From positions 7,280,001-7,344,000 of the forward strand of contig NC_019738.1 of assembly GCF_000317515.1 (NCBI RefSeq): a stretch of 64,000 bases of DNA. The letters run 5' to 3'. Origin of the DNA: Allocoleopsis franciscana PCC 7113. GTDB lineage: Bacteria; Cyanobacteriota; Cyanobacteriia; Cyanobacteriales; Coleofasciculaceae. A program made the translations under genes and the position numbers. Positions within the stretch are counted from its first letter, which is position 1, and the number at the start of each line of letters is the position of its first letter. Below the pieces are notes generated by a model. That model did no database searches. It was not told the origin of the DNA and was given only the letters and a program-made list of their open reading frames with translations. Positions 1 through 64,000 of this stretch are shown here, one piece after another.

Positions 1-897
1 CTGACTCAGTTACCGGATACCAAGAGCAATCGTAGCTGGCTCAATCATGAATCCGTTCACAGTAATGGCCCTGTCCTCGACGACCAGCTGCTTGCCGATG
101 CTGAGATTCAGGCCGCGATTCGCAACCAAGGGTCTGTAAGCAAAAATGTTGGCGTTGTCAACACGGACAGAAGCGTAGGAACACGCATTGCAGGTGCGAT
201 CGCCAAGCTTTATGGTGATACAGGATTTGGAGGACAAATTACCTTAACCTTCCAAGGTGCAGCCGGACAAAGCTTTGGCGCGTTCAACCTTCCGGGCATG
301 ACACTCGTCTTAGAGGGTGAAGCCAATGATTATGTGGGTAAGGGGATGCATGGCGGTGAAATTATCATTAAGCCACCCGCAGACGCCGCTTGCGACCCTG
401 CCCAAAATGTGATTGTGGGCAATACCTGCCTCTATGGCGCAACGGGCGGCGTACTGTTTGCCAATGGTGGTGCCGGTGAGCGGTTTGGTGTCCGCAATTC
501 CAAAGGTCAGGCGGTGATTGAAGGAGCAGGTGACCACTGTTGTGAGTACATGACGGGGGGCGTAATTGTGGTCTTAGGTCATGTAGGACGGAATGTCGGT
601 GCGGGGATGACGGGGGGTCTGGCTTACTTCCTGGATGAAGAAGGCAGTTTTAAGGACAAAGTCAATCGGGAAATTGTCCAAATTCAACGGGTCATGACGC
701 CAGCCGGTGAGCAGCAACTCAAAGAGCTGATCCAAGCTCACGCGGAGCGAACCGACAGCCCCAAAGCGAAGATTATCTTAGCTCACTGGTCTGATTATTT
801 ACCGCAATTCTGGCAAGTTGTACCCCCCTCGGAGGCGGATACTCCAGAAGCCAATCCTGATGTTGTGGAAGAGAGAGTGCTGAGTTCAGTGCAATAG
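1..897 (+). CDS. gltB: Glutamate synthase large subunit, C-terminal part (5' end outside window)
   Basis: The frame is open from base 1 to the TAG at 895-897, giving the last 298 residues of a protein that starts upstream of the window. The whole visible part is the glycine-rich GXGXG beta-helix domain at the C-terminus of glutamate synthases (GOGAT), with repeated turns such as [20 protein letters not shown] and [15 protein letters not shown] makes two glutamates from 2-oxoglutarate and glutamine, with electrons from ferredoxin or NAD(P)H. The FMN/Fe-S and amidotransferase domains are not visible, so I cannot tell the ferredoxin-dependent (glsF) from the pyridine-nucleotide (gltB) form. The family assignment is secure. 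Confidence 0.93.
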
Positions 898-963
898 AAG
901 GCTGAAAGGTGGTTCGGGGTTGCAGGCTGTCTTCGGAACCTTCAACCCTTGGAAACCGGACCT

Positions 964-1947
964 TCAACCCTTCCGCGCCATCATTTCTTGATCCTTCTCT
1001 TGCATTTCCATCAGTTCTGGCACGGTTACAAATTTGTAGCCGCGCTTTTTTAATTCGGCAATGATTAGCGGTAAAGCTTGAACCGTTTTGGCACGATTGC
1101 CACCCCCGTCGTGCAACAAAACAATCCCCCCGGCTGAGGCTTCCTTGAGGATACGGTCACGCAGAGCCTGAGAGCTGTTATGACGCCAATCGAGGGAATC
1201 TGCTGACCACATCACGACCGCATACTTTTTCTGCTGAGCATAGGCGGCTAACCCATTGTTCAAAATGCCGCCTGGTGGCCTGAAGAGATTGGTTTTAACA
1301 CCGGTGAGCTTGTAAATTAACTGGGCTGTTTTATCAATTTCACTCGCCGCACCCGCTGGGTTATACCGATGATACTGATGGCTCCAGGTATGGTTAGCAA
1401 TTGCGTGACCCTCATTCACAATCCGCTTAGTTATCTGCGGATACTGTTGCACTTGTCTTCCTACTACGAAAAAAGTCGCTTTAACGTTGTTTTTTTTCAG
1501 GAAATCAAGTACCTGTCCTGTGGTATTGGGCCAAGGTCCATCATCAAAAGTGAGAGCGATGGGTTTTCCCACTGCACTTTGCCCAATCCGCTTATCTGAT
1601 GCTTCTTGAGCAACAGTTTTAATGGGGTTATTTATCTTGACATTTTTAAAGGTTTTTCCTTGGAACTGAGCTGGGATCGGTTTGTTGAGCTTTGTTATTT
1701 TTTGTTGTTGGGCTAATTTAGCCACAACTTTTTTGTAAGCCTGATTAGACTGGGCAACTAAAACTTTTTCTTCCGAAGGGTTTGAGCTAGGTAGCTGGTT
1801 TAGGCTCGGCGTCATGTTTGACGCAAGATGTCTCGGACTCGCAGACCGAGCGGCTGACAAAGTACAGCCTGATAGAAAAGTCAGAGCAGCGACAACGACA
1901 ACCCACGAGAGGCTGTGCTGTTTAATAAATGGGTGACGGTCTGCCAC
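964..1947 (-). CDS. Polysaccharide deacetylase (NodB/CE4) lipoprotein
   Basis: A 327-residue exported protein. The N-terminus has a basic start, a hydrophobic stretch and a lipobox (LSGC, Cys about 28), so it is probably membrane-anchored. After a low-complexity linker the NodB fold carries the CE4 motifs: TFDDGP (catalytic Asp and metal Asp), HTWSH (metal histidines), RPPGG, a DSLDW segment and the late LLHDGG histidine motif. The family removes N-acetyl groups from peptidoglycan or exopolysaccharide GlcNAc. It is transcribed convergently with the glutamate synthase gene. The substrate cannot be told from sequence, but the exopolysaccharide kinase gene 1.5 kb away makes a cell-surface role plausible. 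Confidence 0.9.
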   Translation of the reverse strand: MADRHPFIKQHSLSWVVVVAALTFLSGCTLSAARSASPRHLASNMTPSLNQLPSSNPSEEKVLVAQSNQAYKKVVAKLAQQQKITKLNKPIPAQFQGKTFKNVKINNPIKTVAQEASDKRIGQSAVGKPIALTFDDGPWPNTTGQVLDFLKKNNVKATFFVVGRQVQQYPQITKRIVNEGHAIANHTWSHQYHRYNPAGAASEIDKTAQLIYKLTGVKTNLFRPPGGILNNGLAAYAQQKKYAVVMWSADSLDWRHNSSQALRDRILKEASAGGIVLLHDGGGNRAKTVQALPLIIAELKKRGYKFVTVPELMEMQEKDQEMMARKG

Positions 1948-2508
1948 GTTAATTCTCCTTCACTCCTCATACACAAAGGCGGCAAGTCACAATTGTTATT
2001 CCTCAGCATTTTGATTGGCAGGGGTTAAGGATGACTCCCAACAGAGGAGGAGCTGTTTTACGGCAAATCCCTGTTCAGACCACTGCCCCTCAACGGCTAG
2101 AGGCAAACATTTTCATATCGAGGTACACGAGCAGACCAGGGCTGAACGTGACATCGGAATTCGTTCTAAGACGGATGATCCTGATGCAAGTTACTGGCGA
2201 AATCGCCACTCGTCCGGGATCTCAGTAGGTTTTTTACAAATACCATGAGTCCCAGCCCTCTGCACTGTAGCCTGAAGTTGTTATAGAGTAAACGCTGGGA
2301 TAGTAAAACCTCAGCCTGATGGCTCCCTGATCAAGTGCACTGTGCCTGTGTTGAATCACACATCTAGTTTGCCAACCTTGGGGTGACTCCTGTAGCATCT
2401 AGCCATAAATTAGAACATTTGTCCTCATTTACACCTGGTCATGCCTAAGAAGACAGTAGTAGGATGAGCGAATAGCCAAAGACCCAAAAAGCTTGCTTCT
2501 TAACTGAC
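1948..2508. other. Intergenic region without a recognised gene
   Basis: 561 bases between two divergently transcribed genes. Short open frames exist near 2015-2248, but they lack convincing ribosome binding sites and their products look like noise. An imperfect CRP-like dyad, TGTGT-N6-ACACA, lies at about 2347-2362. Promoters for both flanking genes must lie here, but none stands out. Confidence 0.4.
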
Positions 2509-3318
2509 ATGGCAAAGAGAATCTCCTTAAGCTTATGCCTGTTGGCTGGTGTCATCATTGCTGGGGTTCCAGCCCAAGCCACGATCACTACAGCACAGAC
2601 TTTATCACAGCCATCCCTAACCGCCAAACAGGGTACCGTGAAAACGGTGCTTCAGATGGCGGCTGAGCAATTGGCACCCACACCAGCCACTCTGACGGTT
2701 GAAGATTTACCCCCTGGATTCACAGAACTTCCTCCGAAATTAGCCACAATGCTTGCCTCCCGGTTAGAGCTTCTCAAACAAGAACTGGGACAAGGTAACA
2801 TGAAACCAGAAAATTTTTTCGCCTTCGTTAATCCCAAAAATTTCCAAATTGTTTTGGGATTTACAGGTAAGCTGCCCAATCAATCCGAACAGGCCAGTTT
2901 TGATGCCAGTCTGGAAAAGGTCAAGCAGCCAGAGGTGCAACAACAAACCTTGAGTGTGTTGCAGGAGAAGCTAAAATCCTTTGGACAAATCAAGGTTACA
3001 GATTATCGTTCGATTCCTGATCTGAGTAACTTGGCGAATGCTTCAACAGGCATGACGCTGGCGATGGAGATGCAAGGTCAGCCTTTACGCTTGGATTTAG
3101 CGGCCTTTCGGCGTAACGCCACAGGAGCCTTGACGGGCGTTATATATGCCAATGGGGAACAGCCACTGGTCGGGGTAGGGGATTTGGCCCGGAAGTTAGA
3201 TCAGCGCATCGAGCAGTTCTCTGCCAACACGACCCCTGCTGTTGGAGAAAAACCTCCGCTCCGATTTAGCCCACCTAGTCAACAACCGAAGGGTTCACCC
3301 AGGACTGGGGTGAGATGA
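2509..3318 (+). CDS. Exported protein of unknown function
   Basis: A 269-residue protein with a clear Sec signal peptide (MAKRISLSLCLLAGVIIAG, likely cleavage after AQA near residue 24). The mature part is an alpha/beta region with no catalytic motif that I recognise, ending in a Pro/Ser-rich tail of about 30 residues. The sequence has the style of cyanobacterial periplasmic or thylakoid-lumen proteins of unknown role. The start is supported by the signal peptide. It ends convergently with the BY-kinase gene. That it is a gene is fairly sure; the function is not known. Confidence 0.75.
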   Translation: MAKRISLSLCLLAGVIIAGVPAQATITTAQTLSQPSLTAKQGTVKTVLQMAAEQLAPTPATLTVEDLPPGFTELPPKLATMLASRLELLKQELGQGNMKPENFFAFVNPKNFQIVLGFTGKLPNQSEQASFDASLEKVKQPEVQQQTLSVLQEKLKSFGQIKVTDYRSIPDLSNLANASTGMTLAMEMQGQPLRLDLAAFRRNATGALTGVIYANGEQPLVGVGDLARKLDQRIEQFSANTTPAVGEKPPLRFSPPSQQPKGSPRTGVR

Positions 3319-3355
3319 GCGACTATCGAGAGTCTGGACGGTAAAAAACAATGGG

Positions 3356-3380
3356 GGCACCGCCACTTCACAGGGGTGCC
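3356..3380. terminator. Inverted repeat between convergent genes
   Basis: GGCACC and GGTGCC form a 6-bp stem with a 13-base loop, 38 bases after the stop of the exported-protein gene and 40 bases beyond the stop of the convergent kinase gene. It could end transcripts from both sides. No strong T-run follows. Confidence 0.4.
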
Positions 3381-3419
3381 AGAGGAAGAAGCGATCGAGC
3401 CGCGAATAGACTCCTTCTA

Positions 3420-5714
3420 TTACCGCTCGATCGTTTGATATTGTCGGTGATAGGAGGTGTAAGAATCGGGTATGTAGCCTTTGATGCCATTGGCAACAAC
3501 ACCCAGAACCGAAGCACCGGAGATTTTTAAGCCATCTAAGGATTTGGTGAGTAAAGAACGGTCTGTCTTCTGGAGTCCAACCACCAGAACAATGCCATCT
3601 GTATTGGCGGCTAAAATGTTGCCGTCCGCTAGACCCAGCAGGGGAGGGGTGTCATAAATCACCAAGTCGAAAAAGGCTTGAAATTGCTCCATGAGATATT
3701 GCATCTTAGCGGAGGAAAGAAGTTTGATTGAGTCGGAGGTTGGCTGACCGGCCGTGAGGACAAACAAATTTTCCTCCACTGAGGAGCGCACAATCGCATC
3801 ATTCAAACTCAAGTCTGTGGTAATCACATCACTGAGTCCTTGCTCGTTCGGCAACCCTAAGCGGAGATGGAGTTGAGGACGCCGCAGGTCGGCATCGATG
3901 AGCAAAACGCGCTGCCCAATAGAAGCGGCGGTTTGTGCCAGGTGGATCGCTACGGTAGACTTACCATCCCCTGGAACAGCAGAACCAATGACTAAGGAGT
4001 GAATTGGTTTGCGGGCGCTGAGCAGACGGATGTTGGTATAGAAGGAGCGGAATGCCTCTAGAAAGGCCGTAGAGCGCTCATCGTGAGCCGATGCCGCGAA
4101 GGAAACCAACGCATGGGAACTGACTTCCTCCATAAATGCTGGAGCCAGTTTTGGGGTATTTCGATCCAGTTTTTTGAGTTTTCTGGCAAACGGAATCACC
4201 CCCAACAATCGCAGTCGGGTTGCAGCTTTGATTTCGTCCGGGGTATGGAATACGGTATGGAGAATTTCGACAATGAAACCGATCCCGATTCCCATGAGCA
4301 CACTTAAAACACCGGCGATCGCTAATTCCCGCTTGGTTTTCCTCGCCGAAGCGGGGATCAATTGTCCATTTCTATTGCGGGGCAGTTCGGGAGCAGCAAT
4401 AATTTGCCAAGGGGTTTTCCGCTGGGATGCATCTAACTGTAAGGTTTCCCGCTTCTCTAAAAATTGCTTGAGGCTATCTGTCGCGACTTGTAATTCTCGC
4501 TGGAGATCGGTGTACTGACGGATAACCGCAGGAAAGACTCTAATTTTTTCATTAATTCGGCTTTCCGCTTCTGCCAGGGAGCGATCGCGAGCCTCTAATT
4601 CCCGGATGCGACTCGCCACATTATCGAGACTTTTTTGCGCTTCTTGAGCCAAGAGTGCTCGTAAATTTCGCTGCTTTTCCCGTAAATCTCGAATCGGTGG
4701 ACTATCGTCTCGAAACCGAGCGGACTGAATCGCCATGTCCGCTTCAACCTTTTGTAGCTCTCCGATCAGCCTCTCGTAAGCACCAACCTGACTCGTTTCA
4801 CTGGTCAGAACGGAAGTTGTATCACCTTCACTGAGCTGTCTTTGTCGAGTGGCAAAAGCCACTTTCGCCTGCGCCAGTTGGGCTTGAAGATCTACACGCT
4901 GTGACTTCAGATATTGCGCCTGCTCTGTCAAGGATTTCCCCGTTGATTCTGGCTCATTGAGTGTGTATTGCTGCCGAAGTTTTTGCAGTTGTGCTTGGAG
5001 GTTATCCACTCGCTTCTGGAGGCTCGGCAATTGGTCATCAATATATTGAACGCCTTGGCGCAAGCTGTTGACGCGCTCATCAACACTATAATTTAGATAT
5101 GTTTTTGCCAGTTGCTCTAGAACATATTTAATTTTATTGCCATCTTGGTCGTGATAACTAATATTTAAAATTTTGGTGCCTTGTTGTTTCCCATCTTTTT
5201 CATAACTGACGCGGGAAATTTCTAGCTTCTCCATGAGTGAGTTGTAAGAAATATCTGGATATCGAACTTGCAACTCTTTGATCACGGGTTCCATCAATTT
5301 GGGACTTCTCAACACCCGGATTTGAGTTTCATAATCCATCAAATCAGAGTTTTCAATGCCCACTCGCGAGGCTTCTGCCACACCTGTATTGACACCGGTT
5401 TGAGCCGATAGGGATAATTTAGCCAGCCGACCTTCCGCCGTGATCGGTTCGACTAGAACACTAAAAGCCCCTCTATAGGTGGGGGGAGTTTTTTTTGCCT
5501 GCCAAATGATATATCCGCCAGCTATTCCTCCCAAGACGATTGCGGCTGCTGCCATGATTGGAGCTCTGCGGCGCACCACAGCAAACAGCCAAGCTAAATC
5601 CAGGGTATTGCCATCCCCTGTTTCCAGCTCTTGGATATCGCTTCGATACTGAGGTTCCGGTAAGTTTCCCCCAGGCCTTTGTGAAAACCTTTGATAATCG
5701 TGTTCGGCGTCCAT
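3420..5714 (-). CDS. Exopolysaccharide Wzz-type chain regulator / BY-kinase fusion
   Basis: A 764-residue polysaccharide co-polymerase of the GumC/Wzc type. It has a Wzz N-terminus with a first membrane helix (about 52-71), a long periplasmic coiled coil (about 200-430), a second helix (about 465-485) and a cytoplasmic bacterial tyrosine kinase. Kinase motifs are Walker A GDGKST (582-587), Walker A' LLIDADLRRP (604-613) and Walker B LVIYDTPPL (684-692). The C-terminal tyrosine cluster (Y747, Y752, Y755, Y759) is where this family autophosphorylates. Such proteins control polymer length and export. The gene lies 38 bases after the SLBB-type gene on the same strand, which fits one operon. Confidence 0.92.
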   Translation of the reverse strand: MDAEHDYQRFSQRPGGNLPEPQYRSDIQELETGDGNTLDLAWLFAVVRRRAPIMAAAAIVLGGIAGGYIIWQAKKTPPTYRGAFSVLVEPITAEGRLAKLSLSAQTGVNTGVAEASRVGIENSDLMDYETQIRVLRSPKLMEPVIKELQVRYPDISYNSLMEKLEISRVSYEKDGKQQGTKILNISYHDQDGNKIKYVLEQLAKTYLNYSVDERVNSLRQGVQYIDDQLPSLQKRVDNLQAQLQKLRQQYTLNEPESTGKSLTEQAQYLKSQRVDLQAQLAQAKVAFATRQRQLSEGDTTSVLTSETSQVGAYERLIGELQKVEADMAIQSARFRDDSPPIRDLREKQRNLRALLAQEAQKSLDNVASRIRELEARDRSLAEAESRINEKIRVFPAVIRQYTDLQRELQVATDSLKQFLEKRETLQLDASQRKTPWQIIAAPELPRNRNGQLIPASARKTKRELAIAGVLSVLMGIGIGFIVEILHTVFHTPDEIKAATRLRLLGVIPFARKLKKLDRNTPKLAPAFMEEVSSHALVSFAASAHDERSTAFLEAFRSFYTNIRLLSARKPIHSLVIGSAVPGDGKSTVAIHLAQTAASIGQRVLLIDADLRRPQLHLRLGLPNEQGLSDVITTDLSLNDAIVRSSVEENLFVLTAGQPTSDSIKLLSSAKMQYLMEQFQAFFDLVIYDTPPLLGLADGNILAANTDGIVLVVGLQKTDRSLLTKSLDGLKISGASVLGVVANGIKGYIPDSYTSYHRQYQTIER

Positions 5715-5752
5715 ACTCTTTTCCCATCCCTGGCAACCAAGGCTTACTCTAA

Positions 5753-6391
5753 TTATCTAATTCCTAGGATCGAAAACAAGGTAATAATCCCAGCACCAGG
5801 ACTTAAAAATAAATTCACAGCATCCGCAACCCTGGCAGTATTAGAGCGGCTTACCACAACTATATCGTTATTGCCAATGATAGGATTATTACCACTATTC
5901 GCGCCTTGAGCGAAATCAACGGATACGTTCTCCCTAGAAATCCTGCCTTTCAGGCTCAGACGAATCTTCGCGCTTCCAAGCAAAAGATAGGAACCTGGAC
6001 GCTTCCTGTTTCCCACAACAGCCTCAGTCTGTCCTCGATTGGGAGCAGTGGCAAAGCTGGCGGTTACGAATTGACGGGTTTGGGAAAGGTTAATAGTGGT
6101 TGCCGTGGGGATAAAGAGGGTATCTCCATCACATAAGGTTAAATTTTGAGTGCGATCGCCTCCGCCTAAAATGTTAGTGGTCTGGAGTTGAGTCGAGTGA
6201 TTTACCGGAATGGCTGGCTGGAATTGCTGCCAGCGATTATTCACAAGGGCTGGCTGGAGTTGCTGCGGATCTATGGTGGGTAAGGTGGGTAAATGAGCAA
6301 CCGCCAGGGAAGACCAAGATGCATTGATCAAAGCAAATAGGGTCATACCCGCCATAGGCTGAGTTATTGCTTTGAAGAACTGGGTAGGCAT
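5753..6391 (-). CDS. Shortened SLBB-type polysaccharide export protein (likely degenerate)
   Basis: 212 residues. An N-terminal hydrophobic segment (about 12-32) may be a signal peptide. A stretch LCDGDTLFIPTATTINLSQ and the following Phe/Ala-rich part match the middle of cyanobacterial SLBB/Wza-like export proteins. VVGNRKRPGSYLLL would be the opening of an SLBB domain. The sequence then jumps to NNPIIGNNDIVVVSRS and a C-terminal hydrophobic segment typical of the end of these proteins. Full-length relatives are about 450-500 residues, so most of the export and SLBB parts seem lost. It sits first in a unit with the BY-kinase. The family link is from memory of motifs and moderately sure; whether it still works is doubtful. 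Confidence 0.65.
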   Translation of the reverse strand: MPTQFFKAITQPMAGMTLFALINASWSSLAVAHLPTLPTIDPQQLQPALVNNRWQQFQPAIPVNHSTQLQTTNILGGGDRTQNLTLCDGDTLFIPTATTINLSQTRQFVTASFATAPNRGQTEAVVGNRKRPGSYLLLGSAKIRLSLKGRISRENVSVDFAQGANSGNNPIIGNNDIVVVSRSNTARVADAVNLFLSPGAGIITLFSILGIR

Positions 6392-6986
6392 ACACTCCGC
6401 ATCAACACTAAGTGTGATTGGATTAATGAATCTATTGTACGGATTTCGCGGGAAATCTTCGCGAAAAATCGAGAATTTCCTCCAAATTGGACAGTCATGC
6501 CCAATCAGAGAACGTAACTTTAGAGAGATGTTCGCTAATAGGGATTCTTATCTAAACGTTTTTTGGAGTAGAGTTCGCTTGTACAGACTCTTGAGTTGAC
6601 GCCTTTTGCGCTCCTCAGCCTCCGTTGGATTGAAGTTGTTGACCAACGAATGTCTCTAGATAGAGGTTTAAGCAAAGCAATCAGGACTAGAATGCGATCG
6701 CTTTCCTAATCCGGTTGAGGCTCAAAAATTAGGCAAAGACCCCATTTTTCATGAAAAATGGGGCTTGGGAACACGGAAGAAATTTTCATGGCTTGATTGG
6801 GGAAAAAAGTTCTGAGTGTGTAACCTCTAGTGAGGCATTATTCACTGAGTTCAATTCTCCCTGATTACCTATAAACCTAACCTTAGGCTGAGACTTTCTT
6901 TTTTCCCTCTGAATGCCTATCCCTTAATTCTCAATCGAGATGCTGACTTAGGAATATAATTACTGACTTTCCGGGAGACGACAAAA
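6392..6986. other. Intergenic region with one palindrome
   Basis: 595 bases between the divergent SLBB-type gene and a small plus-strand gene. Apart from the 24-bp palindrome listed separately, I see no gene, RNA or repeat. The part upstream of 6987 is AT-rich and probably holds the promoter of the small gene. Confidence 0.4.
6740..6763. repeat. 24-bp perfect palindrome
   Basis: CCCCATTTTTCA followed directly by its reverse complement, giving a 12-bp arm on each side and no central gap. As RNA it would form a strong hairpin, but no T-run follows and the nearest upstream plus-strand gene is more than 3 kb away. It could be a terminator for an unseen transcript, a protein site or a repeat remnant. 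Confidence 0.45.
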
Positions 6987-7205
6987 ATGGATAAACCTCC
7001 ATTTTATGATGAATTTACTCTATCAGAAACAGCCGTAAAAATGGGTAAACAAGCGATGGATTTAGGGCTGATTCCAAGTTTTGTTGTACGTTATTTCTCG
7101 GATAGCCAGCAATTTTATATTCCTGATGAAAAGAAAGCCGAACCTTATACGCCAGAGGAAGCTTACCTGCACCTCAAAAAATTAGTTGAGTCATCAGGTC
7201 AATAA
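6987..7205 (+). CDS. Small hypothetical protein (72 aa)
   Basis: A 72-residue acidic/amphipathic protein with no membrane segment or known motif. A GGGAG sequence lies about 12 bases before the ATG. The composition looks like a real soluble protein, with alternating charged and aromatic residues (VVRYFSDSQQFYIP). It is the first of three small plus-strand genes (6987, 7337, 7781), each with its own leader. I do not recognise a function. Confidence 0.6.
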   Translation: MDKPPFYDEFTLSETAVKMGKQAMDLGLIPSFVVRYFSDSQQFYIPDEKKAEPYTPEEAYLHLKKLVESSGQ

Positions 7206-7336
7206 TTTTCTTTCTCTTAACGTCAGTAAAGGCAAGGATTTTAGGAATTCTAAGTCAATTCTTAAAATATCAATACTCTCAACCACTAGCCCATTAACTT
7301 TTGTGGCATCTCAACTCACCTAAGGAGGAAAATCCT

Positions 7337-7546
7337 ATGTTTCTCAAAGATAAAACTGACGGAACTCTTGTCGAAATTCTTGATATGCAAGCTTTGATTG
7401 ACCCCAATAAAAATAGTATTGCTGGACAAACTCAAGCTGGACAAGAAGAGCAAAATCCTGAAACGTTTGATAAAGCACAATTAAAATTCCCCTCTGGAGA
7501 GGATTTACCGCTTTGTTGGAGGGATGTCAACTATCCCAAAGACTAA
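7337..7546 (+). CDS. Small hypothetical protein (69 aa)
   Basis: The start is set at ATG 7337 because a very strong Shine-Dalgarno AAGGAGG lies at 7322-7328; the in-frame TTG at 7301 is weaker. The product has an N-terminal MFLKDKTDGTLVEILD stretch and a DLPLCWRDVNYP end, without membrane segments. It looks like a conserved small cyanobacterial protein, but I cannot assign a role. Confidence 0.6.
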   Translation: MFLKDKTDGTLVEILDMQALIDPNKNSIAGQTQAGQEEQNPETFDKAQLKFPSGEDLPLCWRDVNYPKD

Positions 7547-7780
7547 AGCTAAACTTGAAAGGGTTTAAGCAGTTGTACTAAACCAAGGCGTTGGCTATCC
7601 CCACTCTGTAGCCGCGCCGATGTTAACGGTAAAGCTAATTATTTTGGGAGAATTTATTTTTTTACGGTTATAAAATCTCCCTATCGGTTTAATTTTTCCT
7701 CTTCTTTTAGATAGATGAAAGACGGATGGATCATTAGGCACTGTTAGGTTGTTTATAAAACCGATATTGGAGGAAATTTA

Positions 7781-8014
7781 ATGGCAACAAACGGAAATTC
7801 ACAAGCCATCAGTAACCTTGAGTACGATTTGCTCACCGTGTTGCAAAGCAAGTCGGAAGCACTGAAGGCATACGAAAAGTATATGGAAGACGCACAATCC
7901 ACAGGTTCTCAACCCTGTGTTGAATTGTTCAAGAAGTTACAACAGCAAGACATGCAGCAAGCTCAAGAAGTGCGTCAACACCTTCAGGAAGTGATGCAAA
8001 AAGGTAAAATGTAG
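7781..8014 (+). CDS. Small helical hypothetical protein (77 aa)
   Basis: A TTGGAGGAAATTTA leader gives a good ribosome binding site for ATG 7781. The 77 residues are almost wholly helix-forming and Gln/Glu/Lys-rich, so a small helical bundle is likely. One Cys (QPCVELF) is present. A hairpin terminator candidate follows 27 bases after the stop, which supports a monocistronic gene. Function unknown. Confidence 0.65.
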   Translation: MATNGNSQAISNLEYDLLTVLQSKSEALKAYEKYMEDAQSTGSQPCVELFKKLQQQDMQQAQEVRQHLQEVMQKGKM

Positions 8015-8041
8015 TTAGAAGGTTTAATTGATACTCTTGAA

Positions 8042-8071
8042 CAGAGCCTCCCTGTCAGCAGAGAGGCTCTG
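8042..8071 (+). terminator. Hairpin after the 77-aa gene
   Basis: CAGAGCCTC and GAGGCTCTG make a perfect 9-bp stem with a 12-base loop just after the stop at 8014. The following bases are only weakly T-rich (TTGCATTGT), so it may end transcription weakly or protect the 3' end. Confidence 0.6.
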
Positions 8072-8228
8072 TTGCATTGTAACCAGACCCTGGAAGATGA
8101 GGCCAAGGAGGCAAAAAAACCTAAATTGGCGATAAAATCAGCTTGACGCTTGTTAACCAAACTATTAGATACTTAATTAGTGGAAAACGGATAAAAAACT
8201 CCAATAGCAACTCAAAAAGTACGTCAGT

Positions 8229-10136
8229 ATGCATATAAGTGAAATTACTCATCCGAACCAGCTACACGGCCTGTCGATTCGTCAGCTGGAGCAAATTGCT
8301 CGCCAAATTCGGGAGAAGCATCTGCAAACAGTAGCGGCAACTGGCGGTCACTTGGGCCCAGGGTTAGGGGTTGTGGAACTCACTATTGCTCTGTATCAAA
8401 CTTTGGATTTAGACCATGATAAGGTGCTTTGGGATGTCGGACACCAAGCCTACCCCCACAAAATGCTTACAGGGCGCTACCACAACTTCCATACCCTGCG
8501 GCAAAAGGATGGCGTAGCGGGTTACTTGAAGCGTTGCGAGAATAAATTCGATCACTTTGGTGCGGGTCACGCCTCTACCAGTATTTCTGCTGCGCTGGGA
8601 ATGGCGATGGCGCGAGACATCAAGGGTGAGAACTTCAAAGTCGCAGCGGTGATTGGTGATGGGGCACTGACAGGGGGGATGGCACTTGAAGCGATTAACC
8701 ATGCCGGACATATGCCCAATACTAAAGTGTTGGTGGTTCTCAATGACAATGAAATGTCGATTTCCCCCAACGTCGGGGCAATTTCCCGCTACCTGAATAA
8801 GGTGCGCTTAAACCCACAGATACAGTTCCTGACGGACAATTTGGAAGAGCAGTTTAAGCATCTGCCCTTTGTCGGCGAATCGTTGTCCCCAGAGTTGGCA
8901 CGTGTCAAGGAAGGGATGAAGCGTCTGGCGGTGCCGAAGGTGGGGGCGGTGATTGAGGAACTCGGCTTTACCTATATGGGACCGGTGGATGGTCACAATC
9001 TGGAAGATTTGATTGCTACCTTCAAGGCCGCACACAACCACAATGGACCCGTATTGGTACATGTGGCAACTGTAAAAGGGAAAGGATATGCGATCGCAGA
9101 ACAAGACCAAGTTGGCTACCATGCCCAAAGTCCCTTTGACTTAGCCACTGGCAAAGCTATCCCCGCCAGTTCACCTAAGCCTCCTAGCTACTCCAAAGTT
9201 TTTGCCCATACCCTGGTGAAGCTTGCCGAAAATAATCCCAAAATTGTTGGCATTACAGCCGCGATGGCAACAGGCACGGGTTTAGACAAACTCCACGCCA
9301 AACTTCCCAAACAATACATTGATGTCGGTATTGCAGAACAGCACGCCGTTACACTGGCAGCCGGTTTAGCTTGTGAAGGCATACGTCCGGTTGTCGCTAT
9401 TTATTCCACCTTCCTGCAACGCGCCTACGACCAAATCGTTCACGACGTTTGTATCCAAAACCTACCGGTCTTCTTCTGCTTGGATCGGGCCGGAATTGTT
9501 GGTGCCGATGGGCCAACCCATCAAGGGATGTACGACATCGCCTACCTGCGCTGCTTACCCAACATGGTGCTAATGGCACCCAAAGACGAAGCCGAACTTC
9601 AGCGGATGCTTGTCACAGGTGTCAACTACACCGATGGCCCGATCGCCATGCGTTTCCCTCGCGGGAATGGCTACGGTGTGCCCCTGATGGAAGAAGGATG
9701 GGAACCCCTACCCATTGGTAAGGGAGAAATCTTGCGGAATGGGGACGATGTGTTGCTCGTGGGTTATGGCACGATGGTTCATACCGCCATGCAAACCGCT
9801 GAAATATTGAGCGAACATGGGATTGAAGCTACGGTCATTAATGCTCGTTTTGCCAAGCCCCTGGATACCGAATTAATTCTGCCCTTGGCGCAGCGGATTG
9901 GTCGAGTGGTGACGTTAGAAGAAGGTTGTGTGATGGGCGGTTTTGGTTCCGGTTTAGCCGAGACGTTGCTGGATCATAATGTTTTAGTGCCTGTGATGCG
10001 GTTGGGTGTACCCGATCTGTTAGTCGAACACGCCAAACCGGAGGAATCGAAGGCAGATTTGGGGCTGACACCGTCACAAATTGCTGAACGTGTGCGGAAT
10101 AGCTTCAGCCCCCAGATGGCAGGGGTTAATCAGTAG
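8229..10136 (+). CDS. dxs: 1-deoxy-D-xylulose-5-phosphate synthase
   Basis: 635 residues, the usual length for the family. It joins pyruvate and glyceraldehyde 3-phosphate to make DXP, the entry step of the MEP isoprenoid route that supplies carotenoids, the phytyl chain and plastoquinone. The thiamine-diphosphate signature runs from [14 protein letters not shown] to LNDNEMSIS. The transketolase-type centre has the catalytic Glu in [15 protein letters not shown] and the [15 protein letters not shown] motif; a transketolase C-terminal domain closes the protein. It appears monocistronic, with a strong hairpin after the stop. Confidence 0.98.
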
Positions 10137-10172
10137 TTCATCACTGAGTCTAGAAACTGTTGGTAAGTTTTT

Positions 10173-10198
10173 TAGAGGCGCGATGAATCGCGCCTCTA
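10173..10198. terminator. Strong hairpin after dxs
   Basis: TAGAGGCGCGAT and ATCGCGCCTCTA form a perfect 12-bp stem around two bases, 36 bases after the dxs stop. A TTTTTT run precedes it on the plus strand, so the reverse transcript would show the classic stem plus U-run, and it may work in both directions. Confidence 0.6.
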
Positions 10199-10304
10199 TA
10201 AGTTATGGCGGTTTTCAGTTGTGTACGATTTCTGCAAACACAAAGGATAAAAAATAGAGTATTCATAGAGTGGGTTCCATCCATATAAAACCTTATACTT
10301 TGTG

Positions 10305-11363
10305 ATGATGTCTAAAAGCCCCGTGTACCCTGTAATCTGGCACGAAGACCGTGTTTTACTAATTGACCAAACCAAATTGCCATCTGAGTACGTGATTGTG
10401 GAAATTAGTCGCTGTGACGATATGGCACGGGCGATTAAAACCATGATTGTCCGGGGCGCTCCTGCTATTGGTGTAGCAGCCGCCTACGGTATGTACTTGG
10501 GCGCACGGGAAATTCAAACGCAAGAGCGCGAAGCGTTCTTAAGTCAGCTAGAAGATGTGGCTCAGGTGTTGCGACTCACTCGCCCCACCGCTGTGAATTT
10601 GTTTTGGGCGATCGCACGAATGCTCAAAACCGCCTATGAGACAATTGGTTCAGTGGAGGCTCTTCAAGCCTCGTTGCTGAAAACGGCTCAAGCCATTCAG
10701 CTAGAAGACTTACAAACCTGTCAGATGATTGGCGATCGCGGTTTGGAGGTGTTGCCTTCAAACCCACAGCAGTTATGTCTTCTCACTTACTGCAATACGG
10801 GAGCGCTCGCCACGGCTGGATATGGTACTGCCTTGGGTGTGGTGCGATCAGCATGGCGGGAAGGACGACTGGCCAGAGTTTACGCCTCCGAAACCCGTCC
10901 TCGTCAGCAAGGGGCAAAGCTCACCTCTTGGGAATGTGTCCATGAAGGGATACCTGTTACTGTAATTACCGATAACATGGCGGCTCATTGCATGAATCGG
11001 GGAATGATTGATGCCGTTATTGTAGGTGCAGATCGGATTGCGGCAAATGGGGATACGGCTAACAAAATTGGGACTTACAGTTTAGCGATTGTTGCTAAAG
11101 CTCATAATATCCCGTTCTATGTAGCAGCTCCTCTCTCTACCGTTGATTTCAAATTATCCAATGGGATGGAAATTCCGATTGAAGAACGCCATCCTTCAGA
11201 GATTTATCAAATTGGTGAGACGTTAGTTTGCCCCCCTGGAGTGGAATTTTATAACCCGGCTTTTGATGTCACTCCGGCTGATTTAATTACGGGAATTATT
11301 ACCGAGAAAGGTGTGGTTACGCCGAGTGAGTTGCAAAACTTACAAGTCATGCAGCCCGCTTAA
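10305..11363 (+). CDS. mtnA: S-methyl-5-thioribose-1-phosphate isomerase
   Basis: About 352 residues. MtnA isomerises 5-methylthioribose 1-phosphate to the ribulose form in methionine salvage. Diagnostic motifs are [13 protein letters not shown], the catalytic-Cys segment [18 protein letters not shown] and the Asp-containing [20 protein letters not shown]. Three in-frame starts overlap (GTG 10302, ATG 10305, ATG 10308); an ATG is preferred. No other salvage gene is next to it. A stem of TCCCCG and CGGGGA follows the stop. Confidence 0.96.
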
Positions 11364-11378
11364 TTAAATAGATTTAGC

Positions 11379-11406
11379 TCCCCGGCTTCTTGCTTGTAGT
11401 CGGGGA
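11379..11406 (+). terminator. Hairpin after mtnA
   Basis: TCCCCG and CGGGGA form a 6-bp stem with a 16-base loop, 16 bases after the mtnA stop. The downstream bases are not a clean T-run, so this is a modest candidate. Confidence 0.4.
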
Positions 11407-11459
11407 TAGACACTTCACAAACCATTTACAATTAAGGTATCCAAATAAAGGTCGGTTTT

Positions 11460-11996
11460 ATGGTGGCTACTCCTGAACTGACAACTATTTCTCTTGACGA
11501 GTTTTTGCTTCATCCCAGTGATGATTATGAGTGGGTTGATGGGCAACTGCTTGAGAAAAAAGGTATGACATTAAGGCATGGTCAGATTCAATTAAGATTG
11601 GGCTATTACTGGAGAAGTTATATGCTTTCCAGTGGTCAAGGTGGAGAAGTTTACACCGAAGCGCTTTGCCGGACTGCCAAACAGGGGCGTCGTCCTGATG
11701 TTTCTTACCTGACTCCCGAACTTGTCAGCCAACATGCAGGTGCAACTGCACTGCCTCAGAGTTTTTCATTAATTGCAGAGATTGCCTCGCCTGATGATAG
11801 TGGTGAAGAGTTATTGGCTAAGGCGAAAGAGTATTTACAGTCGGGTTGCCAAGAAGTTTGGTTAGTGTTTCCTGAAAACTTGTGGATTATCGTGATTACT
11901 CACGAGAAGCATCTTTTATTGACGGTAGGAGAAGTCGTTAGCACTCAGAATGTGTTGAAAGGTTTTAGTGTCGCGATTGATGAGTTATTGGCTTGA
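11460..11996 (+). CDS. Uma2 family (DUF820) PD-(D/E)XK protein
   Basis: 178 residues with the Uma2 layout: the opening YEWVDGQLLEKKG, the acidic RRPDVSYL segment, the LIAEIASPDD strand (Glu of the nuclease-like core), AKAKEYLQSGCQEVWLV with its Lys and the Trp strand. The fold is that of PD-(D/E)XK nucleases, and the family is greatly expanded in cyanobacteria with no settled role. It is the first of four Uma2 genes in the window. The gene looks intact. Confidence 0.9.
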   Translation: MVATPELTTISLDEFLLHPSDDYEWVDGQLLEKKGMTLRHGQIQLRLGYYWRSYMLSSGQGGEVYTEALCRTAKQGRRPDVSYLTPELVSQHAGATALPQSFSLIAEIASPDDSGEELLAKAKEYLQSGCQEVWLVFPENLWIIVITHEKHLLLTVGEVVSTQNVLKGFSVAIDELLA

Positions 11997-12228
11997 ATGG
12001 ATCAAGAGTAAGATGCAGGCGATTGGATGCGGTACACACTGCCCTCTCTCCTACTCTTGAGTTGAGTGATATCAATATCCGAAGTAGAAAACCACACTAT
12101 ACGGGAGTTTTTACTGAGGACTTTAGTCCTCTGGTAAGGGAAACTAAAGTGCCTACTACGAACAGGATTTGATGATGAAGTAATTAACCGGATATGATAT
12201 AAATCCTCCAATATTACTAACGGCATCG

Positions 12229-13473
12229 TTAGTGTTGAGCCACCTGGGGATGGCGTCCCAATAGACCGGTCATCAACCGCAAGGCTAGAACCTTCAACGG
12301 TTGAACCGTTCGCAGCCCCCATAAACCCAGCCGCCGAACCGCTACCACGGGCAACCAGCGATTGGAAAATAGGCGATCCAGAAAATCAGTAAATCCTAAA
12401 ATTACCAGGTTTTCTGTTTTCCGCCAGCGTTCATAGCGCTTTAATATCCGAATGTCTCCAATATCTTCACCCCGTTGATGGGCGTCGTGTAGCACTTGGG
12501 CTAAAGCCGCAGCATCTCGGATACCGAGGTTCATTCCTTGTCCGCCGACGGGATGGCAACAATGAGCCGCATCACCAATCAGTGCGAGTCGGGATTGGGT
12601 GTAGCGATCGCTCTGCATTAACTGTACCGGAAACAGGAGGCGATCGCTATCTAATTCCAGACGCCCCAAAAGCCCTCCTGTACGGTGTTCCAGTAGGGAT
12701 AGAAACTCTTTGTCATCTAGCTCTTTTAAGGCTTGTGCTTCCGCGTGGGGTGCCGTCCATACGACTTGGCAGCGATTATCGGGTAGTGGTAACACTCCCA
12801 TAGGGCCGCTAGGCCAGAAGCGTTCAAAAGCTGTGTTATTGTGTGATTTTTCGGGTTTAATTCTGACGGTGACGCAAGATTGCCAGTATTTCCAGCCGTG
12901 AGTGCCAATCCCTGCGGCTGTGCGAATGTGCGATCGCGCCCCATCTGCGGCTACAATTAAACGCGATCGCAACTGACGAATCTCTCCATCTACCTTCACT
13001 TTGATTTCTACGCCAGACGGTTGATAATCTACATCCAGCACTTCAGCCGGACACAACCAACTAACATTGGGACAGTCTGCCAAGAACTCATATAAGGATT
13101 GCAGCAGGGGACGATGTTCTCCCACGTAACCCAGATCATCCATCCCTAAATCACTGGGATGGAACTGCACGATACCAGGATGATCGGCATCCGAGAGGCG
13201 AATTTGCTGATACGTTGTAATTTGGGGCAGTACTTTATCCCAGACTCCAATTCCCTGCAAAATGCGCCCCGATAGTAGAGAAAGCGCGTAAGCTTGTCGC
13301 CTTGCTACGGCTACAGACGGAGGTTGGGCTTCGATTAACACCACCCTCAGCCCGGAGTTTTTTAAGGCACAAGCGAGTGTTGCACCAACAATTCCGCCAC
13401 CTGCGATCGCTAGGTCATAATCGAAGGTTGTATTGGGTATTGGGGGGGTTTGAGTGAGCTGTTCCAGCGCCAT
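12229..13473 (-). CDS. UbiH/COQ6-like FAD-dependent hydroxylase
   Basis: 414 residues of the aromatic-ring monooxygenase family. The N-terminal Rossmann motif is AIAGGGIVGATLACALKNSG followed by VVLIEA. The second FAD motif is LIGDAAHCCHPVGGQGMNLG, with the GD and the HP pair. The homologues hydroxylate polyprenylated quinone precursors. Cyanobacteria make plastoquinone, not ubiquinone, so the exact substrate is uncertain. The gene appears monocistronic, and an inverted-repeat element lies just upstream. Family firm, substrate inferred. Confidence 0.9.
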   Translation of the reverse strand: MALEQLTQTPPIPNTTFDYDLAIAGGGIVGATLACALKNSGLRVVLIEAQPPSVAVARRQAYALSLLSGRILQGIGVWDKVLPQITTYQQIRLSDADHPGIVQFHPSDLGMDDLGYVGEHRPLLQSLYEFLADCPNVSWLCPAEVLDVDYQPSGVEIKVKVDGEIRQLRSRLIVAADGARSHIRTAAGIGTHGWKYWQSCVTVRIKPEKSHNNTAFERFWPSGPMGVLPLPDNRCQVVWTAPHAEAQALKELDDKEFLSLLEHRTGGLLGRLELDSDRLLFPVQLMQSDRYTQSRLALIGDAAHCCHPVGGQGMNLGIRDAAALAQVLHDAHQRGEDIGDIRILKRYERWRKTENLVILGFTDFLDRLFSNRWLPVVAVRRLGLWGLRTVQPLKVLALRLMTGLLGRHPQVAQH

Positions 13474-13565
13474 TTTCCCGAAAATTCGTCATCAATAGGA
13501 ATATTTACTCTCCTTTATTGTGACGCGGACGGCTGGAGCGAGCAACTCAGAGCAAATATACCTCC

Positions 13566-13787
13566 GTAGGGGCGAACGGGCGTCATCGGTGTCAACTTAA
13601 CGTGAAACCCAAGTGTGACAACCGTTTGCCATTGATACCCACAGGCTGGAAGCCTGGGGCTACACAAACGAAGTCCGCCGACGCGGACTAGATTTGAAGC
13701 CTGCGTAGGCAGGCTTTGTTTGTGTAGCCGCGAATTCCATTCGCTCTCGTCTTAAGTTGACACCAATGAACGGGCGTTCGCCCCTAC
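13566..13787. repeat. Nested inverted-repeat element (MITE-like, 222 bp)
   Basis: The outer ends are inverted copies: GTAGGGGCGAACGGGCG (13566-13582) with GGTGTCAACTTAA (13588-13600) on the left, and TTAAGTTGACACC (13752-13764) with CGGGCGTTCGCCCCTAC (13771-13787) on the right. Inside lie a second inverted pair, GGCTACACAAAC (13658-13669) and GTTTGTGTAGCC (13718-13729), and the hairpins CAGGCTGGAAGCCTG, AGTCCGC-N4-GCGGACT and AAGCCTGC-N4-GCAGGCTT. No open frame is present. It fills the 359-base gap between the hydroxylase and TIR genes. Non-coding, probably mobile by origin. Confidence 0.7.
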
Positions 13788-13832
13788 AAGATTGGGGCGA
13801 CAAAATTGGGATGCTCCCTGTGGACTTCCCAA

Positions 13833-15602
13833 CTAGCGGATGGAAAGCTGACGTTTGAGGATACTGACGACTTCACCGGGATTGGCTGTGGGTTGCAGAG
13901 GACTCCACTCACGCACTTCAGCAAATCGGAGACGGTATAAGGTTTGAATGATGTTGTTGACTCCTTTGGGAGAGCCAATGATTAGGATTTTGACAGGTTC
14001 TCGGTTTGAGGTGGGTTCTGGGGAGAGTGGAATGATGGGCGTTTCACTAGCATCGGGGCTATGATATGCACTTTGAATCAAATCTTGATATTTTTGGGAA
14101 GTTCTTACCTCCTTGCCCTTCAAGTCCCAAAAGCGAACGGTTTTTGTTTCAATTTCCATAGTAGTCACTAACTTGCCATTTGAGCTAAAACGTACCTCAA
14201 TGACACGGTCTTTATGTCCGCTTAGCCGATTTCTTTCTTTAACTCCATAAACCACTCTCTGTAGAGTTCCCATCACTTGACTACGTAAATTTGGGTCTGG
14301 CCAGACTGCTTGCCAGATTGAGGATTCAAGCTTTCTTCCTACTTTTAAAATTCCTGTTAAGGCTTCTAAATCCTGGTTCGAGGATAGCCACATTTCTGAA
14401 GTAATTATTGAAGCCTGAAGTTGAGCAATTTCTGATTTTCTGGCTGTAATTCCAGCTAAGAGCGTTAATCCTGCCATCACTACAGCAGCTACAGTCGAGC
14501 CGATAGCAATTCTCCGAGTCTGCTTGGCATTTTTTTTCTGTTCTGCTAGTCTTGCTTCCGCTTCCTTAGCCCGTTCCTCCTGCAAACGCAGCATTTCAGC
14601 TTGTCGGCGTTTTTCGGCTTCCTCTGCTGCTTCAATAGCGTTTTGACTTGCCACAATAATTTCCTCCTGCAACACAGTCGCGGCTGGTTGTTTCTTTTGT
14701 TGCTCCGTTTCCTGCAACCAGTTTTGAGCGATCGCAAATTCACTACCCCGCAACAGCAAATCAGCACTTTTCCCCTTAGAGTCCCACTCAATCGCCCTCT
14801 GCAACCATTTCGTATGATTGTGAACGTGTTCCCGGTCAGTATCGAGCGTTCTCACCAACTGGTTAAAATTAGCATTGAAATCCCGCTCATTCTGATTAAA
14901 ATCAATCCACTGCATCTTCGCTAATTCCGGATGCAAATCTGCCGAATTTACATCCCGATGCAGCACTGTCACAAACCGCTTATTCAACGAAGCTGCATAC
15001 TCCACCTCATCCGCACAGTAAGTCGAATTTACTGAGCGCGGAGAGAGAATAAATAAAAAGTTATCACAGGCTTTAATTCCGCGATAAATCTCCTGCTGAA
15101 AATCACTCCCCGATGCAATACTTTCTTGATCAAACCAAGTCGTTTTACCCTGAATCTGTAGGCTATCGTTGAGTTTTCTAGCAAAATCCGCGTCAGCACG
15201 GGAATAGGAAACAAACACATCCAGCGAACTTGCAGGCGGTTGCCGCAAACTTTCAGCAATAAATTCTTCCTGTAACGGTATGGGTGGATGCTGTGTCCTT
15301 CGCTTCGCCACCTTCAACCAAGTTTCAGCACTCCGCAGGTTATACCCTCGCAGCAGAATACTCGGATTTTCGTGCTGCTGCTTCCACTTCAGCGCTTTCG
15401 TCAGTAAAACTTTATGCTCGTTATAGTAAGCCTCATCCTGATGCAAAATCCTCAACAGTTGGCTTTCATCAAGTAAGTAATCGTCTTCTTTTACATTGTC
15501 GGTGAGGTCAATATACTGCAAATCCCGCAACCCATTCGGTATCGGTATCGTCAGCGACATCAACTCCTCTGCCATCTCGAAGTTTGCAGTAACACTTTGC
15601 AC
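13833..15602 (-). CDS. Truncated TIR-TM-WD40 paralogue with captured yebC tail
   Basis: 589 residues from a GTG start (15602); an in-frame TAG lies a few codons upstream, so translation must begin at this GTG or at the ATG of MAEELM. Residues 1-18 repeat the C-terminus of the nearby YebC. After a join at IPIPNGLRDLQY the protein follows the neighbouring large TIR protein: helical linker (about 50-118), one TIR domain (about 126-250, candidate catalytic E199 in YCADEVE), a second linker, a charged coiled coil (about 320-362), one membrane helix (about 365-387) and a single leftover WD40 repeat (about 458-500). A C-terminal segment (about 537-589) with REWSPLQP is not in the large protein. TIR1, TIR2 and 13 WD40 repeats are missing. 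It may be a reduced but expressed TIR protein or a decaying copy. Confidence 0.8.
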   Translation of the reverse strand: MQSVTANFEMAEELMSLTIPIPNGLRDLQYIDLTDNVKEDDYLLDESQLLRILHQDEAYYNEHKVLLTKALKWKQQHENPSILLRGYNLRSAETWLKVAKRRTQHPPIPLQEEFIAESLRQPPASSLDVFVSYSRADADFARKLNDSLQIQGKTTWFDQESIASGSDFQQEIYRGIKACDNFLFILSPRSVNSTYCADEVEYAASLNKRFVTVLHRDVNSADLHPELAKMQWIDFNQNERDFNANFNQLVRTLDTDREHVHNHTKWLQRAIEWDSKGKSADLLLRGSEFAIAQNWLQETEQQKKQPAATVLQEEIIVASQNAIEAAEEAEKRRQAEMLRLQEERAKEAEARLAEQKKNAKQTRRIAIGSTVAAVVMAGLTLLAGITARKSEIAQLQASIITSEMWLSSNQDLEALTGILKVGRKLESSIWQAVWPDPNLRSQVMGTLQRVVYGVKERNRLSGHKDRVIEVRFSSNGKLVTTMEIETKTVRFWDLKGKEVRTSQKYQDLIQSAYHSPDASETPIIPLSPEPTSNREPVKILIIGSPKGVNNIIQTLYRLRFAEVREWSPLQPTANPGEVVSILKRQLSIR

Positions 15603-15604
15603 AT
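15547..15604. repeat. 58-bp direct repeat, copy of yebC 3' end
   Basis: Identical at 57 of 58 positions to 20869-20926 (the only difference is A for C), in the same orientation. At 20869-20926 it is the authentic end of yebC; here it forms the 5' end of the truncated TIR gene, in the yebC reading frame. The two copies bracket the large TIR gene and its small neighbour. Confidence 0.95.
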
Positions 15605-15656
15605 AAAACAGACGCTAAGCCCCTACAAGGACGTATCTCTCACTCTCGCTTCTCTC

Positions 15657-16238
15657 TTAACGGTTCAGAAATGCTAGGGTGTGTCCCCTACTTGCCTTAG
15701 TAGAGACTCTATTCACGACAGTTTTTCCTTTAGTCTTACGAGTCTTATATGCCAAAACAGAAGACGATGGGGATGTATTGGAGGGAATTTTAGTGGCTGC
15801 GACTTGAAATGGAAAGGATTGGGATAAAGAAAACTCATTCACTGCTTCATCAAGCGATTCATTAATCAGTTGATTTAAGGTATTACCCGGAAATCTCTGG
15901 GTGATTTGTTTATAGGTAAGTTTGTCATCCAACCTATTGCCGTCCTTAGCATCACCCTTATCTCGAAGAGCATTCATTACGACACCAAAAAGTTCTGCGG
16001 TGTAGTAATCTTTATCTACATCAACGCCCCCATCGATCAACTCGACCACAAAGAGGCAATAGACTTGCCGCTCACTGTATCTATTTAGGTTTCGCTTTCT
16101 GGGGTAATTCTTGACTTCTTGGTAGCAATTCTCAAAAGAAGGAAACTCCTGCGAGTGGACGGGATAGCTACTCAGTGTAAGTACCAACCCTAGCAACAAG
16201 GCAGCAACAAATTGGGTAATTTTTCTGAATGGCATCAT
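15657..16238 (-). CDS. Small secreted protein in the TIR operon
   Basis: About 193 residues. An AAAGGAG ribosome binding site lies just before tandem ATG codons (16238 and 16235), which argues against the further-upstream start that would overlap the TIR gene by 20 bases. The N-terminus is a signal peptide (MMPFRKITQFVAALLLGLVL, cleavage probably after VHS). The mature protein has two Cys near its start (ENCYQEV, RQVYCLF), an alpha-helical middle and a basic Ser/Thr/Lys-rich tail. I recognise no family. It begins 7 bases after the stop of the 1390-residue TIR protein on the same strand, so co-transcription is likely. Confidence 0.75.
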   Translation of the reverse strand: MMPFRKITQFVAALLLGLVLTLSSYPVHSQEFPSFENCYQEVKNYPRKRNLNRYSERQVYCLFVVELIDGGVDVDKDYYTAELFGVVMNALRDKGDAKDGNRLDDKLTYKQITQRFPGNTLNQLINESLDEAVNEFSLSQSFPFQVAATKIPSNTSPSSSVLAYKTRKTKGKTVVNRVSTKASRGHTLAFLNR

Positions 16239-16245
16239 TACTCCT

Positions 16246-19200
16246 TTAGTGATCAATTCCATCACATAGAACGCGATCGCTCTTGTCTAAGGTTGGATTG
16301 TGCTGTAAGTAATTGCTTACCCAAGCACAACTTTTTGTCAGTAGTTGATCCAATGACAAGCCCCCAGCCAACTGATTGCCAACCTTACTAGACCTCAAAT
16401 TCCAGATGATGATAGTTTGATCGTCACTGGCAGAGGCGACGGTTGTACCCTCTGGGCTAAAGCTGATGTCATTGACCCAATTAGTATGTCCATCCAGTAT
16501 CTGAAGGGGTTCACCCGATGCAGTCCAGACTCTGAGTGTGTTATCTTCACCCGCAGAGACGAGGAGTTTTCCATCTCGGCTAAAACTCAGACTGTTAACC
16601 GAAGCGGTGTGACCTCTGGCAATCTTCAGTAATTGTCCTGTCCGGGTCCAAAAGCGGATTGTGCGATCGCCACCAGTTGAGACAATAGTTTGACCATCCG
16701 GGCTGAAAATCACGTTCCTCACTATGTTCTGATGCCCTTGCAGGGTATGGAGTATTTGCCCTGTAAGGCTCCAGAGTTTAACGGTTTGATCTGCACTTGC
16801 TGAGGCAAGGGTTTGTCCATCGGGGCTGAAGCTGAGATTAGTGATTGCCCCTTTGTGTCCCTCAAAGGTACGTAATAATTGCCCTTGCCGATTCCAGAGT
16901 TTAACAGTGTTATCTTCACTCGCTGAGGCGATGGTTTGTCCATCGGGGCTAAAACGCACCGCAGTAATCGGTTTCTCGTGCTCGTCTAAGGTATTGATTG
17001 GCTGTCCCGACAAATCCCACAACTTAATGGTGTTATCTCCGCTAGCGGAAGCAAGGGTTTTTCCATCGGGGCTAAACTGCACACTACCAATGGGCTCAGT
17101 ATGTGCCGGAAAGCCACGAATGAACTCACCCTTGGAGTCGTAAAGATTGATCTTCCCATCATTGCCAGCAGAGGCAAGCAACTTCCCATCTGGGCTGTAG
17201 TGGACGCTGTAAACCGAATCAGTATGATTTGAGAACTGGTGCAGTATAGAACTCGTTGAGTCCCATAACCGGACTGTCCCATCACTACTGGCAGAGGCAA
17301 TGGTCTGACCATCAGGGCTATAGGTGGCTTCATTCACCCAATCCTGATGTCCTCGAATAGTCCGGATTTCTTGACCGGCAAGATTCCATAGTTTAATCGT
17401 CTTATCGAAACTAGAGGTGAGGATAGTCTGACCGTCGGGACTAAAATTAGCGCCAATCACACCCTCGGAATGGACAAATTGCTGGAGTTCTTCCCCTGTA
17501 ATGCTCCATAACCGTGCACTGTGGTCTTCGCTGGCAGAAATAATGGTTTGTCCATCGGGGCTAAAATTAACCTCCCGGACAACAATCTGGTGTCCTGTGA
17601 ATGTTTGTAGTAATTTTCCGTTCCCATCCCAGAGACGGACTGTGTTATTAGTGTTATCTTTATCTGAACCTCCAGATGCAATGCGTTGCCCATCCGGGCT
17701 AAAGGCAACCGTGTTCACCCTGCCAGTATGCCCCTGCCAAGTCTTGATCTGTTTTCCCTCCTGATTCCAGAGGCGGATGGTGCCATCTTCACCCGCAGAA
17801 GCAAGCGTCTGGCCATCTGGGCTAAAACTGACACTCGTCACCATCCCCTCATGCCCTTCCAGGGTATGCAGAGGTTGTCCCTTCAGGTTCCAGAGCTTAA
17901 TTGTCCCATCAGCGCTAGCAGAAGCAATTGACTGACCATCTGGGCTGAAGCGGATACTGCTGATCTCACGTTCATGCCTCTTAATGCTGAACAGTAATCG
18001 TCCCGATCGCTCCCATAGTTTGATCGTGCCATCCCCTCCGCCGGAGACAATGGTTTTCCCATCTGGGCTAAAACTGAGGCTGAGTACTGCTCCGTCGTGT
18101 CCGACAAAGCGATGGATTTCCTTAATCCGGTAAAACGCTTTTTGCCATACATCCTTTACTCGTTGCTGGATTTTGCGTTTATCCTGAGCCTCTAGGGTTT
18201 GAAGTTGTCGTCCTGTCCGGATACTTTCAATCAGGGCATCAAAATCCTGATAGTTATTCAGCCGTGATTCTATGGAATAGGTAAGAGCGTTGATCAGCTT
18301 TGCTTGAGCTGCTTGAGCCTTTCTCGTCGCATTGACAGCCACCACACTAAAGCCCACAGCCGCCATCAATGCCGTAGTGACAGCGACAAGAAAGTACTTT
18401 TGTCGTTTGGCACTTTTTTTCTGTAGAGCCAGTCGTGCTTCAGCTTCCTTTGTGCGTTCCTCCTGTAAACGCAGCATTTCAGATTGGCGGCGTGTTTCTT
18501 CTTTCTCTGCTGCAACAATTGCGTTTTTACTAGCCTCAATAAACTCCTTCTGCAACACAGTCGCAACAGGCTTTTTCTGTTGTTGTTCCGTTTCCTGTAA
18601 CCAGTTCTGTGCAATCAAAAATTCACTGCCCCGCAACAGCAAATCAGTGCTTTTATCCTTCTGTTTCCACTCCAGCGATCGCTGTAACCATTTCGTATGA
18701 CTGTAGACGTGTACCCGATCTGTATCCAGCGTTCTCACCAACTGATTGAAATTGGCATTAAAATCCCGCTCATTGTGATTAAAATCAATCCACTGCACCT
18801 TCGCTAACTCCGGATGCAAGTCGCAGGAATTGATCTCCTGATGCAGCACCGTTACAAAGCGTTTATTCAACCCCGCTGCATACTCCACTTCATCCGCACA
18901 GTAAGGGGAATTTACAGAACGCGGTGAGAGAATAAACAAAAAGTTGTTACAGGCTTTAATCCCCCGATAAATCTCTTGCTGGAAGTCACTCCCTGAGGCA
19001 ATACTTTCCTGGTCAAACCAAGTCGTCTTACCCTGAATCTGTAAGCTATCATTCAGCTTTCGAGCAAAGTCCGAGTCCGCACGGGAATAGGAAACAAACA
19101 CATCCAGTGACTCTAATGGCAGTTGCCGCAGACTTTCCTCAATAAATTCTTCCTGTAGTAACGTCGGTGGTTGCTGTGTCCTTTTCTTTGCTACCTTCAA

Positions 19201-20418
19201 CCAAGTTTCAGCACTCCGCAAGTTATACCCTCGCAGCAGAATGCTAGGATTTTCGTGCTGCCGCTTCCATTTCAGCGCTTTAGCCAGCAGAATTTTATGC
19301 TCGTTGTAGTAAGCCGCATCCTGATGAAAAATCTTCAACAGTTGGCTTTCATCAAGCAGGTAATCATCTTCCTGCACATTGTCCGTGAGGTCGATATACT
19401 GCAAAGAACGCAATGCACTAGGTACCTGATTGAGGTCAGTCTCCCGCACCAATATCGGTATAATCCGCTTGGAGAGCGACAATGCCAAATCCAATTCTTG
19501 CTGACAATAGGTAGAGTTGACCGATTCAGGCGAAAGCAAAAAGACCAAATTATCCGCTTGCTCAATTCCTCGCTTAATCGCCTCCTCAAACGCTTCCCCC
19601 GTTTGAATATCCGTCTTATTCGTCCAAACGGTAATGCTTTCTCGTCTCAAGCTATTGCGAATCTTCTCCATCGTCGCCCTATCCTCATCGGCGTATGAGA
19701 GAAACACCTGAGTCATCAAGTTATGGGCATTTTTGATACTTTCGGTGATGTATTCACAATGCAAATTGGTAGGAGTACAAGGAGGTTGCTCGTCTCTAAA
19801 GCGTATCTTGAGCCAAGCTTCTGCTTGTTGTCGTTCTTCTCCAATTAATAGATAGCTGGTTTGTTTTTGATTGCGCTCCCACTCTAAGGCTTTGGCTAAA
19901 AATTGGGTATGTGCCTCGACATAATCCCGATGTCTACTCAACAGGCTCATCAAGCCTGTAAACGAAGTCTCAAAATCATCGACTCCCTCTCGAAAATACA
20001 CCCAGTTAATCTTGCCGATCGCAGGGTGCATATTGGGAAAACTCGAATGTAACCCTTTCTGTCTATACGCTTCCCAATCCTCAACTGTTCCTGTCGGAAA
20101 TCTCTGCTGCCAAGTTTCCTGTGTAATTTGCTCAACGTGCAAAAGCGGAATAATTCGCTTATTTCGCTTCAGCGCCAGCTCAATTTCTTTACCACAATAG
20201 GGCGAATTAATGGAATGGGGTGCAATGAGAAATAGGAAGTTATGCGCCTTCTCAATGCCGTCATCAATTTGGTTTTGAAAATCTACCCCAAGCGGAATAT
20301 CATTTTGATCAAACCAGACGTTTAAACCTTGTTCCAGTAAGTGAGCATGAAGTTTTGTAGCAAATGCTTTACTATCTGCTCTCCCATAGGAGATGAAGGC
20401 ATCAAATAAATTTCCCAT
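16246..20418 (-). CDS. Triple-TIR, membrane-anchored, 14-repeat WD40 protein
   Basis: 1390 residues. Three TIR domains lie at about 5-160, 235-345 and 438-560, each followed by a related helical linker of about 65 residues (motif H..L..AL.W...LL.G...A..WL....EFI..S). Each TIR keeps the Cys-x2-Glu of the NADase-type active-site helix: E78 (YCGKEIE), E308 (YCQQELD) and E510 (YCADEVE). A charged coiled coil (about 635-672) leads to one membrane helix (about 675-697). From about 768 there are 14 WD40 repeats (SFSPDGQTLASAS...IKLW), enough for two seven-blade propellers. Bacterial TIR proteins often cleave NAD or make cyclic ADP-ribose signals, many in phage defence; WD40 propellers bind partners. 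The role here is inferred. It heads a unit with the small secreted protein. Confidence 0.93.
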   Translation of the reverse strand: MGNLFDAFISYGRADSKAFATKLHAHLLEQGLNVWFDQNDIPLGVDFQNQIDDGIEKAHNFLFLIAPHSINSPYCGKEIELALKRNKRIIPLLHVEQITQETWQQRFPTGTVEDWEAYRQKGLHSSFPNMHPAIGKINWVYFREGVDDFETSFTGLMSLLSRHRDYVEAHTQFLAKALEWERNQKQTSYLLIGEERQQAEAWLKIRFRDEQPPCTPTNLHCEYITESIKNAHNLMTQVFLSYADEDRATMEKIRNSLRRESITVWTNKTDIQTGEAFEEAIKRGIEQADNLVFLLSPESVNSTYCQQELDLALSLSKRIIPILVRETDLNQVPSALRSLQYIDLTDNVQEDDYLLDESQLLKIFHQDAAYYNEHKILLAKALKWKRQHENPSILLRGYNLRSAETWLKVAKKRTQQPPTLLQEEFIEESLRQLPLESLDVFVSYSRADSDFARKLNDSLQIQGKTTWFDQESIASGSDFQQEIYRGIKACNNFLFILSPRSVNSPYCADEVEYAAGLNKRFVTVLHQEINSCDLHPELAKVQWIDFNHNERDFNANFNQLVRTLDTDRVHVYSHTKWLQRSLEWKQKDKSTDLLLRGSEFLIAQNWLQETEQQQKKPVATVLQKEFIEASKNAIVAAEKEETRRQSEMLRLQEERTKEAEARLALQKKSAKRQKYFLVAVTTALMAAVGFSVVAVNATRKAQAAQAKLINALTYSIESRLNNYQDFDALIESIRTGRQLQTLEAQDKRKIQQRVKDVWQKAFYRIKEIHRFVGHDGAVLSLSFSPDGKTIVSGGGDGTIKLWERSGRLLFSIKRHEREISSIRFSPDGQSIASASADGTIKLWNLKGQPLHTLEGHEGMVTSVSFSPDGQTLASAGEDGTIRLWNQEGKQIKTWQGHTGRVNTVAFSPDGQRIASGGSDKDNTNNTVRLWDGNGKLLQTFTGHQIVVREVNFSPDGQTIISASEDHSARLWSITGEELQQFVHSEGVIGANFSPDGQTILTSSFDKTIKLWNLAGQEIRTIRGHQDWVNEATYSPDGQTIASASSDGTVRLWDSTSSILHQFSNHTDSVYSVHYSPDGKLLASAGNDGKINLYDSKGEFIRGFPAHTEPIGSVQFSPDGKTLASASGDNTIKLWDLSGQPINTLDEHEKPITAVRFSPDGQTIASASEDNTVKLWNRQGQLLRTFEGHKGAITNLSFSPDGQTLASASADQTVKLWSLTGQILHTLQGHQNIVRNVIFSPDGQTIVSTGGDRTIRFWTRTGQLLKIARGHTASVNSLSFSRDGKLLVSAGEDNTLRVWTASGEPLQILDGHTNWVNDISFSPEGTTVASASDDQTIIIWNLRSSKVGNQLAGGLSLDQLLTKSCAWVSNYLQHNPTLDKSDRVLCDGIDH

Positions 20419-20547
20419 GTAAATGCACTCGGTTTAGCAAAGGTATTTCCCAAAGAAACGAGACTAGGAGATTTATCGTTGGCTTGAGTTGTGTGTTAAG
20501 GATGCATTTTTGTCCGATTGAGATATCGCACAAATAAAAACTCCAGC

Positions 20548-20567
20548 GTTTCAATACAAATTGAAAC
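20548..20567. promoter_or_regulatory. Perfect dyad upstream of the TIR operon
   Basis: GTTTCAAT-N4-ATTGAAAC, 8-bp perfect arms, 130 bases upstream of the TIR gene start. The symmetry suits a dimeric regulator. It resembles the ends of some CRISPR repeats, but it occurs once and has no spacers. Confidence 0.45.
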
Positions 20568-20708
20568 ACCAAATAAATCTACCTAAAAGGTGGTGACACA
20601 AGATTATCTTTCTATAGGACTATATCAAAAGTGGTAGATAAATGGTCTTTCTTTGTGAAAATTTCAGAAAAAAGAAAGCTTTCCTCCAACGGGCGCGAAC
20701 CTAGTACA

Positions 20709-20743
20709 AGAAGGCAGAAGGCAGGAGGCAGAAGGCAGAAGGT
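20709..20743. repeat. Short tandem heptamer repeat (STRR)
   Basis: Five tandem 7-mers of the form AGAAGGC (one AGGAGGC, one AGAAGGT). Heptameric STRRs are well known in cyanobacterial intergenic DNA. The complementary array CTTCTGC lies on the far side of yebC at 21756-21776. Confidence 0.85.
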
Positions 20744-20861
20744 TGAAAGGCTTATACTTTCTACTTTTGGCTCTTTCATTAACTGGTCACTTATTTCCGC
20801 CATGCTGCACTAGATGAACCCACTGTGTAGAGGAAAGCTTTAGTTGTCTGTATTCCAGCCG

Positions 20862-21632
20862 CTACACCATCGTCAGCGACATCAACTCCTCTGCCATCTC
20901 GAAGTTTGCAGTCACACTTTGCACATCGTCCAAGTCTTCCAAAGCATCCATCAACTTGAGGAGCGATCGCGCTAAATCTGGCTCAGTTACTTCTATCGTA
21001 TTGCTCGGAATCCAACGCAACTCTGCCTCACGCACCGGCAAGCCTTGTTCCTTCAACGTTTGATTCAAAGTTTCCAGATTGCTGACTTCAGTAAACACCT
21101 CCGCTACCGGGGTGTCCTCCTCTTCCTCCGATAGCTCATAAGTCTGTGCTCCCCCTTCCAAAGATGCTTCCAACAACTGCTCTTCCGCCACAGCACCCGC
21201 CAGAATAACCACGCCTTTTTGTTCAAACATCCAGGAGACACAACCCGTCTCACCGAGATTACCCCCATTTTTCGTGAAAGCCGCCCGCAAATCAGCCGCC
21301 GTGCGATTGCGATTATCGGTCAGCGCTTCAATTAAAATGGCGACACCACTAGGGCCATAACCTTCGTAGCGAATTTCTTCAAGATTGTCGTTATCGTTGC
21401 CCAGTTGTCCAGAACCCTTAGCGATCGCCCGATCAATATTGTCATTGGGGATTCCCGCCGCTTTTGCTTTATCAATCGCGGTACGCAGTCGGAAATTACC
21501 TTCCGGATCGGGGACACCCATGCGAGCCGCAACTATAATCTCCCGTGAGAGCTTAGCAAAGGTTTTCCCCTTTACGGCATCCACTCTCGCTTTCTGACGC
21601 TTAATATTCGCCCATTTACTGTGTCCTGCCAT
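20862..21632 (-). CDS. yebC: YebC/PmpR family protein
   Basis: 256 residues with the family start [19 protein letters not shown], the [26 protein letters not shown] helix region, the Gly-rich [21 protein letters not shown] segment and the SVTANFEM end. It is a widely conserved protein, described both as a DNA-binding regulator and, for some members, as a ribosome-associated factor for polyproline translation. Length and motifs are complete. Its last 58 bases are duplicated at the 5' end of the truncated TIR gene, and inverted heptamer arrays stand on each side. Confidence 0.95.
20869..20926. repeat. 58-bp direct repeat, original copy in yebC
   Basis: The partner of 15547-15604 (57 of 58 identical, same orientation). 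It encodes the last residues of YebC, so this copy is the likely source. Confidence 0.95.
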
Positions 21633-21755
21633 AGCTTCAAAACTGAATCGATGTTCTCGGCAAACGCTAAATCTTCCGCCTGTGTCTGACGGTACATTTC
21701 CGAGTTTACCGAATTTGGAGTATTTACCCCTCTATGTCGAAGGTATTTCTTCCTC

Positions 21756-21776
21756 CTTCTGCCTTCTGCCTTCTGC
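21756..21776. repeat. Short tandem heptamer repeat (STRR)
   Basis: Three perfect CTTCTGC units, flanked by related CCCTTTC-type units. They are inverted relative to the array at 20709-20743. Confidence 0.8.
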
Positions 21777-21793
21777 CCTTTCCCTTTCTTTGA

Positions 21794-22882
21794 TCAAATC
21801 GGCAGCACAACTCTCACCGTGGTTTGTTTTTCAGGTATGCTATCGAGGGTTAATTCTCCACCTAGCAGTTCGGTCAGGCGTTTAGCGATCGCCAGTCCTA
21901 AGCCTGAACCTTGTTGTTCGTAAAGTTTACGCTCAAATTGCCGATAGGCTCCTACTTCAGCAATTTGTGCGGCTGTCATTCCTCTGCCCCAATCTGTTAT
22001 AGATAAAGTAAACATTTGCTCAATCGGAGCGGCAATGATGCGAACGGGTGTGCCTGCCAAAGAATACTTAAAGGCATTATTAACCAGTTCTTCAATGATT
22101 TTTTCAAGTCTAACTTTGGCAATCTGAACGCTGGAATCTTGCAATTCCAACTGTAAATCGGCTTCTCTACCGGCCTGACGTGCCTGACAAACACTAATTT
22201 CTTTGATGACGGATGCAGCTGAACTAACCTTACCACTTCGCAACGCCTGGATTCGCTCAGAATCTGTTGCAATCAGTTCCAGTTCTGCATACAATAAGAA
22301 ATTCTGAATCAGCCTTAATAGACGTTCACCCGATTTATGAATTCCTTGCGCCATTTCTCGAACTTCTTGGCGTTCCAAAATATCCGATTCCTCAACGAGG
22401 AGTTCGGAAAGACCCAGAATTCCATTCAGGGGAGTTCGTAATTCGTGAGGCAAGGACAAAGTAATGCTGTTACGCAACTCATCTAATTTTTTCTGAGAAT
22501 GCTTCTCTAATGTGGCTTTTTTTTCAAGACGAATCGAAATGGCTTCCAGTAATTCCGCTCTAGTAAATGGCTTGGTCAGGTAATCATCTGCACCCAGAGA
22601 CATCCCCTGGCGTAGATCCATTTTGTCCGATTTTGCCGTGAGAAAAATAAACGGAATCATTTCGGTGACTGGGGAAGAGCGCAAGGCAGTTAAGACCCCA
22701 AAACCATCAAGTTCGGGCATCATCACATCACAAATAATCAAATCGGGCAGATGAGTATTCGCTAACTCAACACCGACCTTGCCATTCCCCGCACCAACTG
22801 TCTCGAAGTCCTCAGCATCGAGCAAGTCCAGGAGATTCTCTCGCACGGATTGTTCGTCCTCAATCACCAAAATCTTCTTCAT
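21794..22882 (-). CDS. Response regulator-histidine kinase hybrid
   Basis: 362 residues. The N-terminal receiver domain has the acidic pair in VIEDE and phospho-acceptor D52 (LIICDVMMPELDG), with the late Lys in DDYLTKPFT. A HisKA domain with phospho-accepting His (SLPHELRTPLNG) and a HATPase domain (N-box NNAFKYS, G-boxes DWGRGM and GSGLGLAIAK) follow. No membrane segment, so it is cytoplasmic. In such proteins the receiver gates the kinase. It is last in a four-gene minus-strand signalling set, 22 bases after the stop of the REC-GGDEF-EAL gene. Confidence 0.92.
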   Translation of the reverse strand: MKKILVIEDEQSVRENLLDLLDAEDFETVGAGNGKVGVELANTHLPDLIICDVMMPELDGFGVLTALRSSPVTEMIPFIFLTAKSDKMDLRQGMSLGADDYLTKPFTRAELLEAISIRLEKKATLEKHSQKKLDELRNSITLSLPHELRTPLNGILGLSELLVEESDILERQEVREMAQGIHKSGERLLRLIQNFLLYAELELIATDSERIQALRSGKVSSAASVIKEISVCQARQAGREADLQLELQDSSVQIAKVRLEKIIEELVNNAFKYSLAGTPVRIIAAPIEQMFTLSITDWGRGMTAAQIAEVGAYRQFERKLYEQQGSGLGLAIAKRLTELLGGELTLDSIPEKQTTVRVVLPI

Positions 22883-22904
22883 TGCTTTATCGATTCACAA
22901 TCCT

Positions 22905-24668
22905 CTATTTAGTTGAGTTAATGGGAAGTGGTAAACGCTTATTGTTCTTGAGTAATTGTGCAAAATCATGGCTCGGCAATGGACGACTGAACAAATAACC
23001 TTGCATTCCATCACACTGATTTTGGCAAACAAAAGAGAGTTCGGATTCGGTTTCGACGCCTTCTACCATCAATTTGAGATTTAGAGTTTTTGCCATTTCA
23101 ATGATGGCTTTGGTAATGGCTGCATTGTTGGGATTGTCCGTAATTTTATGGATGAAGCAGCGGTCAATTTTTAAGATGTCAAAAGGAAATTGCTGCAAGT
23201 AACTTAAAGAAGAATATCCGGTGCCAAAATCATCAATGGCGATTTCTACTCCGAGAGACTTTAAGGCATTTAACCTCCGAATTGCCACTTCTGTATTATG
23301 TACCAACATGCTTTCAGTGAGTTCTAATTCGATATATTTAGGGTCTAGTCCTGTTTCCATGAGGATAGCCACTAACTGATGGCGTAAATCAATTTGACTG
23401 AATTGACGGCTTGATAAGTTAACGGATATCCGTAAATGACTAAAACCAGCATTTTGCCAGATTTTCGTTTGCTGGCAAGCGGTTTTCAATACCCATTCTC
23501 CAATGGGGACAATCAACCCGGTTTCTTCCGCAATTGGGATAAACTTATCGGGTGAAATCAGACCCCGCTCTGGATGTTGCCAACGCACGAGCGCTTCGGC
23601 ACCAACAATTTCTCCCGTTTTCAGACTCACTTGAGGTTGATAGTAAAGCAAAAGTTCGTGGCGTTCCAAGGCATGTCGGAGACTGCTCTGTAAGGCAAGA
23701 CGATCTGAAGAGCCAATGTTAAAGGCAGTGGTGTAAAACTGATATTGATTGCCTCCCTGTTGCTTGGCTTGAGTCAATGCCGTATTGGCATGATTGAGCA
23801 ATTGTTCAATCTCTGTACCATCACGGGGGTAAAGAGCAATGCCAATGCTAGCGGTGATAAACAGTTCTTGATTGGCTAACTCAAAGGTTTGGGAGAGACT
23901 ATTGAGAAGAGTTTGAGCAAGATTACCTACCTCTCTTTTGTATTGCGTGGGACAGTCACCTTGCCGATCAAACGCTCGGATAATGGCAAATTGAGTGGTA
24001 TTTAAGCGAGCTACTATACCGGGGCTGCCCACACAAGCCTTGATCCGATCAGCAACGGCTTTAAGCAATACATCACCCACAGCTTGACCCAGGTTATCGT
24101 TGATTTGGTTAAATCGGTCTAAATCGAGAGATAGAACGGTTACTAATTTCTCATCGCTGGTGTCTTTGGGTTGTAGCTGCTTAAACTGCTCTCGCAATGA
24201 AAGGTGATTCGGTAAGTGAGTCAAGCTGTCATGGTGAATTAAGTAATTGAGTTCTTCTTTGGCTTGTTGGAGTTCGGTGTGGTACAGAGTTTCGAGAGCC
24301 GCTTTTTTTTTCAATCGACTGGCGATCGCACCTAACAGTTCTGCTCTTGTAAACGGTTTGGTAATATAATCATCAGCTCCTAATTCCATTCCCTGACGAA
24401 AATCTGCTTTCGCCGCTTTCGCCGTTAAAAAGATAAAAGGAATCGAAGCCATGAGGGCATCTTGACGTATCGCTGTCAGAACGCCGTAACCGTCTAATCC
24501 TGGCATCATCACATCGCATAAAATCAAATCAGGAATCATTTTTTTTGCTAAACTGAGACCGATTTGACCATTTTCTGCACCAATAGCCTCAAATCCTTCC
24601 ACATCGAGAAGGTCTAGAATGTTTTCCCGGACGAAATCTTCGTCTTCAATCACAAGAATTTTTTTCAT
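22905..24668 (-). CDS. REC-GGDEF-EAL protein, probable c-di-GMP phosphodiesterase
   Basis: 587 residues: receiver (phospho-acceptor D52 in LILCDVMMPGLDG), short coiled coil, GGDEF domain (about 150-310) and EAL domain (about 330-575). The cyclase signature is ruined (RLNTTQFAII where RxGGDEFAI is expected), so it should not make c-di-GMP. The EAL part is intact, with EALVRWQHP, the ELTES motif, DDFGTGYSSL and KIDRCFI. It should therefore break c-di-GMP down to pGpG, with the dead GGDEF perhaps a GTP-sensing module (inference). Its start overlaps the end of the sensor-kinase gene by 23 bases, so the two are probably translated together. Confidence 0.93.
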   Translation of the reverse strand: MKKILVIEDEDFVRENILDLLDVEGFEAIGAENGQIGLSLAKKMIPDLILCDVMMPGLDGYGVLTAIRQDALMASIPFIFLTAKAAKADFRQGMELGADDYITKPFTRAELLGAIASRLKKKAALETLYHTELQQAKEELNYLIHHDSLTHLPNHLSLREQFKQLQPKDTSDEKLVTVLSLDLDRFNQINDNLGQAVGDVLLKAVADRIKACVGSPGIVARLNTTQFAIIRAFDRQGDCPTQYKREVGNLAQTLLNSLSQTFELANQELFITASIGIALYPRDGTEIEQLLNHANTALTQAKQQGGNQYQFYTTAFNIGSSDRLALQSSLRHALERHELLLYYQPQVSLKTGEIVGAEALVRWQHPERGLISPDKFIPIAEETGLIVPIGEWVLKTACQQTKIWQNAGFSHLRISVNLSSRQFSQIDLRHQLVAILMETGLDPKYIELELTESMLVHNTEVAIRRLNALKSLGVEIAIDDFGTGYSSLSYLQQFPFDILKIDRCFIHKITDNPNNAAITKAIIEMAKTLNLKLMVEGVETESELSFVCQNQCDGMQGYLFSRPLPSHDFAQLLKNNKRLPLPINSTK

Positions 24669-27591
24669 GAACGGGTTCCAAGTTGTAGATTGGTAGTGTG
24701 ACTGTAAACGTAGTGCCTACCCCGATTTCACTCTCCACGGCAATCTGACCTTGGTGGACATCAACACACTTTTTAACGATTGCCAGACCTAGACCTGTTC
24801 CTGCAATGGTGCCGACATTCGTTGCCCGATGGAAGGTTTCAAATAATCTCTGTTGATCTTCGATCGGAATTCCGATACCACGATCACGGATTTGAAAAAC
24901 AACCTGTGTTTCCAAGTAGCTGAGTGTAAACTCAACAGGGCTACCGCTAGAAGAGTACTTAATTGCATTACTCAGCAAATTCTCTAAAATTTGCCGCAAT
25001 AATTTCTCATCCATGTAGGACTGAGGAGATTTTAGCGTAGCGGGATGTAGTCCGGGAGCAAGAGTGCCTTTTTCCTGGTGAACTGGAGTTGAGAAATTCT
25101 CCATCGGTGCGATCGTTAGATGCATCCCAGCCCTGTTTTTTCCCTTGCCGACTTTCCTTTGATCAGTCCCCAATCGCCAGCCACAAGTAAAAATAATTTT
25201 ATGCTGACTATTGTCATTGAGTTGCAATTCTTCTACTAAATTATGGCAGAAATCTTCTAAATTCAAAGCAACTAAATTTAACTCAATCTTATCCGCTTCT
25301 GCCTTGCCCAAGATTAAGACATCATTCAATAGCTTGGTCATGTGTTTGACCGATGATTGAATGCGATACAGATGAGTCAGTTTTCTCTCTTCTGTCCATT
25401 TATAGCTGTAATGTTCCAATAATTCAGCAGAAGAGTGAATCGTAGTCAGAGGTGTCCGAAACTCGTGAGAGGTCATGCTGATAAAGCGAGATTTAAGTTC
25501 CGTCAGTTCCTTTTCTTTTTCCAACGCCTTACGAATTTCCCCTTCTGCCTGCTTGCGTTGAATCATTAAACCTAATTCGGTTGAAGCCGCAATCAATTCA
25601 ATTAATCGTTGGTCTTCGTCCTTGGATTCAAACATATAAAAGACGAGAACCGCGAGAACTCCATCAGTGGTCAGCAACGGAATTCCCAATGCAGCTTTGA
25701 GACCGGCTTCCTTGGCGAGCTGAGCACGCAGATAAACTTGATCGGACTCAGCAGATACATCACGTCGCCACTCAGGCTTTTGCTTACTCCAAACTCGTCC
25801 GGGTAAACCCACATTGGGAGCAAATGTCAACGACTCGCTGGCGATGCGGAACGGCTCTAGGCTCTTGGTCTTGCTGAACCAGGCAGGACTGCATTCGAGT
25901 ACAGTCCCATCGGCTTTCGGCACCCAAGCTTCGCCAAAATCCCAGCCCGTAGCTTCACAAACTTTCTGGAGGGCTATGCTAAGAGCGGCATAAAAGTCTT
26001 GGGACTCAAAGATTGCCCGTGTGATTGAGTGCAAGAACTGAACTTCTTTCTCTGATTCCTTACGTTTAGTGATGTCTCGATCGATCCCGCGATAACCCCG
26101 AAATATACCTTTAGCATCAAAAATCGGAACACCACTGCGTTCGAGAACCACAAGATAACCGTCTTTATGGATGTTGGTGTTTTCCAGACAGGTGAAGGGT
26201 TGGCGCGAGGCAGAAAGTTGAGCCAAAAAGTCAGTAACACGCTGGCGCTCTTGGGGTAGCATAAAATCAAACGTCGTCTTGCCTAAAACGTCTGAAACTT
26301 TGTAACCTAACAAGCTCTCAACCTTTGGGCTGGCATAGGTATAAACCGCATTTTCATCAACTTCCCATACCCAATCACTGCTAGTTTCGACTAAATTGCG
26401 AAACCGCTCTTCACTGTCCTTGAGTTGCTCCTGTGCTCTGTGACGCTCGATGATCTCGGCTCTGAGAATGCGGTTCGCCTCGCTTAAAGCCGCTGTGCGC
26501 TCTGCCACTCGGATTTCCAAGGCATCATTGAGTTGTTCGAGGGCAACTCGTACTTCTACACGCTCGGTGATATCTTGTACAATCACAACCACTTCATCAG
26601 TTCCACTGTTAATAATCCGAGCTTCAAAGTGATGAGATTTACCATTGACCCAAAGATGATACTCAACCAGTTGCATCTCATTAGTTTCAAGAGCTAGCTC
26701 AATGTGATGCCAAATCAGTCCAGCCACCTCAGTTGGTAAGACTTGATGCAAATGTTGCCCAATGATTTCAATCGTAGAAACCGATAGAATATCCTGCTTG
26801 GCAGCTTTCCCATCTAAATAAATACCATCTCGCCTCACGCGAAATATTGCGTCGGGTATTGCTTCTAACAAGGCATGGTTTCGGGCAACACTGGCTTGTA
26901 ATAACCTCTGACTTTCGTGCAAGGCTCTTTCGCTCTCTTGCCGTTGTGTGAGTTCCGTTGCAGAGTGCTGTACTAGCTTAGTAAGGGCTAAGGCGATCGC
27001 ACATTGATCGGCAATGGCTTGCACAAAAGCGATTTCCTGATCGACCCATTCCCGTTGATTCTCCACCTGATACAGGAGTATCCCACCGAGGTACGTTGAG
27101 GAGTGCAATAAGGGCACAATCAAGATTCTAGAGAGGCTATTTTCTTGGAGCGCATCCTGAATTTCGGGTGGGATTGGTTCACCCGTGCCAGGGAAACGGA
27201 CCGATTTTCCTTGACTCAGCCAGGAATGATAGAACTGGTAAACCTGACCGCATAAATCAGAGAGATATTCAGCCGAAATGACTTTAGTATTTTGTTGAGC
27301 GATTGCCACCTTCTCCGATCGCGCCGCTAAGCCATGTCCGAACTCGTCCTCTACCGTCCTACCTGGCGTACCGTCAGATTGAATCATTAAACAGCCACTC
27401 ACTGACAAAGTATCTTGTAGCTGTTGAGTTATCGAGTGCAGCACGTCATCGAGAACCAACCTCCCCAGTGTCGCTTGAGCAATTTGGTTAATCATTGCCG
27501 CCTGGATGGTGAGAAACGGAGAGTCAATCGCCTCCTGCTCCAGGGTGGGATGGATGGATAGAGGGTTAGATGAGGTAGCCATAAGTCGCAA
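24646..27591 (-). CDS. GAF-PAS-PAS-GAF sensor histidine kinase
   Basis: 981 residues without a membrane segment: GAF domain (about 35-205), PAS (about 235-350), coiled coil, PAS/PAC (about 395-515, ending RGIDRDITKRKE), second GAF (about 530-690), HisKA with SHEFRTPLTTIH, and HATPase (N-box NAIKYSSSG, G-boxes DRGIGIP and GTGLGLAIVK). The stretch RKVGKGKNRAGMHLTIAPME between the dimerisation and ATPase parts is basic and may be a loop insertion. The PAS and GAF ligands are unknown. It lies between a stand-alone receiver gene upstream and a REC-GGDEF-EAL gene downstream, which are likely partners. Confidence 0.92.
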   Translation of the reverse strand: MRLMATSSNPLSIHPTLEQEAIDSPFLTIQAAMINQIAQATLGRLVLDDVLHSITQQLQDTLSVSGCLMIQSDGTPGRTVEDEFGHGLAARSEKVAIAQQNTKVISAEYLSDLCGQVYQFYHSWLSQGKSVRFPGTGEPIPPEIQDALQENSLSRILIVPLLHSSTYLGGILLYQVENQREWVDQEIAFVQAIADQCAIALALTKLVQHSATELTQRQESERALHESQRLLQASVARNHALLEAIPDAIFRVRRDGIYLDGKAAKQDILSVSTIEIIGQHLHQVLPTEVAGLIWHHIELALETNEMQLVEYHLWVNGKSHHFEARIINSGTDEVVVIVQDITERVEVRVALEQLNDALEIRVAERTAALSEANRILRAEIIERHRAQEQLKDSEERFRNLVETSSDWVWEVDENAVYTYASPKVESLLGYKVSDVLGKTTFDFMLPQERQRVTDFLAQLSASRQPFTCLENTNIHKDGYLVVLERSGVPIFDAKGIFRGYRGIDRDITKRKESEKEVQFLHSITRAIFESQDFYAALSIALQKVCEATGWDFGEAWVPKADGTVLECSPAWFSKTKSLEPFRIASESLTFAPNVGLPGRVWSKQKPEWRRDVSAESDQVYLRAQLAKEAGLKAALGIPLLTTDGVLAVLVFYMFESKDEDQRLIELIAASTELGLMIQRKQAEGEIRKALEKEKELTELKSRFISMTSHEFRTPLTTIHSSAELLEHYSYKWTEERKLTHLYRIQSSVKHMTKLLNDVLILGKAEADKIELNLVALNLEDFCHNLVEELQLNDNSQHKIIFTCGWRLGTDQRKVGKGKNRAGMHLTIAPMENFSTPVHQEKGTLAPGLHPATLKSPQSYMDEKLLRQILENLLSNAIKYSSSGSPVEFTLSYLETQVVFQIRDRGIGIPIEDQQRLFETFHRATNVGTIAGTGLGLAIVKKCVDVHQGQIAVESEIGVGTTFTVTLPIYNLEPVHEKNSCD

Positions 27592-27749
27592 CAGATGGAG
27601 AGCGTTCGAGGACTGGAAGATCAGCGGAATAGGCGGTTGGGCTGTCGGTCAAGTCAAAGGGTAGAGAGTTAACAGATAGTATTTGGGATTAATTCTCGTC
27701 ACTTTCTGCCCTATCGGCCTAATCCCCATACCTATTCAGTTCTAGCTAC

Positions 27750-28148
27750 TTATCTGCTCTCGATTGGAGCGGCTGGCGATGCCGCGTCCAGCAGTACTTG
27801 CTCGATCGTGTCTAGCAATTCCACGAGGGTAAACGGCTTGGTAATATAAGCATGAGCGCCCAATTCTAGACCCAGGCTCAAGTCCGTTTTGGCGGCTTTG
27901 GCGCTGAGAAAGATGAACGGAATTGACGTTGTCGTCGGTTCAGAGCGTAATCCAGTGAGAACCCCGTAGCCGTCGAGTTCCGGCATTCGGATATCGCACA
28001 AGATCAGATCGGGTCGTTCTTCGTGGGCTACCAACAGACCCATGCGACCATTTTTCGCGGCTAGTGCCTCAAATCCCTCGGCGTCTAGCAATTCCACAAT
28101 ATTTTCTCGGACGCTTTCCTCATCCTCAATGACCAAAATCTTTGTCAT
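27750..28148 (-). CDS. Single-domain response regulator
   Basis: 132 residues from ATG 28148, chosen because a GGAGAAAACGA leader precedes it and the receiver fold starts at once (MTKILVIEDEE); a longer in-frame reading to 28301 adds only non-family sequence. Phospho-acceptor D52 is in LILCDIRMPELDG, the conserved Thr/Ser in FIFLSAKA and the Lys in ITKPFT. There is no output domain, so it probably relays phosphate within the downstream kinase cluster (CheY/PatA-like). It is the first gene of the four. Confidence 0.9.
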   Translation of the reverse strand: MTKILVIEDEESVRENIVELLDAEGFEALAAKNGRMGLLVAHEERPDLILCDIRMPELDGYGVLTGLRSEPTTTSIPFIFLSAKAAKTDLSLGLELGAHAYITKPFTLVELLDTIEQVLLDAASPAAPIESR

Positions 28149-28448
28149 TCGTTTTCTCCATTGGTCGTTAGTCGTGTGATTGTCCGTTGGAAGCGAAATA
28201 TCCTGCCTACACTCACTCGCTCTATTCCGGCAATTTCGTAAGGTGTGAACGGCAATAGCCCTCTGATTATGAGTTGCTTCTCGTAAATTAAATTGTTGCA
28301 TAGGTACGTATTACAATCCCTCGTGGAAATTACGGGGGTATGTGCTTTTCTTCCTGACGAGTTCTCAGTAAATTTACGCTTGTATTTAGTCGCGATTTGT
28401 CGCTCTATGGCTATGGCAGGCGAGAAAGCTCAAACTTTTGCAAAAAAA

Positions 28449-29720
28449 ATGAAAACTTTTGGGTTCCGTATATCCCCATGGTTCGCGTTGGGGATTTGCC
28501 TATTGATCTTGGGAGGATGTCAGCTACAGGGGCGTCCGGATGATCCGGGTAGAATTCACCTAACGTTATGGCAGGGGGTAAACCCTCCTCATAATCGTAA
28601 TGTTTTAGAGGAGTTAGTTGCTCAATTTAATCGTCAGCATCCCAATATTCAGGTGACATCGCTGTACGTGGGGCAAGAAGACCAGCAGACACCCAAAGTT
28701 TTAGCCAGTGTTGTTGGCAATGTTCCTCCTGATATGTTGTGGTTTAACCCCACCCTGACGGGACAGTTGGTGGAATTGAATGCCATTCGTCCTCTCGATG
28801 ATCTATTGGCAACTTCATCTGTCAAGGGCGAAATTGATCCAGCCTTGTTTGAATCTATGGAGTTTTTGGGTCATATCTGGTCGGTGCCGTTTGGGACAAA
28901 TAATGCGGGAATTTTTTATCGTCCCTCTTTGTTGAAGGCCGCAGGGATTACCCAACTACCCAAGACTTGGCAGGAGTTGCGGCAAGTCGCGAAAAAACTC
29001 ACTGGCGATTTTGATGGTGATGGTCGAGTGGATCGGCATGGGATACTTTTGCCTTTGGGTAAGGGTGAGTGGACGGTATTTATGTGGCTACCATTTATGT
29101 GGAGTGGGGGTGGTGAGTTGAGAGCCGGTGTAAATTTAGTCAATCCAGGAGCGATCGCGGCGCTGCAATTCTGGCAGGATTTAATGAAGGACGGTTCAGC
29201 CCTATTGTCGCTGCCAGAGCGAGGATATGAGATGGATGGCTTCCTTGCAGGTAAGGTCGCGATGCAGTTTTCTGGCCCTTGGACGTTGGGACAGTTACAA
29301 GCAACAGGTGTTGATTTCGGCGTTTTTCCCATGCCATCTGCCGCACGACAGGCGACGGTGATCGGCGGTGAGAATTTATTCTTGTTTAAAACAACTCCTG
29401 AACGGGAACGGGCGGCTTTTACCTTTGCTGAGTATGTGATGGGACAAGAGTTTCAGACTCAGTGGGCGATGAGGACGGGCTATCTGCCTGTCAATCTTAA
29501 GGCACGTCAAAATAAAGCTTATCAAGGCTTTGTGGAGCAGCAACCCATCGTCAAGGTGTTTTTGGAGCAAGCGGAATTTGGGCGATCGCGTCCTATCTTG
29601 AAGGGCTACCCTCGGATTTCTGAGCATTTAGGACGTGCGATCGAGGCTGTACTCTTGGGTAAAACTTCTCCCACGCAGGCACTGGAAAAAGCCCAGCGAC
29701 AGCTAAACCTAATTTTCTGA
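28449..29720 (+). CDS. ABC transporter solute-binding lipoprotein (sugar type)
   Basis: The frame opens at 28293, but the best start is ATG 28449 (ATG 28407 is the alternative). From there MKTFGFRISPWFALGICLLI leads straight to the lipobox LGGC. The roughly 420-residue mature protein is a family 1 (MalE/UgpB-like) binding protein: LTLWQGVNPPHN, ELVAQFNRQHPNIQV, the FGTNNAGIFYRPSLL segment, a DFDGDGRVDRHG Ca-binding-like loop and the PLGKGEWTVFMWLPFMW aromatic region. No permease or ATPase gene is adjacent, so it must work with components elsewhere. The sugar is not predictable. Confidence 0.9.
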   Translation: MKTFGFRISPWFALGICLLILGGCQLQGRPDDPGRIHLTLWQGVNPPHNRNVLEELVAQFNRQHPNIQVTSLYVGQEDQQTPKVLASVVGNVPPDMLWFNPTLTGQLVELNAIRPLDDLLATSSVKGEIDPALFESMEFLGHIWSVPFGTNNAGIFYRPSLLKAAGITQLPKTWQELRQVAKKLTGDFDGDGRVDRHGILLPLGKGEWTVFMWLPFMWSGGGELRAGVNLVNPGAIAALQFWQDLMKDGSALLSLPERGYEMDGFLAGKVAMQFSGPWTLGQLQATGVDFGVFPMPSAARQATVIGGENLFLFKTTPERERAAFTFAEYVMGQEFQTQWAMRTGYLPVNLKARQNKAYQGFVEQQPIVKVFLEQAEFGRSRPILKGYPRISEHLGRAIEAVLLGKTSPTQALEKAQRQLNLIF

Positions 29721-29904
29721 TAAGTCAACACGCGGGTAGTAACGCTGACTTCTACTTGTAAGTTACTAGGATTAGGCGCTCAAGCCTGTGCTAATGACAG
29801 ATGCCAAATTTTCCTTTCCGACTACAAGAATCGTTATTTTGTTGCCGAGTATACAGAGTGACCAGGAAAAAATCTAACTTTCGACATATAACGAAGGATA
29901 GGTA

Positions 29905-29922
29905 GTAATACGTATGTATTAC
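29905..29922. promoter_or_regulatory. Dyad upstream of small gene
   Basis: GTAATAC-GTAT-GTATTAC, perfect 7-bp arms, 58-75 bases before ATG 29980. A plausible operator; the regulator is unknown. Confidence 0.4.
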
Positions 29923-29979
29923 GGTCATAAAGGTAGATAAAGATACCTATACAATACTAACCTTTAAGATCTTGTGTTC

Positions 29980-30252
29980 ATGAGTTCACCTTGGCAAAAT
30001 CCGCTCCCCGTAGGAGAAAAGGCAAAAAATCGAGTTGTGGTCTACTTTCACAGCGATTTATGGATTCCGATGACCTGTTTTTGCTTGAATGAGGCGATCT
30101 CGCTTTACCGTAAGGCAATGCGGCATGACAAAGAACTGTTCGTCTTTCCTCTAGGCTTAGAGTTAGAAACTCAAAATATTCTTTCTCATGAATTGTCAGA
30201 CTTACCGGGTGAGTTCGCGGTTCCCGATCAAGAACCCAACCTGGCAGCTTAA
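29980..30252 (+). CDS. Small hypothetical protein (90 aa)
   Basis: A 90-residue protein starting at ATG 29980 (a GTG two codons earlier is possible). It holds a hydrophobic/aromatic core (VVVYFHSDLWIPMTCFCLNE) with two Cys and an acidic C-terminus. A frame on the other strand overlaps it, but this one has better residue composition and a dyad-bearing leader. I cannot assign a function. Confidence 0.55.
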   Translation: MSSPWQNPLPVGEKAKNRVVVYFHSDLWIPMTCFCLNEAISLYRKAMRHDKELFVFPLGLELETQNILSHELSDLPGEFAVPDQEPNLAA

Positions 30253-30330
30253 GAAATAGCCCAATCAGAGGTTCATCTACTATCATTTTGTATTTTGAAT
30301 CAAACTCTATTGGGCTAAAACCACTATCTA

Positions 30331-31371
30331 TCAAATTCTAGAGGCACAAATAGCCGCGCCAATTAACCCAACTTGGGGGTTCAATACGACATGGACTGAC
30401 ACCTTTTCGAGTAAAGGACTTACCCGACCTTTTTGACCAAATGCCCGCAAGAAATTACCCTCTTGAATCAAAGGTAAGATTTTGGCTGCAATGCCTCCAG
30501 CTACATACAGACCCCCATAGGGCAGCAGTTTCAAGGCAAGATTACCCGCCTCAGCACCGTAAGCGTCAACAAACATTTGTAACGTTTGCTCACAGAGGCG
30601 ATCGCGCTTTTCTAAAGCCGCTTGAGCGATTACGGCGGCGGGGTCTACACTTTTCTCCGTGCGCCCTGTCTCCCGTTCCCAGGTTCTAACCATCTCCCCA
30701 ATTTCTGGCGATTCTTGGGCTACCTGACGGTCTCTGAGAAACTGGTAAAGTGCAACTACCCCTTGACCGGACACCACTCGCTCAACGGAAATACGCTGAA
30801 TATCATACTTATCCCGTAAGTATTGCAAGAGCTGAAATTCTAGCTCATTGCGGGGAGCAAAGTCAGCATGACCGCCTTCGGAAGCAAAGACTTGATAACC
30901 TCCTGCCTGCTGGAGCAAAAATCCCTCTCCTAAACCGGTACCTGCACCAATCACTGCAATAGGTGCATCGACTTGAGGGGTTGCCGCTTGTAGCGTGTAC
31001 AGGTCTTTGTCTTTTAAGCCGAGGATACCGTAACCCACCGCCGCAAAATCATTAATTAAGTGGATTTTGGCAATGTCGAGTTCTTGTTCTAAACGTCTAG
31101 CGTCCAAGAACCAAGCCAGGTTAGTCAGGACACAGGTATCGTTCACCACAGGGCCTGCGATCCCAAAACAAGCTTTTTCCGGGCGAAGGCTCATACCCAA
31201 CTGTTGCTTCGCTGCCAACAAGAACTGTTGCACGATGGGCACTAAGTCGGGAAAGTCGCGGCTGAGATAACGCGACTCGTGAAGAGTTTGCCAGGATGAC
31301 CCTGGGGACTCCTCTACCAAACGCAGAATCGTTTTAGTCCCACCGATATCTCCTGCCAATAGTAATGTCAT
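30331..31371 (-). CDS. glk: Glucokinase
   Basis: 346 residues of the bacterial glucokinase (ROK-unrelated) family, phosphorylating glucose to glucose 6-phosphate with ATP. The phosphate-binding start is LLLAGDIGGTKTILRL, the sugar-binding Asp lies in LINDFAAVGYG, and the adenosine segment is VIGAGTGLGEGFL. A GYQVFASEGGHADFAP segment carries the typical EGGH motif. The length matches cyanobacterial homologues. It follows the histidine phosphatase gene on the same strand with a hairpin in between. Confidence 0.96.
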   Translation of the reverse strand: MTLLLAGDIGGTKTILRLVEESPGSSWQTLHESRYLSRDFPDLVPIVQQFLLAAKQQLGMSLRPEKACFGIAGPVVNDTCVLTNLAWFLDARRLEQELDIAKIHLINDFAAVGYGILGLKDKDLYTLQAATPQVDAPIAVIGAGTGLGEGFLLQQAGGYQVFASEGGHADFAPRNELEFQLLQYLRDKYDIQRISVERVVSGQGVVALYQFLRDRQVAQESPEIGEMVRTWERETGRTEKSVDPAAVIAQAALEKRDRLCEQTLQMFVDAYGAEAGNLALKLLPYGGLYVAGGIAAKILPLIQEGNFLRAFGQKGRVSPLLEKVSVHVVLNPQVGLIGAAICASRI

Positions 31372-31465
31372 TTATGGAGATTCTCCCCCTGTGTATCCCT
31401 TACCACAGGCATTTTGCCATGGAACAGAAAATTGTAAAGTCCGCCGCAAGAAAGGTTCATTGACC

Positions 31466-31490
31466 CTCCCCTGCGTCGAACACAGGGGAG
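31466..31490 (-). terminator. Hairpin between phosphatase and glk genes
   Basis: CTCCCCTG and CAGGGGAG make a perfect 8-bp stem with a 9-base loop, between the stop of the histidine phosphatase gene and the start of glk. It could end the phosphatase transcript or attenuate read-through into glk. Confidence 0.5.
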
Positions 31491-31542
31491 CCTAAAAGGA
31501 TGTTTTGCCATGCTCTGTTACTACATTGCTCCACATTTCTCT

Positions 31543-32181
31543 CTAGTGAAATCGGATGACTTGTTCATGGTGACTAAGGTGAGACGTATCACCGTTGAGT
31601 TCCATGACCCATTCTTGTTCTTGGCGCACAAGTTTAACCAAGCAGCACAAAGAGGCTTTCACTTCAGGGGTTCCACCCACGAGTCCCTGCGTACAGCCCA
31701 CCACTGAAGCGCCGTGACCAACCAGTAGGATGTCTTCTGAGAATTCAGCCGTTAAACACTGTACGGTTTGAGCCGTTCGTTGCAGCACCATCTCATTGGT
31801 TTCTGGATAGTGAGCCATCACGCGAGAAGTATAACTGGGATTGATGCGGGGAAAGTGTTCTTGCAGTTCTGCAATAGGCATTCGTTCGGGCACCGTTGAC
31901 ATCCAATCTGGATTGAGCCATTCACTCAAACCGGATTCTAGCTGAATGGGTAAATCCAAGATATTCGCGACTTCATTCGCTGTTTGCACGGTTCGCAAAA
32001 AGGGTGAGGCGAAAATATGCACGATGCCTTCCCCAACAAGGCGTTGACCGAGTTGCTTCGCTTGTTCAATGCCGTCCTCAGAAAGAGGGGGATCGTAACG
32101 TCGCTTGGCGGTGTTAAACCATTCGGGGTTCACAAAGTCCAGGCGGTTTCCGTGTCTGGCGATCCAGATAGTTTGGGTCAT
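31543..32181 (-). CDS. Histidine phosphatase family protein
   Basis: 212 residues with the phosphoglycerate-mutase-like catalytic start IWIARHGNRLDF (phospho-accepting His in RHG), the second Arg region ASPFLRTVQTA, the Glu in GLSEWL and the late catalytic His in LLVGHGASVVG. Members dephosphorylate many small molecules or proteins, so the substrate cannot be told. No signal peptide, so it is cytoplasmic. It lies upstream of glk on the same strand; a role in sugar phosphate handling is only a guess. Confidence 0.88.
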   Translation of the reverse strand: MTQTIWIARHGNRLDFVNPEWFNTAKRRYDPPLSEDGIEQAKQLGQRLVGEGIVHIFASPFLRTVQTANEVANILDLPIQLESGLSEWLNPDWMSTVPERMPIAELQEHFPRINPSYTSRVMAHYPETNEMVLQRTAQTVQCLTAEFSEDILLVGHGASVVGCTQGLVGGTPEVKASLCCLVKLVRQEQEWVMELNGDTSHLSHHEQVIRFH

Positions 32182-32648
32182 GCACTTAGGCTCTATACTG
32201 CGGAGACGGAGATATTAAGATTAGGGTCACGCTTGTCAGCTTTCTCTCATTTTGTTTTCCAGGATGCAATCTTTTGCAGCCTGCCTGGGTACGCTTATAC
32301 AAACCCTGGTCTTCCTAAAACAGTACTATTGGGCTGATTTAATATAGATCTTCTCTTTTTGTTAATAAATGTTACAATAATTAAGGTTGTACGGCTCAAT
32401 CAAAAACTTTTATGACAAAGCTCATGCAGGGAAAGGCGGAAACTGATGTGCTCGCCTTACCAGCAGATTGGTTGTACCGAAAGCAGGCTGGCTATAATGC
32501 TTGTCATGTTCTCCTCGGCAAGCCGTAACCAATCATGAAACATAAATTAATTTTTTCTCATAGAGATAAAGTTCACCAGTGCCTTTGGTGAACCGAGCCT
32601 CAAAATCAACCTGTTTACATTACATCCATTTATACTAGATCGAGCTCT
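32182..32648. other. Long leader region of the sigma factor gene
   Basis: 467 bases between the divergent phosphatase gene and the sigma gene. An AT-rich stretch with a possible TACAAT -10 box lies at about 32376-32381. A 38-codon frame (32412-32528, MTKLMQGKAE...) follows it but has no clear ribosome binding site. The length suggests regulated expression of the sigma gene; nothing more can be assigned. Confidence 0.35.
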
Positions 32649-33608
32649 ATGAAAACTGCTCAAACCTCTACAGACCTAGTTCGTACTTACCTGCGAGAAA
32701 TTGGGCGCGTACCGTTACTGACCCATGAGCAGGAAATTCTTTATGGAAAGCAGGTGCAGCGGTTAACAGCCTTGCAAGACATGAAAGAATCTCTATGGCA
32801 AGAGCTTGGTCATGAGCCAACCCTTGAAGAATGGGCAACAGCCGCTGAACTTTCGCCTAGCGAGTTAAACTCTCACATTAATGCTGGTGAAATAGCCAAG
32901 CGCAAGATGGTAGAAGCCAATTTGCGCCTAGTGGTTTCAGTGGCTAAAAAGTACATTAAGCGCAATGTAGACCTACTGGACTTGATTCAGGAAGGAACGA
33001 TTGGGATGCAGCGAGGTGTGGAAAAATTTGACCCTACCAAGGGTTATCGGTTTTCCACCTATGCTTATTGGTGGATTCGGCAGGCAATCACCAGAGCGAT
33101 CGCGGAAAAAGGTCGCACAATCCGACTACCAATCCATATTACTGAGAAACTCAACAAAATCAAAAAGGCTCAGCGCTATCTAGCACAAAATCTGGGACGA
33201 GCCGCGACTGTCGGTGAGTTAGCCCAAGAATTGGATTTGACCCCCAAACAAGTGCGAGAGTATTTGGAACGGGCACGTCAACCCCTCTCCTTGGATCTGC
33301 GCGTCGGTGATAATCAAGATACAGAATTGGTCGAGTTGCTGGAAGACACGGGTCCCTCGCCAGAAGATTTTGTGACTCATTCCGCGATGCAAGTGGACTT
33401 AGAGAAGCTGATGGCGGATTTAACGGCTCAGCAACGGGAAGTACTGGCACTCCGGTTTGGTTTAGAAGATGGGCAACCCATGACTTTAGCCAAAATTGGC
33501 GATCGCCTGAATATCAGCCGGGAGCGAGTCCGACAAATCGAACGGGAAGCACTCTCAAAACTTCGCAAGCGCAAAGGGGATATACGAGAGTATATCGCGG
33601 CTAGCTAG
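32649..33608 (+). CDS. Group 2 RNA polymerase sigma factor (sigma-70 family)
   Basis: 319 residues. Region 1.2 is present ([20 protein letters not shown]). Region 2 is canonical ([26 protein letters not shown], then [21 protein letters not shown]). Region 3 runs through [16 protein letters not shown], and region 4 ends with [23 protein letters not shown] (the -35-binding helix). The long region 1.1 of the primary sigma is lacking, so this is a non-essential group 2 factor like cyanobacterial SigB/SigD, which act in light, nitrogen and stress responses. I cannot name the subtype. The long leader hints at control. Confidence 0.95.
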
Positions 33609-33610
33609 CA

Positions 33611-33630
33611 GGTTGAAGGTTGAAGGTTGG
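33611..33630. repeat. Short tandem heptamer repeat
   Basis: GGTTGAA twice, then GGTTGG, directly after the sigma factor stop. A cyanobacterial STRR-type sequence. Confidence 0.6.
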
Positions 33631-33841
33631 AACCCTAAAAACTTAACCTTACAACTTTACCTGTAACCTGTAACCCCAACAGGTAAAAGAATCCGATGTA
33701 TCTGGTTCGGTTCCACCCACTGTGTTATTGGTTCGCTCTTGTTACATTAATTGACACAGACATACAAAGTAGAGATAAAAGTAACAACTCGTTTCTCCCG
33801 GAGTGGAAACAGGAGAGCGAACAATTTCTAGGAGGTACAAC

Positions 33842-34186
33842 GTGAAAAATACATCTAACCAGGGTTCAGAGTTTTTTGAAAGTGAGGCTAACGCCAACTT
33901 ACTCTGGGAATATGTGCAGTCAATGAGTCCAGAAACGATTGCTCATCTTTCTAAGCCCATGTCTCCAGAAGTCTTTCAGGTAATGGAGCGAAATATTGTA
34001 GGAATGATGGGAAACCTACCCTCAGAACACTTTAGTGTAACGATCAATACCAGCCGTGAAAATTTAGGGCGTCTCCTCGCTTCAGCCATGATGAGTGGAT
34101 ATTTCCTGCGTAACGCTGAACAGCGCATGGTTTTTGAAAAGTCTTTGCACATGCTGGAAGCTCATCCTTCAGATTCTGCTCAATAA
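33842..34186 (+). CDS. DUF760 family protein
   Basis: The start is taken at GTG 33842 because AGGAGG stands at 33830-33835, the right distance before it; the longer in-frame reading from 33803 lacks such a site. The 114 residues include ANANLLWEYVQSMSPETIAHL, a helix around VMERNIVGMMGNLP, and the FSVTINTSRENLGRLLASAMMSG core typical of DUF760, a domain of cyanobacteria and plastids with no proven biochemical role. No membrane segment. It is followed 55 bases later by mutY. Confidence 0.85.
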   Translation: MKNTSNQGSEFFESEANANLLWEYVQSMSPETIAHLSKPMSPEVFQVMERNIVGMMGNLPSEHFSVTINTSRENLGRLLASAMMSGYFLRNAEQRMVFEKSLHMLEAHPSDSAQ

Positions 34187-34241
34187 GTGGGTGGGTGAGT
34201 TAGTATTTAATACTTCCATAAGTTTCAAGGAATCACGGTAA

Positions 34242-35405
34242 GTGCAACAACAGCGAACACCGACAGGGTCAAGTTCTGATCTGTCGGTTTCGATTATGGA
34301 GGAGAAAGAACAATTAAAACTCCCAAATCCAGGTTCTTGCGGAGTGCATTTAAAGAGGCAATTGCTCCTGAGTTGGTATGCACAATCGGGTAGAGACTTA
34401 CCTTGGCGGCGCTGTCGCGATCCTTATCAGATTTGGGTGTCTGAGATTATGCTTCAGCAAACCCAAGTTAAAACCGTTATCCCGTATTATCACCGTTGGT
34501 TGGAGCAATTTCCCAGCCTTGAATCACTGACAGTGGCTAACTTACAACAAGTACTGAAAGCTTGGGAAGGATTAGGATATTACAGCCGTGCGCGTAATTT
34601 ACATCGGGCGGCACAAAAAATTGTGCAAGAATACGGTGGTGTCTTTCCCAGACAGCTACAAGAGGTCTTGGCTTTACCTGGAATTGGCCCAACAACAGCC
34701 GGTGGAATTCTCAGCGCGGCATTTAATCAGCCCGTAGCGATTCTGGATGGTAATGTTAAACGAGTTCTGACGCGCTTAGTGGCTTTATCTGTACCACCGG
34801 CTAAAGCGATGAAACAGCTATGGCAAATTTCTGAAGCCTTGCTGGATAAAGAACATCCCAGAGACTTCAATCAAGCGCTGATGGATTTGGGGGCAACCGT
34901 CTGCACACCGAAAAACCCTAATTGCACAAGTTGCCCTTGGAAAGACTCATGTCAGGCATACAATTTAGGTATTCAATCCCAGTTACCCATGCGTGAACTT
35001 TCTTCTCCTTTGCCCCACAAAACGATTGGTGTTGCCGTAATTTGGAACGAACAAGGGCATATTTTAATTGACCGCCGACGCCCTGAGGGACTGTTGGGAG
35101 GTTTGTGGGAGTTTCCCGGTGGCAAGATTGAGCCAGGTGAAACAATTGAAGAATGTATTAAACGGGAAATTCAGGAAGAACTGAACATTGAGATTGAGGT
35201 GGGCGATCGCTTAATTACGATCAATCACGCCTACAGCCACTTTAGCATTACCCTCAACGTGCATCATTGCCGTCACCTTTCCGGGATTCCCCAACCCGTT
35301 GAATGTGATGAAATTCGCTGGGTGACGTTAGAGGAAATTGATCAATTTCCTTTTCCAAAAGCCAACATTCAGATTATCGCTGCTCTACGGCAAAATGCTG
35401 AATGA
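34242..35405 (+). CDS. mutY: Adenine DNA glycosylase MutY
   Basis: 387 residues. MutY removes adenine mispaired with 8-oxoguanine. The helix-hairpin-helix glycosylase domain has the catalytic Glu in EIMLQQTQV, GLGYYSRARNL, the hairpin ALPGIGPTTAGGI and the Asp in ILDGNVKRV. A [4Fe-4S] loop follows with the spacing C-x6-C-x2-C-x5-C (CTPKNPNCTSCPWKDSC). The C-terminal NUDIX-like domain that reads 8-oxoG has GGLWEFPGGKIEPGET and EEL. The GTG start at 34242 adds a 30-residue low-complexity leader; an internal ATG at codon 19 is possible. It follows the DUF760 gene closely. Confidence 0.96.
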   Translation: MQQQRTPTGSSSDLSVSIMEEKEQLKLPNPGSCGVHLKRQLLLSWYAQSGRDLPWRRCRDPYQIWVSEIMLQQTQVKTVIPYYHRWLEQFPSLESLTVANLQQVLKAWEGLGYYSRARNLHRAAQKIVQEYGGVFPRQLQEVLALPGIGPTTAGGILSAAFNQPVAILDGNVKRVLTRLVALSVPPAKAMKQLWQISEALLDKEHPRDFNQALMDLGATVCTPKNPNCTSCPWKDSCQAYNLGIQSQLPMRELSSPLPHKTIGVAVIWNEQGHILIDRRRPEGLLGGLWEFPGGKIEPGETIEECIKREIQEELNIEIEVGDRLITINHAYSHFSITLNVHHCRHLSGIPQPVECDEIRWVTLEEIDQFPFPKANIQIIAALRQNAE

Positions 35406-35484
35406 ATCACTAAAACTGATCGCCTCTAGAGGTGGTTGACTTTATTGAAAAAAGGCACAAGGTTTTAGGTTTTCAGAGTGTGCT

Positions 35485-36705
35485 TTATAAATAAATCGGT
35501 AAGGTGAAGTGAAAGCAGCCTCCACCTTTGGGAGCGCATTCTACCCAAATCCGACCGTAATGGGCACGAATCACTTTTTGACAGAGGGATAAACCCAAAC
35601 CATATCCTTCTTTGGCTTCGTCTCGTTTGAGACGAAAGTGGCCTTCAAAAATGCGATCGCGATTTTCTTCTGGAATACCAGGGCCATTATCGCAAACACT
35701 CACTTGAATTTTTTGAGTGGTTCGGTGCAGGATGGAAACTTGTATTTTGCCGTCAACAGGTGTGTACTTGTTGGCATTATCCAGCAAATTCACCAGTACC
35801 TGTCGTACCAACTCTTCATCTGCATAGACACAGGGCAAATCTTGTGGGATGTCGGTTTCCACCTGTTGAGACTTAAGCTGAAACTGCTCTTTCATCTGAG
35901 CCAAAACATCCTCACACAGTGTTCCCATTTGCAGCTTTTTAGGCCGGGGATTGAATTCAGAGCTGTTTCCCCTTGCCGATTCAAGCAGATCCGTAATCAT
36001 CCGCTCCATGCTGCGAAATTGACTACGAGCTTGCTTAAGCAGACGCGCTTTTAGGGCAGGTGTCAACTCAGTGGTACAACCTTCTTTGGGTTTATGCTCT
36101 AATTCCAGGGTTTCCATAGCAATGGAGGCTGCCGTTAAAGGACTCCGCAGGTCATGTGCCAACATGGATATCACATGCTCTTTAAAACGTAGCTGTTCCA
36201 GGAGTTCTTCTTTTTCTTGTTTTAGGCGAAAGATTTCGTCAGAAAGTCTAATTAGCTCGATCGAAGAGGTAATGGAACTGGGTGCTGCTGGCACTCTCTG
36301 TAAGGCGTTCGATGAGCTATGAGATGACGGTAGAGCAACAGCTTGGGCCATCGTCGATTGATGTTCCTCGACAGAACGCTGCCATCGAGGCCACCAGTTT
36401 TTGAGTTGAGCAACTAAATTACTGCCCGCAAGGGTTTGCCTGGGTTTGGGATGAACCTTAATCAGCGCTGGGGTTGCCACAAGCTTATAGTGTTCAGCCA
36501 AGTAAGGCTGTTCTCCAACATCCACCACCTTGAGTTCAAAAGGATAGTCTTCCCTCAAGGTTTTGAGATAACTCTGGATTCGCTGGATATGTTTTCGAGA
36601 ACTGATCTGGTGATCCACAAACAGCAGTAACTGTAGTGGTTCTTCCGAATCGACATACTTTTCAAGAGCTGCCTGCATGCAATTGGGTGTTAGCACGTGG
36701 GACAA
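35485..36705 (-). CDS. sasA: Circadian adaptive sensor histidine kinase SasA
   Basis: 406 residues. The N-terminal 100 residues form a KaiB/thioredoxin-like domain (LQLLLFVDHQISSRKHIQRI, then FELKVVDVGEQPYLAE and KLVATPALIKV) that binds the KaiC ring. After a Ser/Gln linker comes a HisKA domain with the phospho-accepting His in MLAHDLRSPLTAA, then the HATPase domain (N-box NLLDNANKYTP, G-boxes VCDNGPGIP and GYGLGLSLCQ). SasA relays the KaiC clock state to the regulator RpaA. No kai or rpaA gene lies in the window, as is usual. It is divergent from the GH57 gene, so a clock-linked promoter region between them is conceivable. Confidence 0.95.
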   Translation of the reverse strand: MSHVLTPNCMQAALEKYVDSEEPLQLLLFVDHQISSRKHIQRIQSYLKTLREDYPFELKVVDVGEQPYLAEHYKLVATPALIKVHPKPRQTLAGSNLVAQLKNWWPRWQRSVEEHQSTMAQAVALPSSHSSSNALQRVPAAPSSITSSIELIRLSDEIFRLKQEKEELLEQLRFKEHVISMLAHDLRSPLTAASIAMETLELEHKPKEGCTTELTPALKARLLKQARSQFRSMERMITDLLESARGNSSEFNPRPKKLQMGTLCEDVLAQMKEQFQLKSQQVETDIPQDLPCVYADEELVRQVLVNLLDNANKYTPVDGKIQVSILHRTTQKIQVSVCDNGPGIPEENRDRIFEGHFRLKRDEAKEGYGLGLSLCQKVIRAHYGRIWVECAPKGGGCFHFTLPIYL

Positions 36706-36974
36706 ACAGGTAATACTTTGACAAAAGGCTAAGAGCGACTATACGTGGTCTGGAGGTTTGATCTTCCTTACAATTTAATATCTATTTTAGATTTTCGGCA
36801 CTACTTACACTAACTAAGGTTAAATTTGATACCGAGTGGAAACTTCCTATACATAACCCGCTCCTCTGTTGGGTTCTCTCCATCCCTTTCGTCCTAAAAT
36901 CTTAACAGACTGTAAAATCTTCCTCCGATTAGGTCAGTTTTCGTTATTCATTGATACACGTCTCCTAATTCACT

Positions 36975-38564
36975 ATGGTTACAGGTTACGTCGCTCTGGT
37001 CCTTCACGCCCATCTGCCCTTTGTCCGCCATCCGGAAAGTGATTATGTTCTCGAAGAAGAATGGTTATTTGAAGCTATTACTGAAACCTACATTCCTCTC
37101 CTACATGTTTTTGAAGGCTTAAAGCGAGATGGCGTTGATTTCAAAATGACTATGAGCATGACACCCCCTTTGGTGTCAATGCTACGTGACCCTTTGTTAC
37201 AGGAGCGATATGACGAACACTTATCCCTACTGGAAGAACTCGCAGAAAAGGAGATTGAACACAACGCGAGTAACGGTCATATTCGCTATCTAGCTGAACA
37301 TTACGCTACAGAATTTAATCAAATTCGCCAAACCTGGGAGAACTATAAGGGCGACTTGGTAACGGCGTTCAAGCAGTTCTTAGATACTAATAACCTGGAA
37401 ATCATCACCTGCGGTGCCACCCATGGCTATTTTCCGCTGATGAAGATGTATCCCCAAGCCGTTTGGGCGCAAATTCAGGTGGCTTGTGAACATTACGAGC
37501 AAAACTTTGGGCGTCCCCCCAAAGGGATTTGGTTACCGGAATGCGCTTACTATGAAGGCGTCGAGCGAATGCTGGCAGATGCTGGATTACGCTACTTCCT
37601 CACCGATGGACATGGGCTGTTGTATGCTCGTCCCCGCCCGCGTTTTGGTACCTATGCCCCCATCTTTACAGAAACAGGGGTGGCGGCATTTGGTCGAGAT
37701 CATGAGTCATCTCAGCAAGTTTGGTCATCGGAAGTTGGGTATCCTGGAGCGGCGGAATATCGGGAGTTTTACAAAGATTTAGGCTGGGAAGCGGAATACG
37801 AATACATTAAGCCCTACATCATGCCCAATGGGCAGCGGAAGAATACAGGTATTAAGTATCACAAGATTACAGGTCGGGGTTTGGGCTTAGGGGATAAGCA
37901 GCTATATGACCCCTATTGGGCGCGGGAAAAGGCGGCAGAACATGCGGCTAACTTTATGTTCAACCGGGAACAGCAGACCAGGCATCTGGCGGGTATTATG
38001 CACCGACCCCCGATTATTGTTTCTCCCTATGATGCAGAACTATTTGGTCACTGGTGGTACGAAGGTCCTTGGTTCATCGATTACTTGTTCCGCAAGTCTT
38101 GGTATGACCAAGGCACCTATGGTATGACGCATCTAGCAGATTATTTACGGGCACATCCGACTCAACAAGTTTGCAAGCCTTCTCAGTCGAGTTGGGGCTA
38201 CAAGGGGTTCCACGAGTACTGGTTAAATGAGACAAACGCCTGGATTTATCCTCACTTGCATAAAGCAGCGGAACGGATGATTGAACTTGCTTATCGCGAA
38301 CCCGAAGATGAGTTGGTGTGGAAGGCTCTTAACCAAGCCGCACGAGAGCTCCTACTCGCGCAATCTTCCGACTGGGCGTTTATTATGCGTACTGGGACGA
38401 TGGTACCTTATGCGGTACGGCGGACGCGATCGCACCTTATGCGCTTCAATAAGCTCTACGACGACATCAAGATCGGCAAAATTGACAGTGGTTGGCTGGA
38501 AAAAGTTGAGGAAATCGACAATATCTTCCCTGAGATTAATTATCGAGTCTATCGCCCGTTGTAA
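36975..38564 (+). CDS. GH57 glycoside hydrolase, probable 1,4-alpha-glucan branching enzyme
   Basis: 529 residues, the length of GH57 branching enzymes. The family start GYVALVLHAHLPFVRHPE opens the protein. The nucleophile Glu lies in GIWLPECAYYEG and the acid/base Asp in VSPYDAELFGHWWYEG. Conserved aromatic segments (QVWSSEVGYPG, SSWGYKGFHEYWLNE) follow, and the C-terminal helical domain ends with IMRTGTMVPYAVRRT. The enzyme would add alpha-1,6 branches to glycogen. It stands alone on its strand, divergent from sasA. Confidence 0.93.
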   Translation: MVTGYVALVLHAHLPFVRHPESDYVLEEEWLFEAITETYIPLLHVFEGLKRDGVDFKMTMSMTPPLVSMLRDPLLQERYDEHLSLLEELAEKEIEHNASNGHIRYLAEHYATEFNQIRQTWENYKGDLVTAFKQFLDTNNLEIITCGATHGYFPLMKMYPQAVWAQIQVACEHYEQNFGRPPKGIWLPECAYYEGVERMLADAGLRYFLTDGHGLLYARPRPRFGTYAPIFTETGVAAFGRDHESSQQVWSSEVGYPGAAEYREFYKDLGWEAEYEYIKPYIMPNGQRKNTGIKYHKITGRGLGLGDKQLYDPYWAREKAAEHAANFMFNREQQTRHLAGIMHRPPIIVSPYDAELFGHWWYEGPWFIDYLFRKSWYDQGTYGMTHLADYLRAHPTQQVCKPSQSSWGYKGFHEYWLNETNAWIYPHLHKAAERMIELAYREPEDELVWKALNQAARELLLAQSSDWAFIMRTGTMVPYAVRRTRSHLMRFNKLYDDIKIGKIDSGWLEKVEEIDNIFPEINYRVYRPL

Positions 38565-38790
38565 AGTTTAGCTTTTAAATTGGAGATGGCTTAGGTTTCC
38601 TGTTCTCAGGGACATAGAAAGTTAAAGGTAGGGGCGAGGCAGGTCTTGCTCCTACGAAGCTGGTTTAATTAAGGCAGAAGATGCCTAAGTCTGGATGCTG
38701 GTGCGCCAAATGGGATGAGCAAGCCGTTCTCGCTTCCCAAAGCACACAATCATCTTTCTCCCTACTGAAAGCTGATGCTGCAATTGTTCA

Positions 38791-39372
38791 TCAAAGTAAA
38801 TACTTGAGTGCCAACTTGAACCCAGGTACAACATCTTCACCACTCAATATAGCTGTGGCTGGATACTGCGTAATGTGACCATCCGCACGATAAACCAAGG
38901 CTTGCTCATTTTGATGGTCAATCAACCATCCCAACTGTACGCCATAAGAAACAGACTCTTGCATCTTGGCTTTGCTCGCTTCCAAATCGTCGGTCTTGGA
39001 ACAAATCTCAATCACAAAATCCGGTGCCAGGTTGAGAAATGTATCTTCTCCCTGATCCCATCCCTCTGGTAAGCGTCCTTTAGCCACGAAAGCCGCATCA
39101 GGCATGAGCAAAGTGACTAGCTTGGAGCTTTGCACCGTATCACAGCCCAAAATAAAGCCAGTGCCAGACCCAAAAACTTCACCCAAATCGTGAGTTTCCA
39201 CCCAGTTGAGCAGATAAGCGACGGCTTTGGCTTCTCGATTGCCAGAAATTCCTCCAGTTGACGATATACTTACCAGTGTTCCGTCCGGCTTGCGCTCAAA
39301 TCGCAGCTCTGGATTCTCTAAACTCATTCGCATCAGTTCTTCCTCCGTTAAAGCTGCCCGCGAATCCGCCAT
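38791..39372 (-). CDS. Uma2 family (DUF820) PD-(D/E)XK protein
   Basis: 193 residues: the opening FERKPDGTLVSISSTGG, LLMPDAAFVAKGRLPEGW with the conserved Asp, FVIEICSKTDDL with the Glu, AKMQESVSYGVQLGWLIDHQN, and the end DVVPGFKLALKYLL. This is a longer Uma2 variant than the other three in the window. It is convergent with the GH57 gene and divergent from the WD40 gene. The nuclease-like fold is known for the family; activity is unproven. Confidence 0.9.
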   Translation of the reverse strand: MADSRAALTEEELMRMSLENPELRFERKPDGTLVSISSTGGISGNREAKAVAYLLNWVETHDLGEVFGSGTGFILGCDTVQSSKLVTLLMPDAAFVAKGRLPEGWDQGEDTFLNLAPDFVIEICSKTDDLEASKAKMQESVSYGVQLGWLIDHQNEQALVYRADGHITQYPATAILSGEDVVPGFKLALKYLL

Positions 39373-39571
39373 TGTACATAGCCTCAGAGAGAATGGCTCC
39401 TTTGAGTGAACTATAGCAATTTATTGAATCAGTCAGGCCGTGCCTGAACCCAAAGGGCTAGTATACATCACTCATCCTTAGACTTGATGAAACACAGGGT
39501 GTTCCATCGACTGGAGATACTCAGCGCAAGAGGTAAAATACAGGCATTCCCAAAAACTTAACAATAGCTAT

Positions 39572-40489
39572 ATGTCTGCATCCCAACCGCAAGCTCCTAC
39601 TTGGGTATGTGTGCAAACCCTGACACACCATAGAAGTTGGGTTCGGTCAGTGGCTTTTAGTCCTAATGGGCAATTTCTGGCGAGTGGCAGTGGGGATAAA
39701 ACGGTTAAGGTTTGGGATTTAAAAAAAGGGATACTTCTCCACACTCTTACAGGTCATACAAGCTGGGTGCGATCGCTTGCCATCAGGCCTAAGGGACAGA
39801 TTGTTGCCAGTACCAGTAACGATCAAACCATCAAACTCTGGCATCTTCAAACAGGGAAACTCTTAAAGAATCTGACAGGTCACTCTGACTGGGTTCGAGC
39901 CGTTGCCTTTAGTAGCAATGGACACATCATTGCCAGTGGTTCTCATGACAAAACCATTAAGTTATGGCATCCTAACGCAGACCAATCGCTTCACACCTTA
40001 ACAGGACACTCACACTGGGTGCTTGCTGTAGCATTTAGTCCGAATGGACAGCTCCTTGCCAGCGGCAGTAAAGATCAAGATATCAGGCTGTGGCCTTTGT
40101 ATCGTCAAGAGCCTAGTCGCATTTTGAGCGGACATACGGATGACGTTTTGTCCGTTGCGATTCACCCGATGGGTCAACTCCTAGCTAGTGGTAGTGCTGA
40201 CGGCACCATCAAAATCTGGGAGATGGACAGTGGAAAATTATTACACACCTTGACAGAACACTCCGGTGCTGTGAATTGTGTGGTTTTCAGCCCCAATGGA
40301 AAAGCTCTGGCGAGTGGGAGTCAGGACAAAACGATCAAACTGTGGCATTCAGCAACCGGAAAGCTACTTTCCTCCCTGACGGGTCACCTAGGGGGTGTCT
40401 GGTCTGTGGCTTTTAGTCCCAATGGACAAGCTTTTGCAAGTGGGAGTTGGGACGAAACGATCAAAATTTGGCAGCTGCGCTGTTCTTGA
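39572..40489 (+). CDS. Seven-repeat WD40 protein
   Basis: 305 residues formed almost wholly of seven WD40 repeats (each like VAFSPNGQFLASGSGDKTVKVW, about 42 residues), enough for one closed propeller. There is no TIR, kinase or protease part, signal peptide or membrane helix, so it should be a cytoplasmic binding scaffold. The repeats carry SPNG rather than the SPDG of the large TIR-WD40 protein, so it is not a recent fragment of that gene. It starts with ATG 39572. Partner unknown. Confidence 0.93.
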   Translation: MSASQPQAPTWVCVQTLTHHRSWVRSVAFSPNGQFLASGSGDKTVKVWDLKKGILLHTLTGHTSWVRSLAIRPKGQIVASTSNDQTIKLWHLQTGKLLKNLTGHSDWVRAVAFSSNGHIIASGSHDKTIKLWHPNADQSLHTLTGHSHWVLAVAFSPNGQLLASGSKDQDIRLWPLYRQEPSRILSGHTDDVLSVAIHPMGQLLASGSADGTIKIWEMDSGKLLHTLTEHSGAVNCVVFSPNGKALASGSQDKTIKLWHSATGKLLSSLTGHLGGVWSVAFSPNGQAFASGSWDETIKIWQLRCS

Positions 40490-40782
40490 GTTTGACACTC
40501 TTGTGCCTAAAGGCGAGAGGATTCTTCGTTTGAGCAATCGACACAACGCTATACCTCCAAAACTTCTGAGTTAAAGAAAGCTCAATTGAGCGACAGCCAA
40601 TGATTAGAAGTTAAATGGGTTATGGCGATGAAAGCACTCGCCTCACTGTCTTGGTTTGGCATGAAGGGTTACACCCCACTTAGGGCAGCAGGTGCATGAG
40701 TGGAGAGGGGACTAAGATAGATATAGTGATCGCTTGTGACTAAAGAACACTCGCGGAGCGCATCCCCCAGGAGTAACAACGG

Positions 40783-41058
40783 ATGATTACAGGTGAGATG
40801 AAGTCCAAGGTCGATCACCTTTGGACAACCTTTTGGAATAATGGCATTAGTAACCCCCTTTCGGTAATCGAGCAGATTTCTTACCTACTATTCATCAAGC
40901 GCTTGGATGATCAGAAATTGGGGAAGGAGAAGAAGGCACAACGGTTGGGCAGACCTGTGAAAGACCGAATCTTCTCTGAGGATAAGCCGCGCTGTCGCTG
41001 GTCGTTTTTCAAGAACCTCACCGATTCCGAGGAAATGCTGCGGATTTGGATGCGTTAG
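40783..41058 (+). pseudogene. hsdM: Remnant of type I restriction methylase hsdM (N-terminus only)
   Basis: 91 residues that match the beginning of HsdM, the DNA adenine methyltransferase of type I restriction systems (MITGEMKSKVDHLWTTFWNN, then ISNPLSVIEQISYLLFIKRLDD). A full HsdM is about 500 residues. The SAM-binding and NPPF catalytic parts are absent, and the frame stops after RIWMR. No hsdS or hsdR is nearby. It is a leftover of a lost restriction system, now next to two Uma2 genes. Confidence 0.82.
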
Positions 41059-41129
41059 AGGGCTTACTAAAATAATAGGCATTAGCTCAACACGAGCAGA
41101 TAATGACGGAAGCAGGAGGCAGGGCCATC

Positions 41130-41705
41130 ATGACTATTGCATCCCAGAAAATGACGCTTGAGGAGTATCTTAACTATGACGACGGGACAGATACTCGCTA
41201 TGAGTTGGTGAATGGGGAGTTGGTCGTTATGCCGCCAGAAAGCGATTTGAATCAGCGTATTGCCATGTTCTTACTGGTCTACTTTTCGCAACAAGGGATT
41301 CCCTCCTATCGTTTGAGAATTGGGGCGGAAATTGTGGTGATGGGTTCACGGGTGACGACGCGCTTACCAGATTTGATGGTGCTTTCTGAGGAACTGGCAA
41401 CGGCGTTAGAAGGGGCGAGTCGGTCTACTGTGATGATGGATATGCCGCCGCCTGAGTTGGTGGTTGAGGTGGTGTCTCCGGGGAAGAAAGGCATTGACCG
41501 AGATTATCGTTATAAGCGGTCTGAATATGCGGCGCGGGGGATTGGGGAGTATTGGATTGTTGACCCAATGGAACGGCAGGTTACGGTGTTGGAGTGGGTG
41601 GAAGGGTTGTATGAGGAGCGGGTTTTTCAGGGGAATGAGCGGATTATCTCGCCGATGTTGCCGGATTTGGATTTGACGAGTGAGAGGGTGATGAATGCTA
41701 GATGA
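41130..41705 (+). CDS. Uma2 family (DUF820) PD-(D/E)XK protein
   Basis: About 191 residues from ATG 41130, where the family start MTIASQKMTLEEYLNYDD begins; an AGCAGGAGG sequence precedes it, and an in-frame ATG at 41103 is less likely. Core motifs: YELVNGELVVMPPE, RLPDLMVLSEE, PPELVVEVVSPG and the YKRSEYAARGIGEYWIVDP strand. The local bases are richer in G on this strand than neighbouring genes (runs such as GGTGGTTGAGGTGGTG), which may point to a different history. Confidence 0.9.
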   Translation: MTIASQKMTLEEYLNYDDGTDTRYELVNGELVVMPPESDLNQRIAMFLLVYFSQQGIPSYRLRIGAEIVVMGSRVTTRLPDLMVLSEELATALEGASRSTVMMDMPPPELVVEVVSPGKKGIDRDYRYKRSEYAARGIGEYWIVDPMERQVTVLEWVEGLYEERVFQGNERIISPMLPDLDLTSERVMNAR

Positions 41706-41755
41706 GATTCAGGCGGACTCTGGCTTTGCGATAATGAATCAGCTGTTCTCTTGTT

Positions 41756-41842
41756 ATGGGAGATTTAGGAGGGGTTCCAGGTTTGAAAACACGCCCTAGT
41801 GTCACGATTGAAGAAATCCCTTGGAGTGGGAGGACGCTGTGA
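41756..41842 (+). CDS. Possible 28-codon upstream frame coupled to a Uma2 gene
   Basis: ATG 41756 opens a 28-residue frame (MGDLGGVPGLKTRPSVTIEE...) whose TGA overlaps the ATG of the next Uma2 gene by one base (TGATG). That arrangement is typical of translational coupling. There is no clear ribosome binding site before it, so it may be a gene remnant rather than a real leader peptide. Confidence 0.3.
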   Translation: MGDLGGVPGLKTRPSVTIEEIPWSGRTL

Positions 41843-42390
41843 TGACCGTAAAAACCGCCAAATGGACGCTCAACGACTATCACCGCATGATTGACGTGGG
41901 TATTCTAGAAAGTCGTCACGTCGAACTTTTAAACGGAGAAATTATCGAAATGCCCCCAGAGGGTCCAGAACACGCTCAACAGAGTACCGATACCGCCGAC
42001 TACTTAAAACAACTGTTGGGAAACCGTGCCGTCGTGCGTGATGCCAAACCGATTACCCTACCCGATAGCGCCAGTGAACCCGAACCCGACTTAGCCATTG
42101 TCGAACCCCTGCGTCCCCTGTATCGTACTCGTCATCCCTATCCCGAAAACATATTTTGGCTCATCGAATATGCCAACACCACCCTCGCTAAAGACCTCAA
42201 TATCAAGCGCAAAACCTACGCCGCCGCATCGATTGGAGAGTATTGGGTTGTAGACTTAAAGCATCGACAACTTTATGTATTCCGTGACCCTGTTAATGGG
42301 GACTACGCTAGTGAAGAAACACTAACAACAGGAGAGATTCGTCCCCTAGCATTTCAAGACATTGTAGTTTCGGTGCAGCGGTTATTTTAG
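41842..42390 (+). CDS. Uma2 family (DUF820) PD-(D/E)XK protein
   Basis: 182 residues from ATG 41842, preceded by GGGAGG at 41828-41833. Motifs: HVELLNGEIIEMPPEGPEH, SEPEPDLAIVEP (Asp), FWLIEYANTTLAKD (Glu), IKRKTYAAASIGEYWVVDLK (Lys and Trp strand). It belongs to the subgroup with the RxxxxxPYPENIFWLIE pattern. The gene looks intact and lies 136 bases after another Uma2 gene. Confidence 0.92.
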   Translation: MTVKTAKWTLNDYHRMIDVGILESRHVELLNGEIIEMPPEGPEHAQQSTDTADYLKQLLGNRAVVRDAKPITLPDSASEPEPDLAIVEPLRPLYRTRHPYPENIFWLIEYANTTLAKDLNIKRKTYAAASIGEYWVVDLKHRQLYVFRDPVNGDYASEETLTTGEIRPLAFQDIVVSVQRLF

Positions 42391-42727
42391 GGATGAGTGA
42401 TTCAAGAATTCTCTAAGTATGAACGCTTCACCTTATGAATCCAACCTTGGCTGAGACTCAACACCTGCGAATAAGATAAGTCCGTATCTAACACCATCGG
42501 AAGGCTTAGATAGTGTGTTCAGAGACGACGATGCTGACCAAATTATCTCACTTGTACGCGCCTTTAACAAAACCGTAGAGGCAGAGTTTGGGGCAGCTTA
42601 AATTGATCAGGTCGTTTTGATTGCGGAACTTTCAACCCCTGCATAGTCGTCCCCAATATCTGTAATCCCTCTATGTATTCGCGTAGTGTATTCTCATAAC
42701 GCGAACAATTAGGTCGTAGCTACTATT
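42391..42727 (+). other. Intergenic region with a possible gene fragment
   Basis: 337 bases. A stretch at 42455-42601 stays open without a start codon and reads as plausible protein (SPYLTPSEGLDSVF, then DADQIISLVRAFNKTVEAE) up to TAA. It may be the 3' end of a lost gene; I cannot name it. The rest is AT-rich leader of the next gene. Confidence 0.35.
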
Positions 42728-44686
42728 ATGAAACTGTTTCCTCCCAAAAGTCGCCAAACCCAGCAGATTTTCACTGCTTTAATTTTAACGAGTATTTTGT
42801 CCTTGGGTGTTGGTACAACCGTTGTGAATCCCGCCGCCGCTAACTCTATCGGAAGCCCCCAAGGTGTTACTGGCTTAAAGCAACGGCAACGCAATCGTGA
42901 AATACCGCGTTCAGTCGTCAATGCCGTTCGCCGCGAAATCGCTCGTACCCACAGAATTCCCCCCGGTCAACTCAAAGTTGTGAGTGCCACTCAACAAAGC
43001 TGGTCGGATAGCTGCTTAGGTCTGAGACAACCGGATGAAGTCTGTGGTCAACTTTTTATCGAGAATGGTTGGCGTGTTGTCATATCTAACGGTGCCCAAA
43101 CATGGACGGCTCGTACTGATGGTACTGGACGCATTGTACGCCTAGAAAATCAAAATCAGCCCAGAAATAATAATAGTAACAATAGTCAGTTACCCAATTC
43201 AGTCACTAATGCGGTTTTACGAACAGCCGCTGGGCAATTAGGAACGCCACGTTCCCAACTCCAGATTATAGAGGCCGAGCAACAGACTTGGCGCGATCGC
43301 TGTCTTGGTCTGGGTAGCCCTGTAGAACTGTGTGAAAGTGTTCTCACACCGGGTTGGCGAGTGGTTGTTGAAGGTCAGCAACAACGCCTGGTCTATCATA
43401 CTAACGACACGGGTTCCATACTCAGACTCAATCAATCAGCCAACGGTGTTGGTGACGTGAATTTGCCTCAATCCGTTGTTAATGCTGTTTTACAAACTGC
43501 GTCCCAAGACACTGGGTTACGCCCTTCTGCTCTACGAATTGTTCAGTCCCAACAGATTCAGGGAAGCAGTAGTTGTCTAGGTATACTTTCCCGTTCTGGT
43601 GAAGCTTGTACAAGAGATCTAGCAACGTTATGGCAAGTCACTGTAGAAGCTGGGCAACAACGCTTGGTTTATCACACCACGATGAACGGTTCCCGGATTC
43701 GGCTGAATGAACAAGCCAGCAATATGGGAAATGCCAATGTGCCACGCTCCGTTGCGGATGCTGTTTTACAGTTTGCCGCCCAGGATTGGGGTGCGTCCAG
43801 TTCCCAGCTAAGAATCACACAAGCCCAACCGCAAACATGGCCCGATGCCTGTTTGGGTCTTCCTCGCCCTACAGAACGATGTATGGGCACTCCTACACCG
43901 GGTTGGCAGGTGACGGTAGAAGATAGACAAAGAACCCAAGTTTATCGTACCGATGATTCCGGTTCCCGCATCCGCTCAGAAGCCATGGTTGGACAACTGC
44001 CCATCGAGGGTAATTTGCCCAATGCTGTTGCCCAGGCGGTTTTAAGGGACGCCTCTCGTCAGCCAAATGTTTACCGGGGTTTGCGGATTGTCCAGGGTGA
44101 GCGGCAAAATTGGCCGGATGGCTGTTTGGGCTTGGCTGAACGGGGGGTATTCTGCACACAAGCCATTGTTCCCGGTTGGCGAGTGCTGGTAGAAGATGAA
44201 GGGCAAACTTTTGTCTATCGCACCAATGAATCAGGTTCTGTCGTCAAGTTGGAGAATGGAGCCGTTCCAGGGAATACTGGGGCTGTTCCCATGCCGGACA
44301 GTGAGTACCCTGCGCCACTGGGGCGGGGCGTTGTGTTTCGTGCGATCGAACAGGGCGGTATCACCGGTCGCACAACTGAAACGCTCCTGATGAATGATGG
44401 ACGAGTGATTCGCCGCTTGATGGATTCGAGAATGAATGCTCCGGCACAAATGTATCAAATTTCTCGCCCAGAACTGCGGCGGTTTCAGGAATTGCTAGAG
44501 CAACACAATTTTGAGCAGTTCAACCGACTGGTTTACCCCGCGCCCAGAGGGGCCGCCGACTTCATCACAGTTACCCTCACGAGCCAAGCGGGTACCACTA
44601 GCTACGCGGATATGGGTCAAGATCGTTTGCCTGAACCTTTGCAGGCTGTGATTCAAGCTTGGAGCCAAATCACTAACCGCAGATAG
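42728..44686 (+). CDS. Exported protein with five tandem Trp/Cys repeats
   Basis: 652 residues. A signal peptide (hydrophobic about 17-32, cleavage near AAA-NS) is followed by five tandem repeats of about 85-90 residues. Each runs SV..AVL..A....L.I..A..Q.W.D.CLGL..P...C...PGW.V.VE...Q..VYRT..SGS..RL. The paired Cys (CLGL...C) suggest a disulfide in each repeat, and SGS/YRT look like a beta-hairpin end. The third repeat is the most diverged (its Trp is lost). A different C-terminal domain (about 535-650) follows. No enzyme motif is visible. Probably an extracytoplasmic binding or wall protein (inference). Confidence 0.85.
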   Translation: MKLFPPKSRQTQQIFTALILTSILSLGVGTTVVNPAAANSIGSPQGVTGLKQRQRNREIPRSVVNAVRREIARTHRIPPGQLKVVSATQQSWSDSCLGLRQPDEVCGQLFIENGWRVVISNGAQTWTARTDGTGRIVRLENQNQPRNNNSNNSQLPNSVTNAVLRTAAGQLGTPRSQLQIIEAEQQTWRDRCLGLGSPVELCESVLTPGWRVVVEGQQQRLVYHTNDTGSILRLNQSANGVGDVNLPQSVVNAVLQTASQDTGLRPSALRIVQSQQIQGSSSCLGILSRSGEACTRDLATLWQVTVEAGQQRLVYHTTMNGSRIRLNEQASNMGNANVPRSVADAVLQFAAQDWGASSSQLRITQAQPQTWPDACLGLPRPTERCMGTPTPGWQVTVEDRQRTQVYRTDDSGSRIRSEAMVGQLPIEGNLPNAVAQAVLRDASRQPNVYRGLRIVQGERQNWPDGCLGLAERGVFCTQAIVPGWRVLVEDEGQTFVYRTNESGSVVKLENGAVPGNTGAVPMPDSEYPAPLGRGVVFRAIEQGGITGRTTETLLMNDGRVIRRLMDSRMNAPAQMYQISRPELRRFQELLEQHNFEQFNRLVYPAPRGAADFITVTLTSQAGTTSYADMGQDRLPEPLQAVIQAWSQITNRR

Positions 44687-44700
44687 TACACAACAGGTGA

Positions 44701-44721
44701 GGGCACGACCCGATCGTGCCC
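44701..44721 (+). terminator. Hairpin after the repeat protein gene
   Basis: GGGCACGA and TCGTGCCC make an 8-bp stem with a 5-base loop, 14 bases after the stop. No T-run follows, so it may act as an RNA-stabilising hairpin or weak terminator. Confidence 0.5.
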
Positions 44722-44780
44722 CTGCTGGGTTGCACTTAATATTTCTAAACTACGGTAAACTTATCGGAATATGTTGCTTT

Positions 44781-44810
44781 CAATAAGCGGGTTTGATATC
44801 CTGCTTATTG
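44781..44810 (+). promoter_or_regulatory. Hairpin in leader of the GGCT-like gene
   Basis: CAATAAGC and GCTTATTG form an 8-bp stem with a 14-base loop, ending 25 bases before ATG 44836. It could affect translation start or mark an operator. Confidence 0.35.
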
Positions 44811-44835
44811 AGAATATACATCGGTTTGTTGAACC

Positions 44836-45435
44836 ATGAGTACTCCGTCTAGCGATCGTCAAGATTCACCGACACAGTTGATACAGCATTCTCAGGCGGC
44901 TATTTCTATCCACCAGCCACTACACAAGGAGGCAACGTTTTATTATTTCGCTTATGGCTCTTGCATGTGTCCAGTGGATTTAAAGCGATCGCTTGGCGAG
45001 AAAACTCACAAATATGTCATTGGCCCGGCTACACTCAAGGGTTATCGGCTGGGTTTTAACCGCAAATCAGTGCTTCGTAACTGTGGTGTACTGGATGTGG
45101 TACCCGATGCAACGTCATCCATTGAAGGTGTCTTGTATCGCTTACCCTTGCGGTTAAGTGATGCCCTTGATCAGCGAGAAGAAGTCCCTCACGGTGGCTA
45201 TCGACGAGAAATGATTGAAGTCCGCGCTCATGGACGTTTGTATCAGAATGTTCGTACCTATGTTGTGGTAGAAAAATTAGCCGAAGAATTAGCTCCCAAT
45301 GATTGGTATTTCAATGTTGTACTTCGGGGTGCAGTAACTTGTGGGCTAAGCGAACCTTATGTATGGAAGTTATTTAATCACATGCACCAATTACAACAGC
45401 GTCACTGGCAAACCCAGTCCTTGCGCTCCGCGTAA
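44836..45435 (+). CDS. Gamma-glutamylcyclotransferase-like protein
   Basis: 199 residues. After a 35-residue variable leader the GGCT fold starts with FYYFAYGSCMCP, the YGS motif that binds the gamma-glutamyl group. YRLGFNRKS and the GVLYRLP strand follow, and the likely catalytic Glu lies in LDQREEVPHGGYRRE. Family members release 5-oxoproline from gamma-glutamyl peptides or amines, or act on related amide substrates. No membrane segment. Family sure, substrate not. Confidence 0.85.
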   Translation: MSTPSSDRQDSPTQLIQHSQAAISIHQPLHKEATFYYFAYGSCMCPVDLKRSLGEKTHKYVIGPATLKGYRLGFNRKSVLRNCGVLDVVPDATSSIEGVLYRLPLRLSDALDQREEVPHGGYRREMIEVRAHGRLYQNVRTYVVVEKLAEELAPNDWYFNVVLRGAVTCGLSEPYVWKLFNHMHQLQQRHWQTQSLRSA

Positions 45436-45544
45436 TTCCAGTTAAGGAAGAATTGGGATACCAGCGCCAAAATACGTTATCCTGACGATGATTGCGCCTC
45501 TGATAGTTAGGTCTAACTGCCATTGCACCAGTCGGTAAGCTTAC

Positions 45545-45714
45545 ATCTTGCACCTATCGCAATAACCCGCCAAGGGTTTAAACCCCTGTCTGATAAATAA
45601 AGTCGTCTAAAGACAACTGAGTAAGAATTTCAGTCCATTTCAATGGACTTTCGCTATGAGCCGTGGAATTAATTCTACGGCGGACTTTCGGGTTTACTGA
45701 GAATGGTGCAAGAT
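45545..45714. mobile_element. MITE-like element, 170 bp, perfect 10-bp terminal inverted repeats
   Basis: The ends ATCTTGCACC (45545-45554) and GGTGCAAGAT (45705-45714) are perfect inverted repeats. The symmetry continues imperfectly inward to AACCCG (45574-45579) and CGGGTT (45689-45694). Inside are three hairpins: AGTCGTCT/AGACAACT at 45601-45618, AGTCCATT/AATGGACT at 45632-45649 and a 22-base near-palindrome at 45660-45681. It has no coding frame. The structure is that of a non-autonomous mobile element; I see no clear target duplication. Confidence 0.7.
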
Positions 45715-45806
45715 CTCAGTAAGGAGAGATTGCTTGCGATCGCAGCAAAACTCTTTCTGCTTGGGAGCAAGACCTGACCTAGAACATTGGGTGTTTAAAT
45801 TTCTTT

Positions 45807-46724
45807 ATGCAGGTACAAGAAAGAATATTCTTATTAACCATCGTTTTAGCTATCTTAGTTAAACTATATTCGGGTTTGGGAGAGAGTTCAAAATCAAGCC
45901 TAAGAAACTTACTATCACTCAATAGATCCAAAATTCAGGAGTGTCCAGTTATTAAGAGTATTGAGTTGACCGCAACTGATAATAAGGGTAATGGTGATGA
46001 GCAGGGGGTCAATTACGTGATTATTTTTGACCCCAAATCTAAAGACCTGGATTTTAAAGTTAATGTGGGTCTATCCCATAAACTTTATCTGAAAAATGAT
46101 GACGGGAAAATCCGTCAAAAATATATTTCTAAACGGTTTTCCGAACTCATCAGTGATGAGAATTCGACCCTGAATGGTAAACCCCCAATCGCTGCCATCA
46201 ATGCTGATTACATCGGAGTTGATAACCAGCCCCAAGGACTGAATATTTCTAAAGGAGTAGAATATTCAGGCAAATTTAAAGATAAGCGGTCTTCTTTTGG
46301 GATTTCAGGCGGTAAACCTCAAGAGCGAACGGCTACAATTCAGATTGGCAGAAGAAACGAGGAACTCCTAAATTACAACGTAGTTGGTGGAAATGGAAGA
46401 TTTTATGAGAATGGGAAATTTAAGAATATTTGTCCAGACTTAGGTGACTATGTCTGTGCTGGTGAAACAAGTCGCTCTCTAGTAGCCACGACTTCTAAAG
46501 GATATGTAATTCTTTTAGTCAACAACGCCAATTTGAAGCAAGCTCTGTATCCATCGATGTTTGATGATGTTCTTGAAGGAATTGCTAAAAATTACTGTTT
46601 AGGTAAGATTCAAGAAGGAATGTTATTTGATGGCGGGTTTTCTACAGGTCTGTTTTTTGATAATAAAATCTATGTCGAAAATACTCATCCTGTGGGGTCA
46701 GTGTTCTTGATTTACAAAAAGTAA
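45807..46724 (+). CDS. Phosphodiester glycosidase (NAGPA-like) family protein, exported
   Basis: 305 residues with an N-terminal membrane anchor or signal (about 5-22). The core matches the phosphodiester glycosidase/DUF2233 domain: PIAAINADYIG near the start of the fold, a GVEYSGKF...RSSFGIS segment, SRSLVATTSKGYVILLV and, near the end, EGMLFDGGFSTGLFFDNK with the conserved DGG. The family includes the uncovering enzyme that removes GlcNAc from GlcNAc-phosphodiesters; in bacteria many act on wall or exopolysaccharide phosphodiesters. The mature part faces outside. Its A/T-rich coding style differs a little from its neighbours. Confidence 0.85.
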   Translation: MQVQERIFLLTIVLAILVKLYSGLGESSKSSLRNLLSLNRSKIQECPVIKSIELTATDNKGNGDEQGVNYVIIFDPKSKDLDFKVNVGLSHKLYLKNDDGKIRQKYISKRFSELISDENSTLNGKPPIAAINADYIGVDNQPQGLNISKGVEYSGKFKDKRSSFGISGGKPQERTATIQIGRRNEELLNYNVVGGNGRFYENGKFKNICPDLGDYVCAGETSRSLVATTSKGYVILLVNNANLKQALYPSMFDDVLEGIAKNYCLGKIQEGMLFDGGFSTGLFFDNKIYVENTHPVGSVFLIYKK

Positions 46725-46774
46725 ATCGATAATCTGTTGGGTGCGTTAACGCCGTGTAACGCACCGCCTGGAAT

Positions 46775-46999
46775 TCACTCTGGGTTTTCGAGAATGGGTT
46801 CGCCTTCAAAGGGTATCTGCAAATCCAGAAAATCTTCAATGTCTTCTAAGTCTTCAGGATCAACAATTGCCAAAAGTCCACTGCCAACCTGTTCAAAAAG
46901 CTCAGACACTGACAGATTAAACTTTCTGGCAATGATTTCAACTCCATCCCAGGCATCTGGACTGAGAGAAACTTCGTAGCGTGTCTTGGTTAAATTCAT
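46775..46999 (-). CDS. Small RHH-like/antitoxin-like protein (74 aa)
   Basis: 74 residues from ATG 46999; a 10-codon longer reading to 47029 is possible. The N-terminus (NLTKTRYEVSLSPDAWDGVE) has the strand-then-helix pattern of ribbon-helix-helix proteins, followed by IIARKFNLSVSELFEQVG and a very acidic tail (DPEDLEDIEDFLDL). No partner toxin gene touches it. It lies 429 bases downstream of the nuclease-ParA gene on the same strand and convergent with the glycosidase gene. The antitoxin-like label is tentative. Confidence 0.55.
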   Translation of the reverse strand: MNLTKTRYEVSLSPDAWDGVEIIARKFNLSVSELFEQVGSGLLAIVDPEDLEDIEDFLDLQIPFEGEPILENPE

Positions 47000-47428
47000 T
47001 GAACTCACTCTTTTGGTCTCCGTAGTCAATAGGGCATCACGGTGATAGCACCCTCAAGAGTATCGTCTCGTATTTTAGCTCTGTCCCAGCGATAGCGCTT
47101 TGTTGCTGCTTATGCACCTCTCACTAAAGCTTCAGCACAAACGCACTCTGGCAAAAGCAATTGTTCTTTATTGTAGTTAACTTAGAAGAGCAGCGCCTCT
47201 AATTAGACGTTACTCAGCTACGCAATTGTTCCTTAAGTAAATAATTTAGTCATCATCGCCTGTCCTTGGGCGATAACGAACGGCTAGTTGAGTGCCACCA
47301 TCAGGGAGTTTTCTGGATCAGTTCAATGTCACTTGCCCTGGGACACGATCCTATCTTGCCCCTACCCAAACATGGATTAAACTCCAATCAAAGCCCATGG
47401 ATTATCTATACCCATTCAGCTAGCCATT
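47000..47428. other. Intergenic region, no gene seen
   Basis: 429 bases between the nuclease-ParA gene and the small RHH-like gene. No convincing frame, RNA or repeat stands out. Confidence 0.4.
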
Positions 47429-48571
47429 TTATTCATGTCGCAAAATGCCTAAGCCAGCCACTCGTTCAATATAATCCGCTAAATCAATAAAATCTTCCCG
47501 TGGCTTACACTTCCCTCCAATCAGTTTAAAGGCTAACTCACTTCTCGGTACTTCTGGGTTTTCCAGACAATGAATGCCCCAATAATAAAGCTGATCGCTC
47601 GAACGAATACAGACTTGTTCAGGTTCAATACAGTGAAATTTTTCATCCTTTGCTTTTATTTCTTCATAAGCGTCGAAGAAAACACCCTTAAGAATCTGCA
47701 TTTGCCGCTTAGTGGTCGGTCTAAAGTTATTAACTAATACAAAAAGATGAGCAGTCGTGTTCACTTTTCGGATATCTGTAACCGTATCTTTAATCACCTG
47801 ACCATGCTTATTAATTCCCAACGGATTAAACGTTGTGGGAATAATACAATAGTCGAACTTCTTGACTAACTCTTCAGGATTACGCTCGAAGGCGGGTGAG
47901 CAATCACAAATCACTATTTTGCTGTCACGGGCGGCATCTTCGTCCCAGGCTTCCCTATCATAAACTTCTATACTCTCACCCACACTTTGCGGCTTGGGAA
48001 GATAAACGCCATCTCCAATCAACTTCTGAAGATTTTTTTCCGGGTCTAAATCTACCAGCGCCACATTGAATCCCTGAAGTGCAAATGCTCCAGCTAAATG
48101 GGCGGCAACGGTTGTTTTTCCGACTCCACCTTTGCAGGTAAAAACACCAAAATAAATCTTATCAAGCTTGGGCGGTTCAGGTGCAGACCGATCTGGATTA
48201 TCGTTAATCCAAATAATTTCATTAGGAGCACCAATCCCACAAAGAAGTTTAGGATTCTGTCCCCAAGTTCTGATTAAAGCGCGTGCTGACCCACCATAAC
48301 CCTGTGTGGTGATAAAAAAACCTTGATTGAATTTTCGACCCGCGTTAGTGTCTAAAAAATCAACAAATTTTGAAAGCTGCGGCTTTTGAACCGGACTTTT
48401 TAACCATTTAACCTGGACAGCGCCCAGTTGATTATCCTTCTTGACAATCAAATCGTAACTAGCCTGGTTGACTATTTCAACCGTCCACCCTTCTGTTTGG
48501 AAAAGTTTGACCACATGCTGCTCGAAGTGGACGAAATCTTTAGTAAAGGATGCCTCGGAAGATGGTGGCAT
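47429..48571 (-). CDS. Mrr-like PD-(D/E)XK nuclease domain fused to ParA-type ATPase
   Basis: 380 residues in two parts. Residues about 10-120 look like an Mrr/restriction-endonuclease-like fold: FEQHVVKLFQTEGWTVE helix with E17, YDLIVKK with D40, and AVQVKW with Q53-x-K55, the QxK variant of the PD-(D/E)XK centre. Residues about 138-375 are a ParA/MinD ATPase with the deviant Walker A CKGGVGKTT (K147, K152), switch I-like VDLDPEKN (D174, D176) and Walker B IVICDCSPA (D223), plus FNPLGINKHGQV. ParA proteins act as ATP-driven dimers on DNA or membranes. No parB or replication gene is near, so chromosome partition is unlikely; a DNA-defence or DNA-positioning job is possible (inference). Confidence 0.85.
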   Translation of the reverse strand: MPPSSEASFTKDFVHFEQHVVKLFQTEGWTVEIVNQASYDLIVKKDNQLGAVQVKWLKSPVQKPQLSKFVDFLDTNAGRKFNQGFFITTQGYGGSARALIRTWGQNPKLLCGIGAPNEIIWINDNPDRSAPEPPKLDKIYFGVFTCKGGVGKTTVAAHLAGAFALQGFNVALVDLDPEKNLQKLIGDGVYLPKPQSVGESIEVYDREAWDEDAARDSKIVICDCSPAFERNPEELVKKFDYCIIPTTFNPLGINKHGQVIKDTVTDIRKVNTTAHLFVLVNNFRPTTKRQMQILKGVFFDAYEEIKAKDEKFHCIEPEQVCIRSSDQLYYWGIHCLENPEVPRSELAFKLIGGKCKPREDFIDLADYIERVAGLGILRHE

Positions 48572-48680
48572 AAAAGCAATATTTTGGGTTTAGGTTGAAA
48601 CTAAAGATGTATTTCATAGTAACTATAGCAACTTAGATCAGCGTTTTATGCTCTCTTGTCACTATGTGATCACAGATTTA

Positions 48681-50420
48681 TTATCTTACCGCTCGTCTTA
48701 CCGCAGCACTGATCAGGTCAACTGCAAAGGTGAGTCCGAGAAAAACAATTAAAGTGGTGAGAAGACCTTTGTAATCAAAACTACTCAGTTGCTCTGTAAG
48801 CAGACGACCTAATCCCCCAGCGCCTACCAAGCCGACAATTACAGTAGCGCGGATACACACTTCCCAACGGTAGAGGATGTAAGCGATAAACCGGGGCAGA
48901 GTCAGAGGTAAGACAGCATAGAGAAAAACTTGTGCAGGAGTAGCACCCAAAGCTTTGAGCGATCGCAACGGACGTTCATCCAGATTTTCCGTCACTTCTG
49001 CCATGAGACGCCCTAGGATACCGAAGTTATGTAAGCCAAGGGCGATCGCTCCGGGCAAAATCCCTGGAAACAGGACAAACAGAAACAATAACGCCCAAAT
49101 CGGTTCGGGCACAGCACGCGCCACCAGTAGCAGGAAGCGGGTAAAAATCAGTACAACGGTTCCCCACCCGTGATTTTGACCCCCCAAACCCCGCGAAGAG
49201 CTGTTGCCAGGAGCAAAAATCCCTCCAGGTAACAAGAAGTTATGAGCAGCCAGAAAAGAACAGACAATTCCCCCGAACCCAGCCCCAGCCATCGCCAAAA
49301 TAGACATCGCCAGGGTTTGCAGCGAAAGCGCGAATAGCTGACTCAACTGACTACCATCCGGTGGGAAAACATCCCGAACCACTCCGGCTAACAGTTCGGC
49401 AGTTCTGGGTGCCCACAGTTTGGAGAAGTCGGCTTGCACGTACCAGAAGGAGAAAATGATTAAAACAACCATAGCCAGAAACGACCCTCTGACAATTAAA
49501 TCTCTCTGGTAATCAGGCTTCTTACCTCTCTTGAACTTTAGAACGTTCAAATCTAAGCGACTGGGTGCCCCCAAGCGGTGACGCAGCAGTGCACTCCAGA
49601 AATCCGTCAGTCCGTTTAAGGCAATCAGGGCAATCAGAAAAGTCCACACTTGCTCGTAGCGTAAGGACTGGAGACTGAGGAGAATTTGATAGCCTAGTCC
49701 ACCCGCCCCAATAATCCCCAGCACGGCGGCAGAACGAATGGAACACTCAAACCGATAGAAACTGTAAGAAAGCAGATTGAGAAAGGCTTGGGGAATCAGC
49801 GTATAAGTGAAAGCGTTGAGGGGGGAGACACCACTATTGAGGAGTGCCATTAAGGGCTGGCGGGGTGTTTCGTCTAAAATCTCTGAGAAAACTTTAGCGG
49901 TGATCGCACCAAAGGGAATGGCGATCGCTAAAACGGCAACCAATGGGTCGAGACCCAAAATATTAATCAAGAACAATCCCCAAATTAATTCGTGAATCGC
50001 TCTCGGAAGGGCTAGAACCGCTCTAATTCCTAGCCAGGAAGCTTGACTCATAACACCCGAACCCTGGTTTCTGAACCGAGCTACAGACTGCCACCACACC
50101 TGAGAAGACAGAACGCCACCCACCAAACCGATCAGCAAGCTAAAAAAGGTGCCACACACGGCAAAGGCTAAGGTTTTGAGGGTCGAATCGAATGTGAGCT
50201 GAAGTATTTCCCGGCTAAGATCGGGATGAATCGCAGCAACGAGAAAGCGCCCGACGAGAGTCCAGCCCCCAACGTTGAGCAACTCGCGATCGAATAGACC
50301 TGCTGCATGTAACGACCAGACCAGAGACGCTACCAACAACAAAGCCCACAAGCTTCTGGTGTTGAGCGGTGAAGGGCGCTGTGGCAGGGCAGGAAATTGG
50401 CGATGTGGAGTATTTCTCAT
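48681..50420 (-). CDS. phnE: PhnE-type ABC transporter permease, fused double domain
   Basis: 579 residues holding two copies of the binding-protein-dependent permease domain, each with about six membrane helices. The cytoplasmic EAA-type loops are EILDETPRQPLMALLNSGVS (first half) and EVTENLDERPLRSLKALGAT (second half), each followed by a GAGGLG motif. Ordinary PhnE proteins have one domain and dimerise, so the fusion gives the whole channel. It belongs with phnC and phnD upstream but is separated from phnC by 544 bases holding an opposite-strand mini-gene. Substrate may be phosphonate, phosphite or, as some relatives are labelled, selenate. Confidence 0.92.
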   Translation of the reverse strand: MRNTPHRQFPALPQRPSPLNTRSLWALLLVASLVWSLHAAGLFDRELLNVGGWTLVGRFLVAAIHPDLSREILQLTFDSTLKTLAFAVCGTFFSLLIGLVGGVLSSQVWWQSVARFRNQGSGVMSQASWLGIRAVLALPRAIHELIWGLFLINILGLDPLVAVLAIAIPFGAITAKVFSEILDETPRQPLMALLNSGVSPLNAFTYTLIPQAFLNLLSYSFYRFECSIRSAAVLGIIGAGGLGYQILLSLQSLRYEQVWTFLIALIALNGLTDFWSALLRHRLGAPSRLDLNVLKFKRGKKPDYQRDLIVRGSFLAMVVLIIFSFWYVQADFSKLWAPRTAELLAGVVRDVFPPDGSQLSQLFALSLQTLAMSILAMAGAGFGGIVCSFLAAHNFLLPGGIFAPGNSSSRGLGGQNHGWGTVVLIFTRFLLLVARAVPEPIWALLFLFVLFPGILPGAIALGLHNFGILGRLMAEVTENLDERPLRSLKALGATPAQVFLYAVLPLTLPRFIAYILYRWEVCIRATVIVGLVGAGGLGRLLTEQLSSFDYKGLLTTLIVFLGLTFAVDLISAAVRRAVR

Positions 50421-50672
50421 ATCAAACCCAAGGACGCTCTCTTGCTGCCAGGGATGTAGCGTAGATCAGGCTTTTTTAGGCAGGCAATAGCATCTAGATG
50501 CTTCGAGTACAGGCTGGCAGAAATTATTTACCAGCTTACAAGCGGTTAAACCCCTTAGGCTCCAAGAATTTTGACTGAACCTTTCGTGGCTCTCACACTA
50601 ATGATTTTGACCGGACGCGACGTGGCACTAGGCAGAAAAAAAAAGCCCCAGGTAATGGAGGAGGTAAAGCCC

Positions 50673-50789
50673 ATGATTACCCGAGGAAGACTCAAACCTA
50701 TTGGACACAGTCCGCAGTGTTTACACTGTAATACGGATCTGTCTTACAGGTCAATAGGTGTGTTACATATTTATGGAAAAAAGTTATAG
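50673..50789 (+). CDS. Candidate 38-aa zinc-ribbon-like mini-protein
   Basis: ATG 50673 is preceded at ideal distance by GGAGGAGG (50657-50664). The 38 residues (MITRGRLKPIGHSPQ, then CLHCNTDLSYRS and a basic end) contain a CxxC pair and a nearby His and are strongly basic, so metal or nucleic-acid binding is possible. The stop is overlapped by a hairpin with a T-rich tail. In-frame starts further upstream (50571) exist but lack such a site. It is too short for most gene finders; I know no relative. Confidence 0.5.
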   Translation: MITRGRLKPIGHSPQCLHCNTDLSYRSIGVLHIYGKKL

Positions 50790-50813
50790 GGGCTGATACC
50801 CCTTTCTTTTTCA
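50788..50813 (+). terminator. Intrinsic terminator after the mini-gene
   Basis: AGGGG and CCCCT form a 5-bp stem with a 6-base loop, followed by TTCTTTTTC. It starts at the stop codon of the 38-codon frame and fits a rho-independent terminator on the plus strand. Confidence 0.6.
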
Positions 50814-50964
50814 ACGAAGGAATGAGGGTTAGAAGCATTTTTGTAAAGAAAAGTTTCGGTTCCTCTCATAAAGCACTATAGCGGTTTTTGGTAACCTGTA
50901 CCACAAGCGACGGCACGATAGTATGGCAGAAAGCAGAAGAGAGAAGTAAGCTGCTGTCAAGAAT

Positions 50965-51753
50965 TCACAGTGATGGGGAATTCAGGCTATATAAGTCCTC
51001 AATCATCGTTGGGGAGAGGGATTCAGCCGATGTATCAAATAAAATACGTCCTTGCCGCAAACCAATGATGCGTTGATAATGGCTACGGGCAAACTCGATC
51101 GCATGGAGACTTGTAACCAACGTTTTGCCCGTTTCGTGGCTCAGATGGCGCAACAAGTCCATAATCTCACGCGATCGCTCTGGGTCAAGGCTCGAAATCG
51201 GTTCATCCGCTAAAATAGCCATCGGGTTTTGCACGAGGACACGGGCGATCGCCACTCGTTGCTGTTGACCGCCAGAAAGTTGATCGGTGCGAGAATAAAG
51301 TTTTTCTAGAATCCCTACTTGTGATAAAGCTTGTGCCGCCGTTTCCACTTCCTGAGGCCAGATCAGAGACAGGGCGGCTTTGAAAAACGACCAACGCCCC
51401 AGATGCCCAGCATTGACATTGTGAATTACCCGCAAATTATCCACTAAATGAAATTGCTGATAAACGGTACCGATCTGACGCTGAACTTGACGCTGCAACT
51501 TGGGACGAAGCTGAGCGAGATTGCGATCGAGTACCCACACTTCTCCGGAAGTTGGTAATAGAGTGCCATTAAGTAAGCTAATTAGGGTACTTTTCCCTGC
51601 ACCACTCGAACCCACGAGGGCAACCCGTTCTCCGGGTTGAATTTTTAAATTAATATCCGTGAGCGATTGAAAATGACCAAATCGCTGGGTAACGTTTTTC
51701 AGTTCAAAAATCGGTGTAGCTGAGTTGATGGTGCGGCTCAGGTTGCCATCCAT
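50965..51753 (-). CDS. phnC: PhnC-type ABC transporter ATP-binding protein
   Basis: 262 residues. Walker A GSSGAGKST, Q-loop VYQQFHLVDN, signature LSGGQQQRVAIAR, Walker B MAILADEPISSLDP, and the H-loop His in TSLHAIEFA. The size and the NLAQLRPKLQRQVQRQIG segment fit PhnC. It energises uptake through the fused PhnE permease. Its start lies inside the end of the GNAT gene (16-base overlap), so the two are co-translated. Confidence 0.93.
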   Translation of the reverse strand: MDGNLSRTINSATPIFELKNVTQRFGHFQSLTDINLKIQPGERVALVGSSGAGKSTLISLLNGTLLPTSGEVWVLDRNLAQLRPKLQRQVQRQIGTVYQQFHLVDNLRVIHNVNAGHLGRWSFFKAALSLIWPQEVETAAQALSQVGILEKLYSRTDQLSGGQQQRVAIARVLVQNPMAILADEPISSLDPERSREIMDLLRHLSHETGKTLVTSLHAIEFARSHYQRIIGLRQGRILFDTSAESLSPTMIEDLYSLNSPSL

Positions 51754-52244
51754 TGAGTCATCAAGTAGCGATCGTGGTCTTCAAAGCCCACCTTACGATA
51801 TAAGCGTTTTGCGGCTGTATTTTTGCGAGCAACTTCTAAATGAAGGGCTTGAATTCCCAGTGAGGGGCACACCTGTTGTACAAACTGTAAAGCTCTCGTT
51901 CCTACTCCTTGTCCCCGATGACTTTCCCGAATATAAAGTTCATCAATAAATGCATCGCGCCCTAAAAATTCTAAACTATACCCAAACGTTAGGACAATGT
52001 AACCGAGCACCGTTGGTGGTGTACTCTGTGCGATCGCTTCCCCACTATCTTGAATCAACCACACCTGTCCTAGAGAATTTTCTCTCATAATTTTTGCCAA
52101 TAAAGGGCGAATCTTACTCTCATCAAAGGGAAGATGCTCAATTTCATGAAACTCTCGGATCAGCTGGACTAGGATTTCAATATCTGAATAATCGGCAATT
52201 TTGAATGCGATGTCCATGGTTGATGTCACTGCCTGAGCTATCAC
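51738..52244 (-). CDS. GNAT family N-acetyltransferase in phn operon
   Basis: 168 residues (or 159 from the second Met). The acetyl-CoA pyrophosphate loop is RESHRGQGVGTRAL, preceded by the DELYI strand and followed by LEVARKNTAAKRLYRKVGF, the usual GNAT end. It overlaps phnD by 4 bases (ATGA) and phnC by 16, so it is a fixed member of the transporter operon. PhnO, an aminoalkylphosphonate acetyltransferase, holds a similar place in other phn operons, but sequence likeness beyond the GNAT fold is not evident. Substrate unproven. Confidence 0.88.
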   Translation of the reverse strand: MIAQAVTSTMDIAFKIADYSDIEILVQLIREFHEIEHLPFDESKIRPLLAKIMRENSLGQVWLIQDSGEAIAQSTPPTVLGYIVLTFGYSLEFLGRDAFIDELYIRESHRGQGVGTRALQFVQQVCPSLGIQALHLEVARKNTAAKRLYRKVGFEDHDRYLMTQWMAT

Positions 52245-53158
52245 TTTATTTTGCCAATTTCCCGACCGACGGCCTCAATTTGACCATAATTAGAGTTTTG
52301 GGTGGGAATAAATTTTTTAGCTTCTAAGAGGTCAAGAATTTCTTTTTGTTCTGGCACTTTGGGGTCTAGCTTGAAGAAAGCATCCTGAACTTTTTTGACA
52401 AAATCCTCACCATATTTCTTTTTCACACTTGGATGAATCACCCAGTGATAATCATAGTAAGCTGGAGTTCGCCAGAGGACTTCTACTTTATTCAGGTCTA
52501 CTTCTTTGGCTTTCGCTCGTTTTTCCCAGACTTTTTCATTCACTGCGCCAACATCATAGGTGCCGGCTTCAACCAGTTTAATGGTCTTATCATGGTCTCC
52601 GGAAAAGCCAGCTTGACCCTTAAAATCTTCCAACTTAAGTCCAGCTTGTTGGATAAAATATTGAGGCATCAAACGCCCAGAGGTAGAGGAATCACTACCA
52701 AATGTGAAGGTATGACCTTTGAGTTGTTTTAGACCCGATATATCTTTAAACGGTTTTATCCCACTCTTTTTGTTAGCAATGAAAAGACTGTGGAACTGCT
52801 CGTCTGCATCGCGTTGTGCGATCGCTTCTGCACCGGGTACCTGCAAGCGTGCCTGAACCCCCGTCAATCCCCCGAACCAAACTAACTCCAAATCCCCCAC
52901 CTTAAACGCAGTCACAGCCGCGCTGTAATCGGTCACAGGCTTATATTTCACGGGTACACCTAGTTCTTTCTCCAGGTAGGCAGCTAACTTATTGTATTGA
53001 CGCTGCAACTTCTGCGGGTCTTGGTCAGGAATGGCACCCATGGAGAGAGTTTTTGCCTCACGGGTGCCTGTTGTCCCTGAAGTTCCGTTTGTTTGCGGTG
53101 AGCAAGCGGCTAATGGCAGCAACAACAGTAATAAACCCGACCACAAAACATTTTTCAT
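52241..53158 (-). CDS. phnD: PhnD-type solute-binding lipoprotein
   Basis: 305 residues. MKNVLWSGLLLLLLPLAAC is a lipoprotein signal with lipobox LAAC. The mature domain has MGAIPDQDPQKLQRQYNKLA, GVPVKYKPVTDYSAAVTAF, LVWFGGLTGVQARL and the TFGSDSSTSGRLMPQYF ligand loop, the pattern of PhnD-like receptors. Related cyanobacterial proteins are often labelled putative selenate binding proteins, so phosphonate is not certain. First gene of the phnD-GNAT-phnC(-phnE) unit; the start overlaps nothing upstream. Confidence 0.9.
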   Translation of the reverse strand: MKNVLWSGLLLLLLPLAACSPQTNGTSGTTGTREAKTLSMGAIPDQDPQKLQRQYNKLAAYLEKELGVPVKYKPVTDYSAAVTAFKVGDLELVWFGGLTGVQARLQVPGAEAIAQRDADEQFHSLFIANKKSGIKPFKDISGLKQLKGHTFTFGSDSSTSGRLMPQYFIQQAGLKLEDFKGQAGFSGDHDKTIKLVEAGTYDVGAVNEKVWEKRAKAKEVDLNKVEVLWRTPAYYDYHWVIHPSVKKKYGEDFVKKVQDAFFKLDPKVPEQKEILDLLEAKKFIPTQNSNYGQIEAVGREIGKIK

Positions 53159-53269
53159 TCGAGTATTTGCACTCCTGTTTTCTCGCTGTTTAAGACTTTA
53201 TTAGTGAGTCGTGACTAGAGATTCAATGAAATTGATATAGCAGTTCTCAACTAAGTGGAGTACACTCAA

Positions 53270-53297
53270 CTTCTGCCCTTTGCCCTTTGCCTTCTGC
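53270..53297. repeat. Short tandem heptamer repeat (STRR)
   Basis: CTTCTGC, CCTTTGC, CCTTTGC, CTTCTGC in tandem, between bioB and phnD. The same heptamer family as at 21756-21776. Confidence 0.85.
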
Positions 53298-53380
53298 CTT
53301 AAAGCCAACTACTTTGTACCTCACAAAATAGAGAAACGCTATATTATCCCATCGACATCGATACTACAACCGATGAACGA

Positions 53381-54331
53381 CTAGGCGAGAGGTTTAGGAA
53401 CCATACCCAGTCGTTCTAACATTTCTTCATCGTGAGAGCGAGTTGGGTTCGGTGCAGTTAGCAGGACAGGGCCGGTAAAGATCGAGTTAGCACCGGCAAG
53501 CATACACAAAGCCTGTAATTCGTCACTCATCTGCACCCGACCGGCGGAAAGGCGCACCATGGCTTTAGGAAATAAGATGCGGGTGGTTGCGATCGTTCGC
53601 ACTAGCTCAATCGAATCAATCGGTGAAGCATCTTCTAAGGGAGTGCCTTTGACCGGAATTAAGCAGTTAATTGGAATGGATTCTGGAGCTGGATCAAGTC
53701 TACCAAGGGCTTCGAGTAATTCAAGACGGTCTTGCAGGGATTCTCCCATACCGAGAATGCCACCGCAGCAGACGGAAATTCCAGCCGAACTGACGGCTTG
53801 GATCGTTTCTAAGCGGTCTTTGTAGGTGCGCGTCGTGATGATTTGATCGTAATAGGAGGGCGAGGTATCCAGATTGTGATTGTAAGCTTTTAGTCCAGCC
53901 GCTTTGAGACGTTCAGCTTGGTGAGGCTTGAGCATACCTAAAGTACAACAGACTTCCATGTCGAGAGCGGCTACCTGGCGCACCATTTCCAGAACGCGCT
54001 CAAACTGGGGGCCATCTTTGACTTCTCGCCAAGCGGCACCCATGCAAAACCGTGTGGAACCATTGGCTTTCGCCGCTTGTGCCTCGGCTAGCACCGCTTC
54101 AACACTCATTAATTCTTGCGGGACGAGTCCTGTTTTGTTGCGAACACTTTGGGAGCAGTAGGCACAGTCTTCAGGACAGGCACCTGTTTTGATGTTGCAG
54201 AGGGTGCAAAGCTGAACGGCGTTGGGGTCGTGGTGTTCCCGGTGGGTGCGTTGAGCCTCGAAGAGAAGATCGGGTAGGGGCTGGTGGTAGATTTGCGTGA
54301 TGCGATCGCGCGTTGCGGACATGGTAGACAT
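53381..54331 (-). CDS. bioB: Biotin synthase
   Basis: 316 residues. BioB inserts sulfur into dethiobiotin, the last step of biotin synthesis. The radical-SAM [4Fe-4S] cluster motif is C-x3-C-x2-C in GACPEDCAYCSQ. The [2Fe-2S] ligands include the Cys in ARVQMS-type strand regions, with R in VRLSAGRVQM. YNHNLDTSPSYY and CCGGILGMGES are further family marks. Length is usual. It is monocistronic, with heptamer repeats after it. Confidence 0.96.
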   Translation of the reverse strand: MSTMSATRDRITQIYHQPLPDLLFEAQRTHREHHDPNAVQLCTLCNIKTGACPEDCAYCSQSVRNKTGLVPQELMSVEAVLAEAQAAKANGSTRFCMGAAWREVKDGPQFERVLEMVRQVAALDMEVCCTLGMLKPHQAERLKAAGLKAYNHNLDTSPSYYDQIITTRTYKDRLETIQAVSSAGISVCCGGILGMGESLQDRLELLEALGRLDPAPESIPINCLIPVKGTPLEDASPIDSIELVRTIATTRILFPKAMVRLSAGRVQMSDELQALCMLAGANSIFTGPVLLTAPNPTRSHDEEMLERLGMVPKPLA

Positions 54332-54675
54332 TTAAGCTGGGGGTCAAGTGGAAGCGACTTTTATGCTCCTAGTCAAGATTACCAGCCCGATCGCCCTGAG
54401 TTCTAAAAGTTATGTTCAACGGGTTATGTTGTAAATACTTTTCTAGTTTCTCTCTTGCCTAAGGTGATAGCTATTCCCATCGGTTGATGATGCCATAGTT
54501 TCAACCTGAGCTGATCAATGAGTGAGATACTCAACTAGATTAAAATCAGAGCAGTAAGTTACGTGCTTAACTTGCGAACTGCTATTGTCCTGATCCCGTG
54601 ACGGAAGCCAACTATATTTAGGTATTGGCTGATTTTGCATCTACCTTTAAATAGTTTTTTTGAAATCTTTAGAAG
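54332..54675. other. Divergent intergenic region, bioB / receptor kinase
   Basis: 344 bases holding the promoters of bioB and of the receptor kinase. An AT-rich stretch lies just before 54676. No gene, RNA or clear operator is seen. Confidence 0.4.
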
Positions 54676-57450
54676 ATGTTCAATATGGTAGTAGCAGAAT
54701 TTTTTATTCCCCACGGACATTGCTATCTCTGGAAGCCTGGGTTAGTAGGGTTGCATGTTGTATCAGATGCTTTGACAGCGCTAGCTTATTACTCAATTCC
54801 GCTAATCCTAATTTATTTCGTCACTAAGAGACGAGATGTACCCTTCAACTGGATTTTCCTATTATTTGGTGCCTTCATCATTTCTTGTGGCACCACTCAC
54901 ATTATGGAAATCTGGACGCTTTGGCATCCAAACTATTGGTTATCGGGTTGTATCAAAGCGTTTACTGCCATTGTCTCCATCTATACGGCGAGTGAGCTAG
55001 TCTCGTTACTTCCCCAAGCCCTAGCACTTCCTAGCACCGCCCAACTTGAAAAGGAAATTCGAGAACGCCAAAAAGCAGAAGCGGCATTGTTAAGGGAGAA
55101 AAACCACCTTGCTCAAGCGCAAAAAGTCGCCCATGTAGGAAGTTGGGAATTCGACTTAACGACTCAAGAGATTGCGTGGTCTGATGAAACCTTCCGGATT
55201 TACGGTCTCACGCCAGGACAACCAACACCAACCCTGATTGAACATCGACAAAAGATTCATCCAGAGGATGGAACGGTTTGGGAGACAACGGTTAACGAGC
55301 TTGTGGTCGGAAAATCTGGCGAATTGGAGTTTCGGATTGTGCGACCTGACGGTCAAGTCCGGCATATTTTGGCTCACGGAGAACCGATTTTTAACGCCGA
55401 CGGTCAGGTTTATAAGCTATTTGGGACAGTACTGGATATTAGCGATCGCATCGTAGCCCAACAGCGAGAACGATTAGTCGGAGAAATTGCCCTCAAGATT
55501 CACCACTCCCTAGAGCTCGATGAAATTCTCAATACCACCGTCACGGAAGTTCGGCAGTTTCTCGAAACTGACCGGGCGCTGATTTACCGCTTCAATCCTG
55601 ACTGGAGTGGGTATATTGCCGTTGAATCAGTAGGTGCTGACTTTCTATCAGTTCTAGACATGACCATCAATGACCACTGCTTTGGCTCATATTACGCTCA
55701 ACTTTATCAGCAAGGTCGAGTCAGAGCGATCGCTAATATTTATACAGAAGGTCTACAACGTTGCCACATCGAATTACTCGCACCCCTTCAAGTCACTGCC
55801 AACTTAATCGTCCCGATTCTCTTGGGCGAAAAATTGTGGGGTCTATTGATTGCCCATCACTGTCGAGGTGAAAGGAACTGGCAGTCTTATGAGATCGAGC
55901 TATTGCAGCAGCTAGCAACACAAGTGGCGATCGCTCTCCAGCAGTCGGAACTCTATTCTAGGGTGCAGGCGGAACTCGTTGAGCGGCAACGGATCGAGCA
56001 AGAGCTACGCATCAGTGAAGAGCTATACCGTTCCGTCGTGACGGCAATGTCTGAGGGAATTGTACTTCAACAGGTGGACGGTCGGATTACGGCCTGCAAT
56101 GCTAGCGCCGAACACATCTTGGGACTTCCAGCCCAAGAGATATTCAAACGAACCTCAATTGACCCGCCATGCTGGCAAACGATTTACGAAGATGGATCAC
56201 CCTTCCCTGGTGAACTGCATCCCGCGATGGTGACCTTACGCACAGGCAAACCCCAGTCTAACGTGATTATGGGTATCCGCAAACTGGATGGAGCGCTCAT
56301 CTGGATTGCGATTAATTCCCAACCGCTGTTTCACCCAAAAGAAACCCAACCCTATGCCGTCGTCACCTCATTTTCTGACATCACCGACCGCAGGATAGCT
56401 GAAGAGGCGTTGCGATCGCTCACCCAGCAAGAACGAGAGAGAGCGTTGCAACTAGAACAAGCCTTGAAACAACTCCAACACACCCAAGCCCAGTTGGTGC
56501 AGAATGAAAAAATGGTCAGTTTGGGTCAGCTAGTGGCAGGAGTGGCTCACGAAATCAACAACCCCACAAGCTTCATTTACGGCAATATCTACGTGGCGAG
56601 TGATTATGCTCAAGACTTGCTGCACCTGATCGAACTTTATGCCAAGCACTACAAAGAACCAGTTGCAGAAATTGCCGAATACATAGAACGCATTGACATA
56701 GATTTCATCGTTGAAGATTTCTCAAAACTGCTAGCCTCGATGAAAGAAGGCGCTCACCGGATTAGTGAGATCGTGCAGTCCCTACGGAACTTCTCCCGCC
56801 TTGATGAAATGGAGTGCAAGCCGGTCGATATTCATCAAGGTATTGATAACACCCTGCTCATCCTAAAGCACCGATTGATACAACAATTTTTTAGTGCTGA
56901 TGGAGCGGCTTCGCAAGAGCTAACGGGATGCGATAGCATTGGCGGCTCTGAGATTCAAGTCATTAAAGAGTATGGTGAACTGCCCTTAATCGAGTGTTAC
57001 CCAGGGCAGCTTAATCAGGTCTTTATGAATATCATCAGCAATGCCATTGATGCGTTGGCAGATGATCATGGGTCATCAATTATTGATCATGGAGAAGAAA
57101 GTTCCAATCACCGATTACCCATTACCAATTACCAATCACCAACGATTTATATTCACACTGAAGTCGTTGACCAGAATTGGATAGTCATCCGCATTGCTGA
57201 CAACGGTCTTGGCATAAAGGCAGAAGCTCAACCAAGGATATTTGACCCGTTTTTTACGACCAAACCACCAGGAAAGGGGACGGGCTTAGGATTGTCGATT
57301 AGCTACCAGATTGTAGTAGATAAACACGGGGGTCAGCTTAGGTGTCATTCAGTCCCAGGTCTTGGGACTGAGTTTGTGATTGATCTGCCAATTAGCCGAA
57401 GCTGTAGTGGGATTGAGCAACGCGCACTAGCAGAATTGCACTCGCATTAG
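54676..57450 (+). CDS. Ethylene-receptor-like / cyanobacteriochrome hybrid histidine kinase
   Basis: 924 residues. Three membrane helices (about 24-115) form an ETR1-type ethylene-binding domain. D31, Y38, I41, I68, C71 and H75 match the six functional Arabidopsis ETR1 residues D25, Y32, I35, I62, C65 and H69 at a constant offset of 6; C71/H75 would hold Cu(I). A PAS domain (about 150-260) follows. A GAF domain (about 270-425) has the chromophore Cys in QRCH (C363-H364) and a DXCF motif DHCF (C335) 28 residues earlier, the spacing of two-Cys cyanobacteriochromes. A second PAS, HisKA (VAHEINNP) and HATPase complete it. The plan matches Synechocystis Slr1212 (SynEtr1/UirS). Two odd in-frame insertions lie in the kinase part. 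Confidence 0.93.
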   Translation: MFNMVVAEFFIPHGHCYLWKPGLVGLHVVSDALTALAYYSIPLILIYFVTKRRDVPFNWIFLLFGAFIISCGTTHIMEIWTLWHPNYWLSGCIKAFTAIVSIYTASELVSLLPQALALPSTAQLEKEIRERQKAEAALLREKNHLAQAQKVAHVGSWEFDLTTQEIAWSDETFRIYGLTPGQPTPTLIEHRQKIHPEDGTVWETTVNELVVGKSGELEFRIVRPDGQVRHILAHGEPIFNADGQVYKLFGTVLDISDRIVAQQRERLVGEIALKIHHSLELDEILNTTVTEVRQFLETDRALIYRFNPDWSGYIAVESVGADFLSVLDMTINDHCFGSYYAQLYQQGRVRAIANIYTEGLQRCHIELLAPLQVTANLIVPILLGEKLWGLLIAHHCRGERNWQSYEIELLQQLATQVAIALQQSELYSRVQAELVERQRIEQELRISEELYRSVVTAMSEGIVLQQVDGRITACNASAEHILGLPAQEIFKRTSIDPPCWQTIYEDGSPFPGELHPAMVTLRTGKPQSNVIMGIRKLDGALIWIAINSQPLFHPKETQPYAVVTSFSDITDRRIAEEALRSLTQQERERALQLEQALKQLQHTQAQLVQNEKMVSLGQLVAGVAHEINNPTSFIYGNIYVASDYAQDLLHLIELYAKHYKEPVAEIAEYIERIDIDFIVEDFSKLLASMKEGAHRISEIVQSLRNFSRLDEMECKPVDIHQGIDNTLLILKHRLIQQFFSADGAASQELTGCDSIGGSEIQVIKEYGELPLIECYPGQLNQVFMNIISNAIDALADDHGSSIIDHGEESSNHRLPITNYQSPTIYIHTEVVDQNWIVIRIADNGLGIKAEAQPRIFDPFFTTKPPGKGTGLGLSISYQIVVDKHGGQLRCHSVPGLGTEFVIDLPISRSCSGIEQRALAELHSH

Positions 57451-57518
57451 GCGCATCACGCAAGGCGCACCACTCGCAGGCGATCGCTTTTCTTCTTGTA
57501 AAATTTTCTATCCCTCGC

Positions 57519-57550
57519 TTGATTCTCCAGTCGGCTGGAGAATGCAACAT
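57519..57550 (+). promoter_or_regulatory. MerR-family-type promoter of the copper ATPase gene
   Basis: A -35 box TTGATT (57519-57524), a dyad TTCTCCAG-TCGG-CTGGAGAA (57523-57542) filling an overlong 20-bp spacer, and a weak -10 box CAACAT (57545-57550). MerR-family metal regulators bind such dyads in 19-20-bp spacers and twist the DNA. A second promoter of the same design precedes the chaperone gene. The regulator is not in the window. Confidence 0.65.
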
Positions 57551-57616
57551 AGTCTTAGATGCAAGTTAGATAGAGCCTTGCATGAGGAATGGATGTCTTA
57601 AATCAGGAGAGACGCG

Positions 57617-59878
57617 ATGGATAACGCAACGCTCAAACTCCGAGGGATGAGTTGTGCCTCTTGTGCAAACAGTATCGAAGAGACAATTAGCTTAGTGCCA
57701 GGGGTTGAAGAATGTCAGGTCAACTTTGGTGCAGAACAAGCCACTGTTACCTATGACCCCCAAAAAACAGACTTAGAAGCCATTCAGAATGCCGTCGATG
57801 CAGCAGGATACTCTGCCTACCTCCTCCAGGAACAAGACTTGTTGAGTGGGGACGATGATGCGGAAAAAGCGACTCGTCTCGCTGAGTCGCGTGCCTTGAC
57901 AGGTAAGCTTTGGGTGGCTGGCATCATCAGCATACTGCTAGTTGTTGGCTCACTACCACTGATGACGGGACTCAGTCTACCCTGGCTCCCAACCTGGCTG
58001 CACAATCCTTTGTTGCAGTTAGTGCTGACAACACCCGTGCTGTTTTGGTGTGGGGTATCGTTTTTTATTAATGCCTGGAAAGCTTTCAAACGCCACGCGG
58101 CAACGATGGATACATTGGTAGCAATTGGTACAGGTTCCGCCTATCTTTATTCTCTTTTTCCTACCTTTTTTCCTGAATTTTTCACAACTCAAGGATTACC
58201 GGCTGATATTTACTATGAAGCCGCTACCGTCATCGTCACTCTGATTTTGTTGGGACGATTGTTAGAGAATCGCGCCAAGGGACAAACGTCAGAAGCCATC
58301 CGTTCTCTTGTGGGATTGCAAGCTAAAACGGCTCGTGTCATTCGCCAGGGTACAGAGGTCGATATTCCCATTGCTGAAGTGGTGGTGGGAGATGTAATTC
58401 TGGTTCGTCCGGGCGAAAAAATTCCGGTGGATGGAAAAATTGTTGATGGCTCCTCAACGATTGATGAGGCAATGGTAACGGGTGAAAGTGTGCCCGTGAA
58501 AAAACAAACAGGTGATGAAGTTATTGGAGCTACGATTAACAAAACTGGCAGCTTTAAGTTCCAAACCACACGAGTTGGAAAAGATACATTCCTAGCTCAA
58601 ATTGTGAAATTAGTACAGCAAGCACAAGGCTCTAAAGCACCCATTCAACGATTGGCTGATAAAGTGACAGGATGGTTTGTACCTGCTGTGATTGCCATTG
58701 CGATCGCTACTTTCATAATCTGGTACAACATCATGGGGAATGTCACGATGGCGTTAATCACAACCGTGGGCGTTCTCATTATCGCTTGTCCCTGTGCGCT
58801 GGGTTTAGCCACACCTACATCAATCATGGTAGGTACAGGTAAGGGGGCAGAAAATGGCATCCTGATTAAAGGTGCAGAAAGTCTTGAACTGGCACACCAA
58901 TTGCAAACGATTGTTCTCGACAAAACAGGTACTATCACTCAAGGCAAGCCGACTGTAACTGACTTCGTAACAGTCAATGGTACAGCCAATAGTAATGAAC
59001 TCAAACTTTTGCGTTTAGCGGCATCTGTTGAACGGAATTCAGAACATCCCTTGGCTGAAGCGGTTGTGCAGTATGCTCAATCCCAAGGTGTGGAATTAAC
59101 TGATTCACAGAAATTTGAAGCCATAGCAGGTAGTGGTGTACAAGGCTATGTATCGAATCAATTCGTGAAAATTGGGACGCACCGTTGGATGACTGAATTA
59201 AGCATTGATACAAGCGCTTTGCAAACACATTGGGAGCGATTAGAATACCTCGGTAAAACCGTAATTTGGATAGCAGTGAATGGCAAAATTCAAGCCATTA
59301 TGGGCATTACCGATGCTGTGAAATCTTCTTCTGTCAGTGCAATTCGTAGTTTACAGCGCATGGGATTGTCCGTAGTTATGTTAACTGGAGATAATCGCCG
59401 TACTGCTGAAGTCATTGCGCGTGAAGTGGGGATTAAACGAGTCTTTGCCGAAGTTCGTCCAGATCAAAAAGCTGCAACGGTTGAGAAACTTCAGTCTGAA
59501 GGGAAGATTGTGGCAATGGTGGGCGATGGTATCAACGATGCACCCGCTTTGGCACAAGCCGATGTTGGTATGGCAATTGGAACGGGAACCGATGTTGCAA
59601 TTGCTGCTAGTGATATCACCCTGATTTCTGGAGATTTACAAGGTATTTTTACCGCGATTCAACTGTCTCGCGCCACGATGCAAAACATCAAACAAAATCT
59701 ATTCTTTGCCTTCATCTACAACGTAGCAGGAATTCCGATCGCAGCCGGCATTCTTTTCCCTATTTTTGGTTGGCTGCTCAGTCCCATTATTGCAGGTGTA
59801 GCCATGGCTTTTAGTTCTGTCTCCGTTGTTACAAACGCCCTGCGTCTGCGTAATTTTCAACCCAAAACCCTAGGTTAA
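57617..59878 (+). CDS. copA: Copper-transporting P1B-type ATPase
   Basis: 753 residues. An N-terminal HMA metal-binding domain has MSCASC. The membrane copper site is CPC in [13 protein letters not shown]. Phosphorylation motif DKTGTIT, the SEHPLAEA (HP) locus of P1B pumps, the actuator TGES and hinge [11 protein letters not shown] are present. The final helices carry the [16 protein letters not shown] pattern of Cu(I) pumps. It could export copper (CopA) or load thylakoid proteins (CtaA/PacS). It lies after the ethylene-receptor-like kinase and 30 bases before a cupredoxin gene. Confidence 0.96.
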
Positions 59879-59908
59879 GTGCATCATTAAATCAAAGGAT
59901 AAATAACA

Positions 59909-60448
59909 ATGTCTAAGAAGGTTACGTTTTTTGGGACATTAGCGGTATTCGGATTTTTGTTAGGGGTAATTTCAGGAGCAATTGCCGCAGAAATACCGAC
60001 TGAACACTCTAATACATCTACCCAAAGAACAACTCAATTCCGACGGATCGAACAACCATTAAGTAACAAAGTTGCGGTTACTCTTGGTGGATTAGGATTA
60101 ATTGGGTTAGAACTTTGGTGGTTCAAATTCAATAAGCCAAAGTCTCAGAAAGCCGTGGCAGCCGATGGAGGAATTCAAGAAGTGGCTGTTACCGTCGATG
60201 GTGGCTATGAGCCGAGTCGTATTGTAGTGCAAACTGGTCAACCTGTGCGGTTAAACTTCTTCCGTAAAGACAAAAGCAGTTGTTTGGAACAGGTACTTAT
60301 TCCAGATTTTCACATCGCCGTTGATTTACCGCTTAATGAAGTGACGGCGGTGGAGTTTACACCTGAACAAACGGGAGATTATGTTTTTACCTGCGGCATG
60401 AATATGTTTCGCGGTTCCATAGAAGTACAGGAATCTAATACTGGCTAA
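59909..60448 (+). CDS. Membrane-anchored cupredoxin-domain protein
   Basis: 179 residues. A hydrophobic segment at about 7-27 and another at about 54-70 surround a short Ser/Thr/Gln-rich stretch, so it is anchored or has a signal plus one helix. Residues about 90-175 form a cupredoxin-like domain (VTVDGGYEPSRIVVQTGQPV) with candidate copper ligands Cys, His, Cys and Met (SSCLEQ, FHIAV, TCGMNMF). It probably accepts or buffers copper outside the cytoplasm. It starts 30 bases after copA, so it is in the same operon. Confidence 0.88.
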   Translation: MSKKVTFFGTLAVFGFLLGVISGAIAAEIPTEHSNTSTQRTTQFRRIEQPLSNKVAVTLGGLGLIGLELWWFKFNKPKSQKAVAADGGIQEVAVTVDGGYEPSRIVVQTGQPVRLNFFRKDKSSCLEQVLIPDFHIAVDLPLNEVTAVEFTPEQTGDYVFTCGMNMFRGSIEVQESNTG

Positions 60449-60547
60449 AAAGACACGGGTGGGAAGAAGCTGATATGGAGACTAATCATAGATAATTCTT
60501 GCTGCGAAACAGGTCTACCAAACAGGCAAAAGTTTTTTCGTTACCCC

Positions 60548-60579
60548 TTGACTCTCCAGCCAACTAGAGATTTTAAGAT
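60548..60579 (+). promoter_or_regulatory. MerR-family-type promoter of the chaperone pseudogene
   Basis: A -35 box TTGACT (60548-60553), dyad CTCCAG-CCAA-CTAGAG (60554-60569, one mismatch), and -10 box TAAGAT (60574-60579) after a 20-bp spacer. The sequence and geometry match the promoter upstream of the copper ATPase gene. Confidence 0.65.
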
Positions 60580-60611
60580 AAATTTAGAAGTAAATGAGAT
60601 GATTGACAGCT

Positions 60612-60806
60612 ATGACACTACAACTCAAGATTCCCAAATAAGCTTGCTCTGCTTGCGTCAAAACTGTAACAGAAGCCATCAAAACCGTTGATACTAATGC
60701 CACCATTGACGCCAATGTCAAAACTCAAGTGGTGAGCATCCAAACTCAATCATCCGAAGCAGCAATCAAAGAAGCAATTGCTGATGTTGGATATCCAGCT
60801 ACCTAA
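60612..60806 (+). pseudogene. Copper chaperone (HMA domain) gene broken by TAA
   Basis: Sixty-five codons, reading MTLQLKIPK, then a TAA at 60639-60641, then ACSACVKTVTEAI...ADVGYPAT and TAA at 60804. The second part is a complete HMA (Atx1/CopZ-like) core with the CSAC metal motif, in the same frame. Either a nonsense change killed the gene, or read-through or restart is used, or the base is a sequencing error. There is no start codon directly after the TAA. The promoter upstream is still intact. Confidence 0.85.
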
Positions 60807-60928
60807 TTAGTTCAGATTGTTCTACATTTTCTTTTTGAGCAGAACAAACTATGTTTGGGTTGGGTCAACTGTAGGTTAAGTTGCTTAGAGTTGACCCATG
60901 AAATCAAGTTGATGCCATTCCCTGATTA

Positions 60929-61435
60929 CTAGTTACCCTGCTGACGCTGTTGCCGTTGTTGTTGCCACTGTGAGCGCATTTGCTCCATTTGTTGCCGCTG
61001 CTCAGGTGTCAGAACTTGAGACATGCGGGATTTTTGTGTTTCCATAATTTCTTTGATTCTGGCTTGCTGCTCTGATGTCAGGTTCAGGGATGCCATCATG
61101 CCCCCGCGCCGTCCTTGTCCTTGACGAGCTTGTCTTTGACCGTTTTGCCCCTGACGGTTTTGCTTCATCGTTTCCATCTGTGCCCGTTGCTCTGGGGTGA
61201 GGACAGCTTCAATCTGGGCGCGAGTCTCTTGCTTGATTTGACGCATTTGCTGTTTTTGAGCATCACTTAGATTGAGCTTCGCCCATTTACCTTCTTTACC
61301 TTGACGTTGCCCTTGTTGTGCCTGTGCTAGCAATCGCTGTGCGGATGGGTTAGCTTGGGCGTTGACGGCGAAGGGAGCTGCAACAGCACCAAGAACAAGT
61401 ACTCCCGCTAGCATTGGCATCAGTTTGATTTTCAT
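60929..61435 (-). CDS. Spy/CpxP-like LTxxQ periplasmic protein
   Basis: 168 residues with a signal peptide (MPMLAGVLVLGAVAAPFAV, cleavage after NAQA). The mature part is Gln/Arg-rich, almost all helix, and internally duplicated: NLSDAQKQQM with VLTPEQRAQM, then NLTSEQQARI with VLTPEQRQQM. The LTxxQ motifs are those of Spy and CpxP, periplasmic chaperones and stress sensors. It is divergent from a two-component system and near copper genes, which fits envelope or metal stress (inference). Confidence 0.88.
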   Translation of the reverse strand: MKIKLMPMLAGVLVLGAVAAPFAVNAQANPSAQRLLAQAQQGQRQGKEGKWAKLNLSDAQKQQMRQIKQETRAQIEAVLTPEQRAQMETMKQNRQGQNGQRQARQGQGRRGGMMASLNLTSEQQARIKEIMETQKSRMSQVLTPEQRQQMEQMRSQWQQQRQQRQQGN

Positions 61436-61509
61436 TGTGACCTCGTTGAGTATCGCTTGAGTTCGATGTCCTCATCATAGGAATTTCCATTCTTAACCCA
61501 CATGAGCAG

Positions 61510-61535
61510 AAAGTCATGAATTCAAGCATGACTTT
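61510..61535. promoter_or_regulatory. Perfect dyad between Spy-like and kinase genes
   Basis: AAAGTCATG-N8-CATGACTTT, 9-bp perfect arms, in the 185-base divergent gap. ATGACTTTTGTCAT overlaps the right arm and makes a second small dyad. A good candidate operator for the NarL-type regulator encoded at 62868. Confidence 0.55.
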
Positions 61536-61595
61536 TGTCATAAACCACTTAGGGAAGAAAGTGATGAGCCGTTTTAGCCTGAAACAATTTAACGT

Positions 61596-61620
61596 AGGAA
61601 TAGGTCTTTAACCTATTCCT
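61596..61620 (+). promoter_or_regulatory. 10-bp hairpin directly before the kinase start codon
   Basis: AGGAATAGGT and ACCTATTCCT form a perfect 10-bp stem with a 5-base loop (CTTTA) that ends at the base before the GTG start of the kinase gene. The only Shine-Dalgarno-like AGGA lies in the stem, so folding would block ribosome binding. Confidence 0.6.
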
Positions 61621-62823
61621 GTGAGCCGTCCCATCCAAGTCCAAAATCATCCCTTTCGATTTCTACTCTACCTAGAGTGGATGCTGCTATTCGTTGCTAT
61701 TTTTACTGAACTTATCCCTTCCCCCCATCAACGAATTTTTCGCTTACCAGAGCTAACTGTTTCGCTAATTATTGGCTTTGGGTTGATAGGCTTGCGATTA
61801 CCCACAGGTAAGCTGCGTTACAAGGTTCTCTATACAATCCTAGAAGTTTTCCTGATTTTACTCACCTCAATTACAGGGGGAAGAACAGTCCGACTTTTTC
61901 CTTTACTCTATCTAATTGTGGTGACTCGCAGTTGCTTAATCTTTCAACTGCCCGGTCGTTTGATGGTGACGAGTTTATCGTTTTGTTTATTTTTGCTCAC
62001 CTTACTCCGCCGCTTTCAACGTATACCCACATCACCCCTTTTACAGGAGCGATTACAGTTTTTTATTCTCGGATATGCGCTCTTATTTGGATTAACGTTC
62101 GTATTTGTCTTACTATCGATGAATTCAATGGTTGCCGAGCGTCAGAGCCGAGAAAAACTAGCGATCGCCAATGAAAAACTGCGGCAGTACGCCCTACGAA
62201 TTGAAAATCAAGCCATCCTCCAAGAGCGAAACCGCATTGCCCGTGATATTCATGATTCTCTAGGACATTCCCTAACCGCACTCAATATTCAGCTCGAAAC
62301 CGCCCTAAAGCTTTGGCAATCCAATCCTGACAAAGCGAAAACCTTTTTAGCACGGGCGAAAGACCTGGGTTCTCAATCGCTCCAAGAGGTACGACAATCC
62401 GTCTCTACTATGCGTTCTGACCCCGTGCAAGGGCGTCCCCTCGAAGATGCGATCGCCGATTTAGCAGAAGAACTTCACCGCTCAACGGGTATCTCTCCCA
62501 CTTGTCGCCTGCTTGTCACCCGTCCCCTCCCGGCTGAGTTGCACACGGCTGTCTACCGAATTGTACAAGAATCATTGACAAATATTTGTAAATATGCAGA
62601 AGCAAGCGAAGTCAAAATTCAGCTACAAGCCACTACACACGAGCTGAACTTAATTATTCAGGATAATGGCAGAGGATTTAATGTAGAAACCAATACAACG
62701 GGTTTTGGCCTACAAGGGATGCGGGAACGCACTTTGGCATTGGGGGGTCAGTTGCTGATTGAAAGTCAACCCGGTGCTGGTTGCCAAATTAACGCCCATT
62801 TTCCCTTACCCCACCAACTATAA
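61621..62823 (+). CDS. NarL-type sensor histidine kinase (HisKA_3)
   Basis: 400 residues from GTG 61621; the N-terminus HPFRFLLYLEW is typical for the cyanobacterial group, which favours this start over ATG 61681. Several hydrophobic helices (about 12-30, 42-58, 70-86, 100-118, 140-162) make a membrane sensor without a large periplasmic loop, so it may sense the membrane. The HisKA_3 His is in RIARDIHDSLGHSLTALN; the HATPase has IVQESLTNICKYAEA, QDNGRGF and GFGLQGMRERT. It is followed 44 bases later by its likely regulator. Confidence 0.92.
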   Translation: MSRPIQVQNHPFRFLLYLEWMLLFVAIFTELIPSPHQRIFRLPELTVSLIIGFGLIGLRLPTGKLRYKVLYTILEVFLILLTSITGGRTVRLFPLLYLIVVTRSCLIFQLPGRLMVTSLSFCLFLLTLLRRFQRIPTSPLLQERLQFFILGYALLFGLTFVFVLLSMNSMVAERQSREKLAIANEKLRQYALRIENQAILQERNRIARDIHDSLGHSLTALNIQLETALKLWQSNPDKAKTFLARAKDLGSQSLQEVRQSVSTMRSDPVQGRPLEDAIADLAEELHRSTGISPTCRLLVTRPLPAELHTAVYRIVQESLTNICKYAEASEVKIQLQATTHELNLIIQDNGRGFNVETNTTGFGLQGMRERTLALGGQLLIESQPGAGCQINAHFPLPHQL

Positions 62824-62867
62824 AAAGAAGAGAAAACTTCATTCTCGATAGCCCTATTTTTACCATA

Positions 62868-63536
62868 ATGCCTGACCCATTAATGACAACTGAACCTATG
62901 AATATGATTCGGATATTACTTGTCGATGACCAGGGTTTAATTCGTCAAGGATTGAGAGCATTATTAGAACTAGAGACGGATTTAGAAGTTGTGGGAGAAG
63001 CGGAAAACGGGCAAAGTGCGATCGCGCTCGTCGAAACATTACACCCCGATGTCGTGCTGCTGGATATTCGGATGCCTGTGATGGATGGAGTCGCTGTCAC
63101 ACGAGAAATTGGTCAACGCTTTACGGACACAAAAGTCTTAGTCCTAACCACATTTGATGATGAACAATATGTCGCACAGGCGCTGCACTATGGGGCAAAA
63201 GGCTATTTGCTCAAAGACACCCCTTCGGAAGAGCTAGCGGCAGCCATTCGAGCCGTTTACAAAGGTTACACTCAACTGGGGCCAGGATTGTTTGAAAAGG
63301 CAATGCCAAAAGTTCCTACTCCTCCTACTAATCCTCCAGATGGTTGGGAACAGTTAACGCCGAGAGAAAAGGAAGTTTTAAAGTTAATTGCAGCCGGAGC
63401 TAATAATCGCGAGATTGCAGAATCGCTCTACATTTCCGAAGGAACCGTGAAAAATCATGTGACACGTATTCTTAATCAGTTAGGTTTGCGCGATCGCACC
63501 CAGGCCGCCATTTTAGCTCACTCCTTTTTACGCTAG
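62868..63536 (+). CDS. NarL/LuxR-type response regulator
   Basis: 222 residues, starting at ATG 62868 (ATG 62898, nearer the fold, is possible). Receiver: IRILLVDDQGLIRQG with the acidic pair, phospho-acceptor Asp in VVLLDIRMPVMDG, Lys in GYLLKDTP. C-terminal LuxR-type HTH: QLTPREKEVLKLIAAGANNREIA and SEGTVKNHVTRIL. It binds DNA as a dimer after phosphorylation by the kinase just upstream; the dyad at 61510-61535 is a plausible target. The pair fits LiaS/LiaR- or NarX/NarL-like systems. Confidence 0.94.
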   Translation: MPDPLMTTEPMNMIRILLVDDQGLIRQGLRALLELETDLEVVGEAENGQSAIALVETLHPDVVLLDIRMPVMDGVAVTREIGQRFTDTKVLVLTTFDDEQYVAQALHYGAKGYLLKDTPSEELAAAIRAVYKGYTQLGPGLFEKAMPKVPTPPTNPPDGWEQLTPREKEVLKLIAAGANNREIAESLYISEGTVKNHVTRILNQLGLRDRTQAAILAHSFLR

Positions 63537-63681
63537 ACCAGGCTGACAAAAATAAGTAACCCGTTTTTCGTCGGTGTTTCTCCCACTCTCCGCGTGGGCA
63601 CCTGGCTTTTTAGTGAGGAGGCACTGCCCCTACACCCCACTCTCATCTCCCGTCACTTCCCTTCATGGTGTTGAGCGACCC

Positions 63682-63697
63682 TGTGATGGGTATCACA
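63682..63697. promoter_or_regulatory. CRP-type site, perfect consensus
   Basis: TGTGA-TGGGTA-TCACA agrees at all ten arm positions with the cAMP-receptor-protein consensus, also used by cyanobacterial SyCRP1. It ends 111 bases before ATG 63809. Confidence 0.5.
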
Positions 63698-63808
63698 AAA
63701 GGATATATCTTCGCATCACACTTTATCTATCTTAGGGATCACAGAGAAATCTTGATAAAAAGTTCATATTAGTTACATAGAAAAGAAAATTTTTTTGGTA
63801 AAGATACT

Positions 63809-64000
63809 ATGTCAGCCCAACTCTTTTCCTCTTCGATGAGCATTGAAGAGCGCGTTGCACAAATCTTGATGGAGCGAAGAGTTACTTATACCGATCAGCA
63901 AATGCTCAGGTGGGCTTTAGTGTCTCAACAGGAGCTTGATGAGCAAGAGCGGACGCTGATTGATCGAGTATTTTACGGTGTGCGGCATGGCTTACTCAGA
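63809..64000 (+). CDS. Hypothetical protein, N-terminal part (runs off the window)
   Basis: ATG 63809 opens a frame that stays open to the last base (64 residues seen, MSAQLFSSSMSIEERVAQIL...). The visible part is helical and charged, without a signal or membrane segment, and reads as real protein (RRVTYTDQQMLRWALVSQQELDEQERTLIDRV). It may be the start of a cyanobacterial small helical protein. Function unknown. It has a CRP-type site upstream. Confidence 0.6.
   Translation, partial: MSAQLFSSSMSIEERVAQILMERRVTYTDQQMLRWALVSQQELDEQERTLIDRVFYGVRHGLLR

Follow-up and report, generated by a model that had tools for sequence, protein, structure and literature searches.

The chimeric open reading frame (ORF) TIR-B of Allocoleopsis franciscana PCC 7113 (13833..15602, minus strand, counted from the first letter of the 64,000-nucleotide stretch of DNA that was analysed, here called the window) has been cut at both ends and mended with pieces of other genes. 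In place of its front (TIR1 and TIR2) stands a 58-bp copy of the yebC tail, and nearly all of its WD40 sensor is gone, the cut end being joined in frame to a downstream 84-aa gene. The best explanation, which we hold to be fairly probable, is that TIR-B is what remains, after rebuilding by breakage and joining, of a distinct and older member of the multi-copy triple-TIR/WD40 family, and that the yebC scrap is the scar of the arrival of the TIR-A module.

Organization of the locus

On the minus strand, the ORF list gives the order yebC, spacer, TIR-A, a 202-aa ORF, a gap of 54 nt, TIR-B and a gene for an FAD monooxygenase (12229-13473). The yebC/PmpR-family gene is intact (256 aa; 20862..21632), as is the adjoining TIR-A (1390 aa; 16246..20418), in which Pfam recognizes three TIR domains and 14 WD40 stretches. 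The 202-aa ORF (15657..16265) overlaps the end of TIR-A and encodes an N-terminal hydrophobic segment. TIR-B itself comprises 589 aa from GTG 15602 or 575 aa from ATG 15560, and its parts follow each other as yebC scrap, TIR2 end, TIR3, coiled linker, transmembrane helix, one WD40 blade and small-gene tail. The genome is 100% complete in nine contigs, of which one of 7.47 Mb contains the window; an assembly error at the repeat is unlikely, given a finished-type genome, a repeat of only 58 bp and a private base in the copy. Between TIR-B and the FAD gene, an imperfect inverted repeat (13658-13729; GGCTACACAAAC...GTTTGTGTAGCC), absent from the corresponding spacer of the sister genome, is possibly a small palindromic mobile repeat.

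The 5.3 kb of DNA between the two yebC tails holds two genes, TIR-A and the 202-aa gene, a point overlooked in the original prediction. Pfam, NCBIfam and PADLOC place the 202-aa protein in no family, and the 36 other genomes searched as relatives lack a homologue; of 291 genomes in the class, one other encodes a homologue (27% identity, E 7.8e-10). This homologue (L173:7012-7638, a locus also numbered L088, of Scytolyngbya sp. HA4215-MV1) lies directly 3' of a triple-TIR/WD40 gene whose product is 52% identical to TIR-A over 1389 aa. Since the same order recurs in a distant genome, TIR-A and the 202-aa gene likely form a unit, as judged from this one distant example. The 202-aa protein, which carries a YSExQxxCLF motif and follows triple-TIR/WD40 genes in two distant cyanobacteria, is a candidate for an undescribed TIR-WD40 partner.

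The yebC-derived front of TIR-B

As had been noticed from the letters, positions 15547..15604 repeat positions 20869..20926 of the native yebC in the same orientation, with 57 of 58 bases identical and one base private to the copy (both on the minus strand). The 58-bp yebC-tail DNA matches at only these two places genome-wide (E about 1e-21). The copy also keeps the yebC frame, since both copies encode the same 18 residues, and it runs in frame into TIR-B. At join J1 (15604..15605), unique DNA downstream of the 202-aa gene (...GTCTGTTTT) meets the yebC tail (ATGTGCAAAG) with no obvious homology, and at join J2 (15546..15547), the yebC tail (...CTGACGAT) meets the last turn of TIR2 (ACCGATACCGAATGGG).

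That the 5' end of TIR-B is a captured yebC tail is borne out by its relatives. Of the 193 stretches encoding relatives of TIR-B that about 85,000 species genomes yielded, the best 80 were kept, and nearly all of these align only from residue 19-21 onward, the point at which IPNGLRDLQYIDLTDN (IPNGLRDLQY) begins, with homology mostly ending near residue 518. The first 18 residues of TIR-B are therefore foreign. Five relatives do match from residues 2-3, yet they align the end of their own TIR2 there and not a yebC-like peptide, so that the yebC segment is not an old part of TIR genes. Alignment with full-length relatives likewise upholds the proposed loss of TIR1 and TIR2, save for the last turn of TIR2.

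The age of the scrap can be approached through a base that it shares with its own yebC: both read GAG, whereas the sister genome (G001) and the nearest outgroups (G005 and G012) read GAT, a polarisation based on few genomes, of which G002 and G013 carry GAG in a different codon context. The scrap was therefore probably copied after the species split, and it is probably young, its copying postdating the separation from the sister species.

The sister genome and the age of the TIR genes

In the sister genome, whose YebC is 98% identical, the locus consists of yebC, one TIR gene (1357 aa), a free-standing 84-aa ORF and the FAD gene, and the expectation that a relative would carry a single TIR copy thus proved right. 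The sister TIR gene is a mosaic, first A-like and then B-like (L035:8958-11200; maximum chi-square, permutation P 0.002), from which it follows that this TIR family recombines and that gene conversion may blur ages. Its dS to TIR-A and TIR-B (0.74 and 0.76, respectively) is some three times as high as in the genes on either side, and the sister TIR locus looks like a recombination hot spot. A small XRE/HTH-like ORF, judged as such from its translation, lies on the opposite strand between the sister TIR gene and the 84-aa ORF (L035:13040-13420); it is not seen at the corresponding place in the window.

The two genes of the window are themselves old relative to each other. In the TIR3 domain and linker, DNA identity is 83.8% between TIR-A and TIR-B, 84.0% between TIR-A and the sister gene, 83.8% between TIR-B and the sister gene and 84.4% between TIR-B and its G005 counterpart; dS between TIR-A and TIR-B is 0.69 over the shared region, as against a species divergence of 0.24 in yebC and 0.20 in the FAD gene. 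TIR-B is thus no closer to TIR-A than to the copies of other genomes, as a recent tandem duplicate would be, and branch support among the A, B and sister copies in the FastTree tree is weak. Nor does any of the 928 stretches of 58 bases in the alignment of TIR-A with TIR-B have fewer than three differences (mean 9.2), while the yebC scrap has one. Judged by these distances, TIR-A and TIR-B must have split long before the yebC scrap was copied. At the protein level, TIR-B is about 60-65% identical to the nearest triple-TIR/WD40 members over residues 21-518, and by this measure and by the tree its TIR3 and linker share descent with that family.

These distances bear directly on the original prediction, in which a recent tandem duplication of a unit made of the yebC end and the TIR gene was followed, in one copy, by deletion from the yebC tail to TIR3. 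The order and orientation of the parts fit such a history, and the sister has one copy. However, joint copying of the yebC tail and the TIR gene is not supported, because both should then be equally similar, whereas there is a single difference among the 58 bases of the tail, as against a dS of 0.69 between the TIR genes; moreover, TIR-B is equally close to TIR-A and to other genomes' copies. The proposal, which we regard as very unlikely, survives only if the “copies” are divergent alleles brought together.

The direct repeat could also be read as a pair of attachment sites left by site-specific integration at the 3' end of yebC, considering that it lies at the 3' end of a protein gene and flanks a 5.3-kb unit. 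Yet the ORFs of the interval include no integrase, and the distal copy runs straight into TIR coding sequence instead of into normal yebC downstream DNA, which is found beside yebC and is also present in the sister, so that we consider this reading extremely improbable. The suggestion that recombination across the repeat might cleanly remove the 5.3-kb TIR unit is wrong: such a deletion is predicted to replace the last YebC residues and the stop codon by TIR-B, giving an 825-aa YebC-TIR fusion frame and not restoring yebC.

The 3' fusion

A second in-frame fusion, missed in the original prediction, lies at the other end of TIR-B. Its last 74 residues (13833..14058, minus strand) are the orthologue of the free-standing 84-aa ORF of the sister (L035:13468-13719), minus its start, so that the 3' part of this small gene now forms the C-terminus of TIR-B. 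Identity between the two is 92%, or 96.5% in another comparison covering the last 57 residues. At the join J3 (14051..14058, minus strand) stand eight bases, CCCCGATG, common to both partners: in WD40 genes they are part of the codons for SPDG (AGC CCC GAT GGx), and in the small gene of those for VPDA (GTC CCC GAT GCC). The exact CCCCGATG occurs in four blades of TIR-A and in 15 of the 71 SPDG motifs of ten relatives. An in-frame deletion at this microhomology would explain the fusion.

The 84-aa ORF family (KILLIGSPKGVNNIIQTLYRLRFAEVREWSPLQPTxNPGEVVSIL) has no significant match in Pfam or NCBIfam. It is dispersed: the present genome has seven copies and a relative (G015) as many as 58, and the tail of TIR-B thus draws attention to an unnamed family.

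Origin of TIR-B

The favoured history would run as follows. At first, yebC and the small gene would have been separated by an older TIR-WD40 gene. The TIR-A module would then have entered, or re-entered, at yebC, with homology in yebC as the anchor for recombination at one of its ends and an illegitimate join at the other. The resident TIR gene would thereby have been pushed downstream and have lost its front, and the 58 bp of yebC at the join would be what this step left behind; the scrap is thus probably the scar of the event by which TIR-A became the neighbour of yebC. In a separate step, deletion at CCCCGATG would have fused the WD40 part of the older gene to the small gene. What this one genome of the species shows, and what would fit displacement, is a truncated neighbour together with two illegitimate joins, J1 and J2; both the locus before insertion and the order of the three joins are reconstructed from this strain. 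Displacement by a new module has been proposed for other conflict loci, namely T6SS effector modules of Vibrio cholerae and Rhs loci (PMC5361080), and integration through one-sided homology is documented in competent bacteria and in E. coli (PMC3240628). The roles may also be reversed, with TIR-A as the resident and TIR-B as the newcomer, because the upstream spacer and TIR1-3 of TIR-A resemble the syntenic gene of the sister.

A simple 58-bp filler fits almost as well as the insertion step. Here TIR-A and TIR-B would already have stood in tandem, and a break in the front of TIR-B would have been patched with 58 bp from yebC, 5.3 kb away, creating J1 and J2 in a single step; this one event accounts for the short length, for the identity of 98.3% and for the absence of spacer DNA. 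It leaves unexplained that the source of the patch is exactly the gene on the far side of the TIR-A module, for which proximity could nevertheless be the reason, and we regard such a templated repair as possible but not probable.

The predicted product

The 1.77-kb ORF of TIR-B is uninterrupted. The in-frame starts near its front (GTG 15602, ATG 15575, TTG 15563 and ATG 15560) all fall inside the yebC scrap, in keeping with the earlier idea that the join supplied a candidate start codon, and a Shine-Dalgarno-like AGAGGAG stands 3 nt upstream of ATG 15560. The TIR3 domain is complete (14853..15218, minus strand; Pfam TIR_2, profile 1-122 of 122, E 1.1e-30), with an SxxC..E motif that, by alignment, is common to Cat1, and hydropathy predicts a transmembrane helix at residues 365-383 (14454..14510, minus strand). 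TIR-B departs from the triple-TIR/WD40 plan in having one complete TIR plus the last turn of another and, according to both Pfam and the structure model, about one WD40 blade as against the 14 WD40 stretches of TIR-A, too little for a propeller. The structure model, built on a shallow alignment, has a mean pLDDT of 70.5 and a pTM of 0.47; TIR3 is mostly modelled at pLDDT 81-94, apart from a low loop near residues 161-164, while pLDDT falls below 50 in residues 1-34, among them those from yebC, and in most of the small-gene tail (residues 521-589).

If transcribed together with the preceding TIR-A and 202-aa genes, and translated from a start in the scrap, TIR-B would be a sensorless, membrane-anchored TIR protein, and its conserved SxxC..E motif makes it a candidate NADase. 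Fusions that yielded an expressed and useful protein of this kind, for instance a partner or a brake of TIR-A, would make TIR-B a selected new gene, a question of function compatible with either origin. Several observations point in this direction: both joins are in frame, for which the chance is roughly 1 in 9, the long ORF has no stop, TIR3 is complete with its conserved Glu, TIR-B starts only 54 nt behind the 202-aa gene, and the AGAGGAG precedes an ATG. However, its spacing is short, the dN/dS of 0.13 mostly reflects the time before the fusion, the two acquired ends are modelled poorly and, because the fusion is young, an open frame is weak evidence of function. We therefore consider selection for a new function unlikely; that the two fusions made a working gene, with frame and ribosome-binding-like site from the yebC scrap and its end from the dispersed 84-aa family, acting with or against TIR-A, seems to us quite doubtful. 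More likely, TIR-B is a decaying, still open relic, although a pure relic needs neither two in-frame fusions nor an open frame of 1.77 kb. No regulatory fold was found around the TIR-B joins, where the DNA is less stable than shuffles (z 1.41), and a promoter and terminator scan gave results near chance. A real TIR-B protein would be marked by the peptides SLTIPIPNGLR and SAYHSPDASETPIIP.

Comparison with known systems

Among defence systems, Thoeris ThsB, TIR-SAVED and Cat1 effectors have in common with the TIR genes described here a TIR domain with the catalytic-type Glu region, albeit through weak matches. Partner genes of these three systems are not seen at the locus, PADLOC matches the TIR part only, and the ThcB4 (NCBIfam) score of 38.6 bits lies far below the curated cut-off of 220 for that named TIR defence. 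A literature search for a link between YebC and TIR returned one irrelevant match. TIR-A is of the same broad kind as the TIR and highly repetitive WD40 conflict proteins of multicellular cyanobacteria (PMC9218822, PMC8195603), but it differs from them in having three TIRs in a row fused to WD40, with no STAND ATPase among its best Pfam matches, and TIR-B differs in being without a sensor. The short, nearby-copied patch between two breakpoints resembles the templated insertions, or filler DNA, of repair joins, for which the literature found is mostly eukaryotic.

The closest parallel lies in the T6SS effector displacement arrays of Vibrio cholerae (PMC5361080), where, as here, a conserved anchor is followed by a new conflict module and, further downstream, by the shortened form of an older gene, and where one homologous and one illegitimate join are proposed. 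In contrast to these arrays, the present case, from a cyanobacterium, involves a TIR-WD40 gene beside yebC; what the remnant retains is its middle and not an immunity gene, and it carries a scrap of the anchor gene as well as a second fusion at its 3' end. The locus thus offers a recent example, at base level, of the shuffling of conflict genes, with a housekeeping anchor, a module beside it and an older gene that, though trimmed on both sides, still forms one open frame. It also suggests that repair scars can lend a start codon and a C-terminus from neighbour genes, building a new ORF stepwise, and it points, in the 202-aa protein, to a candidate, so far undescribed, TIR-WD40 partner.

What the first reader, a model, noticed from the sequence alone, without database searches (positions are those of the whole stretch)
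16246..20418. Protein with three TIR modules, a membrane helix and a double WD40 propeller
Seen: three TIR domains, each with its own 65-residue helical linker, all keeping the active-site-type Glu (E78, E308, E510), then one membrane helix and 14 WD40 repeats. Known: bacterial TIR domains can destroy NAD or make cyclic ADP-ribose signals, and TIR is active when oligomerised. Inference: three TIRs in one chain may be a pre-assembled, membrane-held effector whose 14 blades sense a trigger (phage protein or stress ligand). The triple module is uncommon, and the repeated linker suggests unit-by-unit growth.
Basis: partly seen in the sequence, partly recalled or inferred. Interest (0 to 1): 0.75.

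Follow-up and report, generated by a model that had tools for sequence, protein, structure and literature searches.

The report
Bacterial membrane receptor with three TIRs
A cyanobacterial gene encodes a membrane-spanning protein that joins three TIR domains (the NAD-cutting and alarm-signalling domains of innate immunity) to a fast-changing sensor that probably lies outside the cytoplasm; it belongs to a widespread, apparently undescribed family that looks like a bacterial counterpart of a Toll-type receptor.

Summary
In detail: window 16246-20418 (-) encodes 1390 aa with three TIR domains, three helical linkers, one membrane helix and 14 WD40 repeats, predicted as 56 strands (two 7-bladed propellers). 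E78, E308 and E510 are correctly placed.

The inference needs correcting. 110 non-redundant triple-TIR relatives from cyanobacteria, plus one Bacteroidota plasmid, keep the order TIR1-TIR2-TIR3. Each position is its own clade, so the triplet is ancient, not growing unit by unit. The three TIRs are unequal. TIR1 keeps the full S-D-S-E active-site set in 110/110; TIR2 never has the Asp; TIR3 is eroding (88/110).

The C-terminal half is interchangeable: WD40x14 or CHASE2, an extracytoplasmic sensor. Charge bias also places the TIRs inside and the sensor outside. At the orthologous locus of a sister species the TIR part is 87-92% identical but the propeller only 50%. The most variable propeller positions are those under positive selection in fungal allorecognition propellers.

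Many loci carry SLATT pore, LSDAT/SLOG or patatin genes nearby, as in known conflict systems.

Best reading: a diversifying transmembrane immune-type receptor whose TIR1 makes or destroys an NAD-derived signal. Trigger and enzyme activity are untested.

The parts
16246..20418 (-). TIR(x3)-TM-WD40(x14) receptor gene, 1390 aa (P0001)
19933..20409 (-). TIR1, residues 4-162; invariant S10-D37-S72-E78 set
19723..19932 (-). helical linker 1, residues 163-232
19318..19722 (-). TIR2, residues 233-367; E308 kept, active-site Asp replaced (N267)
19111..19317 (-). helical linker 2, residues 368-436
18718..19110 (-). TIR3, residues 437-567; E510 present here but lost in 14/110 relatives
18499..18717 (-). 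helical linker 3, residues 568-640
18328..18396 (-). predicted membrane helix, about residues 675-697, preceded by a charged coiled region
16393..18120 (-). 14 WD40 repeats, residues 767-1342 (two predicted 7-bladed propellers)
16249..16392 (-). C-terminal tail with conserved Cys pair (C1364, C1385)
15657..16265 (-). P0003, 202 aa, putative signal peptide, overlaps the 3' end of the receptor gene; rare family found only beside triple-TIR WD40 genes (2/386 genomes)
13833..15602 (-). P0002, truncated and fused second copy: yebC tail + end of TIR2 + TIR3 + linker + TM + one WD40 remnant + unrelated tail
15547..15604 (-). 58-bp direct repeat of the yebC 3' end (copy of 20869-20926, 98%)
20862..21632 (-). 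yebC (flanking housekeeping gene, syntenic in the sister species)

Best explanation
The gene encodes a single-pass membrane receptor. The three TIR domains and their helical linkers lie in the cytoplasm. The C-terminal double WD40 propeller lies on the other side of the membrane and acts as the sensor. When the sensor binds a foreign or stress ligand, the receptors cluster or change shape. That completes an NAD-cleaving site centred on TIR1, with TIR2 and perhaps TIR3 serving as built-in partner domains, since known TIR active sites are shared between two neighbouring TIRs. The product either depletes NAD or, more likely where LSDAT/SLOG, SLATT or patatin genes are nearby, is an ADP-ribose-type signal that switches on a membrane-damaging effector and stops or kills the cell. 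Shown here: architecture, folds, conservation, asymmetry of the three sites, sensor exchange and diversification, gene neighbourhoods. Inferred: topology, enzymatic product, ligand, outcome.
For: TIR folds match NADase TIRs: SARM1 Z 18-19, SPARTA TIR-APAZ Z 18-19, AbTir Z 17.4. Cat1 S7/D33/S68/E74 equivalents are all present in TIR1 of 110/110 relatives (Cat1 residues from PMC12162218). Topology: Lys+Arg in the 15 residues before vs after the TM is 5.2 vs 2.8 (72/79 proteins N>C) in the WD40 class and 5.0 vs 1.6 (24/25) in the CHASE2 class; CHASE2 replaces the propeller in 25 relatives, including an own-genome paralogue. Sensor diversification: N part more conserved than C part in 99.4% of 2485 pairs; at the orthologous yebC locus of the sister species TIR1 to TIR3 are 87-92% identical and WD40 50%, with flanks 91-94% DNA identity. 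Variability peaks at repeat positions 11, 13, 29, 31 (with 9, 10) flanking V12 and D30, matching codons 7, 9, 25, 27 flanking 8 and 26 under positive selection in fungal het-d/het-e (PMC1805685). Conflict neighbourhood: SLATT/DUF4231 is rare (23 copies in 20 genomes), yet 7 lie within 6 kb of a triple-TIR gene; expected 0.07. LSDAT, patatin and TPR-S genes recur too. SLATT is a predicted ADPr-derivative-regulated membrane effector (PMC9503650).
Against: No enzymatic or phenotypic data. The window copy itself has no SLATT, LSDAT or patatin gene beside it; its neighbours are yebC, P0003 and a broken copy. The CHASE2 class sits instead with DUF928, CHAT-TPR and two-partner-secretion genes, which suggests roles other than phage defence. 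The WD40 consensus contains no Cys, so Cys depletion does not prove an oxidising compartment. Charge bias and domain exchange are indirect topology evidence. Defence genes cluster in islands, so neighbourhood enrichment need not mean direct partnership. No relative was found in the viral-contig scan.
Confidence: 0.5

Rival explanations
1. Same immune-type receptor, but the propeller is cytoplasmic: the hydrophobic helix only anchors or re-enters the membrane, and the WD40 domain senses an intracellular phage or stress protein, as in NLR/Apaf-1-like proteins.
For: Nearest structural analogues of the sensor include intracellular Apaf-1; the same coil-TM-WD40 chassis is fused to AAA_35 and caspase-nSTAND1 modules, whose relatives are usually thought intracellular; two WD-class relatives fall below the membrane-helix cut-off.
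Against: CHASE2 exchange at the same position and consistent positive-inside bias; conserved C-terminal Cys pair in 63/73 WD40 proteins; a rare signal-peptide protein adjoins two of the genes.
Confidence: 0.22
2. Environmental or cell-surface signalling receptor, not immunity: TIRs act as a NAD-linked switch regulating adhesion, secretion or development.
For: CHASE2-class genes cluster with DUF928 (19/25), two-partner secretion FHA/FhaC and CHAT-TPR genes; the window copy sits in a housekeeping context next to yebC in two species.
Against: WD40-class sensor diversification on the top face, patchy presence (12/386 genomes), plasmid carriage with transposases, tandem duplicates and SLATT/LSDAT/patatin neighbours look like conflict genes.
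Confidence: 0.15
3. TIRs are non-enzymatic scaffolds that recruit other TIR or effector proteins.
For: TIR2 lacks the active-site Asp in all relatives and TIR3 often lacks the Glu; many TIRs elsewhere are only assembly domains.
Against: TIR1 keeps every tested active-site residue in 110/110 relatives and E308 is kept in 109/110, hard to explain without catalysis.
Confidence: 0.1

Closest known systems
NADase TIR proteins (SARM1, AbTir, SPARTA TIR-APAZ, Cat1)
   Same: TIR fold, catalytic Glu position, full Cat1-type S-D-S-E set in TIR1
   Different: Three unequal TIRs in one chain, a membrane helix, and an exchangeable sensor half
Thoeris and other TIR-SLOG defence
   Same: TIR enzyme predicted to make an ADP-ribose-type signal; SLOG-superfamily (LSDAT) genes near some relatives
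   Different: No ThsA (SIR2-SLOG) gene at the window locus; sensor and TIR are in one membrane protein; executioner in relatives appears to be SLATT or patatin
SLOG-SLATT conflict systems (Aravind group; PMC9503650, PMC7159879)
   Same: TIR, SLOG, SLATT and TPR-S parts occur together in relatives' loci
   Different: Triple-TIR transmembrane receptor not found described in the papers searched
STAND/NLR proteins with WD40 propellers (Apaf-1, HET-E/HET-D, cyanobacterial caspase-nSTAND1-WD40)
   Same: Double WD40 propeller sensor; hypervariable top-face positions as in het-d/het-e; shared coil-TM-WD40 chassis
   Different: No NTPase domain; three TIRs occupy its place
Metazoan Toll/TLR, including mollusc Tolls with tandem TIRs (PMC4929906)
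   Same: Sensor - single membrane helix - cytoplasmic TIR layout (inferred here); more than one TIR per chain
   Different: TIRs are N-terminal, three, NADase-like; sensor is WD40 or CHASE2, not LRR; analogy, not descent
2ymu, highly repetitive propeller (PDB)
   Same: Best structural match of the WD40 half, 52% identity
   Different: Isolated propeller structure, no TIR half

Membership tests
TIR domain family (Pfam TIR_2) | Profile match over curated cut-off | tested here: met
   three stretches, 286 bits vs cut-off 28
TIR domain family (Pfam TIR_2) | TIR fold in each module | tested here: met
   residues 5-164, 235-366 and 436-568 align to solved TIRs at Z about 16-20
NADase TIR | Catalytic Glu plus Ser/Asp pocket residues | tested here: met
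   TIR1 full set 110/110; TIR2 0/110; TIR3 88/110: met for TIR1, not for TIR2
NADase TIR | NAD cleavage on activation | not testable with these tools
   needs enzyme assay
Thoeris | ThsB-type TIR protein with ThsA effector gene alongside | tested here: not met
   neighbours in the window are yebC, P0003, P0002 and a UbiH-like gene; only domain-level similarity to ThsB models
STAND/NLR | P-loop STAND NTPase between effector and sensor | tested here: not met
   residues 1-640 are all TIR and three-helix linkers in a confident model; no NTPase family listed for P0001 and only about 125 aa lie between linker 3 and the propeller
WD40 double propeller | 14 four-stranded blades | tested here: met
   14 WD40 stretches, 56 strands, matches to double propellers
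Toll-like receptor (as an analogue) | Extracytoplasmic sensor, single TM, cytoplasmic TIR | tested here: inconclusive
   charge bias and CHASE2 exchange support it; no direct topology test
Toll-like receptor | LRR ectodomain | tested here: not met
   sensor is WD40

The most novel reading that the evidence does not exclude
A true bacterial counterpart of Toll receptors: a rapidly diversifying extracytoplasmic sensor signals through one membrane helix to a fixed asymmetric TIR trio, in which one catalytic TIR is completed by one or two degenerate partner TIRs in the same chain, producing an ADP-ribose-type messenger read by LSDAT/SLATT or patatin effectors.
Probability: 0.35. Interest if true: 0.85.

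Novelty: new variant of a known kind. Interest (0 to 1): 0.64.

Why it matters
If right, bacteria have their own transmembrane TIR receptors with exchangeable, diversifying sensors, arranged like Toll receptors and diversified like fungal allorecognition genes. The fixed, unequal TIR trio is also a natural covalent model of the multi-TIR assemblies that other TIR enzymes must build by clustering, so it makes the question of which TIR catalyses and which one completes the site directly testable in one chain.

Tried and rejected
Unit-by-unit growth of TIR-linker modules: rejected, because each position is monophyletic across 110 proteins. Three equal NADase units: rejected by the residue pattern. 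Thoeris membership: no ThsA at the locus. Viral origin: the viral-contig scan with A1 found no confirmed relative. Coordinates of the predicted models were not available in the Python box, so the relative placement of the BB loops and Glu residues in the trio could not be measured. dN/dS at top-face positions is raised (often 3-10 times core dN), but dS is saturated in most pairs and one close pair shows none, so positive selection is not claimed. Literature searches found no description of this triple architecture; subscription papers were not searched. Cys depletion of the propeller was considered as topology evidence and downgraded because the WD40 consensus lacks Cys.
Full report
OBSERVATION. 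The ORF 16246..20418 on the minus strand runs from an ATG for 1390 aa. Pfam reports three TIR_2 stretches and 14 WD40 stretches. Each TIR is followed by a three-helix linker, and a single hydrophobic helix lies near residue 677. AlphaFold models are confident: residues 1-640 pLDDT 90.4, pTM 0.87; residues 720-1390 pLDDT 90.9, pTM 0.76, with 56 strands = 14 blades.

TIR FOLDS. All three modules align to solved TIRs: SARM1, SPARTA TIR-APAZ, AbTir and TLR-type TIRs at Z about 16-20. By sequence the closest chains include Cat1, SARM1 and AbTIR.

A FIXED, ANCIENT TRIPLET. 222 relatives were found in named genomes and 78 loci fetched, plus loci. Among non-redundant ORFs the unit count is three in about 110. 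It is one in 13 (TIR-linker-TM-WD40, including own-genome P0006; one of the 13 has no WD40) and five in one (L178). Apparent two-unit cases are cut by contig ends or broken. In a tree of all TIR units, TIR1, TIR2 and TIR3 each form one clade holding all 110 members (support 0.98-0.99). The five-unit protein reads TIR1-TIR2-TIR1-x-TIR3, its fourth unit being too short to place, and single-unit TIRs lie nearest TIR3. So the triplet arose once and has been kept; the only visible change in number looks like repetition of the TIR1-TIR2 pair. Caveat: the search queries favour triple proteins, so rare two- or four-unit forms may be missed.

THE THREE SITES ARE UNEQUAL. Using the Cat1 pocket residues S7, D33, S68, E74 (PMC12162218) as a guide, TIR1 keeps S-D-S-E in 110/110. 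TIR2 keeps the Ser302 and Glu equivalents in 109/110 each but never has the Asp (Asn in 86) and often lacks the first Ser. TIR3 has the full set in 88/110, with the Glu replaced (mostly Gln) in 14, in about 10 separate changes. TIR1 is therefore the likely catalytic centre. [quoted passage not shown] TIR2 and TIR3 may be built-in partners. That last step is inference.

TOPOLOGY AND SENSOR EXCHANGE. In 25 relatives the WD40 half is replaced by a CHASE2-type half (Pfam 1.7e-54 in own-genome P0005 and 7.2e-62 in P0009; the rest assigned by the same length and membrane-helix pattern). CHASE2 is described as an extracellular small-molecule receptor domain (PMC8195603). The sensor class changes about 11 times on the TIR tree. 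Positive charge is higher on the TIR side of the membrane helix in 72/79 WD40 and 24/25 CHASE2 proteins. The tail after the propeller carries a Cys pair in 63/73 WD40 proteins, while 52/74 propeller bodies have no Cys. Together these favour TIRs inside and sensor outside, without proving it. The coil-TM-WD40 chassis is shared with AAA_35 and caspase-nSTAND1 proteins, so the TIR trio seems to occupy the place of an NTPase module.

SENSOR DIVERSIFICATION. Over 2485 pairs of WD40-class proteins, the TIR part is more conserved than the propeller in 99.4%. At the orthologous locus in a species of the same genus (L044: yebC - receptor - UbiH-like gene) the flanks are 91-94% identical in DNA. TIR1 to TIR3 are 87-92% identical in protein, linker 3 is 69%, the coil/TM 31% and the propeller 50%. 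Synonymous distance is 0.67 in the TIR part but saturated in the propeller, so the sensor was probably exchanged, not merely mutated. Within the repeat, variability peaks at positions 9, 10, 11, 13, 29 and 31. Positions 11/13 and 29/31 flank the conserved V12 and D30, with the same 18-residue spacing as the four codons under positive selection in fungal het-d/het-e (7, 9, 25, 27 around 8 and 26; PMC1805685). This is a match of location, not a proof of selection here.

NEIGHBOURHOODS. WD40-class loci recurrently hold tandem receptor copies (19 loci), SLATT/DUF4231 (14-16), LSDAT_prok, a SLOG in TRPM family (9), TPR-S or cyclase-like genes (6-7) and patatin (5-6). Four loci have LSDAT-patatin-receptor on one strand (L081, L085, L087, L088). 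SLATT has only 23 copies in 20 relatives' genomes (131 Mb); 7 lie within 6 kb of one of about 35 triple-TIR genes, expected 0.07. Island clustering could inflate this, but several pairs are 74-500 bp apart on the same strand. In the window's own genome, LSDAT and SLATT lie 4-5 kb from the single-TIR gene. CHASE2-class loci instead hold DUF928, two-partner secretion and CHAT-TPR genes. The family is patchy: 12/386 sampled genomes of the phylum. It also occurs on plasmids, including Bernardetia (Bacteroidota) among transposases.

THE WINDOW LOCUS. Downstream lies P0003, a 202-aa putative signal-peptide protein found in 2/386 genomes, both times directly after a triple-TIR WD40 gene. Next is P0002, a broken copy: 14524-15541 is 84% identical to 18407-19424, and 15547-15604 is a 98% copy of the yebC 3' end at 20869-20926. 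Its tail matches a stretch downstream of the receptor in the sister species. The block is thus flanked by 58-bp direct repeats of yebC, consistent with insertion or unequal crossing-over at this point.

CONCLUSION. The best-supported reading is a diversifying transmembrane TIR receptor. Catalysis by TIR1, the ligand and the outcome are inferences from family knowledge: ThsB signals to SLOG in Thoeris, and SLATT is a predicted ADPr-regulated effector (PMC9503650). No description of this architecture was found in the papers searched.

Noticed in passing
window 13833-15604: Broken tandem copy of the receptor fused to a 58-bp duplicate of the yebC 3' end; the block 15605-20926 is flanked by direct repeats of the yebC end.
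   Followed up: partly
window 15657-16265; L181 10015-10641: Rare putative secreted protein family found in 2/386 genomes, both times immediately downstream of a triple-TIR WD40 gene; possible cognate partner of the sensor.
   Followed up: partly
L178 6434-10963: Five-TIR protein with order TIR1-TIR2-TIR1-x-TIR3 (fourth unit too short to place) and a three-TM C-terminal half.
   Followed up: partly
L066 6961-15001 (own genome): Single-TIR-TM-WD40 gene followed by a 1088-aa TPR-S/SLATT-like gene, LSDAT and SLATT on the same strand: a candidate complete TIR-SLOG-SLATT operon.
   Followed up: partly
L081, L085, L087, L088: LSDAT - patatin phospholipase - triple-TIR receptor on one strand in four loci: candidate signalling-plus-effector operon.
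   Followed up: partly
L146 7989-10496: Triple-TIR protein on a Bernardetia (Bacteroidota) plasmid with transposases nearby; its C-terminal half (about 200 aa) is neither WD40 nor CHASE2 in length or repeat content.
   Followed up: no
L205 2002-3846 and L206 3434-5332 (own genome): Two AAA_35 proteins with a TIR domain in front of the AAA domain, one with a LuxR/sigma-like HTH at the N-terminus.
   Followed up: no

Follow-up and report, generated by a model that had tools for sequence, protein, structure and literature searches.

The gene at positions 54676–57450 (forward strand) of the window, by which we mean the whole 64,000-nucleotide stretch of Allocoleopsis franciscana PCC 7113 DNA that was analysed, very probably encodes a SynEtr1/UirS-type sensor histidine kinase, membrane-bound and with two inputs, which acts in trans as an orphan inserted between bioB and copA. 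This reading is built on the domains and their key residues, on an alignment with TePixJ, and on the lack of the surrounding segment from the nearest sequenced relative, a second genome of the same genus (G001). From these we infer ligand binding, a photocycle, kinase activity, an output in trans and the direction of the insertion. The initial annotation had proposed that one protein reads both ethylene and light, as Slr1212 does. Homology bears out the structural half of that proposal, namely a copper site of the ethylene type, a DXCF GAF domain and a kinase in one chain, while the reading of both signals is what such a chain would be predicted to do. The gene clearly enlarges the short list of kinases that join ethylene and light sensing, and shows that one of them can stand as an orphan where two genomes of the same genus differ.

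The open reading frame begins with ATG and runs unbroken; the position, strand and length (924 aa) given for it in the initial annotation are exact. Pfam matches along the frame give the order ETR1_N-PAS-GAF(DXCF)-PAS-HisKA-HATPase, all on the forward strand: the ETR1_N membrane domain of the ethylene-binding type at 54742–55029 (residues 23–118, 1e-42), a first PAS (PAS_3, seen also in the AlphaFold model) at 55171–55431 (residues 166–252), the GAF, of DXCF cyanobacteriochrome type, at 55513–55938 (residues 280–421, 8e-26), a second PAS (PAS_9) at 56053–56388 (residues 460–571), the dimerisation and phospho-acceptor domain HisKA at 56521–56808 (residues 616–711) and HATPase_c at 57007–57393 (residues 778–906). 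With scores such as those of ETR1_N and the GAF, the domain assignments are not chance. An AlphaFold model of residues 1–430, built from 33 rows, shows a PAS and a GAF preceded by three long helices at the N terminus (mean pLDDT 83), with a pTM of 0.52, at which the placement of the membrane domain relative to the sensor domains is not readable. A search with Rfam found no RNA families in the 64-kb window.

The helices of the membrane domain span residues 21–51, 58–81 and 87–116 in the model. Six residues had been said to match functional residues of Arabidopsis ETR1 at a constant offset of +6, and D31, Y38, I41, I68, C71 and H75 were all read at those positions; P42 is a further match at the same offset. 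All seven are invariant in the 33-row alignment, and the six copper/ethylene residues are kept in 94 of 96 related ETR reading frames, the exceptions being L127 and L164, a paralogue from the window's own genome. Of the ETR1 positions used for this comparison, D25, C65 and H69 are named in an account of the seven residues that ETR1 requires (PMC11819568). The other positions are those generally listed as functional in ETR1. An ETR1_N domain with its ethylene-binding residues marks the window protein as a putative bacterial ethylene receptor, whose three membrane helices would house a Cu(I) ethylene site. When the ethylene domain was searched by sequence against solved structures no relative was found, the two matches returned (E 0.47 and 0.62) being taken as chance. 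Plant ethylene receptors are not known to have a bilin-binding GAF.

Reading of the GAF sequence confirmed both cysteines described in the initial annotation, C335 in D-H-C-F (codon at 55678) and C363 in C-H (codon at 55762), 28 residues apart. A DXCF cyanobacteriochrome is defined as a GAF with the canonical Cys and a second Cys in DXCF (PMC11284453), and the window GAF, which has the two, is predicted to be one. In a single-sequence search it matched solved cyanobacteriochromes, with 6oap best (2e-56) and 3vv4 at 1.5e-32. A profile of the DXCF-CH stretch, built from ten ETR-linked GAFs, had as its top matches 6p58, 2m7u, 4fof and 3vv4, four closely similar sequences (about 1e-15 to 2e-15) whose DPCF and CH lie in register with the profile. 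We take 3vv4, 4fof/4glq and 2m7u, labelled as methyl-accepting chemotaxis protein in the table of matches, to be TePixJ. Structure comparison also matched the GAF of the AlphaFold model to solved bilin-binding GAF domains (VIA-align rows spanning residues 153–430). TePixJ thus resembles the window GAF in having its DXCF and CH cysteines in register, but it is a chemotaxis-type protein with Pro as the X of DXCF, whereas the window protein is a kinase with His; Pro or Ser occupies this position in all ten of the other aligned DXCF GAFs. We envisage that the GAF would bind phycocyanobilin via C363 and convert it to phycoviolobilin, and that it would alternate between two states, one blue or violet, with C335 attached, and one green.

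In the kinase half, the H box (H625 in AGVAHEINNP) and the N, G1, F and G2 boxes are all present. The HisKA match, at 26.5 bits, is slightly below the Pfam cut-off of 26.9, and HATPase_c matches at 1e-22; with its H box and ATP-binding boxes the protein is a predicted histidine kinase. Both inputs would travel along the PAS domains and helical linkers and set the phosphorylation of H625. By eye, the ATPase region has two in-frame expansions (56890–56955 and 57060–57140), the second of which resembles a repeated ATTACCAATCACC stretch.

The combination of an ethylene-type domain, a DXCF sensor and a kinase is already in print, and the window gene adds another case. By its published description, Slr1212 (UirS/PixA/SynEtr1 of Synechocystis PCC 6803) also has an ethylene-binding membrane domain, a two-Cys GAF and a kinase in one chain; it is reported to be an ETR1-like kinase of two-Cys cyanobacteriochrome type that binds ethylene and has a UV/green photocycle (PMC3546692, PMC5812497), and the idea of a hybrid light-and-hormone receptor is noted as one put forward earlier (PMC3546692). 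GeiEtr2 of Geitlerinema PCC 7105, described as having ethylene-binding, PAS, GAF, kinase and receiver domains and as "reminiscent of SynEtr1" (PMC6682694), shares its domain order as far as the kinase with the window protein. At 1025 aa, however, it carries a C-terminal receiver that the window protein lacks, and the latter has an additional, second PAS.

Ethylene binding by the window protein is a prediction from sequence, and the protein might sense light only, with an active GAF and an ethylene domain that is a mere membrane anchor in this copy. We think this very unlikely: all seven ETR1-type residues are kept, and the pattern to be expected of loss is displayed by paralogue L164 (GGDEF-EAL output), in which the D, C and H positions are gone. 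A non-functional gene, chimeric or in decay, would fit the expansions in the ATPase region, and also the sporadic occurrence of the gene, which has close relatives in 2 of 19 further genomes from the same family (80% and 78% identity over nearly all of residues 3–430). It is nevertheless highly improbable, as the frame is single and open, every catalytic box is present, and a full-length relative exists in another genome (L059, 928 aa, with DPCF and CH, about 78% in the sensory half). In L058, which we take from its identity and layout to be the same record as the 80% relative, G296, the C-terminal half differs; its neighbours are a lone receiver gene and a gene that, judged by eye, is chromate-transporter-like. 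Beyond the window, at least one further co-linear ETR-PAS-GAF match (residues 8–427, 48%) was found among 291 genomes, with up to six candidates scored per genome.

The gene lies in a segment of 3,070 bp (54410–57479) without a counterpart in G001, where 106 unrelated bp are found. Homology between the two genomes covers 54232–54409 at 94% and resumes over 57480–57715 at 86%, and they have in common (82–97% identity) the gene order regulator, HisKA_3 kinase, LTXXQ, cupredoxin, copA, bioB, PhnD-like, ABC, permease. At the syntenic site in G001 the ETR kinase is missing and bioB and copA are adjacent. The simplest reading, on grounds of parsimony, is that a segment carrying the ETR kinase was inserted at the bioB-copA site; loss from G001 instead of gain in the window lineage is a less parsimonious possibility. 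A mobile element bounding the segment was set aside, since no long terminal repeats were seen at its edges. The GC content of the gene, 0.474, is unremarkable beside the 0.466 of the window, and that of the 266 bp upstream is lower, at 0.372.

The usual partner regulator genes were said in the initial annotation to be absent beside the kinase, and there is indeed no receiver-domain gene directly downstream. This does not warrant the conclusion drawn there of a new output path: the kinase lies in a segment missing from G001, and the lack of a neighbouring partner is what would be expected of an inserted orphan. As the kinase has neither a receiver of its own nor an adjoining partner gene, it would have to signal in trans to a receiver from another locus. 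The known partners of Slr1212 are UirR, of the AraC family, and LsiR, of PatA type (PMC3546692), whereas the window kinase has no such neighbour. The first component of a UirS-UirR-LsiR system, an ETR domain, two-Cys cyanobacteriochrome and kinase in one protein, appears to be present, but an AraC-family response regulator was found neither among the gene neighbours nor among the five HTH_18 matches in the genome, which are three whole proteins without a receiver and two short frames. This search used the HTH_18 model, which also matches in 9 of 14 control genomes, and not the UirR sequence. With no receiver-AraC protein of the UirR type among the genome's HTH_18 matches, an output like that in Synechocystis is unlikely.

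Two sets of neighbouring genes were considered as partners. The next gene on the same strand, 166 bp after the ETR kinase (57617–59878), is copA, a copper-translocating P-type ATPase with HMA GMSCASC and CPC motifs that passes the cut-off for copper-translocating ATPases. RAN1 supplies copper to plant ETR1, and one could imagine a working pair here, with the ethylene site receiving its copper from the ATPase, or with copA under the control of the kinase. We find such a pair scarcely credible. This ATPase is found at none of 80 related ETR loci, and no ETR1_N kinase lies upstream of copA in any of the 13 other copA loci fetched (11 with at least 1 kb of upstream DNA, and two on short contigs with less than 1 kb), some of which have kinase-domain-only matches there. 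Furthermore, G001 lacks the ETR kinase yet has the same genes for copA (91% identical), cupredoxin, LTXXQ, kinase and regulator, and copA retains its own palindrome, ATTCTCCAGTCGGCTGGAGAAT, at 57522–57543 (74–95 bp upstream of copA, identical in G001), which is likely to be the copA operator. Copper supply by the adjoining ATPase was dropped on the grounds of neighbourhood conservation and the empty site in G001; copA is an older resident, apparently with its own control site, and not a conserved partner. A similar palindrome precedes copA in L176 and, by eye, in L150, and its placement would suit a MerR-family operator. We give next to no credence to the neighbouring pair of HisKA_3 kinase and LuxR-type regulator (61621–63536) as the partner of the ETR kinase. 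The regulator is the closest response regulator gene, 5.4 kb downstream on the same strand, yet it already has an adjoining kinase of its own, and the pair is kept at 93–96% identity in G001, where there is no ETR kinase. Between copA and this pair, at 59909–61435, a cupredoxin-like gene and an opposite-strand LTXXQ (Spy/CpxP-like) gene form a small copper or envelope-stress cluster that is kept in G001.

Other ETR kinases do have adjoining candidates for output. Of the 93 ETR frames (out of 96) whose downstream DNA extends for 800 bp or more, 45 are directly followed by a receiver-bearing gene and 10 by a cyclase gene, while the window gene has neither; among the 45 are several hybrid kinases that carry a receiver themselves. 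In L161 (from the window genome), L071 and L074, the gene immediately after the ETR kinase encodes a receiver-GAF-cyclase whose GAF is of DXCF type. At L161:5898-10249 the kinase overlaps by a few bases a receiver-GAF(DXCF)-PAS-cyclase gene, an arrangement that would put ethylene and light inputs on adjoining proteins with a cyclic-nucleotide output. Because the window genome has 44 cyclase-domain matches, a single ETR-cyclase adjacency could be chance. At 7 of 80 loci (L060, L061, L063, L064, L066, L112 and L116), a short ETR kinase, an ETR-DXCF hybrid kinase and a receiver-cyclase with a guanylate/adenylate cyclase domain stand in a row; the hosts are Microcoleus, Tychonema, Kamptonema, Lyngbya and another cyanobacterium. 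The middle gene of the trio gave no ETR match in L109, and L136 is a distant version of it. Such receiver-cyclase neighbours suggest a concrete output. A wider scheme can be drawn from the loci where a receiver-cyclase accompanies an ETR kinase and those where the cyclase protein itself carries the DXCF sensor: ETR and DXCF domains would have been joined repeatedly and independently, ethylene and light would be wired to a second messenger, and the window kinase would be mobile and feed a receiver-cyclase in trans, for example that beside the paralogue at 2.52 Mb. Taken as a whole, we consider this scheme rather unlikely.

Returning to the dual-input kinase itself, DXCF fusions account for 13 of 96 ETR frames, leaving out a gapped match in L162 (DDRCAVKKF), a share biased by the use of the window protein's own peptides, one of them DXCF, to fetch the loci. 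In an ETR tree of 129 columns, 14 of 95 rows are DXCF-fused; the starred branches force at least three changes, which could also be one gain and two losses, and the fused rows form one group in 0 of 200 bootstrap trees, with a long-branch warning that includes L212_7629. A GAF tree of 72 rows, with its 18 ETR-fused rows as one label group, forces at least five changes. GAFs from G299 and G001, in proteins where no ETR domain was found (partial loci), share 70% and 68% identity, respectively, with the window GAF, against at most 59% for ETR-fused GAFs outside its own set of orthologues. ETR/DXCF fusions appear to occupy at least three separate places in the tree, which favours repeated assembly over repeated loss. 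If repeated fusion is real, the joint reading of ethylene and blue/green light would be worthwhile in several lineages, and what ethylene tells a cyanobacterium becomes easier to test.

The window genome (G000, loci L158–L165) has eight ETR1_N proteins, seven besides the window kinase, which is the joint highest count listed among the 291 sampled genomes; copper-site residues are intact in seven of the eight. A second of these proteins, at L162:6030-8969, has a bilin-type GAF whose canonical site reads CY and whose insert contains extra cysteines, which by eye suggests an insert-Cys cyanobacteriochrome. In G225, two adjoining ETR-GAF kinases of 869 and 1151 aa are divergently transcribed (L212:4146-11084), the second with four GAF stretches.
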